Part shown: positions 1 through 64,000 of the stretch, one piece after another | How the letters are laid out: every line of letters begins with the position of its first letter | Position numbering within the stretch: position 1 is the stretch's first letter | Source of the DNA: Lachnospiraceae bacterium oral taxon 500 | Lineage (GTDB): Bacteria; Bacillota; Clostridia; Lachnospirales; Vallitaleaceae | Reading direction: 5' to 3' | Length of the DNA stretch: 64,000 nucleotides | Assembly (NCBI GenBank): GCA_002999035.1 | Contig: CP027241.1 | Location: forward strand, 1,243,001 to 1,307,000 | Position numbers and translations under genes: made by a program | Notes under the pieces: generated by a model | What the model saw: only the letters and a program-made list of their open reading frames with translations | Databases searched by the model: none | What the model was told of the DNA's origin: nothing

Positions 1-711
1 ATGAAGATTGGTCAGCAGATTATGGAGGTTATCCGTCTGCATCAAAAAACATCCAAAGCGGAAGCTTATGAAAAGGCCATCAAATTGATTGAACTGGTCG
101 GCATTAGCGACCCGAAGGAAAGAATGAATCAATACCCGCATCAATTTTCCGGCGGTATGCGTCAGCGGATTGTCATTGCGATTGCGCTGGCCTGTGAGCC
201 GAAGATTTTGATTGCCGATGAGCCGACGACGGCGCTGGACGTGACGATTCAGGCACAGATTTTGGATTTAATGAAGGATTTACAGAAAAAGATCGGTGCA
301 TCCGTTATCTTTATTACCCATGACTTAGGTGTGGTCGCCAATGTGGCAGACCGGGTGGCGGTTATGTATGCCGGCCGGCTGGTTGAAATCGGAACGGCCG
401 ATGAGGTCTTTTATGACCCGCGTCACCCCTATACCTGGGGACTGATTGCGTCGATGCCGGATTTGGATACGCAGGGCAAGCTGTATGCGATTCCGGGGAC
501 ACCCCCGAACCTGGTGCAGCCGCCGAAGGGCGATGCCTTTGCTTTGCGGAGTGAATATGCGATGGAGATTGATTTTGAGGAACAGCCCCCATTATTTAAA
601 ATCACCAATACGCACTATGCGGCGACCTGGCTTTTGGACGAAAGAGCGCCGCAGGTCGAGCCGCCGGAGATTATCGTGAGGCGGCGGGAAAGACTGAAGG
701 AGGTGAGATAA
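1..711 (+). CDS. oppD: Oligopeptide/dipeptide ABC transporter ATP-binding protein, OppD/DppD type (5' end outside window)
   Basis: This is the C-terminal part of a cytoplasmic ATPase that powers peptide import. Visible are the ABC signature FSGGMRQR (about residues 48-55), Walker [13 protein letters not shown] (about 69-80), the H-loop ITHD, and the C-terminal oligopeptide-binding extension typical of OppD/OppF (HPYTWGL, then PGTPPNL). Walker A is missing, and the family is normally 320-340 residues against 236 here, so the ATG at base 1 is an internal methionine and the true start lies before the window. It runs straight into the partner ATPase at 712 without a gap, as expected for an opp/dpp operon whose permeases and binding protein would lie upstream. 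The substrate cannot be told from the ATPase. Confidence 0.93.
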
Positions 712-1683
712 ATGGAAAATACGAAAAACACCCCAAATAAGCCGGCAGTTTCCGAAGAAGTGCTGGTCGAAGTCAAGAACCTGAAGCAGTATTTTAAAAT
801 GGGACAGGGCAAGATCGTCAAAGCAGTTGATGATGTCAGCTTTCATATCAATAAAGGTGAAACCTTCGGTTTAGTCGGCGAGTCCGGCTCCGGCAAATCT
901 ACGACCGGACGAACCATGATTCGGCTGTACCGCCCGACCGGCGGCGAGGTTTATATGAAAAACCGTTTGATCAGCGGCCGGATTTCCAAACAGGATATTG
1001 CCTATGTCAACCGGAATATGCAGATGATTTTCCAAGATCCGATGGCCTGCTTAAATCCGCGGATGAAGGTAATCGATATTGTTGCCGAGGGGCTGGATAT
1101 TCATAAGCTGGCTAAGGACAAGAATGACCGGCGTGAGCAGGTGATTCGGATGATGAAGCTGGTGGGCTTGGATGAACAGCATATTGAGCGCTATCCGCAT
1201 GAGTTTTCGGGCGGACAAAGACAGCGGATTGGAATTGCCCGGGCCATGGCGGTTGACCCGGAAATGATCATTGCCGATGAGCCGATTTCGGCGCTGGACG
1301 TGTCGATTCAGGCGCAGGTGGTCAATTTGATGAACGAGCTGAAGGAAGCGCACGGGCTGACGTATTTGTTCATTGCCCATGATCTGTCGATGGTTAAATA
1401 CATCAGCAACCGGATTGGGGTTATGTATCGGGGTAAGATTGTCGAACTGGCTACCTCCGAGCAGCTCTTTAAGAAGCCGCTGCATCCCTATACCAGATCA
1501 CTGTTATCGGCTATTCCGCTGCCGGATCCGATTAGCGAAAGAACGCGCCGGCGGACGGCTTATGTGCCGGAAAAGGAACATGATTATTCCAAGGAGCAGC
1601 CCACCTGGCGAGAACTGACACCGGGGCATTTCGTGTCGGCGACCGATGCCGAGGTCGAAAAGTGGGAAGCGCTTTATCGGTAG
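712..1683 (+). CDS. oppF: Oligopeptide/dipeptide ABC transporter ATP-binding protein, OppF/DppF type
   Basis: This is a complete 323-residue ATPase, the second nucleotide-binding subunit of the importer begun by the preceding gene. Domains run in order: Walker [13 protein letters not shown] (about 62-73), Q-loop MIFQDP, signature [14 protein letters not shown], Walker [14 protein letters not shown]-loop IAHD, then the OppF C-terminal tail with [12 protein letters not shown]. The ATG follows AAGGAGGTGAGATAA, a strong ribosome binding site overlapping the stop of the upstream gene, so the two are translationally coupled. It ends the operon here; no clear terminator follows, only a perfect 8-bp-arm hairpin near 1737-1754 without a T tract. 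OppF is preferred over DppF only by general resemblance. Confidence 0.95.
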
Positions 1684-1887
1684 AAATCAAATGATGCCAG
1701 TGTTAAAAGTGTGAAAATCCGGGCGGAGCTTTCCGGCAAAAGAAGTTTCTTTTGACGCTGCATCAAGAGTAAGGATATTTTTGAACCAAATGCCGCGGGG
1801 ACAGAGCGAATGAGCTTTGCGCCGCAGCGGCAGGGTTTGGAAATATCTTTTTTTATAAGCGGCTTGCCTTGAAAGGGACGGAAACAG

Positions 1888-2427
1888 ATGAAAAAATGGT
1901 ATTATCTTTTGGTTTTGCTGGCGGGCAGCGGGCTTTTGCTGCGGCAGTTCGCTGCCGGAGGGCTGGGCGGCAGCCGAATTGAGCTGCTGTATGGCTTTCT
2001 GCTGTTGCTGGGAGTGACAGTTATGGCCGGGATTGATCTGCAAAGATATGAGATTCCCGGTTCTGTGCAGCTGTATTTTTTGATTTTGGGCATTGTCCGG
2101 CTGCTGCTCAGCCGGCAAATTTTGAATCCGCTGCTGGCTTTTGTTCTGATGGGCGGTCTGCTCTTAGGGATTGCCATTTTAACCGGCGGCCAGCTGGGCG
2201 GCGGCGATATTAAGCTGATGGCGCTGGCCGGATTGAGCTTGGGGCTGCGCAATATTTTTTTGGCGCTGGCGATTGGGTCGATTCTGGGAACTGTCATTGG
2301 GCTGGCGCTCATGGCTGCCGGCCGAATTCGGCGTGATACGCCGCTGCCTTTTGGCGTATTTTTGGGTGCAGGTATTTTTTTGGCTTATCTTTACGGGGAA
2401 AGCCTGTGGCGGTGGTATGCGGGGTGA
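1888..2427 (+). CDS. Prepilin peptidase-like A24 family membrane aspartyl protease
   Basis: This 179-residue, strongly hydrophobic protein looks like a type IV prepilin leader peptidase core. The two catalytic aspartate contexts are visible: GIDLQRYEIP after the second helix, and GGGDIKLMA, the hallmark GxGD motif, about 60 residues later. About six membrane helices can be drawn. It lacks the N-terminal cysteine-rich methylase domain of full PilD/ComC (about 250 residues), so it resembles the short CpaA/FlaK-like class. No pilin or secretion genes are adjacent, so its substrate is unknown. The start ATG has only a weak upstream GGGACGG. Upstream (1684-1887) I see no gene. Confidence 0.82.
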   Translation: MKKWYYLLVLLAGSGLLLRQFAAGGLGGSRIELLYGFLLLLGVTVMAGIDLQRYEIPGSVQLYFLILGIVRLLLSRQILNPLLAFVLMGGLLLGIAILTGGQLGGGDIKLMALAGLSLGLRNIFLALAIGSILGTVIGLALMAAGRIRRDTPLPFGVFLGAGIFLAYLYGESLWRWYAG

Positions 2428-2509
2428 GGCCGACTAAAACACTGGCGCTTGGCGGCATACATAGTAATACTGCATAAAATATAAAACCTTATTTTGGGTA
2501 TAACGTATA

Positions 2510-2538
2510 TTGTAAAATACTTTTTTCTGTGTTATCTT
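2510..2538 (+). promoter_or_regulatory. Predicted sigma-A promoter of the beta-glucoside operon
   Basis: TTGTAA (2510-2515) and TATCTT (2533-2538) are separated by 17 bp. It lies just upstream of the RAT/terminator at 2549-2655 and about 190 bp before the PTS gene, the expected layout for an antitermination-controlled leader. Confidence 0.6.
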
Positions 2539-2548
2539 ATAAACATCT

Positions 2549-2583
2549 GGAAGACATGTCACTGGTAATGCAGGCAGGATCGA
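2549..2583 (+). promoter_or_regulatory. RAT-like ribonucleic antiterminator site (LicT/BglG target)
   Basis: The stretch GTCACTGGTAATGCAGGCA (2558-2576) closely resembles the conserved core of RAT sites bound by LicT/SacY-type CAT domains, in which GTnACTG and GCAGGC face each other across a small hairpin. Its 3' edge (GGATCGA) overlaps the 5' arm of the following terminator, so folding of the RAT and of the terminator should exclude each other. A LicT-like protein is encoded at the end of the same operon (6157-6990). Confidence 0.72.
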
Positions 2584-2655
2584 CTTGATAATAGCTAAAA
2601 TATAGCCCGCTTTTGGGGGAGTTTTGGACAGCTATTTCAGGTGCGATCTTTTTTT
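2579..2655 (+). terminator. Conditional intrinsic terminator in the bgl leader
   Basis: GATCG and AATAGCTA (2579-2599) can pair with TAGCTATT and CGATC (2631-2648), separated by an internal loop, and a run of seven T follows. The 5' arm overlaps the RAT. The terminator should stop transcription before the PTS gene unless the antiterminator protein is active. Confidence 0.7.
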
Positions 2656-2725
2656 GTTTCCTTTTTTGGCCGATCAGGATAACAAAAAATGAACAACAGG
2701 AAAAACATGGAAAGGAGTTATTCTT

Positions 2726-6030
<3,305 letters not shown>

Positions 6031-6063
6031 AGTAAGGACTTGACAGGGTTATAACAGAAAAGT

Positions 6064-6125
6064 TTACAGTTCAGACAAGCTTTCCGGGCGGATCAATCCG
6101 GATTATCTGCCGGCCTGAACTGTAA
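6064..6125 (+). repeat. Inverted repeat between GH1 gene and antiterminator gene
   Basis: The 11-base arms TTACAGTTCAG (6064-6074) and CTGAACTGTAA (6115-6125) are perfect complements, and CCGGGCGGAT/ATCTGCCGG inside extends the pairing, giving a long hairpin in the mRNA. No T tract follows, so it does not look like a terminator. It may stabilise or process the mRNA to lower antiterminator expression. Confidence 0.6.
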
Positions 6126-6156
6126 GCTGTAAATTGTGAAAGGAGGAGCGGACAGT

Positions 6157-6990
6157 TTGCTGACCATTAAAAAGGTACTGAATTCCAGTGTTGTGTTGGT
6201 AACTACGCAGGACGGACAGGAACAAATCCTGCTGCAAAAAGGCGTTGGTTATGGCCGTAAGCCCGGAGAAGCGATTGAAGTGCTGGAAAACAGTCAGCTG
6301 TTTGTTCCTTTTATTCCGGCTGACAGGCAAAATATGCTCCAGCTTTTGGCTGAGGTGCCGGCGATTTATCCGGAATTGACTCAGGAAATCGTGACCTATG
6401 CGCAGCAGCAATTAAATGCGGCGCTCAATCCGCATATTTATTTGACGCTGACCGATCATCTGCATTTTGCGGTACAGCGGGAAAAACAGGGAATCATTAT
6501 TACCAATCGGGTATTTTGGGAAATGAAAACCTTCTACCAAAAAGAATACGCGATTGGCCGGTATGCCTTGGAAATAATTCGGGAAAAACTGGGCAGCCGG
6601 CTGCCGGAAGAAGAGGCAGCCAATATTGCCTTTCATATTATCAATGCGCAAAATGAGGACAGCCAGGGCGATGCCATGCGTGACGCCAGATTGATTGGCC
6701 GGATTGTCATGCTGGTGGCTTATACCATGAAGTACCAACCGGATAAAGAAAGCATTCATTATGCCCGCTTTATTGCGCATTTGCAGTATTTTGCACAGCG
6801 CTTTTTCACCGGCAAGATGCTGGATTCAAAGGATGATTTTCTTTACCGGCAGATACGGGCGGCTTACCCGCAGGCATTGGCCTGTGCCGAAAAAGTCAGG
6901 ACGCTGCTGGTCAAAGAAAATGACATCTTTATCAGTAATGAAGAAGTAGCTTATCTGGCTGTCCATATTCAGCGGCTGACCGACAAATAA
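6157..6990 (+). CDS. licT: BglG/LicT family transcriptional antiterminator
   Basis: This 277-residue RNA-binding regulator prevents termination in the bgl leader when beta-glucosides are present. The N-terminal CAT domain (about 1-55) has the family pattern IKKVLNSSVVLV...GVGYGRKPGE. PRD1 (about 65-170) carries His in TDHLHFAV and AFHIINA. PRD2 (about 175-277) carries His in ARFIAHLQYF and LAVHIQRL; these are the usual phosphorylation sites for EII and HPr. I choose the TTG at 6157 because AAAGGAGG (6139-6146) is spaced correctly and the protein then begins MLTIKKVL, aligning with LicT. The GTG at 6136 overlaps the ribosome binding site. It ends the operon and is preceded by the long hairpin at 6064-6125. 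Confidence 0.92.
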   Translation: MLTIKKVLNSSVVLVTTQDGQEQILLQKGVGYGRKPGEAIEVLENSQLFVPFIPADRQNMLQLLAEVPAIYPELTQEIVTYAQQQLNAALNPHIYLTLTDHLHFAVQREKQGIIITNRVFWEMKTFYQKEYAIGRYALEIIREKLGSRLPEEEAANIAFHIINAQNEDSQGDAMRDARLIGRIVMLVAYTMKYQPDKESIHYARFIAHLQYFAQRFFTGKMLDSKDDFLYRQIRAAYPQALACAEKVRTLLVKENDIFISNEEVAYLAVHIQRLTDK

Positions 6991-7001
6991 AATAAAATCT
7001 C

Positions 7002-7030
7002 TTTCCATTTTCCCCAAAGTGTGATATACT
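7002..7030 (+). promoter_or_regulatory. Predicted promoter of tig
   Basis: TTTCCA (7002-7007) and TATACT (7025-7030) lie 17 bp apart, with TG before the -10. It would give a leader of about 115 bases ahead of trigger factor. Confidence 0.5.
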
Positions 7031-7152
7031 GTTGCCGATAAGAGCGTGAATACAGAGTGGCAGGAAAGACCGGCGGCATTTGTTTCCGCTAAGTCCTCAC
7101 ATAGCTGTCCGCTTGTCTGAACTGTAAAACAAAAGTAAGAAGGAGAAAAGAA

Positions 7153-8430
7153 ATGAGCGCAAAGGTTGAACATTTGGGAAAAAGTATGGTTAAAATTACA
7201 ATGGAAGTAGACGCCGCTACCTTTAAAAAGGCGATTGAAACGGCGTATTTAAAAAATAGAAGTAAAATCAATCTGCCCGGCTTCCGGAAGGGCAAAGCAC
7301 CGCGCAAGCTGATTGAGCAGGCGTATGGGGCTGAGGTGTTTTACGATGATGCGGCCAATGAGGTAATGCAGCCGGCCTATGAAAAGGCATTGGCTGAGGT
7401 GGAACTGGATATCGTTTCCCGTCCGAGTATTGACATCGTCAAGGCCAAAGAAGGCGAGGAGTTCATCTTTACCGCCGAAGTAGCGATTAAGCCCGAAGCG
7501 GTTTTAAAAGACTATAAAGGAATTGAACTGAAAAAAGAAGAGATCAGCGTCAGCGAGGAAGAGATTGATAAAAAACTGCAGGAAGTCAGAGAGCAAAACG
7601 CTCGGATTATTGATGTGGATGACCGTCCGGTTAAGACCGGTGATACCGTCACCATTGATTATGCCGGTTCGGTTGACGGTGTAGCGTTTGAGGGCGGCAC
7701 CGATCAGAATCACAAGCTGACCATCGGTTCCGGTCAGTTTATCCCTGGCTTTGAGGATCAGATTATCGGCAAGAATATCGGCGATGAATTTGACGTGCAG
7801 GTAACTTTCCCGGAAAAGTACCATGCGGAAGAACTGGCCGGAAAAGCTGCGGTTTTTGCTGTTAAGCTCCATGCCATTACCGAAAAGGAACTGCCGGAGT
7901 TGGATGATGAGCTGGCACAGGATGTGTCGGACTTTGACACTTTGGCGGAGTACAAGGAAGATATTAAAAAAGAGCTGCTTCACGAAAAGGAACATAAGGC
8001 TGAGCATGAGCTGGAGCATCAGGTCATGGATGCTTTAGTGGAAAGACTGGAAGTGGAGCTGCCGGCGCCTATGGTCGATTTGGAAGTGGAAAATCAAATT
8101 TATAATATGGAAAACCGGATGCGGGCGCAGGGCTTTTCCCTGGAGCAATATATGCAGTTCACCGGTCAAACGATGTCAGCTTTGCAGGACAGCATGAAGG
8201 AAAGCGCTGTCAAGGGCATTAAAGGCCGGCTTGCTTTGGCAGAAGTCATAAAGGCCGAGAAATTGGAAGCAGCCGCCGAAGATATCGAAAAGGAATATCA
8301 ACAGATGGCGGAAAACTACAACATGGAGATTGATAAGATTAAAGAATATGTACCGGAAGAAGAAGTCAAAGAAACGATCTTGAACCGGAAAGCGCTGGCG
8401 GTGGTGACCGAAGCAGCTAAGTTTATTTAA
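7153..8430 (+). CDS. tig: Trigger factor (ribosome-associated chaperone/peptidyl-prolyl isomerase)
   Basis: This 425-residue chaperone docks at the ribosome exit tunnel and helps nascent proteins fold. The N-terminal ribosome-binding domain has the signature GFRKGKAPRKLIE (about 39-51, cf. GFRxGKxP). The FKBP-type PPIase domain (about 155-245) is visible from GDTVTIDYAGSVDG to FPEKYHAEELAGKAA. The helical C-terminal arms follow. Length is normal for the family. The ATG follows AAGAAGGAGAAAAGAA. It heads the proteostasis cluster tig-clpP-clpX-lon, a gene order common in Bacillota. Confidence 0.97.
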   Translation: MSAKVEHLGKSMVKITMEVDAATFKKAIETAYLKNRSKINLPGFRKGKAPRKLIEQAYGAEVFYDDAANEVMQPAYEKALAEVELDIVSRPSIDIVKAKEGEEFIFTAEVAIKPEAVLKDYKGIELKKEEISVSEEEIDKKLQEVREQNARIIDVDDRPVKTGDTVTIDYAGSVDGVAFEGGTDQNHKLTIGSGQFIPGFEDQIIGKNIGDEFDVQVTFPEKYHAEELAGKAAVFAVKLHAITEKELPELDDELAQDVSDFDTLAEYKEDIKKELLHEKEHKAEHELEHQVMDALVERLEVELPAPMVDLEVENQIYNMENRMRAQGFSLEQYMQFTGQTMSALQDSMKESAVKGIKGRLALAEVIKAEKLEAAAEDIEKEYQQMAENYNMEIDKIKEYVPEEEVKETILNRKALAVVTEAAKFI

Positions 8431-8662
8431 TTGGCACACGGATAGTATCCCGGGGTCAAAGGCAGTTGCGGCATGATAAAAAAGAGGATAAATTCTTTGG
8501 CAGGGAAGCCCGGCAACGGAGTTTTATACTTTTGATCTTTCCATCATAAAATTAAATAAAAGACGGCGGAGAAGCGGCGGACCTTTAAACATAGGGGACA
8601 GCCGCTTTCCGCAACCTATCGGCCTAACTTTCAGGTGAGTCCATCCAGATTGCCGCCCGGCA

Positions 8663-8679
8663 GAAGTGCGCAGCGCTTC
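8663..8679. repeat. Short hairpin cassette, solo copy before clpP
   Basis: GAAGTGC-GCA-GCGCTTC is a 7-bp hairpin with a 3-base loop, followed by ACCGGGGAAAGCGAAG, which resembles the right end of the dispersed element described at 35751. It lies in the 296-base space between tig and clpP (8431-8726), which otherwise holds no gene I can support. Confidence 0.55.
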
Positions 8680-8726
8680 GACCGGGGAAAGCGAAGCTGT
8701 TAACAAAAGAAAAGGAGTGAAGCAAT

Positions 8727-9308
8727 ATGAGTTTAGTACCTTATGTTATCGAACAAACCGGACGCGGTGAGCGTTCTTATGATATTTATTCCCGGCTGCT
8801 GAAGGAGCGCATTATTTTTTTGGGTGAAGAAGTCAATGATGTGACGGCCAGTCTGGTCGTCGCCCAGCTCTTATTCCTGGAATCGGAAGACCCGGAAAAA
8901 GATATTTATTTGTACATCAACAGCCCGGGTGGTGTGATTACCGCCGGTATGGCGATTTATGATACCATGCAGTACATTAAGTCCGATGTATCGACGATTT
9001 GCATCGGCATGGCGGCCAGTATGGGCGCTTTCCTCTTAGCTGGCGGTGCCAAGGGCAAGCGGATGATTCTGCCCAATGCCGAGGTCATGATTCACCAGCC
9101 GTCGGGCGGTTCGCAGGGACAGGCCACCGATATCAAGATTCAGGCGGACCGGATTATTGAAATGCGGCGGCGGCTCAATCAGCTTTTAAGCGAAAATACC
9201 GGTCAGCCGCTGGAAGTGATTGAAAGAGACACCGAGCGCGATCATTTTATGAATGCCGACGAAGCGGTTGCCTATGGGATCGTGGATAAAATAATAGAAA
9301 AGAAATAA
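8727..9308 (+). CDS. clpP: ATP-dependent Clp protease proteolytic subunit
   Basis: This is the 193-residue serine peptidase that forms the double-heptamer chamber served by ClpX. The catalytic triad is intact: Ser98 in GMAASMGA, His123 in MIHQPSGG, and Asp172 in DTERDHFM. The handle region and N-terminal loop ([17 protein letters not shown]) are normal. The start ATG follows AAAGGAGTGAAGCAAT. It is followed 24 bases later by clpX, so both are probably cotranscribed. No CtsR-type heptad repeat was recognised upstream. Confidence 0.97.
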
Positions 9309-9332
9309 GCAGAAAGAAGAAAGGTGATAAAT

Positions 9333-10628
9333 TTGACGAAGCAAACAGATGAAAAAAGGCAGCAGATTCGCTGCTCGTTTTGCAATAAGACGCAGGATCA
9401 GGTCAGAAAAATGATTGCCGGGCCGAACGCTTATATTTGTGATGAATGTATCGGTCTGTGCGGAGAGATTGTCGCCGAGGAGTTAGGGCAGGCGCATGAA
9501 ATTGATTTGACCAATATTCCTAAGCCGGGGGAAATTAAGGAGTTTCTGGATCAGTATGTGATTGGTCAGGAAGAAGCCAAAAAAACTCTGGCGGTAGCGG
9601 TTTACAATCACTATAAACGGGTGAATGCCGGTGATGATGACGAAGTTGAGATTCAAAAATCCAATATTCTCCTCTTAGGGCCGACCGGTTCGGGCAAGAC
9701 TTTGCTGGCGCAGTCGCTGGCCAGAGTATTAAACGTACCCTTTGCCATTGCCGACGCAACATCGCTGACCGAGGCCGGTTATGTTGGCGAAGATGTGGAA
9801 AATATTCTGCTCCGGCTGCTGCAGACGGTTGATTTTGATGTGGAGAAAGCGGAACTGGGCATCATTTATATTGATGAAATCGATAAAATCACGAAAAAAT
9901 CGGAAAACCCCTCCATTACCAGAGATGTCAGCGGCGAAGGCGTACAGCAGGCACTGCTGAAAATCTTAGAGGGAACGATTGCCAATGTGCCGCCGCAGGG
10001 CGGGCGCAAGCATCCGCATCAGGAGTTTATTCAGGTCAATACCGCCAATATTTTGTTTATTATCGCCGGTGCATTTGACGGTTTGGAAAAAATCATTGAG
10101 AAAAGAAGCGGCAAAAACGGCATTGGTTTCGGCGCGAAAGTGACAGGCAAACAGGAGGAATCCCTGGGAGATACACTCAGGAAAGTAAGCCCCGAGGATT
10201 TAATCCGCTACGGCCTGATTCCGGAGTTTGTCGGCCGGGTGCCGGTGGTGGTCAGTCTGGATAACCTGGATGAAGAGGCGCTGATCCGGATTTTAACGGA
10301 GCCGAAAAACGCATTGGTTAAGCAGTACCAAAGTCTTTTGGCGATTGACGGAGTGGAGCTTGAGTTTGAGGAAGCGGCGCTGAAAGCGATTGCGAAAAAG
10401 GCAATTCACGGCAAAACCGGTGCCAGAGGGCTGCGGGCGATTATTGAAAAATTGATGCTGGATATTATGTATGAGATTCCCTCTGACCCGGAGATCAGCA
10501 AGGTGATTATCACGGAGGCGGCGGTTTCCGGCGGAAAACCGGAGGTAATCCGCAATGTTCAGGCAATTAAAAAGCCCTCTTTCCCCAAAAAGAAAAAGGT
10601 TGTCGACTCAAGCCAGGATCTTGCCTGA
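9333..10628 (+). CDS. clpX: ATP-dependent Clp protease ATP-binding subunit ClpX
   Basis: This AAA+ unfoldase feeds substrates to ClpP. The N-terminal zinc-binding domain shows CSFCNK and CDECIGLC. Walker A is GPTGSGKT, Walker [10 protein letters not shown], and the pore loop region GYVGEDVE is present. The IGF-type ClpP-docking loop appears as GIGFGAKV. I prefer the TTG at 9333: AAAGGTGAT (9320-9328) is well spaced from it and the protein then begins MTKQTDEK. An in-frame GTG at 9324 overlaps that ribosome binding site. The protein is about 431 residues, a usual length. It lies between clpP and lon in one apparent operon. Confidence 0.96.
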
Positions 10629-10639
10629 CAGGAGGCGCC

Positions 10640-13003
10640 ATGGAAAATAAGAAAGAGATGCCCTTGTTGATTTTAAAGGGCCTGGTTATTTTACCCAAAA
10701 GTCTTCTCCATATCGATATTAAGCACGAGTTTTCGGTCACGGCGGTCGAGCGCGCCATGGCCGAAGACCAGCTGGTCTTTTTGCTGACGCAGAAAAACTG
10801 GCTGAAAGATGAGCCGGATTTAGACGAGGACCTTTATACTGTCGGCACAATTGCCCGGATCAAGCAAATCGTCAGACTGCCGAAAAACAGCCTGTCGGTG
10901 GTAGTTGAGGGTCTGGCGCGGGGGCGGATGGAAGCGTATGAGCTGACGGATAATTTTTACCGGGCAAAGGTGGAATACCTGCCGGAGCTTGCGGCGGAGG
11001 TCAGCCCGGAAGAAAAAGAGGCCTATGTTCGTCAAATTCAGGAGGCGGTGGCGGATTACGTTGAACTGGCCGGTAAGATTGACAGGCAGTTGGCGGAGCG
11101 GGTGCTGGCAGCCGATACGCTGGGTGATCTGGCGGACGGGATTGCCGCTTATTTGCTGCGGCCAATGGAGAAAAAACAGGAGATTTTAGAGGAACCGGAC
11201 GAAGAAGAGCGGATTAAAAAAATCAGCCAAATACTGCTGACCGAAATTGAGATCATTAAGCTGCAGCGGAAGTTAGGCGAGGAAGTGAAACGCTCGCTGG
11301 ATAAAAATCAGCGCAATTATGTGCTGCGGGCGCAGCTGAAAGCAATTCAGGAAGAGCTCGGCGAGGAAGACGACGAAGAAGATGAGATTAAGGAGTACCG
11401 CCGGCAGATTCAAAAGCTGAAAGCGCCGGCTGAGGTTCGGGATAAACTGACGCTGGAATTAAAACGCCTGTCCAAAATGCGTTTGGCTTCGCCGGATGCG
11501 GCGACTGCCCGCAATTATTTGGATGAAGTGTTGGAATATCCGTGGAACAAGCGAACCAAGGAATCGAATGACCTGAAAAAAGCAGAAACGATTTTAAACG
11601 AAGATCATTATGGTCTGGAAAAAGTCAAGGAACGGATTTTGGAACATTTGGCAGTGCGCCAGCGCTCCAAAGGCGAGGGCAGTCCGATTCTCTGTTTGGT
11701 TGGCCCGCCCGGTACGGGCAAGACATCGGTGGTCTGCTCCATTGCCAAGGCAATGAACCGCAAGTATGTCCGCATTTCTTTAGGCGGCGTCCGCGATGAA
11801 GCGGAAATTCGCGGGCATCGCAAGACCTATATCGGTTCCATGCCGGGCCGGATTGTGACGGCGATGAAACAGGCGGGGACGGTCAATCCGCTCATTCTCT
11901 TAGACGAAATAGACAAGACCAGTTCGGATTTTCGGGGCAATCCCGCTGCCGCTTTGCTTGAGGTTCTCGACGGCGAGCAGAATAAGAGCTTTCGGGATCA
12001 CTATTTTGAAGTGCCGGTCGATTTGTCGGAGGTTTTGTTTATTGCTACGGCCAATACTTTGTCAACCATTCCCCGGCCGTTGATGGATCGGCTGGAGATT
12101 ATTGAGGTCAGTTCCTATTCGCTCAATGAAAAGTTGCATATTGCCAGACGGTATTTGCTGAAAAAGCAGATGAAAAAGAACGGTATAACCGAAAAAGAAC
12201 TGACCATCAGTGATAATGCCCTGCGCGAGATTATTTCCGGCTACACCAGAGAAGCCGGTGTTCGTGGTCTGGAACGCAAGCTTGGCGATATCTGCCGCAA
12301 GGCCGTCAAGGAAAGCCTGCTGACCGGCAAAACCCGGGCGACGGTCAAGGAAAATAATTTGGAGCATTATTTGGGGATTCCCAGCTATCATTATGATAAA
12401 ATGGCGGCCAGCCCGCAAATCGGCGTGGTTCGCGGTCTGGCCTGGACGGAAGCCGGCGGCGATACCCTGTCGATTGAAGTGGCGGTAGTCGGCGGCAAGG
12501 GCGACTTTAAGTTGACCGGCCGTTTAGGTGATGTGATGAAGGAATCGGCCAGCACGGCCATGAGTTATCTGCGCAGTACAACCGATCAGCATCAGCTGCC
12601 GCCGGATTTTTATAAGACCAAGGATTTTCATATCCACATTCCGGAGGGGGCGGTGCCCAAGGACGGCCCATCAGCCGGAATTACCATGGCGACGGCGATG
12701 CTGTCGGCTCTGACCGGCCGGGCGGTGCGCAATGATATTGCCATGACCGGTGAGATTACGCTGCGTGGCCGGGTGCTGGCTATCGGCGGCCTGAAGGAAA
12801 AGATTTTGGCGGCTAAGCGGGCCGGGATTAAGGAAATCATCGTCCCGGCAGCTAACAAGGCCAATGTCGGCGAATTGGACAGTGAGATAGTTAAGGGTTT
12901 GACGATTCATTATGTCGAATCGGCGGAGGAAGTTTTTGCCTTGGCGGTTTTGGCGCCGGCGAAAAAGCCCCGCTCCGCCGGCAAAAAGAAAGCGGCCGAG
13001 TAG
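10640..13003 (+). CDS. lon: ATP-dependent endopeptidase Lon (class LonA)
   Basis: This 787-residue single-chain AAA+ protease degrades misfolded and regulatory proteins. The N-terminal LON substrate-binding domain occupies about 1-200, followed by a charged coiled region. The ATPase module has Walker A GPPGTGKT and Walker [10 protein letters not shown]. The C-terminal protease domain carries the catalytic serine in [12 protein letters not shown] and the partner lysine in the later [13 protein letters not shown] block. Length and order match bacterial LonA. It starts 11 bases after clpX, with CAGGAGGCGCC before the ATG. A strong terminator follows at 13014. Confidence 0.97.
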
Positions 13004-13013
13004 ATTAAATAAT

Positions 13014-13068
13014 AAAAGAGCAGATTAGTTAAAAAGCTGGTTTCAGCTGAAAATAATCTGCTCTTTTT
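13014..13068 (+). terminator. Intrinsic terminator of the tig-clp-lon region
   Basis: AAAAGAGCAGATTA (13014-13027) pairs with TAATCTGCTCTTTT (13054-13067); a small internal hairpin (AGCTGGTTTCAGCT) sits in the loop. It can also serve the convergent methyltransferase gene. Confidence 0.85.
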
Positions 13069-13125
13069 ACTTGGTTTCTCAACTTGCCGGAATAGTCTTT
13101 TTTTAACGTTTAGCTATGTCAATTC

Positions 13126-13182
13126 GCAAAAAAGGCTTTGCCTTTTTCGCTAGGCATTCTGCTAAGCGGGTTGTGCCCGCGT
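13126..13182. repeat. Hairpin cassettes between lon and the methyltransferase gene
   Basis: Two hairpins about 42 bp apart: AAAAAGGC-TTT-GCCTTTTT (near 13129-13147) and GCGGG-TTGT-GCCCGC (near 13167-13181). The surrounding sequence also contains AATAGTCTTTTTTT, similar to the dispersed element ends elsewhere. They fit the roughly 41-bp cassette family in weaker form. Confidence 0.4.
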
Positions 13183-13207
13183 AGAAACGCAAAGCCCTTC
13201 GACAGAG

Positions 13208-13795
13208 TCAGTTTTTGACGACTCCCGACAAAATATAGCAGTCCGGCGTATCCACCAAGATATCAATGGTAAAGTACGGCGCGAAAGCAGCCGCTTCCTC
13301 GGCGGCGCTTTGCAGCGTCCGTGATATGGTGTGATGATTGGCCGGGCCGCTGTGCCGGTGATTGATAACCTGCCGGCTATGGTCATGGGCAATCACCATT
13401 CGTCCGTCGCCGGTTAAAATCCGGCGGAGTGCAGCCGCCAGTTTTTCCGGCTCCAGGATATGTGGATAAGCGTTGAAAACAATCGCCCAGTCAAAGCCCG
13501 TTTCTGCAAACTCCATAACATCCGCGCAATGAAAACGCACCGGTTTGCCTTCGGCTTTGCGCCGGGCCAGTGCAATCATTTTCTCCGACACGTCAATCGC
13601 CTGATAATCGGCCGGCTCATAGGGCAGAATATGCGGCACCAACACACCTGTACCGCAGCCGATATCAAGCACCTTTTGTCCTTTTTTCAGGCCGGTCAGG
13701 CGCAAAATAGCGGCGATCCGGTCATGGTCATTGTGCACGCGGCTGTCCCACTGCTCAGCCCGCTGGTCAAAAAACTCCTGCATTAAAGTAGACAT
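13208..13795 (-). CDS. Class I SAM-dependent methyltransferase
   Basis: This is a small cytoplasmic methyltransferase of 195 residues with the Rossmann motif I VLDIGCGTGVL and a downstream acidic residue in YQAIDVSEKM, followed by motif HCADVMEF. It belongs to the UbiE/COQ5-like methyltransferase fold; the acceptor is not deducible. The start is set at 13795 because AGAAAGGAAATTT precedes that ATG and the protein then begins MSTLMQEFFDQRAEQWD, the usual first helix of this group. Upstream in-frame codons extend the frame to 13963 but add atypical residues drawn from intergenic repeats. It converges on lon. A similar protein type in clostridia often neighbours metal or vitamin transport genes; here an ECF S-component lies behind it. 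Confidence 0.85.
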   Translation of the reverse strand: MSTLMQEFFDQRAEQWDSRVHNDHDRIAAILRLTGLKKGQKVLDIGCGTGVLVPHILPYEPADYQAIDVSEKMIALARRKAEGKPVRFHCADVMEFAETGFDWAIVFNAYPHILEPEKLAAALRRILTGDGRMVIAHDHSRQVINHRHSGPANHHTISRTLQSAAEEAAAFAPYFTIDILVDTPDCYILSGVVKN

Positions 13796-13871
13796 AAATT
13801 TCCTTTCTGTTTCATTTCTAACGAAGTGTATTCGGCCAAAAAACAAAGTCTTTTGCCAATTTCCAAATATC

Positions 13872-13960
13872 GAAACGTTGCGCTTTCTGTACGGTGCGAA
13901 CCTGTCAAGCAAAAAGACACAGCCTTTTAGCAAACAGAAGTGGTGAAACGCTGCGCTTTC
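13872..13960. repeat. Hairpin cassettes upstream of the methyltransferase gene
   Basis: Two copies, GAAACGTTGCGCTTTC (13872-13887) and GAAACGCTGCGCTTTC (13945-13960), each a short hairpin with GAAA/TTTC closing pairs, in the 297-base space 13796-14092. No gene is seen there. The distance of 73 bp is not a simple multiple of the 41-bp period seen elsewhere. Confidence 0.5.
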
Positions 13961-14092
13961 CACGTGGCACGCAGCCTACCTAAAAATGGCTGTCCCGATG
14001 AATGCGGATAAGCTTAGTTTTTAAGATCAGGTTTATTAGCAGCATGCGCGCTAAAGGCAGGCGGAACTTGCCGGCAAAAGCTGAGTGAAATT

Positions 14093-14635
14093 TTAATTAT
14101 CATAAACGCGGGCTTTATTCAGCAGCAGCAGAAGTGAAGGAATAAAGATTAACTGTAAAATAATACCGGGCAAACCTTTGGTCACTGCACCGATAAGATA
14201 GGGCAGCGGCGAAAGCTGAATTCCGGCGACGGTCAGGGAAAGAACAAAGACCACCAGGCCGGCCGCAATCCGGCCGCCAAGCATAGCAATCAGCAGGCAG
14301 AGAATTTGCGCCAGACTTCGGTTTTCCACCAAACGGCGCTGGCGGCTAAAGGACACCAGTCCGGCGTAAGCAGCCAATTCTACCATCATAATAACGGCCA
14401 TTGGGAACAGCGGCGGCATACTGGTCAGAATAGAACTAAGCAAGGGGGTTAATAAACCCACCATAACAGCTGGCAGGGGTGATAAGAAAAAGCCGGCCAA
14501 CAGTACCGGAATATGCATGGGCAGAAAAACAGGACCGCCCATTTGAAAGAAATGGAAGCCCATCGGCAGAACAATGCCCATGGCAATAAAAAAGGCAGCT
14601 TTGGTTAATTCGGCAGGTTTGAAAGTCGGTTTCAT
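14093..14635 (-). CDS. ECF transporter S component (vitamin/micronutrient substrate-binding membrane protein)
   Basis: This 180-residue integral membrane protein looks like the substrate-capture subunit of an energy-coupling-factor importer. About five to six helices are visible, and the pattern FLPMHIPVLLAGFFLSP followed by LLSSILTSMPPLFP is characteristic of one clostridial subgroup of the PF12822-type S components. It would work with a shared EcfAA'T module encoded elsewhere; none is in this window. The ATG follows AAAAAAGGAGAATTCC. Its ligand is unknown to me. A long, highly paired leader (14682-14784) precedes it and could hold a ligand-sensing RNA, which would be the best clue to the substrate. 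Confidence 0.8.
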   Translation of the reverse strand: MKPTFKPAELTKAAFFIAMGIVLPMGFHFFQMGGPVFLPMHIPVLLAGFFLSPLPAVMVGLLTPLLSSILTSMPPLFPMAVIMMVELAAYAGLVSFSRQRRLVENRSLAQILCLLIAMLGGRIAAGLVVFVLSLTVAGIQLSPLPYLIGAVTKGLPGIILQLIFIPSLLLLLNKARVYDN

Positions 14636-14681
14636 GGAATTCTCCTTTTTTAAGCATAATAAATTTTCTCGTGATCACCCA

Positions 14682-14784
14682 CCGAAAATCATTTTTTCAA
14701 ATGCTGCCAAAAGCCGGTGATAACGAGCACGGCGCCAAATCAGCGGTTAGGCTTGCTATTTATCTTGAAAAAATTCATTTTCGG
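14682..14784 (-). promoter_or_regulatory. Structured leader of the ECF S-component gene (candidate riboswitch or attenuator)
   Basis: On the plus strand CCGAAAATCATTTTTTCAA (14682-14700) is matched by its near-exact complement TTGAAAAAATTCATTTTCGG (14765-14784), enclosing 64 bases. In the minus-strand mRNA this gives a 19-20-bp outer stem closing a GC-rich inner domain about 50 bases before the start codon. I could not match it to a riboswitch class from memory (TPP, FMN, cobalamin, THF, preQ1 and Moco cores were looked for). Confidence 0.45.
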
Positions 14785-15001
14785 TCAGGAAAGGCAAATT
14801 CTTTTGCCGGCTTTCGGCTTCAGCCGAAAAGCTGTCTGATATCAGTTTGATGCCGCTTCAGCGGAGAGCCTTTTGGACATGGCCAAAGACAATTATAAAG
14901 TTTATATATGTAAAAACTAAAAATAATATAACATATTTTAACGAGATGGACAAGAGGGGAACGGAAAATTCTTTTGCCCAAACTATAATGTGTGGCTTTT
15001 C

Positions 15002-15029
15002 TTGACAACGTCCCGAAATATGATAAAAT
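15002..15029 (+). promoter_or_regulatory. Predicted promoter of the DUF4143 ATPase gene
   Basis: TTGACA (15002-15007) and TAAAAT (15024-15029), 16 bp apart, 39 bases before the start codon. Confidence 0.65.
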
Positions 15030-15067
15030 ATGATTAGTCACCGATTATCCTAAAAAGGAGGTGCATC

Positions 15068-16291
15068 ATGGCATACATTACCCGAGAGCTTGAAAGGAAA
15101 TTCCTAAAACTCAATGATTTTTTTAAGGTCGTTCTTGTAACGGGGGCAAGGCAAGTCGGTAAAACAACGATGTTAAAGCATTTGGCCGGCAATGACAGAA
15201 CCTATGTCACGATGGATAATGCAATGGCAAGGGCGCTTGCCCAATCTGACCCGGTATTGTTCTTCCAGACCTATAAGCCGCCGATTCTCATTGACGAGGT
15301 GCAGAAAGCACCGGAGCTATTCGAGCAAATTAAGATTATTTGCGATGAGAACGACGAAACAGGTTCTATCTGGCTTACTGGTTCGCAGCAGTACAAGATG
15401 ATGAAAAGAGTACGTGAGACCCTTGCCGGAAGAATTGGTATTCTGGAACTATACGGTTTATCCGCAAGAGAAAAAGCTGGGCTTGTGTTCGATACCGACT
15501 TGGATTTCTCGTTGGCCACCTTGCAGGCAAGGCAGCGGAAGCTTCCCCAAAACGATGTGATTCAGGTATTTCATCATATTTGGGAGGGTGGTATGCCGCA
15601 AGTGCAGGGGGTGGATGATGAACTCAGACAAGAGTATTTTAATTCCTATATCGACACTTACCTGATGCGTGATGTTGCCGAAGCAGGCGGGATTACCGAT
15701 ACCGTGCGTTTCCGCAAATTCCTTGTAGGCTGCGCTGCCCTTGTATCAGAGCAGGTCAATTACGCAACGCTGGCTGAATCTGCTGACATTGCGCCAAGCA
15801 CCGCCAAGGAATGGCTGAAGGTGCTGGTAGGACTTGATATCATCTATTTGCTTGCACCGTACGCCAACAACGAACTAAAACGACTCAGCAAAACACCGAA
15901 GCTGTACTTCTGTGATACGGGACTTTGTGCCTATCTATCTATGTGGCTGACACCGGATACGCTGCGCAGCGGTGCTGCCAGCGGCCATTACTACGAAAAT
16001 TATGTGGTAATGGAGTTGGTCAAGAACTACGCCTATGCCAAGTCCAAGGTGAACCTTACTTATTTCAGAGATTCCAACGCCAAAGAAATTGATGTATTTG
16101 TTGAGGAGAACAATGTCATTCATCCGCTGGAGATTAAAAAGAGTGCCGCACCTGACCGCCGTGAAGTCAAAAAATACAGTGTGATTGACAAAGCGGCCTT
16201 GAAGCGTGGAGACGGCGGCATCATCTGCATGTGCGAGCAGCCGATACCGATTGACGCGGATAATTGCTTTATTCCGAGCAATCTGATCTGA
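15068..16291 (+). CDS. AAA family ATPase with DUF4143 C-terminal domain
   Basis: This 407-residue protein belongs to a widespread ATPase family of unknown role, scattered in many copies through bacterial genomes and often thought to be part of defence or toxin-like modules. Walker A is VTGARQVGKTTM (about 24-35) and Walker B PILIDEVQ. The DUF4143 part starts around residue 200 with a winged-helix-like stretch (YATLAESADIAPSTAKEWL). The end carries EIDVFVEENNVIHPLEIKKS, a pattern like the PD-(D/E)XK nuclease core. The ATG follows AAAAAGGAGGTGCATC. It has its own promoter and no partner gene; codon use appears slightly unlike its neighbours, as is usual for this mobile family. Cellular function is not known. 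Confidence 0.9.
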   Translation: MAYITRELERKFLKLNDFFKVVLVTGARQVGKTTMLKHLAGNDRTYVTMDNAMARALAQSDPVLFFQTYKPPILIDEVQKAPELFEQIKIICDENDETGSIWLTGSQQYKMMKRVRETLAGRIGILELYGLSAREKAGLVFDTDLDFSLATLQARQRKLPQNDVIQVFHHIWEGGMPQVQGVDDELRQEYFNSYIDTYLMRDVAEAGGITDTVRFRKFLVGCAALVSEQVNYATLAESADIAPSTAKEWLKVLVGLDIIYLLAPYANNELKRLSKTPKLYFCDTGLCAYLSMWLTPDTLRSGAASGHYYENYVVMELVKNYAYAKSKVNLTYFRDSNAKEIDVFVEENNVIHPLEIKKSAAPDRREVKKYSVIDKAALKRGDGGIICMCEQPIPIDADNCFIPSNLI

Positions 16292-16314
16292 ATAATTTTA
16301 AAGCACTGGCTGCC

Positions 16315-17205
16315 CTACCCCTTAACTGACCCGATCATAACGCCTTTGACAAAATATTTTTGAATAAAGGGATAAATTAGCAGGACCGGTACCATGCTGA
16401 CCACAATCAGGGCATATTTGATGACCCCGGCTGACTGCGCCAGTTTGGCCTGCATTTCCGGATCCGATACCGTTGACGGGTCAATTTGATCGGCCATTAG
16501 AATTTCCCGCAAAAACAGAGTCAAAGGATATAAATTCTTGTCATTTAAGTAAATCATAGCGCTAAAATAGGAATTCCAGTGTCTTACCCCATAAAATAAA
16601 ACCAGCACGGCGATGATTGCTTTGGACAGCGGCAGAACGATTCGAATAAAATACATAAAATCAGAACAGCCGTCGATTTGAGCAGCCTCCAAAAGATCGG
16701 TGGGAATCGTATTTTGAATAAAAGTCTTGCAGACAATCAGATTATATACGCCAATCGCGCCCGGAATCAGCAGAGCCCAGACAGTATTTAAAAATCCCAG
16801 CTTTTGTACCAGTATGTAGTGCGGAATCATACCACCGTTAAAGAACATGGTAAAAGTAAAAAGCAGCATAATAAAATTACGGCCGTAAAGGTCATGGCGC
16901 GATAAGCAGTAAGCGGCGGTCAGGGTCATGGTAATGTTAATCAGGGTACCGACCAGGGTATAAAAAAGTGAGTTTTTAAAGCCCAACCAGACGGTTGGAG
17001 TGTGGAAAACCGTCCGGTAGCCTTCCAGACTGAAGTCAACCGGAAAGAGGATGACTTTTCCGCTCTGGACAGCCGTTCCGGTGGAAAAAGAAGCACTGAT
17101 CACATAAATACAAGGGTAGAGCACCAAAAGGAAAAATAATGTCAAAATCAAAGTAGTGAAAAAATAAAAAAGCTTATCATTCAAACTGTATTTTCTGCGA
17201 TGCAT
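16315..17205 (-). CDS. lplC: Carbohydrate ABC transporter permease, LplC type
   Basis: This 296-residue permease is the second membrane subunit of a CUT1-subfamily sugar importer. Six membrane helices are visible, and the EAA loop that contacts the ATPase appears as DLLEAAQIDGCSDFMYFIRIVLPLSKA. The C-terminal VPVLLIYPFIQKYFVKGVMIGSVKG is typical of LplC/YtcP. It is the last gene of the minus-strand operon SBP-LplB-LplC. No ATPase is present, as is usual for this family, which borrows a shared MsmX-like ATPase. It meets the DUF4143 gene tail to tail with only 23 bases between. Confidence 0.92.
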   Translation of the reverse strand: MHRRKYSLNDKLFYFFTTLILTLFFLLVLYPCIYVISASFSTGTAVQSGKVILFPVDFSLEGYRTVFHTPTVWLGFKNSLFYTLVGTLINITMTLTAAYCLSRHDLYGRNFIMLLFTFTMFFNGGMIPHYILVQKLGFLNTVWALLIPGAIGVYNLIVCKTFIQNTIPTDLLEAAQIDGCSDFMYFIRIVLPLSKAIIAVLVLFYGVRHWNSYFSAMIYLNDKNLYPLTLFLREILMADQIDPSTVSDPEMQAKLAQSAGVIKYALIVVSMVPVLLIYPFIQKYFVKGVMIGSVKG

Positions 17206-17214
17206 GGCAACCTC

Positions 17215-18147
17215 CTAAAAAATACCGCTGCCGTTCAGTTTTTTGCTGCCCCAGTTAGCCAGACTGAGCAGCAAGAAGTTGACGACCGAATTAAACATAC
17301 TGATGGCGGTAGAGAGAGAAAAATCATTCAGGCCGCTGGCCAGTCCGACTTTATAAACATAGGTGGAAATGATTTCGCTGTAATTCAAATTCAGATTGTT
17401 CTGCATCAGCAGAACCTTTTCAAAGCCGAGATTCATAATGTTGCCGACCGCCAAAATCAGCATAATGCTGGCAGTTGGCAGGATGGCCGGAATATCGACA
17501 TACAGCAGTCTTTGCATCCGGCTGGCGCCGTCAATCGTAGCTGCTTCATGCAGCGTCATATCAACACCGGATAAAGCGGCAATATAAATAATGGCGCTGT
17601 AGCCGGTCGTCTGCCATACGCCTGACCAGACATAAATATGTTTAAACAGTTTGCCATTAGTCAAAATATTGGCAGCTACCCGGCCGGTCAGCAAGGTATA
17701 AAAACTGCCGTAAATGCCGCTGCGGTTATTTAAAATCTGCATAATCAGGCCAACCATGACTACGGTTGAAATAAAATAGGGAATATAGGTAACGGTTTGG
17801 ATGACTTTTTTATATTTTTCATTCAGCATGGCGTTCAGCAGCAGGGCAAATACAATCGGAATGGGAAAGGATACCAAGAGACTGTAAAGCGAGATAACCA
17901 GCGTGTTTTGAATAATATTGGCAAACTTATAAGAAGAAAAAAACTTAATAAAATTATCCAGTCCCACCCAGGGGCTGCCGAAAATTCCCTGAGCGATGTT
18001 ATATTTCTTAAAAGCGATCACAAGTCCCCCCATAGGGAAATAAGCGAATACGATTAAATAAGCCAGCGGCAGCAGCAGCAGTAAATAGAGCTGCCAGCGG
18101 AGTTTTATCTTTTTCCACGGAGTTTTTGTTATTTTGGAATGAGTCAC
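17215..18147 (-). CDS. lplB: Carbohydrate ABC transporter permease, LplB type
   Basis: This 310-residue permease is the first membrane subunit of the importer. It has the N-terminal LLPLAYLIVFAYFPMGGLVIAFKKY-like block of LplB proteins, about six helices, and the EAA loop LHEAATIDGASRMQRLLYVDIPAI. It is followed by the partner permease after 9 bases. Between it and the upstream binding-protein gene lies a hairpin (18240-18265) that may hold back transcription so that the binding protein is made in excess. Confidence 0.92.
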   Translation of the reverse strand: MTHSKITKTPWKKIKLRWQLYLLLLLPLAYLIVFAYFPMGGLVIAFKKYNIAQGIFGSPWVGLDNFIKFFSSYKFANIIQNTLVISLYSLLVSFPIPIVFALLLNAMLNEKYKKVIQTVTYIPYFISTVVMVGLIMQILNNRSGIYGSFYTLLTGRVAANILTNGKLFKHIYVWSGVWQTTGYSAIIYIAALSGVDMTLHEAATIDGASRMQRLLYVDIPAILPTASIMLILAVGNIMNLGFEKVLLMQNNLNLNYSEIISTYVYKVGLASGLNDFSLSTAISMFNSVVNFLLLSLANWGSKKLNGSGIF

Positions 18148-18239
18148 GATTTTCCTCCTCCCATACGCGAACGGGTGCGGCCTTGCGGCAGCAAATGTGT
18201 TTTTGGCGTCACTGGCGGCAAGCTGCAGCCAGTTTAGAT

Positions 18240-18265
18240 GCCCGTCCGGTCAATGCCGGACGGGC
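18240..18265 (-). terminator. Intercistronic hairpin between binding-protein and permease genes
   Basis: A perfect 10-bp stem, GCCCGTCCGG (18240-18249) and CCGGACGGGC (18256-18265), with a 6-base loop. No T run follows on the minus strand, so it is more likely an mRNA-stabilising or partial-termination element than a full terminator. Confidence 0.6.
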
Positions 18266-18274
18266 AAAGCAGTC

Positions 18275-19978
18275 TTATTTGCTGCGCTCATAAACGGCTT
18301 GGGCAATGGACAGCCACTCGTTTAAACCCATGCTTTCCAGCTCCTGCAAATATTTATCCCAAGTGCCTTCAATATCTCTGGAGCCGGTGATAAACTCAGC
18401 CATCGATTGCTGGATATAACCGGGGATATTGGCGATTGCTTCCTGCACTTTAGCGGCTTCCTCTTCGCTGTAATGCAGCAGCGGCAGGACATGTTCCGGG
18501 TGCTTGGTAAAATAGTAGTTATAGTTTTTACCGACCAGTTCTTCCGGATTATATGGCTTGGTGCCATTGGCAACTGTGTTCGCCATAGTCAGGCTGGCAT
18601 AGCGCGGATTGATATTATGCCAGGTTTTGTTGCACGGCTCCTGCCAGTAGTTGGAAATATAGGCCATGCTAACCTTATCGTAGAGCTTTTCTTCAACGTA
18701 AGCATTGGTCATGCCGGCCAGCTTTTTTTCGTCTCTCGTCCAGTCAACTTCTTCTTCGCCAAACCGGGCGATAATGGAAGTTTCCGGATCATAAAATTCA
18801 TCGGCCAGCTTTATGGCCAAATCAACATTTTTACAAGAGCTGAAAATAAAGAAAGTCTGCGCCGGGGAATATTCCGTATACGGTGTGTAACAAGCGCCGT
18901 TTGGCCCGGTCAGCGGCGGCAACAAAGCCATTTCCAAAAAGTTTTTATTGTTGTAAGCATCAGGATAATTAGACAGCGAGCCACAGGAAGTCAGGCCAAC
19001 AATGCTCGGGTCATGGTTTAAAGTGGCTTTAAACTGGGTGTCTTCATCGGTAAACGTTTCGGGAGAAAGCAGCCCCTCTTTGTAAAGTTCATTCATAAAA
19101 AGCAGTCCGTCTTTGAAGTTATCGGTAGTAAAGGGAGCGATTACCTTGGTGCCGTCGGCGGAAAGCGCCAGCCCGCCGTTCATCGTGTTATTATTCCAAA
19201 ACTCAAAAGCATTCATTAGGCTGGCGATAACGTTTTGCCCATAGCCGCCGTTTTGGAAGCCGTAAACACCGATTTCATCCTTAAGACCGTTGCCGTTGGG
19301 GTCTTTTTCATAAAAGGCCTTTAAAACGGATTTTAGTTCATCGGTTGTCTTTGGCAGGGCAAGGCCCAGCTTATCTAACCAAGCCTTGTTGATAAAAGTC
19401 CGGTTTGGGGTCAGATTCCAGGTTTCCGGCTCAAACCGGGACAAGCTGTACATCATGCCGTTAGCCATGGTCTGGGTATCATTCATCGTTTTCCGGTCTT
19501 CTTCGGGAATAGCGTTATAATTTGGCATTTTTTCCGGATTTTGAAGATATTCGTTCAGCGGCAGGAAAATTCCGCTGCTGCCGTATTGCAAAATGGTTTC
19601 CGGTGTCAGGGCATTACTGACAATCAGGATATCGGGCAGATTGCTGCCGGAGGCCGTCATTAAGGAAACTTTGGTGCGAACTTCATCATTGGCGGCCGGC
19701 AGCTGATAAAATTCAATGTCGATGCCGAGTTTATTTTCTAAATATTTGGTAAAATAATTGTCGTCATAGTCGGTGACAAAGCTGTTGGTCTGCAAAGCAA
19801 TGACCAGTTTTTTGCCGCCTTCTTCTGATTGGGGAGCGGTTGTTTGGTTATCAGCGGGCTTATCAGCAGAAGTTTGGGCCGGGTCTTCGCTTTTGGGAGT
19901 GTTTTGCGTCGATGGCGTACAGCCGTAAGAAACGAGGGTTAAAGCGCAGATAAGCAATAAAGATAGTAGCTTTTTCAT
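18275..19978 (-). CDS. lplA: Extracellular solute-binding lipoprotein of Lpl-type sugar ABC importer
   Basis: This 567-residue protein is a membrane-anchored receptor for oligosaccharides outside the cell. The N-terminus is a lipoprotein signal peptide with lipobox LVSYGC and the lipidated Cys at about residue 20, followed by a Ser/Thr/Pro/Gln-rich linker (about 21-55). The rest fits the large family 1/LplA binding proteins (WQEPCNKTWHNINPRYASL, DEFYDPETSIIARFGEEEVDW). Its ATG follows AGAAAGGAAGGATAATTTTT and it has its own promoter at 20006-20034. The lyase gene directly upstream suggests that the ligand is a uronic-acid-containing oligosaccharide, but that is inferred from context only. Confidence 0.92.
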   Translation of the reverse strand: MKKLLSLLLICALTLVSYGCTPSTQNTPKSEDPAQTSADKPADNQTTAPQSEEGGKKLVIALQTNSFVTDYDDNYFTKYLENKLGIDIEFYQLPAANDEVRTKVSLMTASGSNLPDILIVSNALTPETILQYGSSGIFLPLNEYLQNPEKMPNYNAIPEEDRKTMNDTQTMANGMMYSLSRFEPETWNLTPNRTFINKAWLDKLGLALPKTTDELKSVLKAFYEKDPNGNGLKDEIGVYGFQNGGYGQNVIASLMNAFEFWNNNTMNGGLALSADGTKVIAPFTTDNFKDGLLFMNELYKEGLLSPETFTDEDTQFKATLNHDPSIVGLTSCGSLSNYPDAYNNKNFLEMALLPPLTGPNGACYTPYTEYSPAQTFFIFSSCKNVDLAIKLADEFYDPETSIIARFGEEEVDWTRDEKKLAGMTNAYVEEKLYDKVSMAYISNYWQEPCNKTWHNINPRYASLTMANTVANGTKPYNPEELVGKNYNYYFTKHPEHVLPLLHYSEEEAAKVQEAIANIPGYIQQSMAEFITGSRDIEGTWDKYLQELESMGLNEWLSIAQAVYERSK

Positions 19979-20005
19979 AAAAATTATCCTTCCTTTCTAG
20001 AGATG

Positions 20006-20034
20006 AGTTTAATAAAATGATGTGAGCATGTCAA
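20006..20034 (-). promoter_or_regulatory. Predicted promoter of the lpl importer genes
   Basis: On the minus strand TTGACA (20034-20029) and TAAACT (20011-20006) are 17 bp apart, 28 bases before the binding-protein start. It allows the importer to be expressed apart from the lyase gene. Confidence 0.62.
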
Positions 20035-20073
20035 AAGATGAGAATTTTTGCGTTGAGATCTCGCAACGGATTT

Positions 20074-22062
20074 TCACGTTTTTGACATTGACAGCATAAA
20101 ATTATCAGGCAGACAGCCTTTTTGCAATTCACTTTCTTTAAAATGCCAAATGTCGCCGTTTTTTTGGATGAGGTCAATCGTCTGATCGGCCGGCGCCTCT
20201 TCTGCCCGCAGAGCGGTCACGGAATTGTTTGCCGGCTGCGGGAAAAAAGCAGTCACGATACGCAGATTCTTTCCCCGGATTTTGGCGGAAAGACAATTAA
20301 CCGGCCGGTACATGCCCTGCTCAGCCGAAGTAGCGAGATACCCCTGCCATTCCGGGTGTGTCTGGCCACAGAGAATGGAAAGGGACAGCCCGGGCAGAGA
20401 AAACAAAACGGCCATGTCATTGGAAAAAGCACCGTTTGGCGTAAGATTCAGGCTTTCGTCGTCAATATGCCATAGCATTTCATATTCGTGTTCGGTTTCG
20501 GCGGTCAGGCGGTCAACTACCAAAAAGAAGGGGGCAGCCGGCCCTTTTTTAATAAAGTACACTGCTCGCTGATGGACGACGCTGCCGGCCGGCAAATCAT
20601 CGAACGCTTCCCGGTAGCTGCCGGATGCGTAATCGCAGTCGGGATGAATATGCCAGCCAAAATCAGGTGCCTGGCGGGTAATGTCATCCTCCTGCCAAAC
20701 ATAGTCCTGCCGCCGGTTTTGCCCCCGGCCATCGACCCGGATAACATTATGGGCGCGGCTGGAGAGGACATATCGGCGCATGTCCGAGTCATCGTATGCA
20801 TAATTGCCGCCTTCGGTCAAAAGCAGTCGGCCGCCGGCAAAAATCAGCAAAGACAGCTTATCTTCATGTTGATGTCCTTTGCCAAAGGGAGCGGCATCCA
20901 AGAGGGCCCAGGTATCGTTTTTGGCCCAACCGGTTCGCATCGCCAAAAAACCGGCGTAGGGCAGAGCAACAGAGGTATATTCCGGGGGGATCCCCTCCGC
21001 CCCTTGGCTGGCGGCCCAGTCAATCAGCGGATCGTTCGGAATCATTCTTTGCTTGGGCCGCAGGATTTCCGCGACAGCCCATTTTTTGCCGTCGTTGATA
21101 TCAGGCAGTTTACCGTCGGGCATCATCAGTTGGACATTCAAATGACAAGCTGTTTTTAAGACAGCGAACAATTCCGGCGGCAGCGGATAGGCAAAGGCCT
21201 TGGCGGTTTCAAATAGACGCTGGTAATTATTGACCGCAACCTCGTGATAGCAGGTCGTCAATTCATAGTGGAAACCGTCCGGATAAAACTGGCGTTTAGC
21301 CTCAGCCAGCATTTTTTCCAGAGCAGTTTGCAGCCAGAGATTCGCTTGACGCAGCTGCGGATATAAGATACCGATGTGAGCCAGACCGTTCATTTCCATC
21401 AGCAGCCAATTATTTTTGGTGCAAAAATGGAACAGACGATTGCCGTGTTCCCAGACCGAAGCATACCATTGAAAGAGCAGCTCATCGGTAAAATGCTTCG
21501 TCCGGAAAAAAGCAAACAAAACATAGGGCCAGTTGGCGCCCATGCGGATACCGCATTCAATCGTGCGCCAGCATTTGGTATCGTAGCCCGGTGCGCTTTC
21601 CGGACAAGGTGCCTGGGTGAGCCAGGATTGAAAAAGTGCGGCCACTTTTTGGGCGTAAGCGTCATCGCCGGTTAAGCGGTACTCATGCGCCAGCATTTTC
21701 CATTCATTGTGCCGGCTGAACTGCCAAGTCCACTCCTTGTACTGATTGGCGGTTGGGTTTGCCAGCCAGTCCACCGGTTGGCCGACTCCGAAATCGCATG
21801 GCACACCAACCGACAGAAAAACATTTTTTTGAACAATTCGCTGGCAGGCTTCGGCATCGCTTTCGCCCGGATACTTAAAAACATTTTCCGGCGTTTCGTA
21901 GGGGATCGTGAAAAAACGTTCCGGATCCAGCGTCCGGCGCAGATACGTGCCAAACTCCTTTTTGGCAGCGGCGTAATCATCCTGCCGAACCGCTTCCTTT
22001 ACCTGTGTCAGCCCCGGATAGTCAAGATCAAGGCAGTCTTTAAAAAAAACTTCCGCTTTCAT
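20074..22062 (-). CDS. Heparinase II/III family polysaccharide lyase
   Basis: This is a 662-residue alginate-lyase/heparinase-II/III-like enzyme that would cleave acidic polysaccharides or oligosaccharides by beta-elimination. The first ~350 residues are an alpha-helical toroid region (YRLTGDDAYAQKVAALFQSW; NWLLMEMNGLAHIGI; YHEVAVNNYQRLFE). The C-terminal beta-sandwich domain carries the typical GHQHEDKLSLLIF and GGNYAYDDSDMRRYVLSSRAHN. No signal peptide is seen, so it may act in the cytoplasm on imported oligosaccharides, as in PL15-like oligo-lyases. Start at 22062 is supported by AAAAAAGGAGGTGGAA; the longer frame to 22104 lacks such a site. It stands directly ahead of the lpl importer genes. 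Substrate unknown. Confidence 0.88.
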   Translation of the reverse strand: MKAEVFFKDCLDLDYPGLTQVKEAVRQDDYAAAKKEFGTYLRRTLDPERFFTIPYETPENVFKYPGESDAEACQRIVQKNVFLSVGVPCDFGVGQPVDWLANPTANQYKEWTWQFSRHNEWKMLAHEYRLTGDDAYAQKVAALFQSWLTQAPCPESAPGYDTKCWRTIECGIRMGANWPYVLFAFFRTKHFTDELLFQWYASVWEHGNRLFHFCTKNNWLLMEMNGLAHIGILYPQLRQANLWLQTALEKMLAEAKRQFYPDGFHYELTTCYHEVAVNNYQRLFETAKAFAYPLPPELFAVLKTACHLNVQLMMPDGKLPDINDGKKWAVAEILRPKQRMIPNDPLIDWAASQGAEGIPPEYTSVALPYAGFLAMRTGWAKNDTWALLDAAPFGKGHQHEDKLSLLIFAGGRLLLTEGGNYAYDDSDMRRYVLSSRAHNVIRVDGRGQNRRQDYVWQEDDITRQAPDFGWHIHPDCDYASGSYREAFDDLPAGSVVHQRAVYFIKKGPAAPFFLVVDRLTAETEHEYEMLWHIDDESLNLTPNGAFSNDMAVLFSLPGLSLSILCGQTHPEWQGYLATSAEQGMYRPVNCLSAKIRGKNLRIVTAFFPQPANNSVTALRAEEAPADQTIDLIQKNGDIWHFKESELQKGCLPDNFMLSMSKT

Positions 22063-22112
22063 TTCCACCTCCTTTTTTGTGATTTCATTGTAATGTGATT
22101 CCATTGCTGCTT

Positions 22113-22175
22113 TTATTCAGCAAGAAATCCTAAAAATACCGAACAACATAATTGGAAAAAACTATTAGCTGTCAT
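22113..22175 (-). CDS. Possible 20-residue leader peptide ahead of the lyase gene
   Basis: On the minus strand TTAGAGGAGAAACCG precedes an ATG (22175-22173) opening a 20-residue frame, MTANSFFQLCCSVFLGFLAE, ending at 22113. It is hydrophobic and lies 50 bases before the lyase start. The good ribosome binding site is the only support; it could be a leader peptide or chance. Confidence 0.3.
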   Translation of the reverse strand: MTANSFFQLCCSVFLGFLAE

Positions 22176-22275
22176 CGGTTTCTCCTCTAAGATATTTTAC
22201 CGACTTTATGTTTTCAGTATATAGTAAATTCAGTTAAAAAACAATCCCCAAAAACCGGCCTGAACTGGAACCGGC

Positions 22276-22305
22276 TGTCCTGACGAACATGGGAAAGTTG
22301 AGTAA
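22276..22305 (+). repeat. Solo right end of dispersed AACTCAACTTTCCC element
   Basis: TGACGAACATGGGAAAGTTG plus AGTAA (22281-22305) is the reverse complement of the left end seen at 54631-54656. It lies 5 bases upstream of the -35 box of the carboxypeptidase promoter. Confidence 0.7.
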
Positions 22306-22310
22306 TTCCC

Positions 22311-22339
22311 TTGCAATTTCCCCATTTTTCCGCTACAAT
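22311..22339 (+). promoter_or_regulatory. Predicted promoter of the VanY-SLH-S11 gene
   Basis: TTGCAA (22311-22316) and TACAAT (22334-22339), 17 bp apart, 48 bases before the start codon at 22388. Confidence 0.65.
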
Positions 22340-22387
22340 AAACTTAAGTTTTTAGGACTGAAAATCAGATTTTTGAAGGAGCTTGTT

Positions 22388-24826
22388 ATGAAACGCCGGT
22401 ACTTGATGAAATTATCACTTTCCATTTTTCTGCTGCTGTCCTGCATAGGAGTATTATATATTACCAATATCACTTTAGCGGAAAATAGCAGCGGTCGCGG
22501 GAAAGAGGCCGGAGTGGCGCCCAAAACTTACCCGGCGCTGTCGGAGGAACTGATTTATGAGCTGCAGGGTGCCGGTTTTGAGGATTATTCGTTGGAGGCG
22601 GGCAAACCTGCTCTGATTAAGCAGCCGCATCACCGTTTCGTGCTGCTCAATAAACAAAACTATTTGCCGGCGGATTTTGTGCCGGAAAATTTGACCATGC
22701 CCGGGATTCCTTTTACTGGCGGAGCGGGAAGCCGGAAGCTGCTGGTTTCGGTTGCGGCTACTGCGGTGGAGCAGCTGGTGGCAGCCGCTGCGCAGGAAGG
22801 TGTTGTCCTGAACGGCGTGTCGGCCTATCGCTCCATTGACTATCAAAAAGAGGTTTATGCCCGCAATGTCAAAAAATACGGCCAGAAGCATGCCGATCAA
22901 TACAGCTCGGTGGCCGGTTACAGCGAACACCACAGCGGCTTGTGTATTGATATCAGCAGTCCGAGTGTCGGCAATGCGTTAGAGGAACGACTGGGCAAAG
23001 CCAGGGAAGGACAGTGGCTGGCCGCCAATGCCCATCGCTATGGTTTTATCATTCGCTATCCCAAGGGCAAGGAAGCCATTACCGGCTATGCCTATGAGCC
23101 GTGGCATATTCGCTATTTGGGCGTGCCGCTGGCGACGTATCTATATGAAAATGATTTATGCTACGAAGAGTTTATCGGTTTGGTGCAAAGCGGCCAGTTG
23201 CTTATCCCGGAAAAGCCGCTGGCTCAGTTTAGCGACCGTGATGTTTTAAAAACACATCCGTACCGGCAGGCGCTGGAACTTTTGACGGTGAAAGGCGGGC
23301 TTTTGCCGGATGCCGAAAACCGCTTGCAGCCGGAGCAGCCCATCAGCCGGCAGGAGTTTTTAGCGGCCGCACTGCAATGGCTGAGTCAGATCAGACCGGC
23401 AGAGGCAGCGGATAGCCCGGTTGCCGCGGAGGACAGCCAAACGGCAGCCGAAAGCCAGACCATAGCGGAAGATCAAGCTGCGGTCAAGAGCCAAATGATA
23501 GATGAAAAGGAAATAAAGGCGGACAGTAAAACGGCACCGGACAGCCAAAAACCGGCTGAAAATGAGAATAAAACAACGGAACAAATGGCACCGGAAGGTT
23601 TGCCGGCGCAGGGCTTTACGGTTTATGCCGAACTGCTTGAACGGGCGGACGGATATGGCGTTGCGTTGCTGGCGGAGACAGATGCCGGTTACGACCAGCC
23701 GCTGTCCCGGGCCGAAGCGGCCATGATTTTGGCGGCGCTGGCCGAGCGGGCTTTGGGTGAGAGCCATACCCTAAAAGGTCAGTTGCAGGAGTATGTCAGC
23801 GATGCTTTTGCCCTGCGCGACAGTTCCTATCAGGCAGCAATTGAGCAGATGATAGCGGCCGGAGTGATTTCCAATGCGGAATTTCAGCCGTTTTCCGCGG
23901 CGGCATCCGTGACCAGAGCCGAAGCGGCCGTCTTGCTGATGCGGCTCTTTCAGCCGGCAGACCGGCAGGTCAATCAAAAGCTGGAGATTGAGCGACTGAA
24001 CGATTTGACGGATGATTATCAAAGCAAAGCGATGTGCTTATTTAATAATGAAACGAAAACTTTTGTCTGGCAAAAAAATGAAACCATGCGTCTGGCTCCG
24101 GCTTCACTGACCAAGTTGATGACGGTTTATCTGGCTCTGCAGGAGATTCCTGATTTACAGCAAAAGGTCAGCATTGCCGGTGCTTACCGCAGCCGGGTGC
24201 TGCGTTTCGGTGCCAGCATTGCCGGTTTTTCCGCTAATGAGAAGGTGAGTTATGAAGATTTGGCGTATGCGGCACTTTTAGCTTCCGGAGCGGAAGCGGC
24301 CGGCACACTGGCGATCCGGACGGCGGGCAAAGAGGCGCTTTTTATTGAAGCGATGAATCAAAAAGCGGCGGAGTGGGGCATGAATGATACCCATTTTCAG
24401 ACGGTGGAAGGGCTGGACGCGGAAGGACAATATACGACGGCCCAAGATATGATTATTTTTCTGGAAAAAGCCTTGCAGGATCCGCGCTTTTATCGGATCT
24501 TTACCACGGCGGCCTATACCACCGGAAAAACATGGCAGCATCCCGGCGGGCTGCGGCTGACCAGTACGGTGCTGGGCAGTATTTCGCCAAATGAGGAAAA
24601 GGGCTTTCATATTATCGGCGGCAAATCCGGCACCACCGGTAAGGCCGGTCTGTGCTGGGCAACACTGGCGCTGAAAAAAGAAACGCCGTATCTTTTAGTC
24701 ACTTTGGGTGCGCCGCTTGACAATATCTATAAGCCGACCAAGACCCAAAAAGCGGATGCTTTGAAAATTTATGAAAGAGTGATGCCGCCGCTTAAAAATA
24801 CCGAGCAGCCGGCAGGGAAAAATTAG
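22388..24826 (+). CDS. Cell-wall double carboxypeptidase: VanY (M15B) + SLH repeats + S11 D-Ala-D-Ala carboxypeptidase
   Basis: This 812-residue exported protein joins two peptidoglycan carboxypeptidases. After a signal helix (about 10-32), the zinc M15B/VanY domain (about 60-250) shows SAYRS, the zinc motif SEHHSGLCIDIS, and EPWHIRY. Next come SLH-like segments (about 280-335, 430-480, 490-540) split by a Gln/Ala/Glu/Asp/Thr-rich linker (about 340-430). The C-terminal serine S11 domain has SxxK in PASLTKLMT and KSGTT. The third motif reads SGA (LLASGAEAAG) where SxN is usual. The start follows GAAGGAGCTTGTT; the longer frame to 22289 runs into the promoter. SLH parts suggest anchoring to secondary wall polymer. 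It should trim the stem pentapeptide and so limit cross-linking. Confidence 0.88.
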   Translation: MKRRYLMKLSLSIFLLLSCIGVLYITNITLAENSSGRGKEAGVAPKTYPALSEELIYELQGAGFEDYSLEAGKPALIKQPHHRFVLLNKQNYLPADFVPENLTMPGIPFTGGAGSRKLLVSVAATAVEQLVAAAAQEGVVLNGVSAYRSIDYQKEVYARNVKKYGQKHADQYSSVAGYSEHHSGLCIDISSPSVGNALEERLGKAREGQWLAANAHRYGFIIRYPKGKEAITGYAYEPWHIRYLGVPLATYLYENDLCYEEFIGLVQSGQLLIPEKPLAQFSDRDVLKTHPYRQALELLTVKGGLLPDAENRLQPEQPISRQEFLAAALQWLSQIRPAEAADSPVAAEDSQTAAESQTIAEDQAAVKSQMIDEKEIKADSKTAPDSQKPAENENKTTEQMAPEGLPAQGFTVYAELLERADGYGVALLAETDAGYDQPLSRAEAAMILAALAERALGESHTLKGQLQEYVSDAFALRDSSYQAAIEQMIAAGVISNAEFQPFSAAASVTRAEAAVLLMRLFQPADRQVNQKLEIERLNDLTDDYQSKAMCLFNNETKTFVWQKNETMRLAPASLTKLMTVYLALQEIPDLQQKVSIAGAYRSRVLRFGASIAGFSANEKVSYEDLAYAALLASGAEAAGTLAIRTAGKEALFIEAMNQKAAEWGMNDTHFQTVEGLDAEGQYTTAQDMIIFLEKALQDPRFYRIFTTAAYTTGKTWQHPGGLRLTSTVLGSISPNEEKGFHIIGGKSGTTGKAGLCWATLALKKETPYLLVTLGAPLDNIYKPTKTQKADALKIYERVMPPLKNTEQPAGKN

Positions 24827-25013
24827 CAGTTAAGAACGCCGGATAATCGGCGATTTCTTCTCTGCCTCTGGAATAGAAGTAGGGCAGGAGAGAATACCTG
24901 CTGATAGAGAACAAAAAGTAAAGAGGGAAACCGAAGAAAAATTGTTAAGAAAATAATTAAATTTACACAGCAAATGATAAATATTCTCATTTGATTTTGG
25001 TAAATTTTACTGC

Positions 25014-25041
25014 TTGACTTTTGAAATATTTTTGATATAAT
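25014..25041 (+). promoter_or_regulatory. Predicted strong promoter
   Basis: TTGACT (25014-25019) and TATAAT (25036-25041) with a 16-bp spacer, directly followed by the Fur-box-like site. Confidence 0.7.
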
Positions 25042-25054
25042 CATACTCATAAAT

Positions 25055-25073
25055 GATGTTGATTTTCATTATC
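25055..25073. promoter_or_regulatory. Fur-box-like operator
   Basis: GATGTTGATTTTCATTATC matches 15 of 19 positions of the classical Fur consensus GATAATGATAATCATTATC. It covers the expected start point of the promoter at 25014-25041, a normal place for iron-dependent repression. Confidence 0.62.
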
Positions 25074-25186
25074 AATACATTTAATGCTAAATGGCACTTA
25101 TAGTGTCAGATAGCCTCCTTAAATAGCCTTACCTTATTAACCTTGAAGATTATTAGCGTAATCTTCCCCCTCTAACCAAGGGTAGA

Positions 25187-25217
25187 AAAACAAGCGGCCT
25201 AACCTACCGCTTGTTTT
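25187..25217 (+). terminator. Intrinsic terminator
   Basis: AAAACAAGCGG (25187-25197) pairs perfectly with CCGCTTGTTTT (25207-25217) across a 9-base loop, ending in T5. It would end the short transcript from the Fur-box promoter about 170 bases after its start. Confidence 0.8.
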
Positions 25218-25326
25218 TATTTGCAGTTTTAGCAGCACCCCCACACGAGGTGCTGTATTGCCCAAATAAGATTTTAAGTTGGAGTTGTAATAGTAAGAAG
25301 GTATTTATGTTATAGAAAGGCCATTC

Positions 25327-26466
25327 GTGAAAATGTTAGATGAAATCAGAGTTTATTGGGATGAATTAAAAACAGAATATGAAAAGAGATATAATCAAGT
25401 TTTTTTAAGCGATTTTGAAAGCTCAAAAGAGTATCTCGAAAGAATGAAAAGTTATCTTTTAGCAAAGCAGAAAGAATGTCCATCCGATGTTGATGTGGTT
25501 TGTACACTTGCTTCCGTAGAGGTGGAACTTAGAGATGAAAAATTTGACTATATCGAATTTCTGGATGGATTTTTAAACGAATTTGAAAATTCTTTAGGAG
25601 ATAACCAAAAAGCAAGAATCTATACTAATATGGCTTTTTGGGATGATTTTTCCAAAGATAGTTTAAAGTATTTTAATAAAGCTGAAGATTTGAATTCACC
25701 ATTTGCAGAAACTTATACAGGTCTTGGCCTCTATTATTTTAGTGAGTATGAATTCTCTGGAGAGGAAAGTGACTTATCAATAAGTTATAATTACTTTAAG
25801 ATAGCGAGAGGAATGGATGAAAACTATGTAACTTCCTTAAACTATGCAGTATCTTTATATGAACTTAAGGAATATGAAGAAGCAAAAGAAATATTTATAG
25901 ACTTACTCAAAATTTATCCTGATAGAATGCGTTTGTTATTGTGTTTAGCTTATTGCGAGGTGTATCTTGGAAATAAAAATAAAGCAATTTCTTATGCAGG
26001 GAAAGTAAAGCATGGACAGGATCGTAATTATAATTTAAATACGGATGATATTTCAGAAGACCAAATTATTGATGTCTATTATGCGCTTGAAGAATATGAC
26101 ACTTTTTTAAATCTTTGCGGCGATTGTGTTGAGTACTATTATATCGCAGAATGGGAAGAATATTTTTATGTTTTGTGGTTAAAAAACCAAAAAGAAAGAT
26201 TTTATAACCTTGAAGAAAAGAATCGAAAATATTTTGAAGAGGCTATAAATGAAGCTATCGCTGATGAAGACTATGATAGTGAAAAAGAGAAACAAGAAAC
26301 GATTGCCAGTTGGGAAAAAGATAAAAAGGATTTTGAAGAAATGATTTTTCGGATAAAAAATGGAGCTTTAAGGCCTGGGATAAAATTAAAATTATATCCG
26401 GAGTATTCATGTTTTATGGTGGACTGTGTTAGACACAAATTTATTTACTTAGAAACCTTTCTTTGA
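25327..26466 (+). CDS. TPR-like hypothetical protein
   Basis: I do not recognise a named family for this 379-residue, acidic, AT-rich-coded protein. Helical repeats of the TPR kind are visible: TYTGLGLYYFSEYEF, ISYNYFKIARGMDENYVTSL, LYELKEYEEAKEIFIDLLKIYPDR, LLLCLAYCEVYLGNKNKAISYA (about 135-225). A charged helical tail follows. No signal peptide or membrane segment is seen. The GTG at 25327 is 6 bases after GAAAGG; an ATG at 25333 is the alternative. It lies alone before the TetR gene, which has its own promoter. TPR proteins of this kind may act as adaptors, or as immunity proteins, but nothing here shows that. The last ~25 residues look unlike the rest and could follow a frameshift. Confidence 0.7.
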   Translation: MKMLDEIRVYWDELKTEYEKRYNQVFLSDFESSKEYLERMKSYLLAKQKECPSDVDVVCTLASVEVELRDEKFDYIEFLDGFLNEFENSLGDNQKARIYTNMAFWDDFSKDSLKYFNKAEDLNSPFAETYTGLGLYYFSEYEFSGEESDLSISYNYFKIARGMDENYVTSLNYAVSLYELKEYEEAKEIFIDLLKIYPDRMRLLLCLAYCEVYLGNKNKAISYAGKVKHGQDRNYNLNTDDISEDQIIDVYYALEEYDTFLNLCGDCVEYYYIAEWEEYFYVLWLKNQKERFYNLEEKNRKYFEEAINEAIADEDYDSEKEKQETIASWEKDKKDFEEMIFRIKNGALRPGIKLKLYPEYSCFMVDCVRHKFIYLETFL

Positions 26467-26472
26467 AATACA

Positions 26473-26501
26473 TTGGCAAAGCGACACGCATGTCTTATAA
26501 T
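26473..26501 (+). promoter_or_regulatory. Predicted promoter of the TetR-family gene
   Basis: TTGGCA (26473-26478) and TATAAT (26496-26501), 17 bp apart. Confidence 0.7.
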
Positions 26502-26503
26502 AA

Positions 26504-26527
26504 AAAAGCGACAAGCGAGTCGCTTTT
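26504..26527. promoter_or_regulatory. Palindromic operator candidate for TetR autoregulation
   Basis: AAAAGCGAC (26504-26512) and GTCGCTTTT (26519-26527) are perfect 9-base inverted arms immediately after the -10 box, with a 6-base centre. AAGCGACA also occurs at 26480-26487 inside the promoter spacer. Confidence 0.6.
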
Positions 26528-26546
26528 AAGAAGGAAGGGTGATGTA

Positions 26547-27125
26547 GTGTCAAAAAAAGGTGATAGAACGAAACAGTTTATAAAAGAAAAAGCAAAAATA
26601 CTGTTTGCCGAAAAGGGCTTTAAAATCGTTACAATGAAAGATATTTGCGAAGCTACAGGGCTAAGTAGGGGTGGATTATATCGCCATTACGATAGTACCC
26701 ATGTGATTTTTTCAGAAATAATATCTGAATTTTTAGACGATCAGAACAATCTATTTTCAGAAAGCATTGATAACAATGTTCCGGCTAAAGAAATTCTAAT
26801 AAGCATATTAGACAAGTATGAAGCGGAAATGCTTGATACAAAAGGCTCATTAAGCATGGCAATTTATGAATATTTTAGCAATGATGAGATAAGCGAAAGT
26901 GAAAACCTCTTATTAAAGCGATATGCACTATCTTATCAATCATGGAATACCTTGATAGAATATGGGATTTCGCGTGGTGAGTTTAAGCAAGTAGACACCA
27001 ACAGTATATTTGATTTAATTGTATTTTCCTATCAAGGAGTACGAATGTATAGCCAGCTTATGCCTGTTTCTAAAGAAACGCCCGGAAGAATTCTTAAGCA
27101 AATTAAACAGCTCATACTAAAATAA
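26547..27125 (+). CDS. TetR/AcrR family transcriptional regulator
   Basis: This 192-residue DNA-binding regulator has the family's N-terminal helix-turn-helix (about 10-55), with FAEKGFKIVTMKDICEATGL followed by SRGGLYRHY. The C-terminal ligand domain is divergent. I place the start at the GTG at 26547, which follows AAGGAAGGGTGATGTA; the frame is open to 26463 but that part spans the promoter and operator. The operator-like palindrome at 26504-26527 suggests that it represses itself and the acetyltransferase gene 18 bases downstream. AT-rich coding as in the rest of the island. The effector is unknown. Confidence 0.88.
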   Translation: MSKKGDRTKQFIKEKAKILFAEKGFKIVTMKDICEATGLSRGGLYRHYDSTHVIFSEIISEFLDDQNNLFSESIDNNVPAKEILISILDKYEAEMLDTKGSLSMAIYEYFSNDEISESENLLLKRYALSYQSWNTLIEYGISRGEFKQVDTNSIFDLIVFSYQGVRMYSQLMPVSKETPGRILKQIKQLILK

Positions 27126-27143
27126 GAAACGGAGGACACATTA

Positions 27144-27674
27144 ATGGTAAACAGTGATAAATTGCAGCTTGTAAAGCCTACACTATCATTAAAAAATGAA
27201 GCACTTAATTACAGACAGGAACACTTTGATTATGGGGAATATGTTATAAACGGAAGCGAATTATTTGATAAAATACAATCTTATGAGGAATGGTTAGAAA
27301 AAGTAACAGTAAATTCAAAATCGGAAACTGTTGATCCTAATTGGGTTTTAACGGATACTTTTTTTGTGATTAGGCTCTCTGATAGCAAAATTGTAGGAAT
27401 AGTAGATTTACGATATCAGCTAAATGATTTTCTTAAAGACTTTGGCAACTGTGGATATAGTGTACGTCCTACTGAACGCAGAAAAGGTTATGCTGCTGAA
27501 ATTCTAAAGCAGATATGTACTTTAGCCAAAAGTCAGGGATTAGAAAGTCTTCAACTATCAGTAGAAAAGAATAACACCGCTTCAATAAAAACGATTAAAA
27601 AAAATGGTGGTACATATTTACGAAATTTTGTTTTCGACAACGAAGAAGCCTATATATACACTATCCGATTGTAA
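27144..27674 (+). CDS. GNAT family N-acetyltransferase
   Basis: This 176-residue cytoplasmic acetyltransferase transfers an acetyl group from acetyl-CoA to an unknown amine. Motif A with the acetyl-CoA loop is visible as VRPTERRKGYAAEILKQ (about 110-126), preceded by the beta strands VGIVDLRYQLN and FGNCGYSV, and followed by LQLSVEKNNTASIKTIKKNGG. It resembles the RimJ/RimL-like or YjdJ-type group often carried on mobile segments and sometimes tied to antibiotic modification. It is cotranscribed with the TetR gene. ATG follows AAACGGAGGACACATTA. No terminator is seen; 27675-27882 holds only unassigned sequence. Confidence 0.88.
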   Translation: MVNSDKLQLVKPTLSLKNEALNYRQEHFDYGEYVINGSELFDKIQSYEEWLEKVTVNSKSETVDPNWVLTDTFFVIRLSDSKIVGIVDLRYQLNDFLKDFGNCGYSVRPTERRKGYAAEILKQICTLAKSQGLESLQLSVEKNNTASIKTIKKNGGTYLRNFVFDNEEAYIYTIRL

Positions 27675-27747
27675 CGATAACCGCCGTTTTTATCCTGCTG
27701 GAATAAAGAAGCGTAAGCTCAAAATCAATCAAAGGATTAGGAAAACA

Positions 27748-27779
27748 CGGCGGACATATTCATTTTGCGGCGCCACGCC
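27748..27779. repeat. Degenerate direct repeat flanking the MerR-CPBP cassette (left copy)
   Basis: GCGGACATATTCATTTTGC and the following CGCC-rich bases resemble GCGGGCATATTCATTTATGC at 29421-29440. The two copies bracket the minus-strand cassette 27883-29268. Similarity is about 16 of 19 in the best part. Confidence 0.35.
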
Positions 27780-27882
27780 GGCAGACTGCGTAGCAAAATC
27801 CGATGCCCTAAAAGGACCGCGGCGAATAATTTCAAGCGGAGCATTTGGTCTGACGGCGGAGAACTCCCCAATAAATTTCTAT

Positions 27883-28545
27883 TTATTTACATAAAGGCAA
27901 AACTGTCAAAACATAAGAAATCAGATTATATCCTGCATGAGCGAGTATACAGGGAAATAGTGAACCTGTTCGGAAGTAAAGGAATCCCAGTATCAAACCG
28001 CAGATAAAAGAAGGGACTATCTGAATCAAATTAAAATGAAGCAAGGCAAAAAGCGTCGATGATATGATTAAAGCCACCATTTTTCCATAATTTACTGATA
28101 AGCCTTCAAGTAAAAAGCCTCTCATTAAAACCTCTTCAATAACAGGTGCCAGAATACAAAAATCAAGTAAGCTGATAATGGGTGCAGCACTTATTGATTG
28201 AATTGTCTGCTGATAGTTTTCCTTACTTGCGGGAAAAAGCTTCTCAAATATAGGGTCTAAACCTTTATCCAAAAGGAAGTAGAATAATACGGAACAAGCT
28301 ATAGCCAACAGCGCTCCATAAAGTGAAATATTCGCAAATACTTTTGCTTTGAAATGTGTCTTTCTCTCTAATAAAATAAAGTATGATACCATGCACAAAA
28401 TAACAGTGATAGTGTTCAGAATTCTGCTATAATCCGGAACGATCTTCCTCCAAATCACTATATCAAGGATGGTATATAAAATCATAAAGCAGAACCAAAT
28501 AAAAATCCATAAAAACCCTGTTTTAATTGATAATCCATTATTCAT
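27883..28545 (-). CDS. CPBP family intramembrane glutamic-type protease (CAAX/Abi-like)
   Basis: This 220-residue membrane protein has about seven helices and the three Abi/CPBP motifs: EEVLMRGFL (EExxxR, about residues 136-144), LFALLHFN (FxxxH) and LAHAGYN (HxxxN). The family cleaves within membranes; roles include prenyl-protein processing, bacteriocin self-immunity and bacteriocin maturation. It is the last gene of a three-gene minus-strand cassette (MerR, small membrane protein, CPBP), so its expression is likely driven by the MerR promoter at 29322-29352. No bacteriocin precursor was recognised beside it. The start follows AAAGGAGAATCT. Confidence 0.88.
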   Translation of the reverse strand: MNNGLSIKTGFLWIFIWFCFMILYTILDIVIWRKIVPDYSRILNTITVILCMVSYFILLERKTHFKAKVFANISLYGALLAIACSVLFYFLLDKGLDPIFEKLFPASKENYQQTIQSISAAPIISLLDFCILAPVIEEVLMRGFLLEGLSVNYGKMVALIISSTLFALLHFNLIQIVPSFICGLILGFLYFRTGSLFPCILAHAGYNLISYVLTVLPLCK

Positions 28546-28555
28546 AGATTCTCCT

Positions 28556-28867
28556 TTAAGATTTTATTCGAAGGAACATTAATACCAACGTCAGGGAAAC
28601 AGCTGCTCTTACTATATGATGAGATAAGTGGAAATCATTCATCAGACCGGTAATAATAGCTGCGATATGCATACAAGCCAATCCCGCTATCAAAAGCACA
28701 AGTAAATGAGAAGTTTTTAAGAATGCTACGCCAACAAGCATTGCGCATCCTATAAAAAAGAATAAATGAGCAAGATTGAATGGATTAACACTCAAATCTG
28801 ATATTACCGCTAACAGGGTTAGAATTGCATATATACTCAGCAATGCTTTAAAAAGTATTTTCTTCAT
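28556..28867 (-). CDS. Small hypothetical membrane protein
   Basis: A 103-residue protein with three to four hydrophobic helices (LFKALLSIYAILTLLAVISD; LAHLFFFIGCAMLVGVAFL; LLVLLIAGLACMHIAAIITG; VRAAVSLTLVLMFL). No family is recognised. It overlaps the upstream MerR gene by ATGA and is followed 10 bases later by the CPBP protease gene, so it is part of that cassette and probably acts with one of them in the membrane. Confidence 0.75.
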   Translation of the reverse strand: MKKILFKALLSIYAILTLLAVISDLSVNPFNLAHLFFFIGCAMLVGVAFLKTSHLLVLLIAGLACMHIAAIITGLMNDFHLSHHIVRAAVSLTLVLMFLRIKS

Positions 28868-29268
28868 TTAGTATATCCCTCCATTTTTCCGCTTTGAAGT
28901 GCATCCGCTAACTTGGAGTGCATTTTCTCCAGAGTGTTAACGCTTTTCTGCATTCGGCTTATTTTTTCACGAGTCATGTTACACTTAGTAAAGACAAGAT
29001 CTTTTAGATCCGTTAAAACCTGTTCATCTTTTGAGCTTAAGCACATGGGATTTTCGATGACATCATCAAACGTAAACAAAAAAACAATTTCTTTGAGCAG
29101 AAACCCGGCCTCTTTCAGTTGTGAAATCATGTGAATTTGCTCTAAATTTTTCTCCGAAAAGGAACGTACACCATTTTTTCTTTCAATTTGCAATAGACCT
29201 ATTTTTTCATAGTAACGTAATGTATCAGCTGTGGTTCCGGTTAATTCAACAACGTCTTTGATTTTCAA
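28864..29268 (-). CDS. MerR family transcriptional regulator
   Basis: This 134-residue regulator has the N-terminal winged helix-turn-helix typical of MerR proteins, MKIKDVVELTGTTADTLRYYE followed by KIGLL (about 1-26), the second wing segment VRSFSEKNLEQI, and a dimerising coiled-coil (about 75-118). No metal-binding cysteine cluster is seen: cysteines occur singly in MCLSSK and TKCNMT. It belongs to the class sensing alcohols, aldehydes or drugs, and its operator (29328-29346) fits that class. It probably twists its own 19-bp-spacer promoter to activate the cassette including the CPBP protease. ATGA overlap with the downstream gene. Confidence 0.92.
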   Translation of the reverse strand: MKIKDVVELTGTTADTLRYYEKIGLLQIERKNGVRSFSEKNLEQIHMISQLKEAGFLLKEIVFLFTFDDVIENPMCLSSKDEQVLTDLKDLVFTKCNMTREKISRMQKSVNTLEKMHSKLADALQSGKMEGYTK

Positions 29269-29321
29269 ATAAAGAGCCTCCTTTCAAGAACAATGAATAA
29301 ATACCTGAAGTATTTAACAGT

Positions 29322-29352
29322 AGTATAGACCTTGGAGTTAGCTCCAAGTCAA
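29322..29352 (-). promoter_or_regulatory. MerR-type promoter/operator with 19-bp spacer
   Basis: On the minus strand TTGACT (29352-29347) and TATACT (29327-29322) are 19 bp apart, and the spacer contains the palindrome TTGGAGTTAGCTCCAA (plus-strand 29332-29347). An overlong spacer filled by a palindrome is the signature of promoters activated by MerR proteins. Confidence 0.85.
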
Positions 29353-29420
29353 GAAGAATTTTAAAGCATCTTGATAATGTTCCGAAAGTCTAAAGTGATA
29401 TCGATGAATGCGACCGCGAA

Positions 29421-29450
29421 GCGGGCATATTCATTTATGCTGTGCGCCAT
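29421..29450. repeat. Degenerate direct repeat flanking the MerR-CPBP cassette (right copy)
   Basis: GCGGGCATATTCATTTATGC then TGTGCGCCAT; see the left copy at 27748-27779. It precedes the promoter of the small membrane peptide gene. Confidence 0.35.
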
Positions 29451-29477
29451 ATTCCCATAATTTTTTAAAAGGGCTTC

Positions 29478-29506
29478 TTGTTGCGGCCGTGCCCTTATGA
29501 GATAAT
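29478..29506 (+). promoter_or_regulatory. Predicted promoter of the 31-residue peptide gene
   Basis: TTGTTG (29478-29483) and GATAAT (29501-29506), 17 bp apart, about 45 bases before the TTG start. Confidence 0.5.
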
Positions 29507-29550
29507 GGATAGGCTTACCACCCCTATATTGGTACGGAAAGGGGGTGTGT

Positions 29551-29646
29551 TTGTTGAGTATATTTTTGTCGTTTATCGTTTCTATTATGGCAGGTATAGT
29601 TTGCCACTGTATCTGTAAATGGCTGGATAGAGATGAAAACAGGTAG
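29551..29646 (+). CDS. 31-residue single-helix membrane peptide, type I toxin-like
   Basis: A short frame starting at TTG 29551 (or TTG 29554) follows AAAGGGGG at a good distance. The product begins MLSIFLSFIVSIMAGIVCHC, continues ICKWLD and ends with charged RDENR, giving one membrane helix and a charged tail, the build of type I toxins and holin-like peptides. It has its own promoter and a perfect 14-bp terminator right behind, so it is a self-contained transcription unit of about 210 bases. From memory, similar peptides with a conserved KWLD are common beside hairpins in gut clostridia, but I could not search. No antisense promoter was proven. Confidence 0.6.
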   Translation: MLSIFLSFIVSIMAGIVCHCICKWLDRDENR

Positions 29647-29683
29647 TCAGCCTAAGGCCTAAGCCACCTTACCAAAACAAAAT

Positions 29684-29718
29684 AGAAAGGCCACGAGTTG
29701 CGACCTCGTGGCCTTTCT
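29684..29718 (+). terminator. Intrinsic terminator behind the small peptide gene
   Basis: AGAAAGGCCACGAG (29684-29697) pairs perfectly with CTCGTGGCCTTTCT (29705-29718). It is symmetrical enough to act in both directions. Confidence 0.8.
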
Positions 29719-29805
29719 TGTGTTCATTGAGCATTCTTGTCGTTTTGCCTGTATTTATTATAGCACACCAAAACCAGTTTGTAAACTATTATAAAAAAAC
29801 TAGAT

Positions 29806-29834
29806 TTGACATTCCGCCGGGTTAGCGATAAAAT
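29806..29834 (+). promoter_or_regulatory. Predicted promoter of the ROK gene
   Basis: TTGACA (29806-29811) and TAAAAT (29829-29834), 17 bp apart. Confidence 0.65.
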
Positions 29835-29992
29835 AAGAAATAAATATTTTTTTAATATTTCATAAGGAAATGGGAATCGGCGCAAAGCCAAGCAGGAAAA
29901 TAAAAACAAGGCGGACTTCATAAAGCCTGAAAATAAGCAAGGAAGCGCTGAATAAGAAGAAAAAGGGGAAGGCTGATTAAAGGGGGACAAAT

Positions 29993-31159
29993 ATGGAAAT
30001 ATTAACAGTTCATCAAAAAGGGAAATCTCAGATTAAATCCAAAAACCGCCTGAAAATTTTTAAGCTGATTCTGAGCAGCGGCGGTATTTCCCGGATTGAA
30101 TTGGGGAAAAGCCTGCATTTATCGGCGGCATCGGTGACCAGAGCAGTAGAGGAGCTGGTGCGGGCAGGATTGGTGTATGAGGAAAAAAAAGAAATTACCT
30201 TTGTCGGCCGGCGGCCGGTGCTGCTAAACATCAGAAAAAACAGCTGTTACAGCATGGGTATTCATATCAGTCGGCGCAGTATCAGTCTTTGTATTCATAA
30301 TTTGTTAGAGGAAGTGGTTTACGAGGCCAAGGACAGCATCGGGGGAGTCGAATATGCGGTGGATTTGCTGCGGGTACTGCATCAAATGATGAATCGGGCT
30401 TTGGAAAAAAGCGGTATTTCCAAGGAAAAAATTGTCAGTGTCGGGCTGGCGGTCAGAGGCATTGTCAACCGGCAGCGGGGCACTGTCATTTATTCGGAGC
30501 AGACGCAGGAGATTATTCCGATTGTCGAGTCGGTCAAGTCGCTGTTTGACAGCGCAGTGTTTTTGGAAAACAATATTGATGTCGATTTAAAATCTGCCTA
30601 TTCTCAGGAGTTTCCGCATACCGATGAATTAGTGTATGTCTTTGCCGATGAAGGCATCAGCGGCGGGATGATCAGCGGACGGCAGGTAATTCGCGGCCGG
30701 AACAATATGGCGGCTCAGTTCGCTCATTTGCTGGTCGAAGAAAACGGCCGGCTGTGCAGCTGCGGCCAAAAGGGACATTTGCAGCCGTATTTAGCCAAAT
30801 CGGCGATTGAAGCCGAGTATCAAAGCCAAAGCGGTCAAACCGGCGTTAATCTGGTTCAGATTTGCGACCGGGCCGATCAAGGGGAAGAAATCGCCCGGGC
30901 GGTTTTGCACACAGCACTGGAAAAGCTGGCGGCGGCGATGGCGCAGGTGATCGTTTTGTTTAATCCCGGTGTCATTGTGCTGTGCGGCGATATTTTTGAA
31001 CATTATCCGGACGGCGTCCCCTTTTTAAGGGATACGGTGGCGGCCAGGGTCCCGATTCCGCCACTGCTGAACTTTGACTGGCGGGTGCGGATTCGCCGGG
31101 AGATCCGGCCGGAGCGCAATGTTGCTAAGTTAGCGCTAGAATATTTATTGGAACAATAA
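29993..31159 (+). CDS. ROK family transcriptional regulator (NagC/XylR-like)
   Basis: This 388-residue regulator joins an N-terminal winged helix (about 20-80, ISRIELGKSLHLSAASVTRA) to a ROK sugar-kinase-like domain. The kinase-type zinc motif reads LCSCGQKGHLQPY: the usual CxCGxxGC is altered, with His in place of the last Cys and Gln for the usual Glu. Catalytic Asp of active kinases is in NNIDVDLKSA; the protein is most likely a repressor and not an enzyme. ATG follows AAAGGGGGACAAAT. No sugar gene is adjacent, so its regulon is unknown; the lpl/lyase genes are 8 kb away and could be targets. Confidence 0.9.
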   Translation: MEILTVHQKGKSQIKSKNRLKIFKLILSSGGISRIELGKSLHLSAASVTRAVEELVRAGLVYEEKKEITFVGRRPVLLNIRKNSCYSMGIHISRRSISLCIHNLLEEVVYEAKDSIGGVEYAVDLLRVLHQMMNRALEKSGISKEKIVSVGLAVRGIVNRQRGTVIYSEQTQEIIPIVESVKSLFDSAVFLENNIDVDLKSAYSQEFPHTDELVYVFADEGISGGMISGRQVIRGRNNMAAQFAHLLVEENGRLCSCGQKGHLQPYLAKSAIEAEYQSQSGQTGVNLVQICDRADQGEEIARAVLHTALEKLAAAMAQVIVLFNPGVIVLCGDIFEHYPDGVPFLRDTVAARVPIPPLLNFDWRVRIRREIRPERNVAKLALEYLLEQ

Positions 31160-31161
31160 GG

Positions 31162-31212
31162 AAAGCCCGGTCAGAGAAGCACTTTAGCAAAGCGCCTGCG
31201 GCCGGGCTTTTT
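31162..31212 (+). terminator. Bidirectional terminator between convergent ROK and GGDEF genes
   Basis: AAAGCCCGG (31162-31170) pairs with CCGGGCTTT (31202-31210), followed by T's. Confidence 0.65.
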
Positions 31213-31228
31213 ACCTGCAAAATACGGT

Positions 31229-33397
31229 TTAGACAAGTGGAACATCCTCAGCTTCAAATTCATGGATGCTGCCTTTGACGGATTTTTTGGAAACATACAT
31301 CGCCAAATCGGCGCATTTTTTTAAATCCTCATAGTTGCCGCCGATCGAACAGACATAACCGCAGGAAGCGCTCATGCCGTAATGCTCACCGTTTGGCAGG
31401 GTGATATAGGATTCGTTCAGTTTTTGGTGCGTTTGCCGGACGATGGCGGTCATAGCCTCCTGGCTGTCATAGCCAAACAAGAAAGCATAAAATTCATCGC
31501 CGGAAACGCGGGCGGTCAGGCTCTTTTCCGGATCCAATTCTTTTAAAATCCGGCCGGCCTGACACAGGTAAAGATCGCCGGCGTCATGGCCGTAGGTATC
31601 GTTTAAAGTCTTTAAAAAATCCAGATCCCACATCACCATGCAGATAAGCTCATCCGGGTGACGGAATAAATAATCGGTTGCCTTTTTGGTAAAGGAAAAA
31701 CGGTTAAGCAGCGAAGTCAACACATCATAATCCCGCTCTTTTTTTATCTGTTCCTGTTCCAGTACATATTTGGTATAATCCAGCATTACGATGGTCCGGC
31801 CATGCTCCAGCTCACGGGTCTTAACGCAGATATATTTTTGGGTGCGCTGATCCAGATAAATATCGGTTTGGATCGAACCGTCCTTAAACCGATCGCAGTA
31901 AGAGGAATGTAAGGTAAAGTTTTGGTAAATCTTTTTCTTTAAGTTTTCAAACGCATCGCTGGTAAAGGTAATGGCCGATTCGTTGGCAAAGTCTTCGCCC
32001 AGCAGAGCCTGAAAGGTACCGAAGCCGCGGGTGATGTTATGAGCCGTGTCGGTATAAAAGGTGACCAGATTGATGTCGCTGGCCATCAAGATTTCGGTGA
32101 TGGTTTGGTGAAAGTCCAAAATATTTTGATTTTGCGAGATAATGGTGTTCGTTAAAATATCAATTTCACTGATTTCGGTTTTGGGCAGGCTGAGGAAGTT
32201 TTGCGGAAACTCCTTTTGACCGATGGCCGCGGTCAATGCCGAGATCGGGAAAACAACCTGTTTGGTAATAAACAAAGCAACGATAATGCTGAATAAAACA
32301 AATAATATAATTAAAAAGATAAAGGTGCGGATCAGCAGATCGGCTTCCTGCATGACTACGTTTCGGGGTGAAATCGTCACATAATAAAAAGAAGATTCGG
32401 AAAAGGGGATGTATTCCGAGGAAGCATAGGTCAGCAGATGAGCCGAACAAAAATATTTTTGACCGTGAATGGTCGGCTCCGACAGTAAGTCGGTTGAGGA
32501 ATAGTTAAGGATATCGCGTGACCGGAATAGTATATCGGCCGCTAAATCGGACTCCAGCGCCTCCATATTAAAGGCTTTTTCGGCAATAATATCGTATTTG
32601 GCAGTCAGATGATTATAGTGAACCAGCATGACCTGATGCGGAAAGTTCTCCGGAAAAGAAGTATTGCCGATCAGTTTATCGAAAGAAGACAAAAAAACTT
32701 CCGAAGCTAAAAAGCCGTATACGGTATTTTGATAATTTAAGGGGATGACAAACAGAAGCGCGGGATTATCGTTATCCAAACTGAGAATCGGACTCCAGAT
32801 ACCTCGTTCATACATAGTTAAAGAAACAGGCGTTTGATTTCTTTCTTTCAAGTAGTTCAAAAATCGGCGCAAAGCCGGATTATCACCTGCTGCCTGCGCA
32901 TACTGCGGAAAGAGCGGTAAAATATCACCGGCGAAATCAACGCTTTCCTGTCTGACCAGTCGGGCCAGCTTTTGCGGATTAGAGCGAAAATGAAAAACTT
33001 CCGGGCTATCCGGCCGGGAAAGCTCCAAATAAATGCCGTCAGCATGTAAGTGGGGGCTTTTTAAAACCATGTCGGTTAAAATATCAGGACTGACGGTAAA
33101 GGACGAATGCTGTTCAATACTTTTGGCGTATTCTTTCCCCAAAGCTTTGATTGGCTTGGAGAGTGTTGCCAGATCGGAAAAATGGAACCACATTTCCGAG
33201 TCTACCACAGCAGCATTATTGAAAGCATTATTAAAAAAGCTTTTTTTGGCTTGCCGGACAACACTGTCAAATAATCCCAGCTGAAAAATAAACAGCCAAA
33301 AAAGAACGATTTGAAAAAAGGCCATAAATAAAATAGGAATGAGGATTTTTTTGCCGATTGAGGCGGTTTTATATGATTTAGCATTGGCAGTATTCAT
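31229..33397 (-). CDS. Membrane sensor diguanylate cyclase (GGDEF domain)
   Basis: This 722-residue protein likely makes cyclic di-GMP in response to an extracellular cue. An N-terminal helix (about 18-42), a large extracytoplasmic sensor region (about 45-355) that resembles a Cache-type domain, and a second helix (about 358-385) are followed by a HAMP-like linker, a PAS-like segment (about 430-550) and the C-terminal GGDEF domain (about 555-715). The active-site loop reads SGDEF in RVSGDEFYAF, with MWDLDFLKTLNDTYGHDAGD upstream intact. No EAL domain is fused. The start at 33397 follows TAGGAGAATGCAA; upstream frame to 33493 lies in a hairpin-rich spacer. Cell-surface and SLH genes nearby might be downstream targets, but this is a guess. 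Confidence 0.88.
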   Translation of the reverse strand: MNTANAKSYKTASIGKKILIPILFMAFFQIVLFWLFIFQLGLFDSVVRQAKKSFFNNAFNNAAVVDSEMWFHFSDLATLSKPIKALGKEYAKSIEQHSSFTVSPDILTDMVLKSPHLHADGIYLELSRPDSPEVFHFRSNPQKLARLVRQESVDFAGDILPLFPQYAQAAGDNPALRRFLNYLKERNQTPVSLTMYERGIWSPILSLDNDNPALLFVIPLNYQNTVYGFLASEVFLSSFDKLIGNTSFPENFPHQVMLVHYNHLTAKYDIIAEKAFNMEALESDLAADILFRSRDILNYSSTDLLSEPTIHGQKYFCSAHLLTYASSEYIPFSESSFYYVTISPRNVVMQEADLLIRTFIFLIILFVLFSIIVALFITKQVVFPISALTAAIGQKEFPQNFLSLPKTEISEIDILTNTIISQNQNILDFHQTITEILMASDINLVTFYTDTAHNITRGFGTFQALLGEDFANESAITFTSDAFENLKKKIYQNFTLHSSYCDRFKDGSIQTDIYLDQRTQKYICVKTRELEHGRTIVMLDYTKYVLEQEQIKKERDYDVLTSLLNRFSFTKKATDYLFRHPDELICMVMWDLDFLKTLNDTYGHDAGDLYLCQAGRILKELDPEKSLTARVSGDEFYAFLFGYDSQEAMTAIVRQTHQKLNESYITLPNGEHYGMSASCGYVCSIGGNYEDLKKCADLAMYVSKKSVKGSIHEFEAEDVPLV

Positions 33398-33630
33398 TTG
33401 CATTCTCCTAATGCGGCAAGGCCGTGAGCAATCACTCAGCGCTTCTCCGGTCGAAGCTGCGCCTGTCTGAAAAGTCTGAAAAAGCAGTTTCAATGGGCAA
33501 AATTAAGTTATAAAATACATCTTATATATCGGCTGAATATTTGATGGAAATAATACTGGAAAAGAAAAATAGCAAAAATTCCCCAAAACATTAGGACGTC
33601 TTACCGGGAAATAAATGTTACAGTTCATAC

Positions 33631-33659
33631 TTGAAAAATGCGTTCTTTCCGATTATAAT
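33631..33659 (+). promoter_or_regulatory. Predicted promoter of lepA
   Basis: TTGAAA (33631-33636) and TATAAT (33654-33659), 17 bp apart, 42 bases before the start. Confidence 0.7.
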
Positions 33660-33700
33660 AAAGGTTAAGACATTGCAAGGGAAAGGAATTAAAATTATTT

Positions 33701-35506
33701 ATGAAGCAGGAAAACATCAGAAACTTTTCGATTATTGCCCATATTGACCACGGCAAATCGACCTTGGCTGATCGGATTATTCAAAAAACCGGATTGTTGA
33801 CCGACCGGGAAATGAAAGACCAAATTTTGGATACCATGGATTTAGAACGGGAGCGGGGCATTACCATCAAATCGCAGGCCGTGCGCCTGGTCTATAAAGC
33901 CAAGGACGGGCAGGAATATATTTTAAATCTGATAGACACGCCCGGGCATGTCGATTTTAACTATGAGGTTTCCCGCTCGCTGGCTGCCTGCGAGGGCGCA
34001 GTGCTGGTAGTTGACGCGGCACAGGGGATTGAGGCGCAGACCCTGTCAAATGTGTATTTGGCTTTGGAGCATAATTTGGAGATTGTGCCGGTCATCAACA
34101 AGATTGACCTGCCCAGCGCCGATCCGGACAAGGTGATTCAGGAGGTTGAGGACGTGATTGGCATTGAAGCGGCGGATGCGCCGCGGATCAGCGCCAAGGA
34201 GGGGCTGAATATTGAGGGGGTGCTGGAGCAGATTGTGGCCAAAATACCGGCGCCGAGCGGCAGTGTGAATGAGCCGCTGCAGGCCTTGATTTTTGATTCC
34301 CTGTACGATAGTTATCGAGGGGTTATCGTCTTTTGCCGGGTGTTTAACGGCAGCGTCCGGCGCGGCGATATGATTCGCTTTCTGGCAACCGGCAAGGAGT
34401 TTGAAGTGGTCGAGGTCGGCTTTTTTGCACCGGGGCAGTTTATCGGCGCAGAGGAATTAACAGCCGGCAGTGTCGGCTATATCACAGCCAGCATTAAAAA
34501 CCTGAAGGACACCAAGGTCGGCGATACATTTACCAGCGCCCAGAATCCCTGCCGGGAGGCTTTGCCCGGCTATAAGGAAGTGCTGCCCATGGTTTACTGC
34601 GGTATTTATCCGGCGGATGGAGCCAAATATCCCGATTTGCGGGACGCTTTGGATAAGCTGCAGTTAAATGATGCTTCCCTTATTTTTGAGCCGGAAACAT
34701 CGGTCGCTCTCGGCTTTGGTTTTCGCTGCGGCTTTTTGGGGCTGCTGCATTTGGAGATTATTCAGGAGCGGCTGGAGCGGGAGTTTAATCTGGACTTGGT
34801 GACAACGGCGCCGTCGGTTATTTATCATATTTATAAGACCAACGGCGACATGATTTATTTGTCCAACCCAACCGAACTGCCCGATCCTTCCACCATTGCC
34901 CGGATGGAAGAGCCGATTGTCAAGGCTGAGATTTTATCGCCTAAGGAATATGTCGGCAGTATTATGGAGCTGTGTCAGGAGCGGCGGGGTGTGTATCAGC
35001 ATATGGAGTACATTGAAGAAAACCGGGCGATGCTGACCTATGAGCTGCCCTTAAATGAAATTATTTATGATTTCTTTGACGCGCTCAAATCCCGTACCCG
35101 CGGCTATGCGTCGCTGGATTATGAATTGTCCGGTTATCAGCCGTCAGATTTGGTGAAACTGGATATCATGATCAACCGCGAGGTGGTCGATGCGCTTAGC
35201 TTCATCGTCCACAGTGAAAAAGCCTATGAGCGTGGGCGCAAGATTGCCGAGAAGCTCAAAGATGAGATTCCCCGGCATTTGTTTGAAATCCCGATTCAGG
35301 CGGCCATCGGCAACAAGGTGATTGCCCGGGAAACGGTGAAAGCTCTGCGCAAAGACGTGCTGGCCAAGTGCTACGGCGGTGATATCAGCCGTAAGCGCAA
35401 GCTTCTGGAAAAGCAGAAGGAAGGCAAGAAGCGGATGCGTCAGGTCGGCAGCGTTGAGATTCCGCAGCAGGCGTTTATGAGCGTCTTAAAACTGGACGAA
35501 AAATAG
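33701..35506 (+). CDS. lepA: Elongation factor 4 (LepA), back-translocating GTPase
   Basis: This 601-residue translational GTPase acts on stalled ribosomes. G1 is AHIDHGKST (about 12-20), the switch region [11 protein letters not shown]3 DTPGHVDF, and G4 [10 protein letters not shown]. The LepA-specific C-terminal domain is present, with the late [17 protein letters not shown] and the family ending [13 protein letters not shown]. The ATG follows AAGGGAAAGGAATTAAAATTATTT with AAGGAA somewhat far, but the N-terminus aligns well. The gene has its own promoter. Downstream is a repeat-rich spacer, then aminopeptidase C. Confidence 0.97.
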
Positions 35507-35871
35507 CGCCGGGCAGTCGGGAACTGCAATCTGTGGCGGGGAAAGCCCAAGGGGAAAAAGAAAGGCTTTTTGCGGCGGTGCGCGGATAATTTTGTTCCGG
35601 TGATTTGTTTTGGCGCCGGTTTTCAGCCGATGACCGGCACCGGTAAGCAGACAGATTTCGGCAAATATTTTTAAGGTTAAAGCAGGCAAAAAAGGAGAGG
35701 GCGGGACTTTCCTCAAATAGGGGAAATCCGGCCGGGAACAGTTAAATATATTACTCAACTTTCCCGTGTTGACAGAACAGTCTTTTTTAGGCAGATCGCC
35801 CACCCGGGCGGAAGTGCGCAGCACTTCGATCAGGGGAGAGTTGGGTATATTGCACCAGAAAGAAGGAAGAA
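35507..35871. other. Repeat-containing intergenic region lepA to pepC
   Basis: The 365 bases hold one complete dispersed element (35751-35848) directly before pepC; the first 240 bases show no gene and no clear terminator. Confidence 0.6.
35751..35848 (+). repeat. Dispersed element copy with terminal inverted repeats (before pepC)
   Basis: Left end TTACTCAACTTTCCCGTG (35751-35768), then AGAACAGTCTTTTTTAGGC, a perfect 7-bp hairpin GAAGTGC-GCA-GCACTTC (35811-35827), and right end CAGGGGAGAGTTGGGTAT (35831-35848), which is the imperfect complement of the left end. About 98 bp in all, ending 24 bases before the pepC start. Confidence 0.72.
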
Positions 35872-37218
35872 ATGGCAATTACAAAAGAATTATTAGAAAA
35901 ACTGGAACAGGAATATGCAGCGGCGGCGGTTAATGAAGTGGCGGCGCCGGCTGTTGCGAGAGTGGGATTAGAGGAAGCGGCTTTTAATCAGGACAGCCGT
36001 CGGCGGCATACTTTTCACTTTTCTGACAAGACCGGGCAGGGGGCGATTACCAATCAAAAACAAAGCGGCCGCTGCTGGCTGTTTGCGGCATTAAACACCG
36101 CCCGGGTCGAAGCGATGAAAAAATATGATATCGACAGTTTAGAGTTTTCGCAGACCTATTTATTCTTCTGGGATAAATTAGAGCGGTCCAACTATTTTTT
36201 GGAAAGCATGATTGAAACCCGGAACGAAGCTTTGACTTCGCGGCTGGTGGCGCATCTCCTGGCAACTCCGACCCAGGACGGCGGCCAATGGGATATGGCG
36301 GCGGGGATTATTGATAAGTACGGCATCGTGCCGAAAGAAGCAATGCCGGATACCTTTCACTCGACAACCAGCGCACCCCTGAATAAAGTGCTGAACAGCT
36401 ATTTACGCTACTTCGCGGCGGAGATTCGTGAGCAGGCGGCAGCCGGCAAGGATGAAGCGGCTCTGACTGCCTTAAAGGAAAAGCAGCTGGCCACGATTTA
36501 CAATCTTTTGGTCAAGGCCTTTGGTCAGCCGCCGAAGCAGATCAGCTATGAATATGAGGATAAGAATAAGAACTTTTGCCGATTGCCGCAGATGACCCCG
36601 CAGGAGTTTTTTAAGAAAATGGTCGGTTGGAATCTGGACGAGAAAGTTAGCCTGATTAATGCGCCGACGGCAGATAAGCCTTACGGCCGGGCCTATACCG
36701 TCAAATATTTGGGCTCCATTAAGGGCGTGCGGCCGATTTGCTATGTCAATATCCCGATTGCGGCCTTAAAGCAGGCAGCCATTGCCTCAATTCAGGCCGG
36801 CGAGCCGGTATGGTTCGGCTGCGATATGGGTAAAAATGTGGACAAAGAAAGCGGCATTATGGATCATGATCTGTATTTGTTTGAAAAGCTGATTGGTACG
36901 GAGCTTCCGTGGAGCAAAGAAAAGCGCTTGGATTATGGCGAAAGCTGCCTATCGCATGCCATGGTTTTAACCGGTGTGGATTTGGATGATAACGGCCGGC
37001 CGGTCAACTGGCGGGTAGAAAACTCCTGGGGAAAGGATCGCGGCAAGGACGGCCAATTTTCGATGAGCGATGAGTGGTTTGACCAATTCGTTTATCAGAT
37101 TATGACCGATAAAAAATATATCGAAGCGAAATGGCTGGAAGCTTTAAAGCAGCCGGTGATTGAACTGGAACCGTGGGATCCGATCGGGGCGCTGGCACTG
37201 ACGGTTTGCGCCGAATAG
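35872..37218 (+). CDS. pepC: Aminopeptidase C (bleomycin hydrolase family, C1B)
   Basis: This 448-residue cytoplasmic cysteine aminopeptidase removes N-terminal residues from peptides and forms a hexamer in known members. The papain-type catalytic residues are visible: Cys in QSGRCWLFAALN (about residue 69), His in SHAMVLTGVD, and Asn in VENSWGKDRG. The C-terminal tail ends WDPIGALALTVCAE; in the family this arm reaches into the active site. The ATG follows AGAAAGAAGGAAGAA. A dispersed repeat sits immediately upstream. It could use peptides imported by the Opp system, though the genes are far apart. Confidence 0.94.
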   Translation: MAITKELLEKLEQEYAAAAVNEVAAPAVARVGLEEAAFNQDSRRRHTFHFSDKTGQGAITNQKQSGRCWLFAALNTARVEAMKKYDIDSLEFSQTYLFFWDKLERSNYFLESMIETRNEALTSRLVAHLLATPTQDGGQWDMAAGIIDKYGIVPKEAMPDTFHSTTSAPLNKVLNSYLRYFAAEIREQAAAGKDEAALTALKEKQLATIYNLLVKAFGQPPKQISYEYEDKNKNFCRLPQMTPQEFFKKMVGWNLDEKVSLINAPTADKPYGRAYTVKYLGSIKGVRPICYVNIPIAALKQAAIASIQAGEPVWFGCDMGKNVDKESGIMDHDLYLFEKLIGTELPWSKEKRLDYGESCLSHAMVLTGVDLDDNGRPVNWRVENSWGKDRGKDGQFSMSDEWFDQFVYQIMTDKKYIEAKWLEALKQPVIELEPWDPIGALALTVCAE

Positions 37219-37412
37219 AAAGCAAGGCCGACAGGCGAGCAAGGTATTCCCGGGAATAGACGGAAGTAAATTGACAAAAGAGAAGAAAAATGATATTCTA
37301 AAAAGAGAAGGAAACAGAAAAATATTCACAACGGGAAAAGATAGCAGATTCTGAAGATTCGGCTGTTTTGCCGGTCGGTAAAACGGAATAGGCCGAGAAA
37401 GGCGGTTTGCAT

Positions 37413-37793
37413 ATGGGAAAGAAGATTTTGGTGTTATTGATCGTTGCTTTCTTATCACTAAACCTGGGAATGGGCTTAAAGAGCTATGCCGGACGGAGCA
37501 AGGTTAAGCAAGAGCAAGACTTGCTTGCGGGCGGGCAGGTGGAGAATAAGGTCAAAGAGGCTTTAAACCAAGTCGGGGCCGGCGGACATGGGAATGAAAA
37601 CCTTTTGCAGGCGGACGAAATAAAAGCCTTGGCTGAGGATATCTCTATTCAGGCCTGCCAGATGGCGATTGCACAGTTTGATGACGGCGAAAAGACGGCG
37701 ACTAAGGATAAGGCGGATGACTTTTTGTATATGCTGTTAAAGGGAGACCTCATAGACATTGGTGGTTTGCCGGAAATTGAGGGCTTGAATTAA
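37413..37793 (+). CDS. Small exported hypothetical protein
   Basis: This 126-residue protein has a signal-like N-terminus (KKILVLLIVAFLSLNLGMG) and a hydrophilic rest rich in Ala, Glu and Lys. No family is recognised. ATG at 37413 follows AAAGGCGG; a TTG two codons earlier is the alternative. It stands alone between pepC and the pot genes, followed by a strong bidirectional terminator. Confidence 0.65.
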   Translation: MGKKILVLLIVAFLSLNLGMGLKSYAGRSKVKQEQDLLAGGQVENKVKEALNQVGAGGHGNENLLQADEIKALAEDISIQACQMAIAQFDDGEKTATKDKADDFLYMLLKGDLIDIGGLPEIEGLN

Positions 37794-37803
37794 AGAATGG
37801 AAT

Positions 37804-37837
37804 AAAAAAATCTGCAGCCAAAACTGCAGATTTTTTT
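37804..37837. terminator. Bidirectional intrinsic terminator
   Basis: AAAAAAATCTGCAG (37804-37817) pairs perfectly with CTGCAGATTTTTTT (37824-37837). It serves the small exported gene on plus and the pot operon on minus. Confidence 0.88.
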
Positions 37838-37882
37838 ATTATTGGCGGCGGGTTCCCAATGCCCTGTTCCAAACAAAAATCC

Positions 37883-38932
37883 CTATTGCCCGGAAGCCTT
37901 GAACTCCGTCCAGACCTGATTATAAAGACCAAGCGCATCGCCCAGATCGACAAAGATTTCCGATTCGCCCCGTTCCATTGAGGCAAAGGGCAGAGCGCCG
38001 AGCAGCTTTTGCTTTTCCGGCGGCAGCAGTTGATACGCCGCTTGATTCGGAGTGTTATAAAAAATTGTTTCCATATTTTTAACGGCTACGTCTGCCCGCA
38101 GCAGATAATTGATAAATTGATAGGCTTCGTCTTTATGCTCGGAAGTTTTGGGAATAACCATGGCATCAAACACCAGATTGGTTCCTTCCTTGGGGATGGC
38201 ATACTTAAAGTCCGGTGATTCGTTCATCACGACATAAGCCTCACCCGACCAAATCAGCGCCAGATCGCCTTCGCCCTGGAGCATCATGTCCTTAACATTA
38301 TCCTCGGCGTAAGCCACTACCAGCGGCCGCTGTTCGACCAGAAGCCGGCCGGCGGCGGAGAGCTCATCGGGATTGGTAGTATTCATCGAATAGCCCAGGA
38401 TTTTCAAAGCCACCATCAGCGAAGTCCGCTGCACATTCAGCATGATGATCTTATCCTGATAAGCTTTATTCCAAAGGATATTCCAGCTGTCAACCGGTTC
38501 TTTTACTTTTTGGGTATTGTAAATAATACCGGTTGAACTCCAAAAATACGGCGCCGAGTAGCGATTGCCGGGGTCATAGCTCAGGCTTGAAAACTCCGGA
38601 TAAAGATTGGCCAGATTCGGGAGCTTTTCATGGTCCAGCGGCATGATTAAATCATTTTTAATCATGCGCTCAATCATATAATCACTGGGAATGACCACAT
38701 CATAGGAATTGGCGCTGGTGGAAAACTTGGCCCACATATCTTCGTTGCTGGCAAAAGTATCGTAAATTACCCGAATTCCGGTTTCGGCTTCAAAATTGTC
38801 CAGCAGCTCCTCATTAAGATAATCGCCCCAATTAAAAACGGTAATGGTTTTTTGCTCTGATTCGGTGCAGCCGGTGTGAAGCAGCAGGATCGCTGCGATA
38901 AGAAAAACACTGAGTTTCTTAAAATACGACAT
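37883..38932 (-). CDS. potD: Spermidine/putrescine ABC transporter substrate-binding lipoprotein (second copy)
   Basis: This 349-residue receptor captures polyamines outside the cell. The lipoprotein signal ends in lipobox LLHTGC; the mature part begins with the PotD-like TITVFNWGDYLNEELLDNFE and contains DVVIPSDYMIERMI. The start at 38932 follows AAAGGAGGCTTT. It is a close paralogue of the adjacent gene at 39023-40051, differing mostly near the N-terminus and in scattered residues, so it arose by tandem duplication. It is last in the minus-strand operon. Two receptors may widen the range of polyamines taken up. Confidence 0.93.
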   Translation of the reverse strand: MSYFKKLSVFLIAAILLLHTGCTESEQKTITVFNWGDYLNEELLDNFEAETGIRVIYDTFASNEDMWAKFSTSANSYDVVIPSDYMIERMIKNDLIMPLDHEKLPNLANLYPEFSSLSYDPGNRYSAPYFWSSTGIIYNTQKVKEPVDSWNILWNKAYQDKIIMLNVQRTSLMVALKILGYSMNTTNPDELSAAGRLLVEQRPLVVAYAEDNVKDMMLQGEGDLALIWSGEAYVVMNESPDFKYAIPKEGTNLVFDAMVIPKTSEHKDEAYQFINYLLRADVAVKNMETIFYNTPNQAAYQLLPPEKQKLLGALPFASMERGESEIFVDLGDALGLYNQVWTEFKASGQ

Positions 38933-39022
38933 AAAGCCTCCTTTGATATGTCGTGATCGCTTTAAGGTCTGTGTCAGCACGGAGCGCCGGATGTTTGCCC
39001 ATGCATGGCCGCAGTAATCCGG

Positions 39023-40051
39023 TTACTGTGCAGCCTTAAATTCGGTCCAAATCTGATTGTATTGATGAATAAAGTCTTGTGGGTCTTTAAAAATTTCCGA
39101 ACTTTTTTGCAGCTCGTCAAAAGGAAAACGGCCGAGAATAGCCTTACTGTCATCGTCTAACAACTCAAAGGTAGCCGTGTTCGGCGTGCCGTAAAATATA
39201 TAATCGGTATTTTTCTTGCCGACTTCACCGCGCAGCAGAAAATCAATGAATTGATAAGCTTCTTCCTTATGCGGTGCGTCTTTGGCAATAACGATATTGT
39301 CAAACCAATAGTTCGTGCCTTCCTTCGGAACGGCATAAGCAAAATCATCCGATTCCTGGATGACGGCATAGGCTTCGCCTGACCAGCAAACCGCCAAAGC
39401 GGCTTCTTTTTGCAGCATCATATCTTTGACATTATCGCCGACATAGGCCAGAACCAGCGGTTTTTGCGCCAGCAGCAGCTCTTTGGCGGCGGTCAGCTCA
39501 TCCAGATTTTTGGTGTTCATGGAGTAGCCCAGGAGTTTTAAGGCCACCATCAGGCCATCCCTTTGCGAGTCCAGCATCAGGATTTTCTGGGAGTATTTTT
39601 CATTCCACAGGATTGACCAGCTGTCAACCGGGTCATCGACCATGTTTTTATTATAAAGAATACCGACCGATCCCCAAAAATAGGGAACCGAATAGCTATA
39701 ACCCGGATCAAAGTCCAGATCGGCAAAGGCCGGATCAATATTTTTTAAGTTCGGCAGCTTACTCAAATCCAACTTTTCAATCCGTCCCTCCCGAATCATT
39801 TTTTCAATGATATAATCGGAGGGGAAAAGCACGTCGTAATCGTTGCCGCCCTGAGTAAAGCGGACCCACATATCTTCATTGGTGGCAAAGGTATCATAAA
39901 CGACCTTGATGCCGGTTTCTTTTTCAAAATCATCCAGCAGCTCCTCATTGATGTAATCACCCCAATTAAAAACATGAACGGTCTTACCGCCGCTGTGGCC
40001 GCAGCCGGCCAGTACCAAAATCAGGAAAGAAACAACAATAATTTTTTTCAA
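39023..40051 (-). CDS. potD: Spermidine/putrescine ABC transporter substrate-binding lipoprotein (first copy)
   Basis: This 342-residue receptor has a lipobox LVLAGC and then KTVHVFNWGDYINEELLDDFE. Conserved binding-cleft pieces include DVLFPSDYIIEKMI, YFWGSVGILYNKNMVDDP and WSGEAYAVIQ. It is the cognate receptor for PotABC encoded immediately upstream. ATG follows AAAGGAGGTATTCATTG. The downstream gene is its tandem copy. Confidence 0.94.
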   Translation of the reverse strand: MKKIIVVSFLILVLAGCGHSGGKTVHVFNWGDYINEELLDDFEKETGIKVVYDTFATNEDMWVRFTQGGNDYDVLFPSDYIIEKMIREGRIEKLDLSKLPNLKNIDPAFADLDFDPGYSYSVPYFWGSVGILYNKNMVDDPVDSWSILWNEKYSQKILMLDSQRDGLMVALKLLGYSMNTKNLDELTAAKELLLAQKPLVLAYVGDNVKDMMLQKEAALAVCWSGEAYAVIQESDDFAYAVPKEGTNYWFDNIVIAKDAPHKEEAYQFIDFLLRGEVGKKNTDYIFYGTPNTATFELLDDDSKAILGRFPFDELQKSSEIFKDPQDFIHQYNQIWTEFKAAQ

Positions 40052-40157
40052 TGAATACCTCCTTTAAACGAGACCATTACCCCTCTGGCTATAGCCGGTA
40101 GGGAGCCTTTCTGAACAAGGCTGCAAGACAGTTAAATCCAAAGTTCAATGCCCGCGG

Positions 40158-40946
40158 TCAGCTCATCAGTTGTTCCTTATCATCGGAATATTTATTGACC
40201 AGCAAAAGCAAAACCAAAACCGCAATAAACATCAAAGTCGACAGAGCGTTGATGCTGGGCTTAATTCCCCGTCTGGCCATGGTGTAAATCTTAATGGACA
40301 AATTGGTGACGCCCACTCCGGCCGTGAAATAGCTGATGACAAAGTCATCAATTGACATGGTAAAAGCCATAATCGCACCGGTGATAATACCGGGCTGAAT
40401 TTCCGGCAAAACCACTTTGCGGAAAGCGTAAAAAGGCGTTGCTCCCAAATCCATAGCGGCATTAACCGTATCGTCCGGCATTTGCGCCAGCTTTGGCAGC
40501 ACTGATAAAATGACATAGGGCACATTAAAGGCAATATGCGCAATCAGCATTGTGGTAAAGCCCAGTTTAAAGCGCAGTACCGCCAGTGCGGAAAACAAGG
40601 CCATCAACGAAATACCGGTTACGATATCGGGGTTAAGCAAAGGAATGTTGTTAACTGCCAGTAAAATCTTTTTCGGGCGCCGGCGCAGATGATGGATTCC
40701 GTAAGCGGTAATCGTACCGAAGACGGTGGCGACGGCCGAGGACAAAACAGCACACAGCACCGTGTAGTACAGGGCTTTCATAATGCTCTTATCCTTAAAC
40801 AACTCCGAATACCAGCGCAGGGAAAAACCGCTCCAGGCAGCAGTTGATTTGGAGTTATTAAAAGAAAAAATAATCAATACTAAAATCGGCGCATACAAAA
40901 AGAAGAATATAAAAAAAGTATAAATCTTTGCTAAGCTTTTTTTCAT
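40158..40946 (-). CDS. potC: Spermidine/putrescine ABC transporter permease PotC
   Basis: This 262-residue permease has six helices and the EAA loop AAMDLGATPFYAFRKVVLPEIQPG. The N-terminal YAPILVLIIFSFNNSKSTAAWSGFSLRWY is typical of PotC. It begins in a 4-base overlap with potB, showing translational coupling, and pairs with PotB in the membrane. Confidence 0.95.
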   Translation of the reverse strand: MKKSLAKIYTFFIFFFLYAPILVLIIFSFNNSKSTAAWSGFSLRWYSELFKDKSIMKALYYTVLCAVLSSAVATVFGTITAYGIHHLRRRPKKILLAVNNIPLLNPDIVTGISLMALFSALAVLRFKLGFTTMLIAHIAFNVPYVILSVLPKLAQMPDDTVNAAMDLGATPFYAFRKVVLPEIQPGIITGAIMAFTMSIDDFVISYFTAGVGVTNLSIKIYTMARRGIKPSINALSTLMFIAVLVLLLLVNKYSDDKEQLMS

Positions 40947-41758
40947 TTGACTGCTCCTTCGTATTTACTGTCAATTTTATGCAGCAGCCGCATAAACATT
41001 AAAATAAACAGCATCAGGATGACGGAAATGGCTGAACCGAAGCTCCAGTTGTTGACCTTCATAAACTGCTCTTGTACCAGGTTGCCGATTAAAACACTTT
41101 GTCCGCCTCCTAAGAGGTCGGAGATGACAAAGGTGCTGACGGCCGGCATAAATACCATCGTCACGCCGGAAATCACGCCGGGGAGCGATAACGGAAAAAT
41201 AACCTTATAAAAGGTGAGCCACGGCGGGCAGCCCAGATCATATGCCGCTTCAATCAGGCTTTTATCCATTTTGACCAAGACCGTGTAAATCGGCAGAACC
41301 ATAAAGGGCAGGAAATTATAAACCATGCCGAGCAGCACGGCGTTATTGTTATAAAGGAGTTCCAGCTGAACGCCCAACAGCGAAAGAAGCCGATTGATAA
41401 AACCGTTCCGGCCGAGAATCGCCATCCAAGAATAGGTGCGCAGCAAAAAGTTCATCCACATTGGCAGAATAAAAAGGAGCAGCACCGTCTGCGAATGTTT
41501 CATTTTGGAAATAATCATTGCCATCGGGTAGCCCAAAATCAGGCAGATTAAAGTCGCCAGTCCCGCCAGATAAATCGAATTGGCAAAAACTTTCAGATAA
41601 AGAGGATGAAACAAATTGACATAATTAGCCAAAGAAAAGACCAATTCGCCGGTTACTCCGTTTTTAACGGTTAAGCTGTAATAAAGGATCAGGACAAGCG
41701 GCAGTAAAATAAAAAGAGCCGTCCAAATTACATAGGGAAACGCGCTGTATTTTTTCAA
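40943..41758 (-). CDS. potB: Spermidine/putrescine ABC transporter permease PotB
   Basis: This 271-residue permease has six helices and the EAA loop EAAYDLGCPPWLTFYKVIFPLSLPG. It follows potA after 5 bases and overlaps potC by 4. The order potA-potB-potC-potD is the classical one. Confidence 0.95.
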   Translation of the reverse strand: MKKYSAFPYVIWTALFILLPLVLILYYSLTVKNGVTGELVFSLANYVNLFHPLYLKVFANSIYLAGLATLICLILGYPMAMIISKMKHSQTVLLLFILPMWMNFLLRTYSWMAILGRNGFINRLLSLLGVQLELLYNNNAVLLGMVYNFLPFMVLPIYTVLVKMDKSLIEAAYDLGCPPWLTFYKVIFPLSLPGVISGVTMVFMPAVSTFVISDLLGGGQSVLIGNLVQEQFMKVNNWSFGSAISVILMLFILMFMRLLHKIDSKYEGAVK

Positions 41759-41763
41759 TGCCT

Positions 41764-42804
41764 CTAAGCCTCCTTTTTCATAATATGAATTAAATCAGGG
41801 GCGATAAACAGCCCGACTTCCTGTCCTTCGGCGTGCGGGATTGTGCTTTGAATCAGCCATTCCCGGCCGTTTTCCAGGACAATCATTTCATAGTGAACGC
41901 CTTTAAAGACGATGGAATCGACCACGCCGTGCAGCTGGGCGTTCGGCCCGGTGGTAATTTCAATATCTTCCGGCCGGACAACCACGTCGATGGCTTCGTC
42001 CTGATCAAAGCCGGTATCAATGCAGGGGAAAATGGTATCGGCAAACTCAACCACCCGGTCCTCTTTAAAAATACCGGGCAGGATATTGCTTTCGCCGATA
42101 AAATCAGCCACAAAGGCATTTTCCGGTTCGTTGTAAATGTCAATCGGCGAGCCGACCTGCTGAATCTTGCCCTTATTCATAATAATGATTTTGTCCGACA
42201 TGGTCAGGGCTTCCTCCTGGTCATGCGTCACATAAATAAAAGTAATCCCTAGATCCTGCTGCATATATTTCAGTTCCAGCTGCATTTCTTTGCGCAGTTT
42301 TAAATCAAGCGCTCCCAGCGGCTCGTCCAGGAGCAGGATTTGCGGCTCGTTGACCAGCGCCCGGGCAATGGCAATCCGCTGCTGCTGTCCGCCGCTGAGT
42401 GAATTGACCCGGCGCTTTTCAAAGCCGTCCAAATTGACAAGATGCAGCATTTTGCTGACTCTTTTGTCGATTTCGGACTTAGCCATTTTTTTGATGTGCA
42501 GGCCGAAAGCAATATTATCGTAAATCGACATATGCGGAAACAGGGCATATTTTTGAAAAACGGTATTGATCGGACGGGAATAGGGCGGCAGGTCAACGAT
42601 GCTTTTGCCGTTTAATAAGATATCGCCGGAGGTCGGCGTTTCAAATCCTCCGATCATCCGTAAAGTCGTGGTCTTGCCGCAGCCGCTGGGGCCCAAAATG
42701 GTTAAAAACTCTTTGGTTTTTACCCAAAAATCAATATTATCGACAACTCTGGCACCGTCATATTCTTTTACCAGATTAATTCCCTCGATCAATCGTTTGC
42801 TCAT
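41764..42804 (-). CDS. potA: Spermidine/putrescine ABC transporter ATP-binding protein PotA
   Basis: This 346-residue ATPase drives polyamine uptake. Walker A is [12 protein letters not shown] (about 37-48), signature [15 protein letters not shown], Walker [13 protein letters not shown], and H-loop THDQEEAL. The C-terminal TOBE domain (about 270-340) includes [12 protein letters not shown] follows AATAAGGAGAAAAAA. A TATAAT-like box lies at about 42815-42820 on the minus strand, but without a convincing -35, so it may be read from the regulator gene promoter. Confidence 0.95.
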
Positions 42805-43008
42805 TTTTTTCTCCTTATTATAGTAAAATCAGATCGAATTCCGACTGTAGGTTTCGGCCTGATACCGCCTGTTTTCCGCGCGCCGGTTCATTGACGGCTG
42901 CGGCGAAACCTCCGCAGGGTGCCGCTTACCGGGCGGCGCCGGATGATTGGGATGTCCCATGTAACCCTATAAATAGGTAATAACACCGTTTTTTGGTGAA
43001 ACGCCGCT

Positions 43009-43548
43009 TTAAAAGCAGGGCGGGGTTGATATCAAAAGTAAAGTGGCCGGTTTGGCAGAGCGATTATGGAGGCTGTGATAGCCGTTGGCCGGGTAATAAA
43101 AGCTGTTGCCCTTTTTAATCCGGTAAACCTGTTTATTCAGATTCAGCTGAATGCTGCCGGATAAAACATAACCGAAGATTTCGCCGTCGGTCGGCGCAAA
43201 CTCCAAGAACTGTCCGCCGGCTTCCAGGGACAGCAAAATCGGCTCCATTTGATTTTTCTGGGCGTTGGGAACAATCCAACTGACCTGATAGCCCAGCTCC
43301 TTATCGGTTTTTAAGAAAAAGTCCTCTTTGCAAAAAAGAACTTTTTCTTCTTTTTTTTCGCTGAAAAACTCGGCCAAATTGGTGCCGAGGCTTTCTAAGA
43401 TATCGTTTAAGCTATCCAGTGAGGGCGAAGTCAAATCCCGTTCCAGCTGCGAGATAAAGCCCTTGGATAATTCGCAGCGGTCGGCCAGTTCTTCCTGCGT
43501 TAAATTATTTTTCAGCCGCAGCTGCTTAATACTTTCTCCAATCTGCAT
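43009..43548 (-). CDS. XRE-family regulator with cupin domain (PuuR-like)
   Basis: This 179-residue regulator has an N-terminal helix-turn-helix (about 5-60, LRLKNNLTQEELADRCELSK) and a C-terminal cupin (about 105-178, LEFAPTDGEIFGYVLSGSIQL then YYPANGYHSLHN). Proteins of this build sense small metabolites, and those beside pot genes regulate polyamine uptake. It is followed after 204 bases by potA on the same strand, which supports that role. A strong promoter lies upstream at 43686-43714. Confidence 0.9.
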   Translation of the reverse strand: MQIGESIKQLRLKNNLTQEELADRCELSKGFISQLERDLTSPSLDSLNDILESLGTNLAEFFSEKKEEKVLFCKEDFFLKTDKELGYQVSWIVPNAQKNQMEPILLSLEAGGQFLEFAPTDGEIFGYVLSGSIQLNLNKQVYRIKKGNSFYYPANGYHSLHNRSAKPATLLLISTPPCF

Positions 43549-43685
43549 AAGAAATACCGCCTTTCCGGTTGCTGAATTTAAGGGTCAGGATCCGTGACAC
43601 AGGATGGTTTCGGCTGATGCCTTCGCAGATTTCCTGTATCGTCATATATTAAACTTAAAATACAGCTTTGCTAAACACGGAAGAT

Positions 43686-43714
43686 ATTATACATAGGATT
43701 CATAAAAAAGTCAA
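43686..43714 (-). promoter_or_regulatory. Predicted promoter of the XRE-cupin/pot genes
   Basis: On the minus strand TTGACT (43714-43709) and TATAAT (43691-43686), 17 bp apart. Confidence 0.7.
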
Positions 43715-43809
43715 GAGCTTTGTCAGGAATTTTACCTTTACACTTTGGCGAATTTTACCTGGGGGCAGTTATTCGGGGCAGTTATTCCCAGCCTCGGGTA
43801 AATCCGAAG

Positions 43810-43837
43810 TTGTAAATCAAGAAAAGTATGATATACT
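43810..43837 (+). promoter_or_regulatory. Predicted promoter of the 2-hydroxyacid dehydrogenase gene
   Basis: TTGTAA (43810-43815) and TATACT (43832-43837) with a 16-bp spacer. Confidence 0.55.
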
Positions 43838-43970
43838 GGTAAAAATATTTGGATTTTAGAAAAACATAGCTGATTTGAGGTATTAAAAACATCTGCCGCA
43901 GGGGAGAGATGGGAAAAACGATTGTTAAGTTTAACCGTTTGCCGGAATTGATTCAGGAGGTCAAAAGAGA

Positions 43971-44924
43971 ATGAAAACAATTTTAATCACAACGGAGTTT
44001 ACCAAGGAAGAAAAAAACAAGGCAGCGGAAATTGCTGCCGGTCATCACTTGATTTATAAGGGCAGTACCGGGTTTTCGCCGGAGGAGATAGAACAGGCGG
44101 ACGCGGTGCTGGGCAATTTTCCGCCCCGGGATTTGGCGGCGGCTCGGAATCTGGAATGGCTGCAGCTGCAAATGGCCGGAACCGACAGCTATTTAAAACC
44201 GGGGATTTTACCGGAAAAGGTCGTGCTGACCAATGTCACCGGCGCTTTCGGTGAATCGATTGCTGAGTATGTGCTGGGAGCGGTTCTGCTTTTAAAAAAT
44301 CACTTTCATACCTATATCCGGCGGCAAAGCCAAAAAAGCTGGGCTAAGATTCCGGTCACGAACTTAAAGGGCAGCACTGTCCTGCTCCTGGGACTGGGTG
44401 ATATCGGCCGGGAAACGGCCAAGCGGATGAAGGCAATGGGAGCATATGTCATTGCCGTTAAAAGGCGGCCAAGTGAGCGGCCGGATTATGTGGACGAGCT
44501 TTATTATGAAGCGGAGCTTGACCGGGTCATTCCCCGGGCGGATGTGTTTGTGCTGACGATTCCAATGTACGCCGAAGTGCGGCATATTATCAGCCAGAGG
44601 CGAATTGCGCTAATGAAGCCGTCGGCACTGCTGGTGAATATTGCCCGGGGCGGTCTGATTGACCAGGACGCCCTGATTGCGGCTTTGCAGCAGGGAAAAA
44701 TTGCCGGTGCGGCGCTGGACGTATTTGAACAGGAGCCGCTGCCGGAGGACAGCCCTTTGTGGGAACTGGAAAATATTCTTTTAACACCGCATAACGCCGG
44801 CGGCTTCAGCTCGCCGATGGCCAGAGAAAAAATCGGTCAGATTATGCTGGATAATTTGGAGCGCTATTTAACCGGTCAGCCGCTGAAAAACGTGATTGAT
44901 AAAAAAACCGGCTATTGCTTGTAA
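43971..44924 (+). CDS. D-2-hydroxyacid dehydrogenase, NAD-dependent
   Basis: This 317-residue cytoplasmic oxidoreductase interconverts a 2-keto acid and a D-2-hydroxy acid. The nucleotide-binding motif is LLLGLGDIGRETAKRM (GxGxxG), and the catalytic trio is Arg in VNIARGGLID, Glu in FEQEPLPEDSPLW and His in LTPHNAGG. The R in VIAVKRRP after the Rossmann turn would also allow NADP. Start follows TCAGGAGGTCAAAAGAGA. Substrate (glyoxylate, hydroxypyruvate, phosphoglycerate or others) cannot be read. Its own promoter is present; a repeat array follows. Confidence 0.93.
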   Translation: MKTILITTEFTKEEKNKAAEIAAGHHLIYKGSTGFSPEEIEQADAVLGNFPPRDLAAARNLEWLQLQMAGTDSYLKPGILPEKVVLTNVTGAFGESIAEYVLGAVLLLKNHFHTYIRRQSQKSWAKIPVTNLKGSTVLLLGLGDIGRETAKRMKAMGAYVIAVKRRPSERPDYVDELYYEAELDRVIPRADVFVLTIPMYAEVRHIISQRRIALMKPSALLVNIARGGLIDQDALIAALQQGKIAGAALDVFEQEPLPEDSPLWELENILLTPHNAGGFSSPMAREKIGQIMLDNLERYLTGQPLKNVIDKKTGYCL

Positions 44925-44950
44925 TAAGCATTTGCCGTTCAGGCAGGACA

Positions 44951-45170
44951 CTCATAATTTGCTGAAAGCGAATTATGAGTGCGGGTATCCTGTCCCGCCC
45001 GAAGCATCGCGTTTCAGTTCGGGTGAGCAGCTTTTCCGGCCGAAATATTGCGTGTTTCTGCCCAAACGGCATCCTACCCCGGTTGAAGTGCTGTGTGTTT
45101 TAGTTCGGCGGCAACTTTTCCGCTCGAAGCGCCGTGCGCTTCAATCAGGCGGGCAGCTTGCCCCAATGGG
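44951..45170. repeat. Tandem array of about 41-bp hairpin cassettes
   Basis: It opens with a 13-bp-arm hairpin (CTCATAATTTGCT/AGCGAATTATGAG, 44951-44980). Four cassettes follow with hairpins starting at 45001, 45042, 45085 and 45126, i.e. steps of 41, 43 and 41. Examples: GAAGCGC-CGT-GCGCTTC (45126-45142, perfect) and GAAGTGCTGTGTGTTTT (45085-45101), where all seven pairs form if G-U is allowed. Linkers share CGGGCAGCTTnnCC/GGCAACTTTTCC. Confidence 0.7.
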
Positions 45171-45321
45171 CGACTTGCCTAAAAAACTTTTTGGCGGGCA
45201 TGGGGAAGATTAAAAAAATTAGAATAGGATTAAAAGCGTGCCGATGGTGTTCTAATTTGATAAATAAATATATATAAAGCATTTAATGCATATAAAACAT
45301 GTAAAAAATCAGAAAAATCGG

Positions 45322-45424
45322 TTGGTTTTTCTCCGAAAATATGATATGGTACTGGCATTGAATTTGTCCGGGAGATCCGGCAAAACAGAGGTTATGATCT
45401 CAATTTTCCGTAACCTTTGTTTTT
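45322..45424 (+). promoter_or_regulatory. Promoter, leader hairpin and terminator before the SLH gene
   Basis: TTGGTT (45322-45327) and TATGGT (about 45345-45350), 17 bp apart, precede CCGGGAGATCCGG and a terminator-like hairpin: AAACAGAGGTTA pairs with TAACCTTTGTTT (45411-45422), followed by T6. The gene starts at 45588. This may be a transcription attenuator or a small terminated RNA of about 75 bases. Confidence 0.5.
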
Positions 45425-45587
45425 TTGCGGATAAATCAGCGAAAGATAGTGCGGAAAGGAAATTAACTTCAGCGGCAAGGCGCAACCCCTTTTTCTTTCG
45501 GCGGCGGGCAAACGGGAAATCAAAAACGGCTTAATAAACTGCATTTTTACTATTTCAGTTAAGCCAATCATCAAAAAGGAGATAACA

Positions 45588-48137
45588 ATGAAACGAAAAT
45601 TAACAGCACTATTATTGACAATGTGTCTGCTGCTTACTGCTTTTCCAATACCGGCGGCAGCAGCGGAAAGGATTACGATTCGCATTCAAGGCGATGAGCA
45701 TGTTAAGGGCTTCCAAGTCGGCAGTGAGCTGAAACAGGAGCTTGTGCTTGAGGCAGATAAGGGAAAAAATTTAGAGGAGATTATCAATGATAATCCCGGA
45801 GAACCGGTTTTTAACACGGGCTATGAGGCGGAAAACTTCTATACCTCAGGTGGTGAAGTAATTGCTTATGAGCGGATGGCTGCCTATATTCCGGCCGACG
45901 GGGAAACCTTTCTCGTTAAGGGAAAATGGAAAGAAATGACAAATATCCAGATGATAGCGGCGGGCAGCAGCAGAGTGTACAAAGGCGGACAAGGGCTTAT
46001 TTCAATTGCTGTTTACGATAAAGAAGATAAGCCGAATACCATACCGGCCAGTGAATATACATGGTCTTTGGAGGGGGCAGTGCAGCCCGGTACCAAAATT
46101 GAACCGGATGGGGCTTATGGTTTACTGACGGTTGATTCGGCGGAAACGGCAGCGTCACTTACGATTAAAGCGGTTTTTCGGCATCAGGCAGGTGTTGAGG
46201 GGGAATATACGGTAAGTGTTATCGATATGCCGACGTATTCCGGCTTGGAGATTGAAAGCCGGATCCCCGGAGACTGGGAACCGGGTAAAGTCTATGGTTT
46301 GATAATAAAAGGCAAAAAAACGCTAACAGAGACAGATAATCTTTCGCCGGCGTATTTTAATTTTGCCCTGACCGGCAATACTTCGCCGAATACCAAAATT
46401 GATCCCAGAGAGGGGTATGTCACAGTAGCGGCGGACGAACTGTCCACTTCGCTGACGGTTACAGTTGCTCATAAGACAAATACGGCTTTGCAACAAAGTA
46501 AGACCTTTACTGTTACTGTGCCGGATTATAATTTGGCAATTAAACCGGAAAATCCGAAAGTGAAAAGAGGCGAGAGTGCTCAGTTTTCGGCGTATGCATC
46601 TTATACAGATGGCAGCAGGGAAGTAGAAGTCAAAGCGCCGTATCTTGTTTGGCGGATGGCGACTTCGACAGATTCTTCAACTATTACGCCGGAAGGGCTG
46701 TTTACTTATGCTCAGAATCAGGAGGGTAATCAAGTAAACGTAGTAGCAGAATTTAAAGGGAAAGCAGCTTATGTTACAGTGAAAGAGCAGATTCTTGAGA
46801 GCATAGAGATTACGGAGATTCATTCGCTTTCATCGGTAACTCCGGGAGGAGAGATGCAGTTTAAAGCCAAAGGCAAAGATAATTTTGACGAAGACATCGT
46901 TTTCGCACCAGGCGAGATTAAGTTTGAACTGGTAGCGGGCGGTACAGTGGCACCGGCTCTGGAGAAAACCTCGACCAATACCCGTCTTGATGAGAGGACC
47001 GGCAAATTAATTGTCGGCAGGGATGAATTTAAAGATAAGCTGACGGTGAAAGTAAGCCATGCGGCTACCGGAAAGTCTGTTCAAATGCCTATTAATGTTA
47101 ATCGCGGTCCTTATACTCTGAAGTTGAAGCCCCAAAATGCAACGGTGGCCAAAGGAGAAAGCAAACAGTTTACAGCGTATGTGGTTGAGGGTTCTACGGA
47201 AGTGGCTTTAAAGCCAACTGACCTGACATGGAAAGCATTCGTAGATTCAGCAGAAGCCACCCAGTCGGCAATTACCGTAAACGGTGTCTTTACCTATGGA
47301 GCAGCAGAAACGGCTACAGAAGTAGCGATTAAGGCGACTTTAAAATATGATTCGACTAAAATGGCTAATGCAGTGGTCAAGCTAGGGGCGAGCAGCAATC
47401 CCCCGCTTAACGGCTATGACAATGGCAATAGCAGTAACAATGGCAATAACAATAGTAATAACAATAACAATAGCAGTAACAATAGCAGCAGCAACACCGG
47501 CGGACCGGCTGCACCTGCACCGCAGCAGCCGAAGAAGGCGGAAGATAATAAACCGAAACCGCAAGACAAGAAGACGGATAAGACCAATGAAATTATCGGG
47601 CGTTTTCAGGATATCGCCGGACACTGGGCGCAAAAAGCAATTGTAAAAGCCATAGAAAAAGGTATCTTTAAGGGTGTAGCCGAAAACAGCTTTGCGCCGG
47701 ATCGGCAAATGAGCCGGGCAGAGTTTATCACCGTACTGGGCCGGATGAGTGAGCAGGCGGCAGTCTTGCGGGAAATTCCGTTTAGCGATGTGAACACAAA
47801 TGCTTACTATGCACAGCATGTGGCATGGGGGGCGGCGCTTGGTCTGATGAAAGGTTTTGAGGACGGCACTTTCCGGCCGGAGGCTAAGATTACCAGAGAG
47901 CAGGCAGCAGTCATTTTTGCTAATTTCTTAAAGGATAAAAAATTGCCGGAAAGCCCGGTAACTGCCTTTGGCGATGAGGAAAATATCAGCGGCTGGGCGA
48001 AAGAAGCCGTCAAGAAAGCGGCCGCGCTGGGGCTGTTAAAGGGCAAGGACGGCGGCCGGTTTGCGCCGAAAGATGTGCTCACCCGCGCAGAAATGGCGCA
48101 GATTTTAGATAATCTGAGTAATATGCTGGAGAAATAA
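45588..48137 (+). CDS. Surface protein with Ig-like domains and three C-terminal SLH domains
   Basis: This 849-residue exported protein is built for the cell surface. A signal peptide (LLLTMCLLLTAFPIPAAAA, about 7-25) is followed by repeated Ig-like/BIG2-type domains of about 90-100 residues (about 125-640; SGLEIESRIPGDWEPGK, LAIKPENPKVKRGESAQFSA and TLKLKPQNATVAKGESKQFT mark repeats). A low-complexity linker rich in Asn/Ser/Gly (about 607-636) and Pro/Lys (to about 665) leads to three SLH domains (about 670-845; FQDIAGHWAQKAIVKAIEKG, FSDVNTNAYYAQHVAWGAAL and FGDEENISGWAKEAVKKAA), which bind pyruvylated wall polymer. ATG follows AAAAAGGAGATAACA. Role could be S-layer or adhesin; ligand unknown. 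Confidence 0.9.
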   Translation: MKRKLTALLLTMCLLLTAFPIPAAAAERITIRIQGDEHVKGFQVGSELKQELVLEADKGKNLEEIINDNPGEPVFNTGYEAENFYTSGGEVIAYERMAAYIPADGETFLVKGKWKEMTNIQMIAAGSSRVYKGGQGLISIAVYDKEDKPNTIPASEYTWSLEGAVQPGTKIEPDGAYGLLTVDSAETAASLTIKAVFRHQAGVEGEYTVSVIDMPTYSGLEIESRIPGDWEPGKVYGLIIKGKKTLTETDNLSPAYFNFALTGNTSPNTKIDPREGYVTVAADELSTSLTVTVAHKTNTALQQSKTFTVTVPDYNLAIKPENPKVKRGESAQFSAYASYTDGSREVEVKAPYLVWRMATSTDSSTITPEGLFTYAQNQEGNQVNVVAEFKGKAAYVTVKEQILESIEITEIHSLSSVTPGGEMQFKAKGKDNFDEDIVFAPGEIKFELVAGGTVAPALEKTSTNTRLDERTGKLIVGRDEFKDKLTVKVSHAATGKSVQMPINVNRGPYTLKLKPQNATVAKGESKQFTAYVVEGSTEVALKPTDLTWKAFVDSAEATQSAITVNGVFTYGAAETATEVAIKATLKYDSTKMANAVVKLGASSNPPLNGYDNGNSSNNGNNNSNNNNNSSNNSSSNTGGPAAPAPQQPKKAEDNKPKPQDKKTDKTNEIIGRFQDIAGHWAQKAIVKAIEKGIFKGVAENSFAPDRQMSRAEFITVLGRMSEQAAVLREIPFSDVNTNAYYAQHVAWGAALGLMKGFEDGTFRPEAKITREQAAVIFANFLKDKKLPESPVTAFGDEENISGWAKEAVKKAAALGLLKGKDGGRFAPKDVLTRAEMAQILDNLSNMLEK
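47410..47490 (+). repeat. Asn/Ser codon tract in the SLH gene
   Basis: Repeated AATAAC/AATAGC-type triplets encode a run such as NNGNNNSNNNNNSSNNSSS. It is a flexible linker and likely to change length by slippage. Confidence 0.7.
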
Positions 48138-48175
48138 AAAAAGCAGGCAAGCAAGAAACTTGCTGTAAGAAAGGT

Positions 48176-48213
48176 CAAAGAGCGTGGCATAAAAGCTGCG
48201 CTTTTTGTTTTTT
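48176..48213 (+). terminator. Intrinsic terminator of the SLH gene
   Basis: CAAAGAGCGTG (48176-48186) pairs, with two G-U, with TGCGCTTTTTG (about 48197-48207), followed by T6. Confidence 0.65.
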
Positions 48214-48325
48214 GCTGGGAAGAGTATAACAATTCAGGTAAGCCGCTTGCGAAAACCATAGAGATTTTATTAACGAAAATCCATCCGGCGCGGGTCTTGA
48301 CTATTGCTTTGAAATTCCTTATAAT

Positions 48326-48476
48326 AAATTCAACTTTCAACCGGGCGGATCCCCGTCCCGACAGAAATGAGCAGTATTCGAGCGGGCAGGTCATGTGCCC
48401 GGATAAAAGTGCATAGCGCTTTCGTCAGGGCAGGATGCGTGCGTGGCGTTTCGGCCAAGGGAAAGTTGAGTAACAA
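48326..48476 (+). repeat. Dispersed element copy with hairpin cassettes (before trxA)
   Basis: Left end AAATTCAACTTTCAACC (about 48326-48342), two cassettes with hairpins at 48364 and 48405 (a 41-bp step; the second is AAAGTGC-ATA-GCGCTTT), and right end AAGGGAAAGTTGAGTAAC (48457-48474). It ends 62 bases before the trxA start. Confidence 0.68.
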
Positions 48477-48537
48477 AGAAATAAAAGACAATACAGCAAC
48501 AGAAACAACGCGGTGCGAACAGATGGAGGAATAAGAT

Positions 48538-48855
48538 ATGGCATTACAATTTACAGATGCGAATTTTGAACAGGAAGTATTAAAATCAGAAGTGCCGGTA
48601 TTGGTCGATTTTTACGCGGATTGGTGCGGCCCCTGCAAGATGATGAGCCCGGTGATCAGTGAACTGGCGACCGAGTACGAGGGCAGAGCCAAGGTTGGCA
48701 AACTGAATGTAGATGATAACAGCGAAACAGCAAGGGCTTACCGGGTTATGAGCATTCCGACGATGATTGTTTTTGTCGGCGGCAAAGCAGTTGACAGCAT
48801 TATGGGTGCGGTACCGAAGCAGAAGTTAGTGGAAAAGTTAGATGCGGTGCTCTAA
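48538..48855 (+). CDS. trxA: Thioredoxin
   Basis: This 105-residue protein reduces disulfides in the cytoplasm. The redox site WCGPCK (about 30-35), the cis-proline region SIPTMIVF, and length all match TrxA. ATG follows GATGGAGGAATAAGAT. It stands as a single gene; a terminator follows at 48881. No thioredoxin reductase gene is in the window. Confidence 0.97.
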   Translation: MALQFTDANFEQEVLKSEVPVLVDFYADWCGPCKMMSPVISELATEYEGRAKVGKLNVDDNSETARAYRVMSIPTMIVFVGGKAVDSIMGAVPKQKLVEKLDAVL

Positions 48856-48880
48856 GGCACATCGAAGTAAAATAAGAAAC

Positions 48881-48924
48881 AAAACCGGCATTTTCGGGTC
48901 GTTCTGAAAATCGTCGGTTTTTGT
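48881..48924 (+). terminator. Intrinsic terminator of trxA
   Basis: AAAACCGGCATTTTC (48881-48895) pairs with GAAAATCGTCGGTTTT (48906-48921), with one bulge, followed by T's. Confidence 0.75.
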
Positions 48925-48969
48925 GCTGAAATAAAAAAGGGGCAATCTTATCCCGGTCAAAACGCTATC

Positions 48970-49054
48970 CGTTTCTGCCGGGGTGTGGTCTGCTCGGAGT
49001 GAAATGCTTTGCATTTCTGTCCGGCGGGCGGCCTTGATTGAAAGTTACGCTTTC
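48970..49054. repeat. Hairpin cassettes before the glycosyltransferase gene
   Basis: GAAATGC-TTT-GCATTTC (49001-49017, perfect 7 bp) and GAAAGTTACGCTTTC (49040-49054) are 39 bp apart with the linker TGTCCGGCGGGCGGCCTTGA; both hairpins are followed by TGTnCGGC. A remnant third unit (TTTCTGCCGG) precedes. Confidence 0.65.
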
Positions 49055-49202
49055 TGTTCGGCCAGATTATATGCACATGCACAGGAATCAACCGGTCAAG
49101 CGGTGCCGGAACCCGCGGAAAAACAGGGCGGTGCGTTAAGTTCTGAAACCGGATTTTCGGCGGCGGAGTGAAAAATAAAGAATTCGGTAATGGGAGGAAG
49201 TT

Positions 49203-50273
49203 ATGAAAACAATAGGATATTATGTTTCGGATACGGGTTTTGGCCATATTACCAGATCGCTGGCTTTGATTGAGCGGATTTTGGAGGAAAGTGATTATCA
49301 GGTTTATCTGGTCAGCGGCAGAACGCAGATTGAATACGCGAAAATATATTTAATTCCCTATGAAGACCGGGTGATTTATCAAATCACCGAAACAGAAGCC
49401 AAAACGGTTTATTTTGAAAATACTTTAACTACCGATATCAAAACCACCGAAAAAAATGTAGAAAAGTTTATTCGTAAGCTGCCTGAGCTCCTGGAAAAGG
49501 AACTGGAAACGCTGAAAGACATTGCGCTGGACTGCGTGATTACCGACCTTTCCCTGCTCGGCATCGAAGTGGCCAAAGCGCTGAATGTGAAAAAAATCGG
49601 CCTGTCCAATTATACCTGGTATCACCGTTACCGCAAAAAAGGGATTAAAGAGGAATTTATCGGTTATTATTTAAAGCTGTATAACGAATTGGATATGTTT
49701 TATCAACTGGCGATGGCTGACCGAATGGATGGGCTGACCTGTCCGATTGCGGACGGCGGTCATTTGATGCGGCGGGTTAATTTTTTGGCATCGGTTGACC
49801 TGAAAAAAATGTATTGGCCGGCGATGTATCTTTCGATTGGCCAGATTGCCCGCAAAAAAGATATGATTATCAACTTTCAGTCCGGTCATGTCTTTGCTGC
49901 CGGAGCATTGACCGCTACCGGTGATGCACATGTCATCAATCTGCCCAATAAGATCAGTCATAGTCAGGACTATCTGATGGCCAGTTCTCTGGCGCTGATT
50001 AAGCCGGGCTGGGCGACGGTGATGGAATGCCTGATTTTGGGAAAGCCTTTTGGCATTATCGTATCGGAGGACACCGAGGACGAGGAGCTGATTGAGAAAC
50101 TGCGGGCGCTGGATTGTTGTTTTTCGCTGCATGAGGACGCGCTGGATTATTTGGATGTGAAAAAATTAAATGTCAAGGCGGTTCATACCAAGCGGGTCAA
50201 AGTGTCGGATGATACGGCGGCAACCGCCAAGAAGATCCTGAAGTTTATTAAAAGCGACAAAGTCTCGAAATAA
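49203..50273 (+). CDS. GT-B fold glycosyltransferase-like protein
   Basis: This 356-residue protein resembles MurG/GT28-like glycosyltransferases. The N-terminus MKTIGYYVSDTGFGHITRSL has the glycine-rich turn plus HxxR typical of the acceptor side of this fold. The C-terminal donor side shows LIKPGWATVMECLILGKPFG and SEDTEDEELIEKL. There is no membrane segment. It could add a sugar to a wall polymer or lipid, but the family members in clostridia are mostly uncharacterised. ATG follows GGGAGGAAGTT. Its neighbours (trxA, addB) do not help. Confidence 0.75.
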   Translation: MKTIGYYVSDTGFGHITRSLALIERILEESDYQVYLVSGRTQIEYAKIYLIPYEDRVIYQITETEAKTVYFENTLTTDIKTTEKNVEKFIRKLPELLEKELETLKDIALDCVITDLSLLGIEVAKALNVKKIGLSNYTWYHRYRKKGIKEEFIGYYLKLYNELDMFYQLAMADRMDGLTCPIADGGHLMRRVNFLASVDLKKMYWPAMYLSIGQIARKKDMIINFQSGHVFAAGALTATGDAHVINLPNKISHSQDYLMASSLALIKPGWATVMECLILGKPFGIIVSEDTEDEELIEKLRALDCCFSLHEDALDYLDVKKLNVKAVHTKRVKVSDDTAATAKKILKFIKSDKVSK

Positions 50274-50425
50274 TAAGCGGGCAAAGAACCGGCGGGGAAT
50301 TAGGCAAATGTGGTATTTCCTGTGCGGGCGCACAACTTGTCTAAGAAAAAGGAATTGAACGGTGGAAGAAAGCGGAGCGAATCATAAACCGATATTGTTT
50401 TACCGAGAAAGGCGGACGGAGGGAA

Positions 50426-53400
50426 ATGCTTGAATTCATTTTAGGCAAGCCATATTCGGATAAAAGTAAATATATGCAGAAGCAGGCGCTGAAAGCGGCG
50501 GCCGCCGATCCGTTTGCGCCGGTCTGGTATTTTGTGCCGGAACAGTATACTTTGCAGATGCAGCGCCAGCTTTTGGCGCAAAATGATAAGAAAGGACTTC
50601 TAAATTTAGAAGTCCTTAGTTTTAACCGTTTGGTTTATCGCCTGCAAAACGAGCTGCCGGCGGCCGGAAAGCTCGCCCTCAAGGGGAGCGGCCGGACGGC
50701 TTTGATTTATCGCCTGTTGGAAGAAGGCAAAGACCGCTTTCCGCTGCTGGCCGCCAAGCGAAAGAGCCATGCTTTTATCCAAAACTTGGCAAAACAGGCG
50801 ACCGAGTGCTATCAGTATCAAATGTCCCCGGAAAAGCTGCGGCAGACAGCGGGCCAAATATCGGGTGAACTGCTGCGGGATAAGACGGCGGAACTGGCGG
50901 AATTTTTGGCGGCTTATCGGGCGGCTTTAAAAAAAGAATATTTTGCGGTAGAAGCTGCCCTGGAGGAGGTTTGCAGTTTGCTGCGGCGCCTGCCTTTATC
51001 CGGGACAGAGATTTTTGTGGATGGCTTTTACGGCTTTGTGCCGATTCAGCTGGAGATTTTATCTATTTTAAAGGAAAGAGCCAAGGCGGTGCATATTGCT
51101 TTTCCCTATGCATGGAAAGATAAGGCAAGTTTAAACTTAAATGATTTGCGCTATCCGGCGGAGCTTTATTTTGATGTCAAAAATGCAGTTAGTAAGCTGC
51201 GTTTGACGCCGGCAGAGGAAAAGATTACGCTGATTGCAGAAACGGCGCCGGGTATTGCGCCGGAGTTTTTAAAGATAGAGGCGGAGCTGTTTCAAAGCCC
51301 GGGGCTGCCTGCCGGCGAGGAATGCGGGCATATTCATTTGGCGGAAGCGGGCACGATGGAAGAAGAACTGCGCTATGTGGCCGAGCAGATTCTTTTTTAT
51401 GTATACGAACGGGGATATCGGTTTCGGGATATTGCCGTTTTAGCCGGCAATTTGGAGGATTATGCCGAGAAAGCGGAACGGATTTTCCGGGAATACCGGC
51501 TGAGTTTTTTTCTGGATAAAAAGGAAACCATTCGCCGCCATCCGGTTATGACCTTTATTGAATCGGCGCTGCAAACGGTGCGGACGGATTTTCGTTATGA
51601 AGAATTGATGCAGCATTTGAAAAATACTTATAGTTACCTGCCGAATTTGGAACCGGAGCAAAGCGAAGCCTTGGAGGCGGAAATCAGCCGGCTGGATATT
51701 TATGCTGCCGAGCATGGCTTGCGGGGCAGTGCCGCCTATGGCCGGTTAGAGGGGCTGTCGCCGGAATTAAGTGAGATTTTGGCGGATTTAACCGAGCTAT
51801 CCCAGGGACTGAAGCGGGAAAAAGACTTTGCCGGAAAATTGGCTGTTTTTCAAAATTATCTGGAAAAGCGCCGGGTATTTACTGCACTGGAGATGCAGGC
51901 CGAAGCGCTGGCACTGCGGGCCGATTGGGTCAAGGCCTCGCAGTACCGGCAGGCCGGGGAAAAATTACAGGAATATTTTGCGGAACTATTGCGCTTTATG
52001 GCGCTGCCGCTAAATGTAAGTACTGATGCGCAAATGGAAGCGGGAAGTGAGGAGCGGCCATTATTGCGCGCGGAGGGCAGAGAGTGGTCATCACCTGAAA
52101 CGGGCAGCGCCAAACGGCTATCGCCGGCAAGGGAAAAAGCGGAGCGGTCATCATTGGGAGCGGAAAAAGTAGAGCGACCATCACCGAAAGCGGGGAGCAG
52201 TATGGATTCAGCCTTGCTTTCAACCGATGATTTTGCGGCACTTCTCTTAGCCGGAATGAGCGAGTTAGAGTATGCGGCAGCTCCGCCGGTGCCGGATCAG
52301 ATTGTAGTCGGGAGTTTAGAGCATACCCGTCTGCCGCAGACCAAGATTGTTTTTGCGGTTGGTCTGACGGAAAGCAGCGTACCCAGCATTCAGCCGGATA
52401 ACGGCTTTTTCTCCGACTGGGAGCGGCAGATGCTGAAAAAGACCGGGGCGGGTGCAGGACTGGCGGAAGACCGCCGCACCAGTATCTTTAAAGCGCAGCT
52501 GACCATTTTTATGAGCCTTTTAAGTGCGACCGAGCATTTGTACCTGAGTTATGCTGCTGCCGCTGGAAACGGCCGAAGCGAGCGGCCGGCTGATTTATAC
52601 TATCAAATCAGCCGGATGTTTGCCCATAATGCGGTGAAGAACTTAAGCCAATGGTGGCAGGCTCATGAACAGGTGACTTATCCGGAACCGACCCTGGTCA
52701 GTTTTATAAAGCAATGCCATGACGGCGGGAGAAATCCCAATTTTTCAGCAGTTTATCAGAGTTTAAAAGCATCTTCACTGGGAGAGGCGGTTGGACGTTT
52801 AACCCGGCCGGTTTATCGGCCGGCGGAACAGATTGCTCCGGCGCTGGCCGCTCGACTTTATTCCGGTCGGCGGCGGATGAGCATATCGCGGCTGGAAAGC
52901 TATAACGCTTGTCCGTTCCGGCATTTTCTCAGCTATGGCGTGAAAGTCAGAGAAATTGTGCCGTATCAGGCGGAGCGGGTTGATATGGGGATTTTCCTGC
53001 ATAAGGTGCTGGAAGCCTTTTTCCGGCTGAGCCGTAAGCAGAAAAAACAAGTTTTTGAATTGACCGCCGAGGAATATGATCAAATTTTAAGCGCGGCAGC
53101 GGCCGAAGCGCTGCAAAGTGACCGGCGCAATATTTTCGGCGGCAGCGCCCGGAACGGCTTTTTGGCCGAGCGCCTGACGGAGCTGGCTGACCGGGCGGTT
53201 AAGACCGTGCAGAAGCAAATGCAGCGAGGTGAGTTGAGTTTTTATCAGGAAGAAATTCATTTCCGGCCGGAGGACTGGGCGGCTCTTCGCTTTTTTACCG
53301 AGGACGGCGCAGAGTTTTTCCTGGAGGGCGTGATTGACCGGATGGATATCAGTCGGGAGGGCAATGTTGTTTATTTTTCGGTCTTAGACTATAAAACCAG

Positions 53401-53962
53401 CGAGCATGATCTGGACTATACTGCAATTTATTATGGTTTGCAGCTTCAGCTTTTGCTTTATTTGGAGGCGGGGCGGGAATATCTGCAAACCCGGCAGGAG
53501 CTGGCGGCGGTGCCGGTGGGAGCGGCGTATTTTCATTTAAAAGATCCGCTGTTTGTGCAAACTGAAATTGCCGGCCGGCCGGCTGAGGAAGATTTTTTAA
53601 AAGCTATGCGGCTTCGGGGCGTTTTTGCGGCGGAAAGTCTGACGCGACTTGACCGTGGGGCGGCCGAGGGGCAGCCGGTGGTGATGAATGTCCGGCTGAA
53701 AAAGGACGGCAGCCCTTATGCGGGCAATATGGTCTTAGCGGCGGACGAATTGGAGCAGCTGCAAACCTTTGCCCACCGGCAGGCGGAAACTGCGGCCGGC
53801 CGTATTTGGCAGGGGGACGCGGCGATTCGGCCGTATTATTATAAGAAAGAAACGCCCTGCACCTATTGCCGCTATGCCGGAATCTGCAAGTTTGACCGGC
53901 AGGAGCGGCCGTATCGGTATTTAAGTTCCAAAGGGAAAGAGGATGTGGTAGGGAATTTTTAA
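50426..53962 (+). CDS. addB: ATP-dependent helicase/nuclease subunit AddB
   Basis: This 1178-residue protein matches the AddB subunit of AddAB, which processes double-strand breaks for recombination. The N-terminal Walker A-like loop is GKPYSDKS, degenerate against GxxGxGKT but keeping Lys-Ser. The nuclease core near the C-terminus shows GVIDRMDIS and VLDYKTSEHDLD. The iron-sulfur cysteines are Cys in YNACPFRHFL and three in CTYCRYAGICKFD, as expected. Between helicase parts (about 543-592) lies a charged stretch of five 10-residue repeats. ATG follows GGACGGAGGGAA. No addA is beside it, although addB-addA are normally adjacent; the next gene is rpsL. Confidence 0.93.
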   Translation: MLEFILGKPYSDKSKYMQKQALKAAAADPFAPVWYFVPEQYTLQMQRQLLAQNDKKGLLNLEVLSFNRLVYRLQNELPAAGKLALKGSGRTALIYRLLEEGKDRFPLLAAKRKSHAFIQNLAKQATECYQYQMSPEKLRQTAGQISGELLRDKTAELAEFLAAYRAALKKEYFAVEAALEEVCSLLRRLPLSGTEIFVDGFYGFVPIQLEILSILKERAKAVHIAFPYAWKDKASLNLNDLRYPAELYFDVKNAVSKLRLTPAEEKITLIAETAPGIAPEFLKIEAELFQSPGLPAGEECGHIHLAEAGTMEEELRYVAEQILFYVYERGYRFRDIAVLAGNLEDYAEKAERIFREYRLSFFLDKKETIRRHPVMTFIESALQTVRTDFRYEELMQHLKNTYSYLPNLEPEQSEALEAEISRLDIYAAEHGLRGSAAYGRLEGLSPELSEILADLTELSQGLKREKDFAGKLAVFQNYLEKRRVFTALEMQAEALALRADWVKASQYRQAGEKLQEYFAELLRFMALPLNVSTDAQMEAGSEERPLLRAEGREWSSPETGSAKRLSPAREKAERSSLGAEKVERPSPKAGSSMDSALLSTDDFAALLLAGMSELEYAAAPPVPDQIVVGSLEHTRLPQTKIVFAVGLTESSVPSIQPDNGFFSDWERQMLKKTGAGAGLAEDRRTSIFKAQLTIFMSLLSATEHLYLSYAAAAGNGRSERPADLYYQISRMFAHNAVKNLSQWWQAHEQVTYPEPTLVSFIKQCHDGGRNPNFSAVYQSLKASSLGEAVGRLTRPVYRPAEQIAPALAARLYSGRRRMSISRLESYNACPFRHFLSYGVKVREIVPYQAERVDMGIFLHKVLEAFFRLSRKQKKQVFELTAEEYDQILSAAAAEALQSDRRNIFGGSARNGFLAERLTELADRAVKTVQKQMQRGELSFYQEEIHFRPEDWAALRFFTEDGAEFFLEGVIDRMDISREGNVVYFSVLDYKTSEHDLDYTAIYYGLQLQLLLYLEAGREYLQTRQELAAVPVGAAYFHLKDPLFVQTEIAGRPAEEDFLKAMRLRGVFAAESLTRLDRGAAEGQPVVMNVRLKKDGSPYAGNMVLAADELEQLQTFAHRQAETAAGRIWQGDAAIRPYYYKKETPCTYCRYAGICKFDRQERPYRYLSSKGKEDVVGNF
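52051..52200 (+). repeat. Five tandem 30-bp units (minisatellite) inside addB
   Basis: Units begin at 52051, 52081, 52111, 52141 and 52171, each near GGAGCGGTCATCATTGnnnG. They encode ten-residue units of the form ERxSPxAxKx, e.g. ERSSLGAEKV and ERPSPKAGSS. The phase is kept in frame, so the protein stays open. Confidence 0.8.
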
Positions 53963-53973
53963 AAAATCCCCCC

Positions 53974-54002
53974 TTGCCAATTGACGTAAAGTATGATACA
54001 AT
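53974..54002 (+). promoter_or_regulatory. Predicted promoter of the str operon, embedded in the addB terminator
   Basis: TTGCCA (53974-53979) and TACAAT (53997-54002), 17 bp apart. The -10 box covers the loop and first base pairs of the terminator 3' arm. Confidence 0.65.
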
Positions 54003-54020
54003 ACTTTACGTCTGTTTTTT
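53983..54020 (+). terminator. Intrinsic terminator of addB
   Basis: GACGTAAAGTAT (53983-53994) and ATACTTTACGTC (54001-54012) are perfect 12-base arms around a 6-base loop, followed by TGTTTTTT. Confidence 0.88.
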
Positions 54021-54091
54021 AGGCTTCTTTTTTTGTGGCCGAAAAATAAGAATTTAGCAGCACTAATGAATCAATATTGGAGGTGAAAGGA

Positions 54092-54511
54092 ATGCCAACA
54101 TTTAACCAGTTAGTCAGAAGCGGAAGAAAATCCGCCGAGAAAAAGTCAACGGCTCCGGCGCTGCAAAGAGGATACAACTCTTTGACCAAAAAAGCGACCA
54201 AACAGTCCGCTCCGCAAAAGAGAGGCGTTTGCACTGCCGTTAAGACCGCTACTCCGAAAAAGCCGAACTCGGCACTCAGAAAGATTGCCAGAATTCGTCT
54301 GACCAACGCAATGGAAGTTACCGGCTATATCCCGGGCGAAGGTCATAATCTGCAGGAGCACAGCGTTGTTTTAATCCGCGGCGGTCGTGTCAAGGATCTG
54401 CCCGGTACCCGTTACCACATCATTCGCGGTACTTTGGATACCGCCGGGGTAGCAAAACGGAAACAGGCCCGTTCCAAGTACGGCGCCAAGAGACCGCAAG
54501 CCGGCAACTAA
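54092..54511 (+). CDS. rpsL: 30S ribosomal protein S12
   Basis: This 139-residue protein lies at the decoding centre. The conserved [11 protein letters not shown] and [12 protein letters not shown] are intact, so the lysines known to mutate to streptomycin resistance are the wild type. The N-terminal insert ([15 protein letters not shown]) is as in Gram-positives. The start at 54092 follows TGGAGGTGAAAGGA. It heads the str operon, with addB and not rpoC upstream, so the usual rpoBC-rpsL link is broken here. Confidence 0.98.
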
Positions 54512-55308
<797 letters not shown>

Positions 55309-55358
55309 GCGACGGCAACTGATTAATTTTGTAAAAGAAACCAAAGGGAGGAAAAACT

Positions 55359-57446
55359 TTGGAAAAAAGACAATACCCATTAGAGCGCACAAGAAATATT
55401 GGAATCATGGCGCATATCGACGCGGGTAAAACGACCTTAACGGAAAGAATTTTGTTTTATACCGGTCGGACACATAAATTAGGCGAAACGCATGAGGGCG
55501 CTGCTCAGATGGACTGGATGGAGCAGGAGCAGGAAAGAGGCATCACCATTACTTCGGCGGCGACTACTTGTGCATGGAAAGATAACCGGATCAATATTAT
55601 TGACACCCCCGGTCACGTTGACTTTACCGTGGAGGTAGAGCGGTCCTTACGCGTGCTGGACAGCGCGGTTGGCGTATTCTGCGCCAAGGGCGGCGTTGAG
55701 CCGCAGTCGGAAACGGTTTGGCGGCAGGCCGACAAGTATAACGTACCGAGAATGGCCTTTGTTAATAAGATGGACCGTTCCGGCGCTGACTTTTTAAATG
55801 TAGTCGGCATGATGAAAGATCGGCTGGGAGCAAACGCTGTGCCGATTCAGCTGCCGATCGGTAAAGAAGAAGACTTTGCCGGCATCGTTGATTTGATTGG
55901 GATGAGAGCCTATTATTACAACGATGATTTGGGCAATGATATTGCGGAAAAGGACATTCCCGCGGATATGCTGGATGAGGCTGAGCTTTATCGGGCGGAA
56001 ATGGTAGAAAAAATCGCTGAAACCGACGACGCTTTGATGGACAAATACTTAAACGAAGAAGAAATCAGTGTAGACGAATTAAAAGCGGCACTGCGCCAGG
56101 CGGTAATTGGTGTTAAGATTATTCCGGTGCTGTGCGGTTCGGCTTATAAGAATAAGGGAATTCAAAAGCTGCTGGATGCGGTGGTGGCATATATGCCTGC
56201 CCCGATTGATATTCCGGCGATTACCGGCGTAAAACCCGGTACGGAGGAAGTGGTAGAGCGCCATTCTTCCGATACAGAGCCCTTCTCGGCGCTGGCGTTT
56301 AAGATTATGACTGACCCGTTTGTCGGAAAATTAGCTTTCTTCCGGGTATATTCGGGTACGGCCAATGCCGGCTCTTATGTTTATAACTCGACCAAGGGCA
56401 AAGACGAAAGATTGGGCCGTATTTTGCAGATGCACGCCAATAAGCGGGAAGAAATCGATAAGGTTTTCTCCGGCGATATTGCAGCGGCTGTCGGCTTTAA
56501 GCTGACCACCACGGGCGATACGATTTGTGATAAGCAAAATCCGGTTATCTTAGAATCCATGGTATTTCCGGAGCCGGTTATTTCGGTTGCAATCGAGCCG
56601 AAAACCAAGGCCGGTCAGGAAAAAATGGGTCTGGCACTGGCGAAACTGGCGGAAGAAGATCCGACATTTAAGACCTTTACCAATGCTGAAACAGGACAAA
56701 CCATTATTTCCGGTATGGGCGAACTGCACTTGGAGATTATTGTTGACCGTCTGCTTCGTGAGTTCAAGGTCGAAGCCAATGTCGGCGCACCGCAGGTTGC
56801 CTATAAGGAAACTATTACCAAGGATGTTGATGTCGAAGGTAAGTTTGTTCGCCAGTCCGGCGGACGTGGTCAATACGGTCACTGTAAAGTGCGTTTTGCC
56901 CCGATGGACGTCAATGGCGAAAAAGAATACGAGTTTATCAACTCGGTTGTCGGCGGTGCGATTCCGAAGGAATATATTCAGCCGGTGGACAATGGTATCC
57001 GCGAAGCAATGCAGTCTGGTATCTTAGCCGGTTATCCGGTTGTCGGTATTCAGGCGGACTGCTACGATGGTTCCTACCATGAAGTTGACTCCTCGGAAAT
57101 GGCCTTTAAGATTGCCGGTTCCATGGCTTTAAAAGAAGCAATGCGCAAGGGTAATGCAATTTTACTGGAACCGATTATGAAGGTTGACGTCAGTGTACCG
57201 GAGGAATATATGGGCGACGTCATCGGCGATATTAACTCGCGCCGCGGTCGGATCGAAGGTATGGATGCAGTAGCCGGAGCTCAGAATGTTCACGGTTTTG
57301 TACCGCTTTCGGAAATGTTCGGTTATGCAACTGACCTGCGCTCCAAGACGCAGGGACGCGGTACCTACTCGATGGAGTTCCATCATTATGAGCAGTTGCC
57401 GAAGAGCATTCAGGAAAAGATTTTGGCAGGTAAGAACGCAGAATAA
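55359..57446 (+). CDS. fusA: Elongation factor G
   Basis: This 695-residue GTPase translocates the ribosome. G1 is [16 protein letters not shown]2 region [11 protein letters not shown]3 DTPGHVDF, G4 NKMDRSGAD; domain [16 protein letters not shown] is present. It starts with TTG at 55359 after AAAGGGAGG, an unusual codon for so heavily expressed a gene. Length and order within the str operon are normal. Confidence 0.98.
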
Positions 57447-57520
57447 ATCAGCGTTTTGAATGATTTTGAGACCGGGATTTATAAAAAAGGCTGAATTCCT
57501 GTAAAAAATCAAGAAAAGGC

Positions 57521-57549
57521 TTGCAAAAAAACGGAATATAAAATATAAT
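57521..57549 (+). promoter_or_regulatory. Predicted promoter of tuf
   Basis: TTGCAA (57521-57526) and TATAAT (57544-57549), 17 bp apart, 40 bases before the start. tuf can so be expressed above the rest of the operon. Confidence 0.75.
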
Positions 57550-57588
57550 TTGAAATGATAGACAGCAACAACAAGGAGGATTATTGAA

Positions 57589-58785
57589 ATGGGAAAAGCG
57601 AAATTTGACAGAGGTAATAAACCTCACGTTAACATTGGAACGATTGGACACGTTGACCACGGCAAGACCACTTTGACCGCAGCCATTACCAAGACTTTGC
57701 ACGACAGACTGGGAACTGGTGAAGTTACTGATTTTGATAAGATCGATAAGGCACCGGAAGAAAAAGAGCGTGGTATTACCATCAACTCTTCGCACGTTGA
57801 GTACGAGAGCAACAATCGTCACTATGCACACGTTGACTGCCCCGGTCACGCCGACTATGTTAAGAACATGATTACCGGTGCCGCACAGATGGACGGCTCG
57901 ATCTTGGTCGTAGCTGCTACCGACGGTGTTATGGCGCAGACCAGAGAGCATATCTTATTGTCGCGTCAGGTTGGTGTACCGTACATTGTTGTATTCATGA
58001 ACAAGTGCGATGCAGTTGAAGATGAAGAACTGCTTGACTTGGTTGAAATGGAAGTTAGAGACTTGCTGTCCGAATACGGTTTCCCGGGCGATGATACCCC
58101 GATTATCCGTGGTTCGGCACTTAAGGCTTTGGAAGACCCGAACAGCGAATGGGGCGACAAGGTTTTGGAATTGATTGAACAGTGCGATCAGTACATTCCG
58201 GAGCCGGTTCGTGATACCGATAAGCCGTTCTTGATGCCGGTCGAGGATGTATTCTCCATCACTGGCCGTGGTACCGTTGCTACCGGTAAGGTAGAAAGAG
58301 GTACCCTGCATGTTCAGGACGAAGTTGAAATCGTTGGCTTGATGGATAAGCCGAGAAAGGTCGTTGTTACCGGTATTGAAATGTTCCGTAAGCTTCTGGA
58401 CGAAGGCCGGGCTGGTGATAACATCGGCGTGCTTCTGCGTGGCGTACAAAGAACTGAAATCGAAAGAGGACAGGTTTTGGCAAAGCCGGGCAGCATTACC
58501 CCGCACAGCAAGTTCAAGGCTCAGGTTTACGTATTGAAGAAGGAAGAGGGTGGCCGTCATACGCCGTTCTTCTCCAACTACCGTCCGCAGTTCTATTTCA
58601 CCACCACCGATATCACCGGCGTAATCAATTTGCCGGAAGGTGTTGAAATGTGCATGCCTGGCGATAACGTTGAAATGACGATTGAACTGATTGGACCGAT
58701 CGCTATGGAAAAAGGCCAGAAGTTCGCTATCCGCGAAGGCGGCAGAACCGTAGGATCAGGCTCGGTATCCGAGATCATCAAATAG
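57589..58785 (+). CDS. tuf: Elongation factor Tu
   Basis: This 398-residue GTPase delivers aminoacyl-tRNA to the ribosome. G1 is GHVDHGKTT, switch [11 protein letters not shown]3 DCPGHADY, G4 NKCD, and the C-terminal barrel ends [15 protein letters not shown]. Codon choice is visibly more biased than in neighbours, as expected. ATG follows AACAAGGAGGATTATTGAA. A terminator follows. Confidence 0.98.
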
Positions 58786-58815
58786 CGCGAAAAAAGCGTG
58801 AGTGCGATAAAAGCC

Positions 58816-58867
58816 AAAAAAGAAAATCCTATGTATATGGTTATATGCGTATGGTTTTCTTTTTTTG
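58816..58867 (+). terminator. Intrinsic terminator of tuf
   Basis: AAAAGAAAATCCTATG pairs (with G-U) with CGTATGGTTTTCTTTT, followed by further T's. Confidence 0.75.
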
Positions 58868-59010
58868 TGCTTTATTTTGCCGAAACTATTTTTTGATGTC
58901 TTTCGTGGTGTAGACAGAAAAGAAAAATAGCTATATATTCTGAAAATATTAAAAAATAACAAATATTCCCATACAAAAATTATTAGGAATAATATCTTTT
59001 GATAAAATTA

Positions 59011-59039
59011 TTGACGAGCGAATAATGAAATGATAAAAT
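59011..59039 (+). promoter_or_regulatory. Predicted promoter of the C39-like fragment gene
   Basis: TTGACG (59011-59016) and TAAAAT (59034-59039), 17 bp apart. Confidence 0.6.
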
Positions 59040-59085
59040 GAATAAAAAATAATAACATTTCTAATAATAGACAGGAACAAATCCA

Positions 59086-59376
59086 ATGAGTGCAGATACA
59101 TTAAAAGGGAAGGTGATATTTACAATTGATAATAAGCATGGTGTTTTGGCATGTGGCAGATCAGATAAAGGAGATTCACAATTGCCGGGTTATCCAAATT
59201 ATTATGTTGGCCATTGGCTGGCAATTGATGGATACCGTGATTATGGGAATATAATTTATATTGTTGATCCAGCGAAATCAGATGTAATATCGTGGTCTAA
59301 AAACATAAGTGCGTATTACTCGGTATCAGCAAAGAAATTAGCGAAATTTTGCGAAACCAGAGGAATTGTATATTGA
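59086..59376 (+). CDS. Short protein resembling the C-terminal half of a C39-like peptidase (probable remnant)
   Basis: This 96-residue, AT-rich frame has the look of the second half of a papain-like/C39-like domain: VGHWLAIDGYRDYGNIIYIVDPAKSD carries the His-containing strand and the DPA turn usual there, but the N-terminal part with a catalytic Cys is absent (a lone Cys is in VLACGRSD). It has a good promoter and CAGGAACAAATCC before the ATG, so it may be expressed. It could be a truncated remnant or a stand-alone inhibitor-like fragment; I cannot decide. Confidence 0.5.
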   Translation: MSADTLKGKVIFTIDNKHGVLACGRSDKGDSQLPGYPNYYVGHWLAIDGYRDYGNIIYIVDPAKSDVISWSKNISAYYSVSAKKLAKFCETRGIVY

Positions 59377-59411
59377 AATTATGATAGAATGAATAGTAAA
59401 AAATGAGAGCT

Positions 59412-59556
59412 TAATAACTCGACTTTCCCTTGACGAAAGGTTTTGCTTTTCTGTTTGAGAGAATAACAGTTAAGGGATAATGTATGTTCTTGCATAAAAG
59501 CGTAGTTATTTTGAGAGAGAAAATTTTTAACAAACAGGGGAAAGTTGAGTTATTGT
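59412..59556 (+). repeat. Dispersed element copy with clear terminal inverted repeats
   Basis: Left end AATAACTCGACTTTCCCTT (59413-59431) and right end AGGGGAAAGTTGAGTTATT (59536-59554) are complements at 17 of 19 bases. The inside (about 105 bases) is AT-rich and unlike the hairpin cassettes of other copies. It ends 70 bases before the lipoprotein gene. Confidence 0.75.
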
Positions 59557-59623
59557 AAGCAGAGATTTTAACAAATACGTATTGTTTCAATGAAAATGAT
59601 AAACATAAACTAAGGAGCGGAGT

Positions 59624-60844
59624 ATGAAGCATAAACTATACTATCTGGCATGTATTTTGCTTTTCTTACTGGCAGCCTGTACCGCTAAAGAATATAAACC
59701 GGAAAAAGAACCGGGAAAGGAGAAACCAGTCAAAGAAGAACAAACTAAAGAAGAACAGGCCAAAGAGGAGCAAGCCAAAGAAGGCAAGACCGAGGAAGAA
59801 AAAAATGGGATGACAAGAGAAAATGTCGATTTGGACTATCATCTGCAAAAGCCGGTTATTTCTGCCCAAGAGGTTTTGACCTATCAGAAAATAGAGCTGC
59901 CCTCAAAAATAAATAATAAAAAAATGGCAGTTTTGGGGTTCTATGATGATGATCATTTTTTGCTGTCGCTGGAGAATATCACCGCTTTGGAAGAAACCGA
60001 ATATGGCCTGCTGGATGTGAAGAGTCAAAGTTATCAGCCGCTGCTGTCGCCGCCGGGTAAGGGTAAGATGCTCGCTGGAATTGTGGCGCACAGCGAGGAT
60101 TATATCGTCTATGTGGAGTACCATGGAAAAAGTGAATTTGACAGAACCAGTGAGGAAGAGGAGCTGCTGATGATTTTTTTAAAGGCCTATGACAAAAAGC
60201 AAAAGCAAATTGTGCCGATTCATGCTTACAGCGAGTTTTATCCGTATAGCGAGCTGCATTTTAAAAATAAAACTATCCTGATGGGGGATAAACTGTATTT
60301 TGATGATTTTAATGAAGCCGGTATGGACGCGGATTTATATTGCTATGATTTGACGAAGAAAAAAGTGGAAACCATGAAAAGCGGCTATCAAAATCCAGGG
60401 CTTTATCAGGGCGAGCCGGTTGCGATTGGCAGGAGCGGCGCGGAGTATGATACGATTTACCGGTTATCCGGCGAGAAAGTAGTGTCCCTGCCGGAAAATA
60501 TCATTGAATTAAGCGTGGGCGAGCGGGGGATTTTTGCACTAAACAACAAAAACACCGATGAGGTTTTGCGGGTTACGACTTTCAGCATAAATGATTTGCT
60601 TTCTGGTGAGGAATTGCTGGAAACGATGGGCTCAATCAGTCAGCCGGATAGCAATCAGTATTATCTGTGTTGGCAAAATTATACCGACCAGCCGCCGATG
60701 TTGTACAACTTGGAAAAGGGTTGTTTTTTAGCCTTTGACGATTTGCCGAAAGGAATTTTTGGGTTTGAACTGCGAGGCAGCGGCGGCCTGCTGATTTGCT
60801 ATGCAGAAGAAGGGACGACGTATTATCGCTTTGACCGGAAATGA
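59624..60844 (+). CDS. Lipoprotein of unknown function with Lys/Glu repeats
   Basis: This 406-residue protein has a lipoprotein signal with lipobox LLAAC (Cys at about 19), followed by a charged linker of 5-residue repeats (KEEQT, KEEQA, KEEQA, KEGKT; about residues 37-56). The remainder is rich in beta strands with WQN/YDL/DDHFLL motifs, suggestive of a beta-propeller-like fold, but no family is recognised. ATG follows CTAAGGAGCGGAGT. It is followed after 37 bases by the next exported gene (frameshifted); together with the RCC1 lipoprotein it forms an accessory surface-protein cluster. Confidence 0.75.
   Translation: MKHKLYYLACILLFLLAACTAKEYKPEKEPGKEKPVKEEQTKEEQAKEEQAKEGKTEEEKNGMTRENVDLDYHLQKPVISAQEVLTYQKIELPSKINNKKMAVLGFYDDDHFLLSLENITALEETEYGLLDVKSQSYQPLLSPPGKGKMLAGIVAHSEDYIVYVEYHGKSEFDRTSEEEELLMIFLKAYDKKQKQIVPIHAYSEFYPYSELHFKNKTILMGDKLYFDDFNEAGMDADLYCYDLTKKKVETMKSGYQNPGLYQGEPVAIGRSGAEYDTIYRLSGEKVVSLPENIIELSVGERGIFALNNKNTDEVLRVTTFSINDLLSGEELLETMGSISQPDSNQYYLCWQNYTDQPPMLYNLEKGCFLAFDDLPKGIFGFELRGSGGLLICYAEEGTTYYRFDRK
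59732..59791 (+). repeat. Four tandem 15-bp units in the lipoprotein gene
   Basis: Units AAAGAAGAACAAACT, AAAGAAGAACAGGCC, AAAGAGGAGCAAGCC and AAAGAAGGCAAGACC encode KEEQT/A-type pentads just after the lipid anchor. Confidence 0.8.
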
Positions 60845-60881
60845 GGGTTGCTTGTATTCGTTAGAGTAAACAGGAGCAGTT

Positions 60882-62029
60882 ATGAAAAGTTTTATAAAAA
60901 ACCATCGAACGTTGACCATAGGCTTAGGGATTGTTGCTTTACTCCTGGCCGTTTATTGGGGGGCATTTCATTATGTCCCCCCATGCGGCCGGGCGAAAAA
61001 AAGATAGGCATCGTTACTTCGGATCTTGATTCGTATAAAAGCAGCCTGATAATTTACAATCAAGACCTGAAAAGGCAAAGACAAAAATCCTTGAAGTCAT
61101 TTGGGCATGCCGGCTTAGGTTTTAACTGTTACCGGCAGCCAATCAGTGACGGGCATTTTTTCTTAGAAGCCAATGGCATTTTTGGATTGTATTCGATTGA
61201 GGACTTTATCTCGATTGATATGGAAAAGGAAACGGCAGCGGCATACCCGGTTTCTACGAAAATGGGTCTTTTAGGAGTGGCGGCCAATCAAGACTACGCC
61301 TATAGCCTTACCAATGTAAACGCCGAGTCGGTTATAGCGCAGCATAGCCGCCGGGATAAGCAAGAAACGTACATAGCGAGATTTAAAGTTTATATCGAAT
61401 TATTAGCGGCTTCGGAACGTTATGTTTTCGCGGGGGCGACGGACTCGTTTCAGGATGAAAAATATTGCCACATTCATGTGCTTGACGCGAAATCGCTGCA
61501 GCTCCTTCGGATTATCGACCTGACTGAGTATGGCTTGATTTATGGCAATAACTATCTGCTGACGGCAGACAGTCTTTATATTCCGCTGGTTGCTAAGCGG
61601 CGAGAAGATGAGGAAATGCCGTTTGATAATAATAAAGTGGTTAAAATATCCTTGGCAGATTTTTCTTACTCGGTGATTGAACTGGCCTGCCGAATGCCGG
61701 GGCAAATGGAAAAACGAAAAGACTCGTTGTTTGTGCTGCACGAATACGAAGAGGAAGGCTCCGGCCCGAATCATCTGACAGTGTATAATGAAACGACCGG
61801 CAAGCAGACGATTTATATACTGGGTGATGTTTATTGGCTGGACTTTGCCATTTCCGGCGATGAGCTGTATCTGCTGGGGATTGATGAAGCGGCGGGCGGA
61901 TATTTCTGCTTTCACCGCTACGCCATAACCGACGACGCGAAGCTGACCTTGGAAAAGAAGCAGATTGTGCCAATCTATGGCTATGTCGCCGGCATGTATG
62001 TTTATGAAAAGGAAGAAGCGGCGGAGTAG
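60882..62029 (+). CDS. Exported hypothetical protein, frame broken at a homopolymer (slippage or pseudogene)
   Basis: The ATG at 60882 follows CAGGAGCAGTT and opens MKSFIKNHRTLTIGLGIVAL, a signal/anchor helix, but this frame stops at TAG about 61011 after GRAKKR. The -1 frame continues without stop to 62029 (PGEKKIGIVTSDLDSYKSS onward), about 340 residues rich in beta strands and aromatic residues like the preceding lipoprotein. One added base in the A7 run (61005-61011) or in the C6 run (60976-60982) would join both parts into one 383-codon gene. This could be a read error, a true mutation, or phase variation/transcriptional slippage. An alternative start at 60848 in the second frame gives an unlikely N-terminus. 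Confidence 0.6.
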
Positions 62030-62044
62030 CTATGCTGTCCAGCT

Positions 62045-62092
62045 TTGAAAAAGACTGCTCTAGTTTTATAGAATATGGGAAAGCGGAGTAAC
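62045..62092 (+). repeat. Solo right end of the dispersed element
   Basis: GAAAAAGACT (62047-62056) and ATATGGGAAAGCGGAGTAAC (62073-62092) match the right-end pattern AAAAAAGACT...ATGGGAAAATTGAGT of the copy at 54591-54816. It lies shortly before the zinc-ribbon gene. Confidence 0.55.
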
Positions 62093-62128
62093 TTATTGAT
62101 TTTGATTAGAATGGGGGGGGATTATCAG

Positions 62129-62374
62129 ATGGAAAAAATTATAAATACCCAAAAATCATTAAAAAGAATCAAGCTTACAACCTTTTCCTTGCTGGTCATA
62201 TCCTCTTTCTTTCTGATGTTTGATCACACCAGAGCGATTGGGGCTATTGTTATGGCTGTGTCATTAGTTGCCGAATGGAGATGGTATCGCTGCCCGAACT
62301 GCCATAAATCTTTAGACCCAAGAATTAACGTTGATAAAAATAGGTATTGTCCGCACTGCGGTAAGGAAATATAA
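62129..62374 (+). CDS. Small membrane protein with C-terminal zinc ribbon
   Basis: This 81-residue protein has two membrane helices (about 16-50: LTTFSLLVISSFFLMF and AIGAIVMAVSLVAEW) and a zinc ribbon CPNCHKSL...CPHCGKEI (four Cys) at the end. No family name is known to me. The start at 62129 is 8 bases after a run of eight G that serves as ribosome binding site; the frame is open upstream to 62075 but runs into the repeat end. It lies among lipoprotein genes. Confidence 0.65.
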   Translation: MEKIINTQKSLKRIKLTTFSLLVISSFFLMFDHTRAIGAIVMAVSLVAEWRWYRCPNCHKSLDPRINVDKNRYCPHCGKEI

Positions 62375-62447
62375 AGCTATACCACAGAATACTTGCGGCA
62401 CTTGTGTCTAAAAATAAACGAAACCGTCAAACGGAAAGGAGAAACTG

Positions 62448-63710
62448 ATGAAAAAGAAAAATAGTTTTTTAATAGTCATAGTTATTGCCTTATTCCTGAC
62501 GGCGGTCAACACTTCGTGCCGGAACCCGGCCAAAGTGGAAGAACTGACCTTTGGCCGGACGATGGCCGCCAGCCTACATTATACCTTGCTCGTCAAGCCG
62601 GACGCGAGCCTGTGGGTGCTGGGCTATTTTCCTGATAGCTGGCCGCAGCCGGGGGCGCAGCTGACGAAAATGGATGAAAATGTCAAAGCCGTTTACGCGG
62701 CGAAGCATTATGCTTTTGTTCTCAAGCAGGACGATAGTTTATGGTACTGGGAAACGTTAACTAAAGAGGTGCCGAAAGACCAGCCGAATTCGGAGTTTTG
62801 GGAGAAGACTAGCCAGAAAAAACCCAAAAAATTAATGGAGAACGTGGCGAAGGCGGAAGGAAACTTCGCGCTGACCTTAGACGGCGATGTTTATTGGCTG
62901 GGCGAAGCGGCTTTTCCCGGAGCGATTGAAAATATTGATTTGCCGCCGCGCAAGGTGTTCGCGGGCGCTAAGGATATTGCCGCCAGTCAGGGATTTGGCC
63001 TGTTTTTAAAGGCAGACGGCAGCGTTTGGGGAATGGGGCGCAACGATCATGGCCAATTAGCCACCGGCACCAAGAATGACGATTATGAGCGGGTTAGTGT
63101 AGAAGGCGGAGAGTTCGATATTGTCGCTCAACCGATTAAGATCATGGATGGCGTTATCGCGGTGTCGGCCGGTGATAAGACCAGTATGGTGATTAAGGAC
63201 GACGGCAGCTTATGGGGCTGGGGCGATAATGAATATGGCCAACTGGGCAATGGCCGTTATGGGGACGGCTTGTTTGAGAGTAACGATCAACTGGAATTAA
63301 AGCCGGTTAAAATCATGGAGGATGTTATTTTCGTGACCCAAACGTCCGGCGCCGGCACCTCGGCGCATGCGCTGGCGATTAAGACTGACGGCAGTCTGTG
63401 GGCATGGGGCGATAATGGTCATGGTCAAATCGGTGATGGCCAAAGGGGAGATGACAGCATTTATAATGTTGACTTGGTGGCGGTGCCAACTAAGGTTTTG
63501 GAGGGGGCAGTGGCGGCTGCGGCCGGCTCCTTTTACAGTTTGGCCTTAAAAGCCGACGGCAGTCTATGGAGCTGGGGTGATAATGACTGCGGCCAGCTGG
63601 GGGACGGCACGATTGGTGATTTGGAATATTTTACGATTGACCATGTGACGCTTTGGCCCAAGCAGGTGATGACCGGTATTGCCCTGCCGTCGGTCAAAAG
63701 CGGAATGTGA
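62448..63710 (+). CDS. RCC1-repeat lipoprotein
   Basis: This 420-residue exported protein has a lipoprotein signal with lipobox AVNTSC and a seven-bladed-propeller repeat of RCC1 type. Blade motifs are clear: SVWGMGRNDHGQLATG, SLWGWGDNEYGQLGNG, SLWAWGDNGHGQIGDG, SLWSWGDNDCGQLGDG, with two or more degenerate ones in the first half (SLWVLGYF, SLWYWETL). RCC1 propellers bind proteins or other polymers; in clostridia such proteins are surface-exposed and of unknown role. ATG follows AAAGGAGAAACTG. It completes the accessory cluster 59.1-63.7 kb. Confidence 0.9.
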   Translation: MKKKNSFLIVIVIALFLTAVNTSCRNPAKVEELTFGRTMAASLHYTLLVKPDASLWVLGYFPDSWPQPGAQLTKMDENVKAVYAAKHYAFVLKQDDSLWYWETLTKEVPKDQPNSEFWEKTSQKKPKKLMENVAKAEGNFALTLDGDVYWLGEAAFPGAIENIDLPPRKVFAGAKDIAASQGFGLFLKADGSVWGMGRNDHGQLATGTKNDDYERVSVEGGEFDIVAQPIKIMDGVIAVSAGDKTSMVIKDDGSLWGWGDNEYGQLGNGRYGDGLFESNDQLELKPVKIMEDVIFVTQTSGAGTSAHALAIKTDGSLWAWGDNGHGQIGDGQRGDDSIYNVDLVAVPTKVLEGAVAAAAGSFYSLALKADGSLWSWGDNDCGQLGDGTIGDLEYFTIDHVTLWPKQVMTGIALPSVKSGM

Positions 63711-64000
63711 TTTGTGCTGCCGCTGTAATAAAAGCCAATATGCCTGTTGCGAGCAAAATAAAGCAAAAAAGGCGATTTATTTGCTCTCGAAAAAGACTTC
63801 GCTTGTTCGTTTAGTATTGGGAAAGTTGAGTTTATAAGCGAATAAACGGCAGCTGCCGATAGGGCGACTGTTGTTTTTTTATGTAAAAAAGAAATTTTTG
63901 TAACCCCATCGCCGCAAACGGTGCTTATTAGGGTGAAGGTCTTTTAATAGGACAAGATGCTAAAAGCATGAAAATCCAGTGTCAAGCCGGCAGTAGGAGG
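63711..64000. other. Trailing intergenic region with repeat end and a leader ending in a ribosome binding site
   Basis: It holds a right-end copy of the dispersed element (63781-63832), a palindrome CGGCAGCTGCCG (63847-63858), and about 130 bases of leader ending in GTAGGAGG at 63993-64000, which must serve a gene starting just beyond the window. Confidence 0.55.
63781..63832 (+). repeat. Solo right end of the dispersed element
   Basis: GAAAAAGACT (63789-63798) and TATTGGGAAAGTTGAGTTTA (63815-63834). Confidence 0.65.

Follow-up and report, generated by a model that had tools for sequence, protein, structure and literature searches.

Covarying two-hairpin cassettes within a probable modular MITE of Lachnospiraceae bacterium oral taxon 500

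The BOX elements (boxA-boxB(n)-boxC) of the streptococci S. pneumoniae and S. suis are short composite MITEs that have terminal inverted repeats in common with an insertion sequence, are accompanied by a target duplication, and contain internal modules in tandem, variable in number and each folding independently (PMC3049150). The repeats analyzed here resemble BOX in all these respects, with end modules around variable tandem internal modules, but there is no visible sequence relation, the ends are of the IS4 type, the host is a genus of Clostridia, and the two-hairpin module has stems that covary and is mixed with several unrelated hairpin modules. The double-hairpin elements of Allomyces mitochondria and the repetitive hairpin elements of sponges (PMC2800124 and the work of Paquin cited there) also measure tens of bases, consist of two adjacent hairpins, are intergenic, and generate no target duplication themselves; the present cassettes differ in being bacterial, confined to a putative transposon, and arranged in tandem arrays inside it. 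REP/BIME sequences spread by RAYT (PMC2817692) are likewise dispersed intergenic palindromes with compensating changes, whereas the present family has no RAYT in its genus and no fixed tetranucleotide head and is nested in what is probably a DDE-type MITE. Finally, decayed insertion sequences of the IS4 family (NCBIfam NF049925; Pfam PF04693) in sister genera have an identical 12-bp end, although the element described here is devoid of a gene. We found no earlier description of this cassette family in the open-licence literature.

The window is a stretch of 64 kb from contig CP027241.1 of this strain. The first-pass annotation had reported four hairpins at 44951-45170 with changing stems but kept pairing. 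These hairpins are present and were found again, on the minus strand, by R1, a sequence-only cassette profile that draws on both the window copies and copies from other places. They form an array (45007-45160) of four decayed copies of a ~43-bp two-hairpin cassette, each of which is singly weak (E of 0.003 to 0.44 in the 64-kb window). R1 scores are better at 35791-35834, 8646-8686, 49001-49034, 13175-13204, and 48386-48421. The exact stem sequences that had been quoted exist, and copy 2 is the one that pairs only if G-U is allowed (Table 1). A perfect 7-bp stem occurs in the array at 45126 only, and the predicted fold of the focal 150 nt is no more stable than that of shuffled sequences (z of -0.37 as RNA and -0.61 as DNA); kept pairing is thus poor at the focal locus. 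Genome-wide, covariation is strong. Intact elements fold far above chance (z of -4.5 for 35755-35846 and -7.2 for 54633-54811). As to the recurrence that had been reported elsewhere in the window, cassettes do lie near 8663, 35811, 48364/48405, and 49001/49040, but the site at 13872 (13869-13894) is a weak R1 match (E of 0.25), and the hairpin at 54683 (54684 in our analysis) represents another of the modules of this element and not the two-hairpin cassette. The minimal element in the window ends 26 bp ahead of an ORF start.

Table 1. Cassettes, elements, and inverted-repeat ends located in the 64-kb window
Feature	Position	Strand	Evidence and remarks
Focal cassette copy 1	45121..45160	-	R1 profile; perfect 7-bp stem GAAGCGC/GCGCTTC
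Focal cassette copy 2, partial match, pairing needs G-U	45078..45100	-	R1 profile
Focal cassette copy 3, decayed	45037..45069	-	R1 profile
Focal cassette copy 4, decayed	45007..45031	-	R1 profile
Best window cassette	35791..35834	+	R1 profile, E 2.4e-14; hairpin A CGCCCACCCGGGCG, hairpin B GAAGTGC GCA GCACTTC
Complete minimal element	35754..35845	+	CTCAACTTTCCC...GGGAGAGTTGGG as inverted repeats around a single cassette; 7-bp target duplication is imperfect
Cassette within decayed element, upstream of clpP	8646..8686	+	R1 profile
Diverged element upstream of thioredoxin gene, cassettes 48352-48384 and 48386-48421	48329..48470	+	R1 profile
Decayed tandem cassettes, 48952-48985 and 49001-49034	48952..49034	-	R1 profile
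Partial cassette remnant	13175..13204	+	R1 profile
Element with same inverted repeats, interior without good cassette	59418..59549	+	Inverted-repeat ends
Solitary inverted-repeat end, preceded by long-end sequence GTCCTGACGAACATGG	22291..22303	-	
178-bp element in rpsL-rpsG spacer, three other hairpin modules	54633..54810	+	Target duplication TTAATAA/TCAATGA

Other features of the window were also recorded. A near-perfect 15-bp inverted repeat (CACTCATAATTTGCT/AGCGAATTATGAGTG, 44949-44981), which is not a cassette, adjoins the focal array directly 3' of a D-2-hydroxyacid dehydrogenase-like gene. About 10 copies of an imperfect hexanucleotide repeat, CAATAA, lie at 47426-47484 within an 849-aa ORF that weakly matches a leucine-rich-repeat surface protein model. 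The Rfam family SpF66_sRNA matched positions 29514-29727 over the full model (44.9 bits, gathering threshold of 42, E of 2e-7), in an organism that is far from Streptococcus.

The cassette consensus is GCAGACTGCCCGCCCGGGCAGAAGTGCGAAGCACTTCGATCAGG. Each cassette contains two adjacent hairpins, A (TGCCCG-CC-CGGGCA) and B (GAARYGC-RNA-GCRYTTC), of which the former, like the flanking inverted repeats and target duplications, goes beyond what the first-pass annotation had described. Both hairpins exist in several paired variants, namely, GCCCG/CGGGC, GCGCG/CGCGC, GTGCG/CGCAC, and GCTCG/CGAGC for A and GTGC/GCAC, ACGC/GCGT, AAAC/GTTT, AGGC/GCCT, ATGC/GCAT, and GCAC/GTGC for B, which also occurs in a form that is one base pair shorter. 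On the cassette strand, 126 of 128 triloops were R-N-A (GAA, GCA, GGA, GTA, ATA, AAA, and ACA, as in stable GNA loops) and the other 2 were R-N-G; the triloop strand varies among the module types of a single element. The cassette head is YAG, mostly GCAG with a minority of GTAG (second base C in 84 and T in 27 cases). A candidate outer stem that would join both hairpins (columns 4-6 with 44-46) includes one covarying pair (A-U in 54 and G-C in 34 cases), and its helix is paired in only 74% of the cells. Profile searches retrieved at least 151 copies in the own genome (G000) and fewer, 37 and 8, in two congeners; 19 further genomes of the family yielded none. When ~85,000 species were scanned for the exact pattern, matches came only from Clostridiales bacterium COT-073 and the metagenome-assembled genome S15M_Sa_66, which are these same two congeners. 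The cassette samples used for the counts given here are a part of the genomic copies, not all of them.

The cassettes lie between inverted repeats (CTCAACTTTCCC...GGGAAAGTTGAG), which delimit a probable MITE of 90 to 360 bp. Exact inverted-repeat ends number 94 in G000 and 0 in the reversed control. At least one end was located within 250 bp of 143 of the 148 cassettes (97%), compared with 17% of random positions, and both ends within that distance of 93, compared with 1.4% of random positions. Paired elements, of which 89 were drawn from several genomes, are 63 to 363 bp long and carry no transposase gene. Thirty-five of the 89 are flanked by a perfect 7-bp target duplication and 55 by one with at most one mismatch, against 4.7 expected from shuffled flanks; other flank lengths between 4 and 10 bp gave perfect duplications in 0 to 4 elements. 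The element between rpsL and rpsG has an orthologous empty site, TTAATGA, in the congener G001, where the unoccupied target reads TTTAATGATTATTAAGGAGG. The carrier thus shows the characteristics of a MITE, namely, (i) inverted repeats, (ii) a target duplication, and (iii) the lack of a gene combined with ends common with an insertion sequence. In G000, the interval bounded by ends at 2814593 and 2820739 was considered as a candidate long autonomous element but discarded, since it contains only ordinary genes. For five of the 148 cassettes, no inverted repeat could be recognised in the vicinity. Two of these, both in L061 (1436-1505 and 2076-2119), are perfect TGTGCG-subtype cassettes in gene spacers and are therefore candidates for independent insertion, so that some cassettes may move alone.

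Elsewhere in the family, the CTCAACTTTCCC inverted repeat also flanks transposase genes of the IS4 type that have decayed, in G006 and, at the end of a contig, in G018. L081 and L102 are such decayed insertion sequences, and the ORF of L081 has the IS4 Y-(2)-R-(3)-E-(6)-K motif (YGNRWSIEVFFKATK). The IS4-type ORF matched NF049925 with an E of 1.5e-55, a score below the cut-off because the ORF is a fragment. From the identical ends, we infer that the mobiliser is an IS4-family transposase, apparently lost from the own genome. A search of the three genomes of the genus (G000-G002) with the C-terminal fragment as the sole query gave no match and thus no intact transposase gene, and no intact autonomous element with CTCAACTTTCCC ends was recovered. 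The sister genera G004, G014, G017, and G020 contain a cassette-free, AT-rich MITE of 152 bp with identical inverted repeats (L082-L091), which is also flanked by 7-bp duplications.

The interior of the element is modular. In its minimal layout, as at 35754-35845, a long end of ~40 bp is followed by one cassette and a short end of 12 bp; other elements contain 2 to 4 tandem cassettes, up to 4 of them at 43-bp steps in L062, and some have further hairpin modules. The elements of the congener G001 (COT-073; L175-L191) possess extra modules such as GCCATCTTAC-GAA-GTAAGTGGC and CTTTTC-GCA-GAAAAG, which also have G-N-A triloops and are arranged in tandem. L015 and L021 agree at 150 of 151 positions, and what sets them apart is one clean 44-bp cassette with ACTAT on one side and GGGAAAG on the other; L028 and L013 differ by a 43-bp cassette at another site, between CCAT and GCACCC. 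The cassettes themselves are not flanked by a target duplication. These one-cassette differences correspond to insertions, precise losses, or exchanges between elements. Since the number of cassettes varies, at several positions, in otherwise identical MITEs, the element can be described as a BOX-like modular MITE.

To analyze covariation, we used 134 distinct cassette rows collected without use of structure, in which 91% of the stem cells are paired. Both hairpins covary: two-sided changes were present in 126 cells, as opposed to 44.5 (standard deviation of 11.6) in shuffles, none of 500 of which reached 126, and in 4 to 24 cells of slid structures, although the rows are related and the shuffle tests therefore overstate the significance. 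The proposal of a dispersed family with compensating stem changes is hence well supported, with covariation far above chance. Where one base pair was lost, 18 cassettes lacked the base on both arms and 1 on a single arm; this explains why repeat steps of 41 bp occur beside those of 43 bp. Among 102 copies unchanged at seven unpaired positions, 72 had perfect B stems, versus 3 of the 26 changed copies. Stem pairing thus decays with divergence; it is lost after insertion, and the covariation must arise in propagating copies. Pairing is a property of the copies that propagate and is not maintained later. Either perfect hairpins are required for propagation, or copying perfects them by template switching.

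The first-pass annotation had attributed the compensating changes to selection on RNA or single-stranded DNA structure, as in REP/BIME families or structured leaders. Hairpins selected as mRNA leaders, stabilisers, or small RNAs would fit with the covarying stems, with the location of 84 of 128 classified cassettes between co-directional genes (orientation taken from a simple ORF caller), and with the presence of one element in the str operon, upstream of rpsG. However, selection for RNA folding would be expected to leave more G-U than A-C among the one-sided changes on the transcribed strand, and such strand-specific maintenance of pairing was found neither on the cassette strand (58 G.T versus 62 A.C) nor on the transcribed strand, as oriented by co-directional neighbor genes (34 G-U versus 26 A-C; P = 0.37). 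A first, smaller transcription-oriented sample had yielded 17:6 in favor of G-U (P = 0.035); as this ratio fell to 34:26 upon enlargement, we dropped the reading of an asymmetry. The decay of pairing with divergence also speaks against an RNA function, as do the empty site that G001 has in place of the str operon copy and an Rfam scan of the window that returned no family matching the cassettes, so that we regard such a function as very unlikely. The stem covariation looks like a by-product or a requirement of DNA copying and not like a kept RNA function. The assignment to REP/BIME units spread by a RAYT (TnpA-Y1) transposase is extremely improbable: size, intergenic sites, tandem arrays, and palindromic form agree with it, but the head is YAG and not a fixed GTAG or GTGG, the cassettes are nested in IS4-type inverted-repeat elements with 7-bp duplications, and a PF01797 search of the genus revealed no RAYT gene and only decayed IS200-type Y1 fragments, two with 81-codon open frames, with no cassette nearby. 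A CRISPR-like array (repeat ACATCATTCTAAATTAACAAAGCTCTCAAAC) was observed beside a decayed IS200-type gene of the own genome (L197, ~1650-2000).

Template switching alone, in which a polymerase uses one arm as the template for the other while the DNA is replicated or transposed and so restores perfect symmetry without selection, would make the covariation a purely mutational effect; this is conceivable, though we hold it to be somewhat doubtful. The mechanism is documented (PMC8794818 and PMC7202029), having been described for RNA hairpins (PMC8794818), and the stem changes are perfect and symmetric, including the 18 double base losses beside a single one-sided loss. Inter-strand switching inverts loops, which is rare even among documented cases (PMC8794818); inverted loops were seen in none of the 128 cassettes, which argues mildly against it. 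Moreover, diverged copies are not re-symmetrised in place, so template switching would act mainly in propagating copies. Alternatively, the two-hairpin cassette could be a self-mobile micro-element similar to the mitochondrial double-hairpin elements, with the MITE being a frequent landing place. The clean one-cassette differences at different points of the MITE, without target duplication, and the two perfect copies without inverted repeats are in line with this idea, but we consider it unlikely, given that 97% of the copies adjoin a MITE end, that the only Y1 enzyme genes are the decayed IS200 fragments, and that precise loss or recombination between elements accounts for the same element pairs.

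Taken together, the carrier is very probably a modular MITE, the focal array a decayed part of it, and the covariation a consequence of propagation, with no sign of a kept RNA function. According to this modular MITE model, the CTCAACTTTCCC ends would be recognised by an IS4-family transposase, and between them would lie a variable number and mixture of hairpin cassettes of ~41 to 44 bp, chiefly the two-hairpin unit. The element inserts into AT-rich intergenic DNA with the observed duplication of 7 bp, and inside it, as the near-identical elements that differ by exactly one cassette show, whole cassettes are added, removed, and multiplied in tandem, each as a discrete unit. Propagating cassettes would keep or regain a perfect palindrome during copying, so that their stems covary. 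After insertion, the hairpins decay along with the rest of the element, which gives no sign of a kept RNA function, and the focal array would be one such decayed remnant. More tentatively, and with considerable reservation, the ~43-bp two-hairpin cassette may itself be a mobile or copyable unit, which would hop between MITE positions by a hairpin-dependent single-strand or template-switch process, without target duplication, its stems being re-symmetrised at each copying.

Covariation is usually taken as proof of a functional RNA; here, it is strong in two hairpins whose pairing shows no sign of being maintained in place. If the cassette is indeed a copyable unit, it would be a natural bacterial case of compensatory covariation that derives from a copying mechanism and not from RNA function. 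The element would represent a second example, apparently unrelated to pneumococcal BOX, of a MITE with interchangeable hairpin modules, and its large, genus-restricted cassette family may serve as a test case for telling selection on RNA apart from template switching or a structure-dependent copying of DNA.

Follow-up and report, generated by a model that had tools for sequence, protein, structure and literature searches.

In the window, the whole stretch of 64,000 nucleotides analysed here (positions 1243001–1307000 of a 3.2 Mb single-contig genome with a completeness of 99.98%), a gene for an anchored exported protein is, judged by its sequence, broken at the 5′ end, with a body that is undecayed. 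We tentatively hypothesize that this gene was hit by a real and recent one-base length change in a cluster of hairpin and homopolymer sequence. Three readings fit the data, namely mutation, transcriptional slippage and sequencing error; mutation is ranked first, with a confidence that stays short of even. No special circumstance is required for a mutation in such a cluster. The cluster would be prone to mutation, being composed of a strong stem-loop with runs of six G and six C in its arms that abuts a run of seven A. Translation from a good ribosome site would yield the anchor and end at a stop after 41 codons, leaving the gene essentially off in the sequenced genome. The features of the locus are as follows.

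59624–60844, + strand: lipoprotein-like gene upstream, ending 37 nt before the ATG at 60882
60872–60876, + strand: AGGAG, Shine-Dalgarno-like sequence 5 nt 5′ of the ATG at 60882
60882–61007, + strand: first frame, from the ATG at 60882 to a TAG at 61005–61007, a 41-residue hydrophobic stretch read as an N-terminal membrane anchor
60942–60995, + strand: predicted stem-loop of the sense RNA (−35.1 kcal/mol, z about −5), outer arms approximately 60942–60952 and 60985–60995, inner arms 60958–60966 and 60973–60981
60958–60963, + strand: run of six G (G6), left inner arm of the stem
60977–60982, + strand: run of six C (C6), right inner arm of the stem
60992–62029, + strand: second frame, a 345-residue predicted beta-rich (propeller-like) domain, stop-free and with an undecayed family score
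60996–61002, + strand: run of seven A (A7) immediately 3′ of the stem, candidate slippage site

The two frames are offset by one base, and the second stays open without interruption between 60848 and 62029, 345 of its residues lying 3′ of the junction. A first-pass annotation of this DNA had put the anchor and its ribosome site in one frame and the remainder in the other, which holds, as do the coordinates, the C6 and the A7. It had further located the break between C6 and A7. Both run positions are right, but the two frames are open throughout the G6–C6–A7 cluster, so a single sequence does not fix the break within it, and the possible interval reaches approximately from G6 to A7. That annotation lacked the G6 run and the large stem-loop, which pairs G6 with C6 and touches A7. 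Judged by the spacing, the upstream lipoprotein-like gene and the frame-broken gene are probably co-transcribed. That the second frame has a start of its own, at the ATG at 60983, was considered and rejected: this ATG has no Shine-Dalgarno sequence within reach, and an anchor is present in all ten homologues translated (see below).

Two neighbouring features may be recorded here. A 96-residue frame (window 59086–59376) has a match, under the curated cut-off, to a C39-like peptidase domain; the match is confined to the C-terminal part, and the frame is possibly a gene remnant. On the other side of the broken gene, a run of eight G (window 62113–62120) lies eight bases 5′ of the ATG at 62129, the start of a small membrane protein with a zinc ribbon, and takes the place of a normal ribosome site.

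A family profile was built from the body and two relatives and searched in 392 genomes of the order. Ten of these match, the own genome counted, with 13 matches, none of which holds an internal stop. Of the twelve matches outside the own genome, ten were translated at full length (L003, L004, L012, L013, L014, L015, L016, L019, L020, L021), and each of the ten carries a signal or lipoprotein anchor in the same open reading frame as the body; excluded from the anchor counts are L017 (an open frame of 234 residues that is partial), L018 (E 8.4e-4) and, as a match from another search, L005 (E 7.5e-4). Since anchor and domain share a single frame in ten related genes from this order, the interruption is a true frame break, and the intactness of the family argues for a real slip. 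An explanation by paralogues was rejected: the own genome gives a single profile match, and the upstream gene is not detectable as a paralogue. No relatives were found among viral contigs.

Against a leave-one-out profile the body scores 148 bits, within the range of 98–372 bits of the other ten, treated likewise. Intact homologues elsewhere are what a pseudogene would have, but the remainder of this gene, with 345 stop-free codons at that score, lacks the decay of one. Decay of the remainder, together with a break fixed in all strains, is what the first-pass annotation had named as refuting its own proposal; the decay was not seen. An undecayed body implies a change of recent date or one that is bypassed at times, and it agrees with a real slip; it would also be expected of a sequencing error in a gene that is in fact intact.

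The body has no family match in Pfam, NCBIfam or PHROG. Its structure model is beta-rich with a mean pLDDT of 50.9, and Foldseek returns mainly propellers (including YncE, BamB, tricorn, acylaminoacyl and dipeptidyl peptidases) with TM-scores below 0.5; the family profile adds one weak match, to CJ1041C (E 0.0013). The modelled product is likely a membrane-anchored beta-propeller-like protein, the propeller reading being weak because of the low mean pLDDT. In two genomes (L004 538–1191, and L013, reverse strand, approximately 714–1487) a gene for an exported hydrolase, presumably NlpC/P60- or YiiX-like, lies directly upstream of a related propeller lipoprotein gene, and one genome (G060) holds three such propeller lipoprotein genes inside about 8 kb.

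The stem-loop, the most unusual feature of the broken gene, stands out in this genome. RNA folding, with dinucleotide shuffles as the reference, gives it z-scores of −4.95 to −5.53, and 0 of 200 shuffles fold as well; the final base of the predicted stem (60995) adjoins the first A of A7 (60996). Among the 589 runs of at least seven A on both strands of 877 kb, this run has the strongest abutting hairpin, defined as one ending within three bases of the run (−34.5, next −27.3; mean −5.1, sd 5.8); this rank of 1 in 589 is not a strict p-value, as the stem-loop was noticed only after inspection of the junction and about three kinds of local feature were examined. The same top rank is found in a smaller set of 344 such runs in 477 kb. 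Folds as strong occur in these 477 kb in only 3 of 38518 coding and in 17 of 18112 non-coding windows of 60 nt (the latter with the target's own included), and no second pair of G or C runs of at least six occurs within 60 bases. Random synonymous recoding gives a comparable fold in 2 of 2000 codings (z −4.0; 150 control stretches have an sd of 1.0 and a minimum of −3.4), hence the encoded protein does not explain the hairpin. Nothing comparable is found in the seven 5′ ends of homologues that were folded, where the best 60-nt energies range from −8.0 to −20.7.

Two other origins of the structure were rejected. As to the insertion of a hairpin element present in several copies, the 81-base junction is unique in the genome apart from chance matches of 14–19 bases. 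As to an intrinsic terminator, the stem is followed by an A-run and not a T-run, and among 596 runs of at least seven T no abutting hairpin attains −34.5. A repeat of intergenic appearance, with the core GCCCGCCCGG(G/A)CAGA and an inverted repeat, was observed in four copies in 477 kb (L044 4266, L049 8505, L059 12280, L060 10654), and tracts of eight to ten G adjoin copies of a similar sequence (L030, L032, L038).

A plain mutation does not need the strongest hairpin of 589 A-runs at the break, though the hairpin may have caused it. The main rival reading is transcriptional slippage stimulated by the stem-loop, by which a hairpin in the nascent RNA, forming as the polymerase crosses A7, would realign the hybrid, and some transcripts with a changed number of A's would join the frames; the cell would make mostly truncated anchor and sometimes full-length protein. 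We consider this possible, though on the unlikely side. The predicted stem lies directly 5′ of the A-run at the junction, and the rank of the hairpin as well as the rarity of comparable coding windows and synonymous codings agree with such a role. The geometry has been published for IS1447 of the IS3 family in Clostridium thermocellum (PMC6211511) and for an insertion sequence of Roseiflexus (PMC5009743). According to the available part of the former report, IS1447 has a stem-loop followed by A9, and among 52 cDNA clones 8 have one A more and 9 have one fewer (PMC6211511). Both IS1447 and the present gene are from Firmicutes, with a stem-loop by an A-run at a two-frame junction and a one-base change in the A-run that joins the frames; IS1447 differs in its A9, in being a mobile element and in having many relatives with the same arrangement (PMC6211511), whereas the present case is an A7 in a non-mobile exported-protein gene of one genome. 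Slippage at insertion sequences of this genome was considered as a host control and dropped, a search having given a single rve match above the cut-off. The tssM1 gene of Citrobacter rodentium, rescued by transcription over a poly-A tract, resembles our case in being non-mobile and interrupted, with an A-run that precedes the stop, but it has A11, the paper's text, as far as available, mentions no hairpin, and its rescue was demonstrated by protein and RNA data (PMC4256274).

The length of the run speaks against slippage. In the accessible part of one study, RNA polymerase of E. coli shows no slippage below a length of eight A's (PMC6260861), which makes A7 short; the published thresholds, as far as these sources go, disagree and vary by polymerase. 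The sufficiency of A7 in IS1447 was apparently tested with mutants expressed from pET plasmids in BL21(DE3), judging by the part of the report at hand, hence by T7 polymerase, an enzyme that readily slips. For Roseiflexus, the portion of the review available describes a hairpin that drives the loss of a base only (PMC5009743). The arrangement is also unconserved, all ten translated homologues being single-frame and the seven folded 5′ ends without a comparable hairpin. The proposal of the first-pass annotation that some full product arises by slippage at A7 is strengthened by the abutting stem-loop and weakened by the short run and the lack of conservation. Conceivably, the hairpin permits the synthesis of some intact protein. 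The fuller claim, that in a non-mobile exported-protein gene a stem-loop and seven A's slip the polymerase to give a short anchor and a full surface protein in a set share of transcripts, we hold to be rather unlikely. If true, slippage control of the type seen in insertion sequences would operate at a cell-surface gene, with a length threshold of A7 in the presence of a hairpin; if the hairpin causes slippage, the locus would provide a natural test for a stem-loop lowering the homopolymer length needed, in Firmicutes and outside mobile elements. A search of titles and abstract openings on slippage at stem-loops or homopolymers, on clostridial homopolymer phase variation and on the organism gave no paper on this gene.

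Homopolymer tracts elsewhere in the genome bear on mutation and sequencing error alike. In 857 kb, which is the screened sequence without a stretch (L043) that had been selected for its C8 tract, 312 tracts of at least seven A/T or six G/C are intact within coding runs, a count that by construction includes only tracts in uninterrupted coding runs. The A7, C6 and G6 of the junction are ordinary tracts. For frame breaks, the first 477 kb were screened with suspicious pairs judged by eye, and a stricter automatic filter was run over all 877 kb; in the second 400 kb, inspection by eye, without use of homology, assigned the five candidates to neighbouring genes or to low-complexity sequence. Within the screened 857 kb no further tract of such length was found at a frame break, and short 5′ breaks like that of the present gene would slip past both screens. 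Two other broken genes were found, a type I phosphodiesterase (L047 14403–15902, flagged by the automatic filter) and a PD-(D/E)XK transposase-type gene (L052 11667–12163, not flagged by it). The overlap in the former has no run of five or more; that in the latter has A5 and T6, with domain matches that put the break earlier and sequence missing as well.

A sequencing or assembly error at the cluster, with the real gene intact, would be favoured by its context: G6, C6 and A7 stand inside 45 bases, and a strong hairpin with G6 and C6 in its arms next to A7 is a spot where sequencing may fail locally, which also weighs against a real slip. The authors of GeneTack, in the part of their paper available, expect BLASTp-validated frame transitions in unclustered genes to be sequencing errors and not genuine indels (PMC3711429). 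Yet the genome is a near-complete single contig, and with 312 intact tracts and no other tract break systematic homopolymer error is unlikely; tract errors in this assembly are rare. The two ordinary breaks lie away from homopolymers and show that broken genes exist in this genome too. All in all we regard an error as unlikely, and infer that the change is real, of a kind uncommon here; the tract that changed and the frequency of its reversion are likewise inferred. There is precedent for a real slip in inlA of Listeria monocytogenes, a surface-protein gene in which one-base changes of a 5′ poly-A tract of six to seven truncate the product and silence the gene; in the portion of the report available no hairpin is mentioned, and for inlA a series of strains exists (PMC2831843). 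If there is no slippage, frame breaks at clusters of hairpin and homopolymer sequence in finished genomes would need reads before they are read as phase switches.

Programmed −1 ribosomal frameshifting on A7 shortly before the stop codon is very improbable. The junction offers A7, one codon and then the stop, with a frame offset of the right sense. The slippery heptamer motif is A_AAA_AAG, but the phase of A7 does not yield it. Neither is there structure downstream (z −0.07 for 61003–61062, −0.73 for 61003–61102), nor a Shine-Dalgarno-like stimulator just upstream; an in-phase heptamer combined with a stimulator is thus absent from this junction.

Reversible phase variation, in which tract length would change often enough for on and off cells to coexist, had been proposed as a switch in the first-pass annotation and proves weak; we consider it improbable. 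The exported product, the 5′ position of the tracts and the presence in the same genome of an LPXTG adhesin broken at C8 and of eleven tracts of at least eight G/C would fit. Contingency genes, however, rely on a hypermutable long tract, commonly of at least eight G/C or longer, and the junction has only A7, C6 and G6. Tracts of this size are intact 312 times in coding runs in 857 kb, and in inlA, by the available part of the report, A6 changes to A7 at a frequency of about 5.5e-7 and A7 to A6 at 3.9e-8, both below 1e-6 and slow for a switch (PMC2831843). A sortase-dependent pilus of Bifidobacterium breve likewise has an exported product with signal part and body in two open reading frames joined by tract length; as far as the source is available, it differs by its LPXTG pilins and by G11/G12, longer than the tracts of six to seven here (PMC9187656). 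In this genome it is the C8 adhesin, not the present gene, that it resembles.

That adhesin (L043 6535–10211; G000:C1:2356535–2360211) is a large LPXTG surface protein that carries collagen-binding, SpaA and Big_9 domains and whose signal part and body frames overlap at C8. It is a strong candidate for phase variation, and a much better one than the gene described here. The search for tracts of at least eight G/C gave 21 overlapping matches, which are the eleven distinct tracts. Among other long tracts, a run of nine G lies in an intact 314-codon frame without Pfam match (L028 1501–1509; G000:C1:906542). A run of ten G (L022 approximately 1499–1508, G strand; G000:C1:51183–51192) falls within the N-terminal membrane segment encoded by an intact frame of 503 codons, and this frame is preceded by a gene that we take to be BlaI-like.
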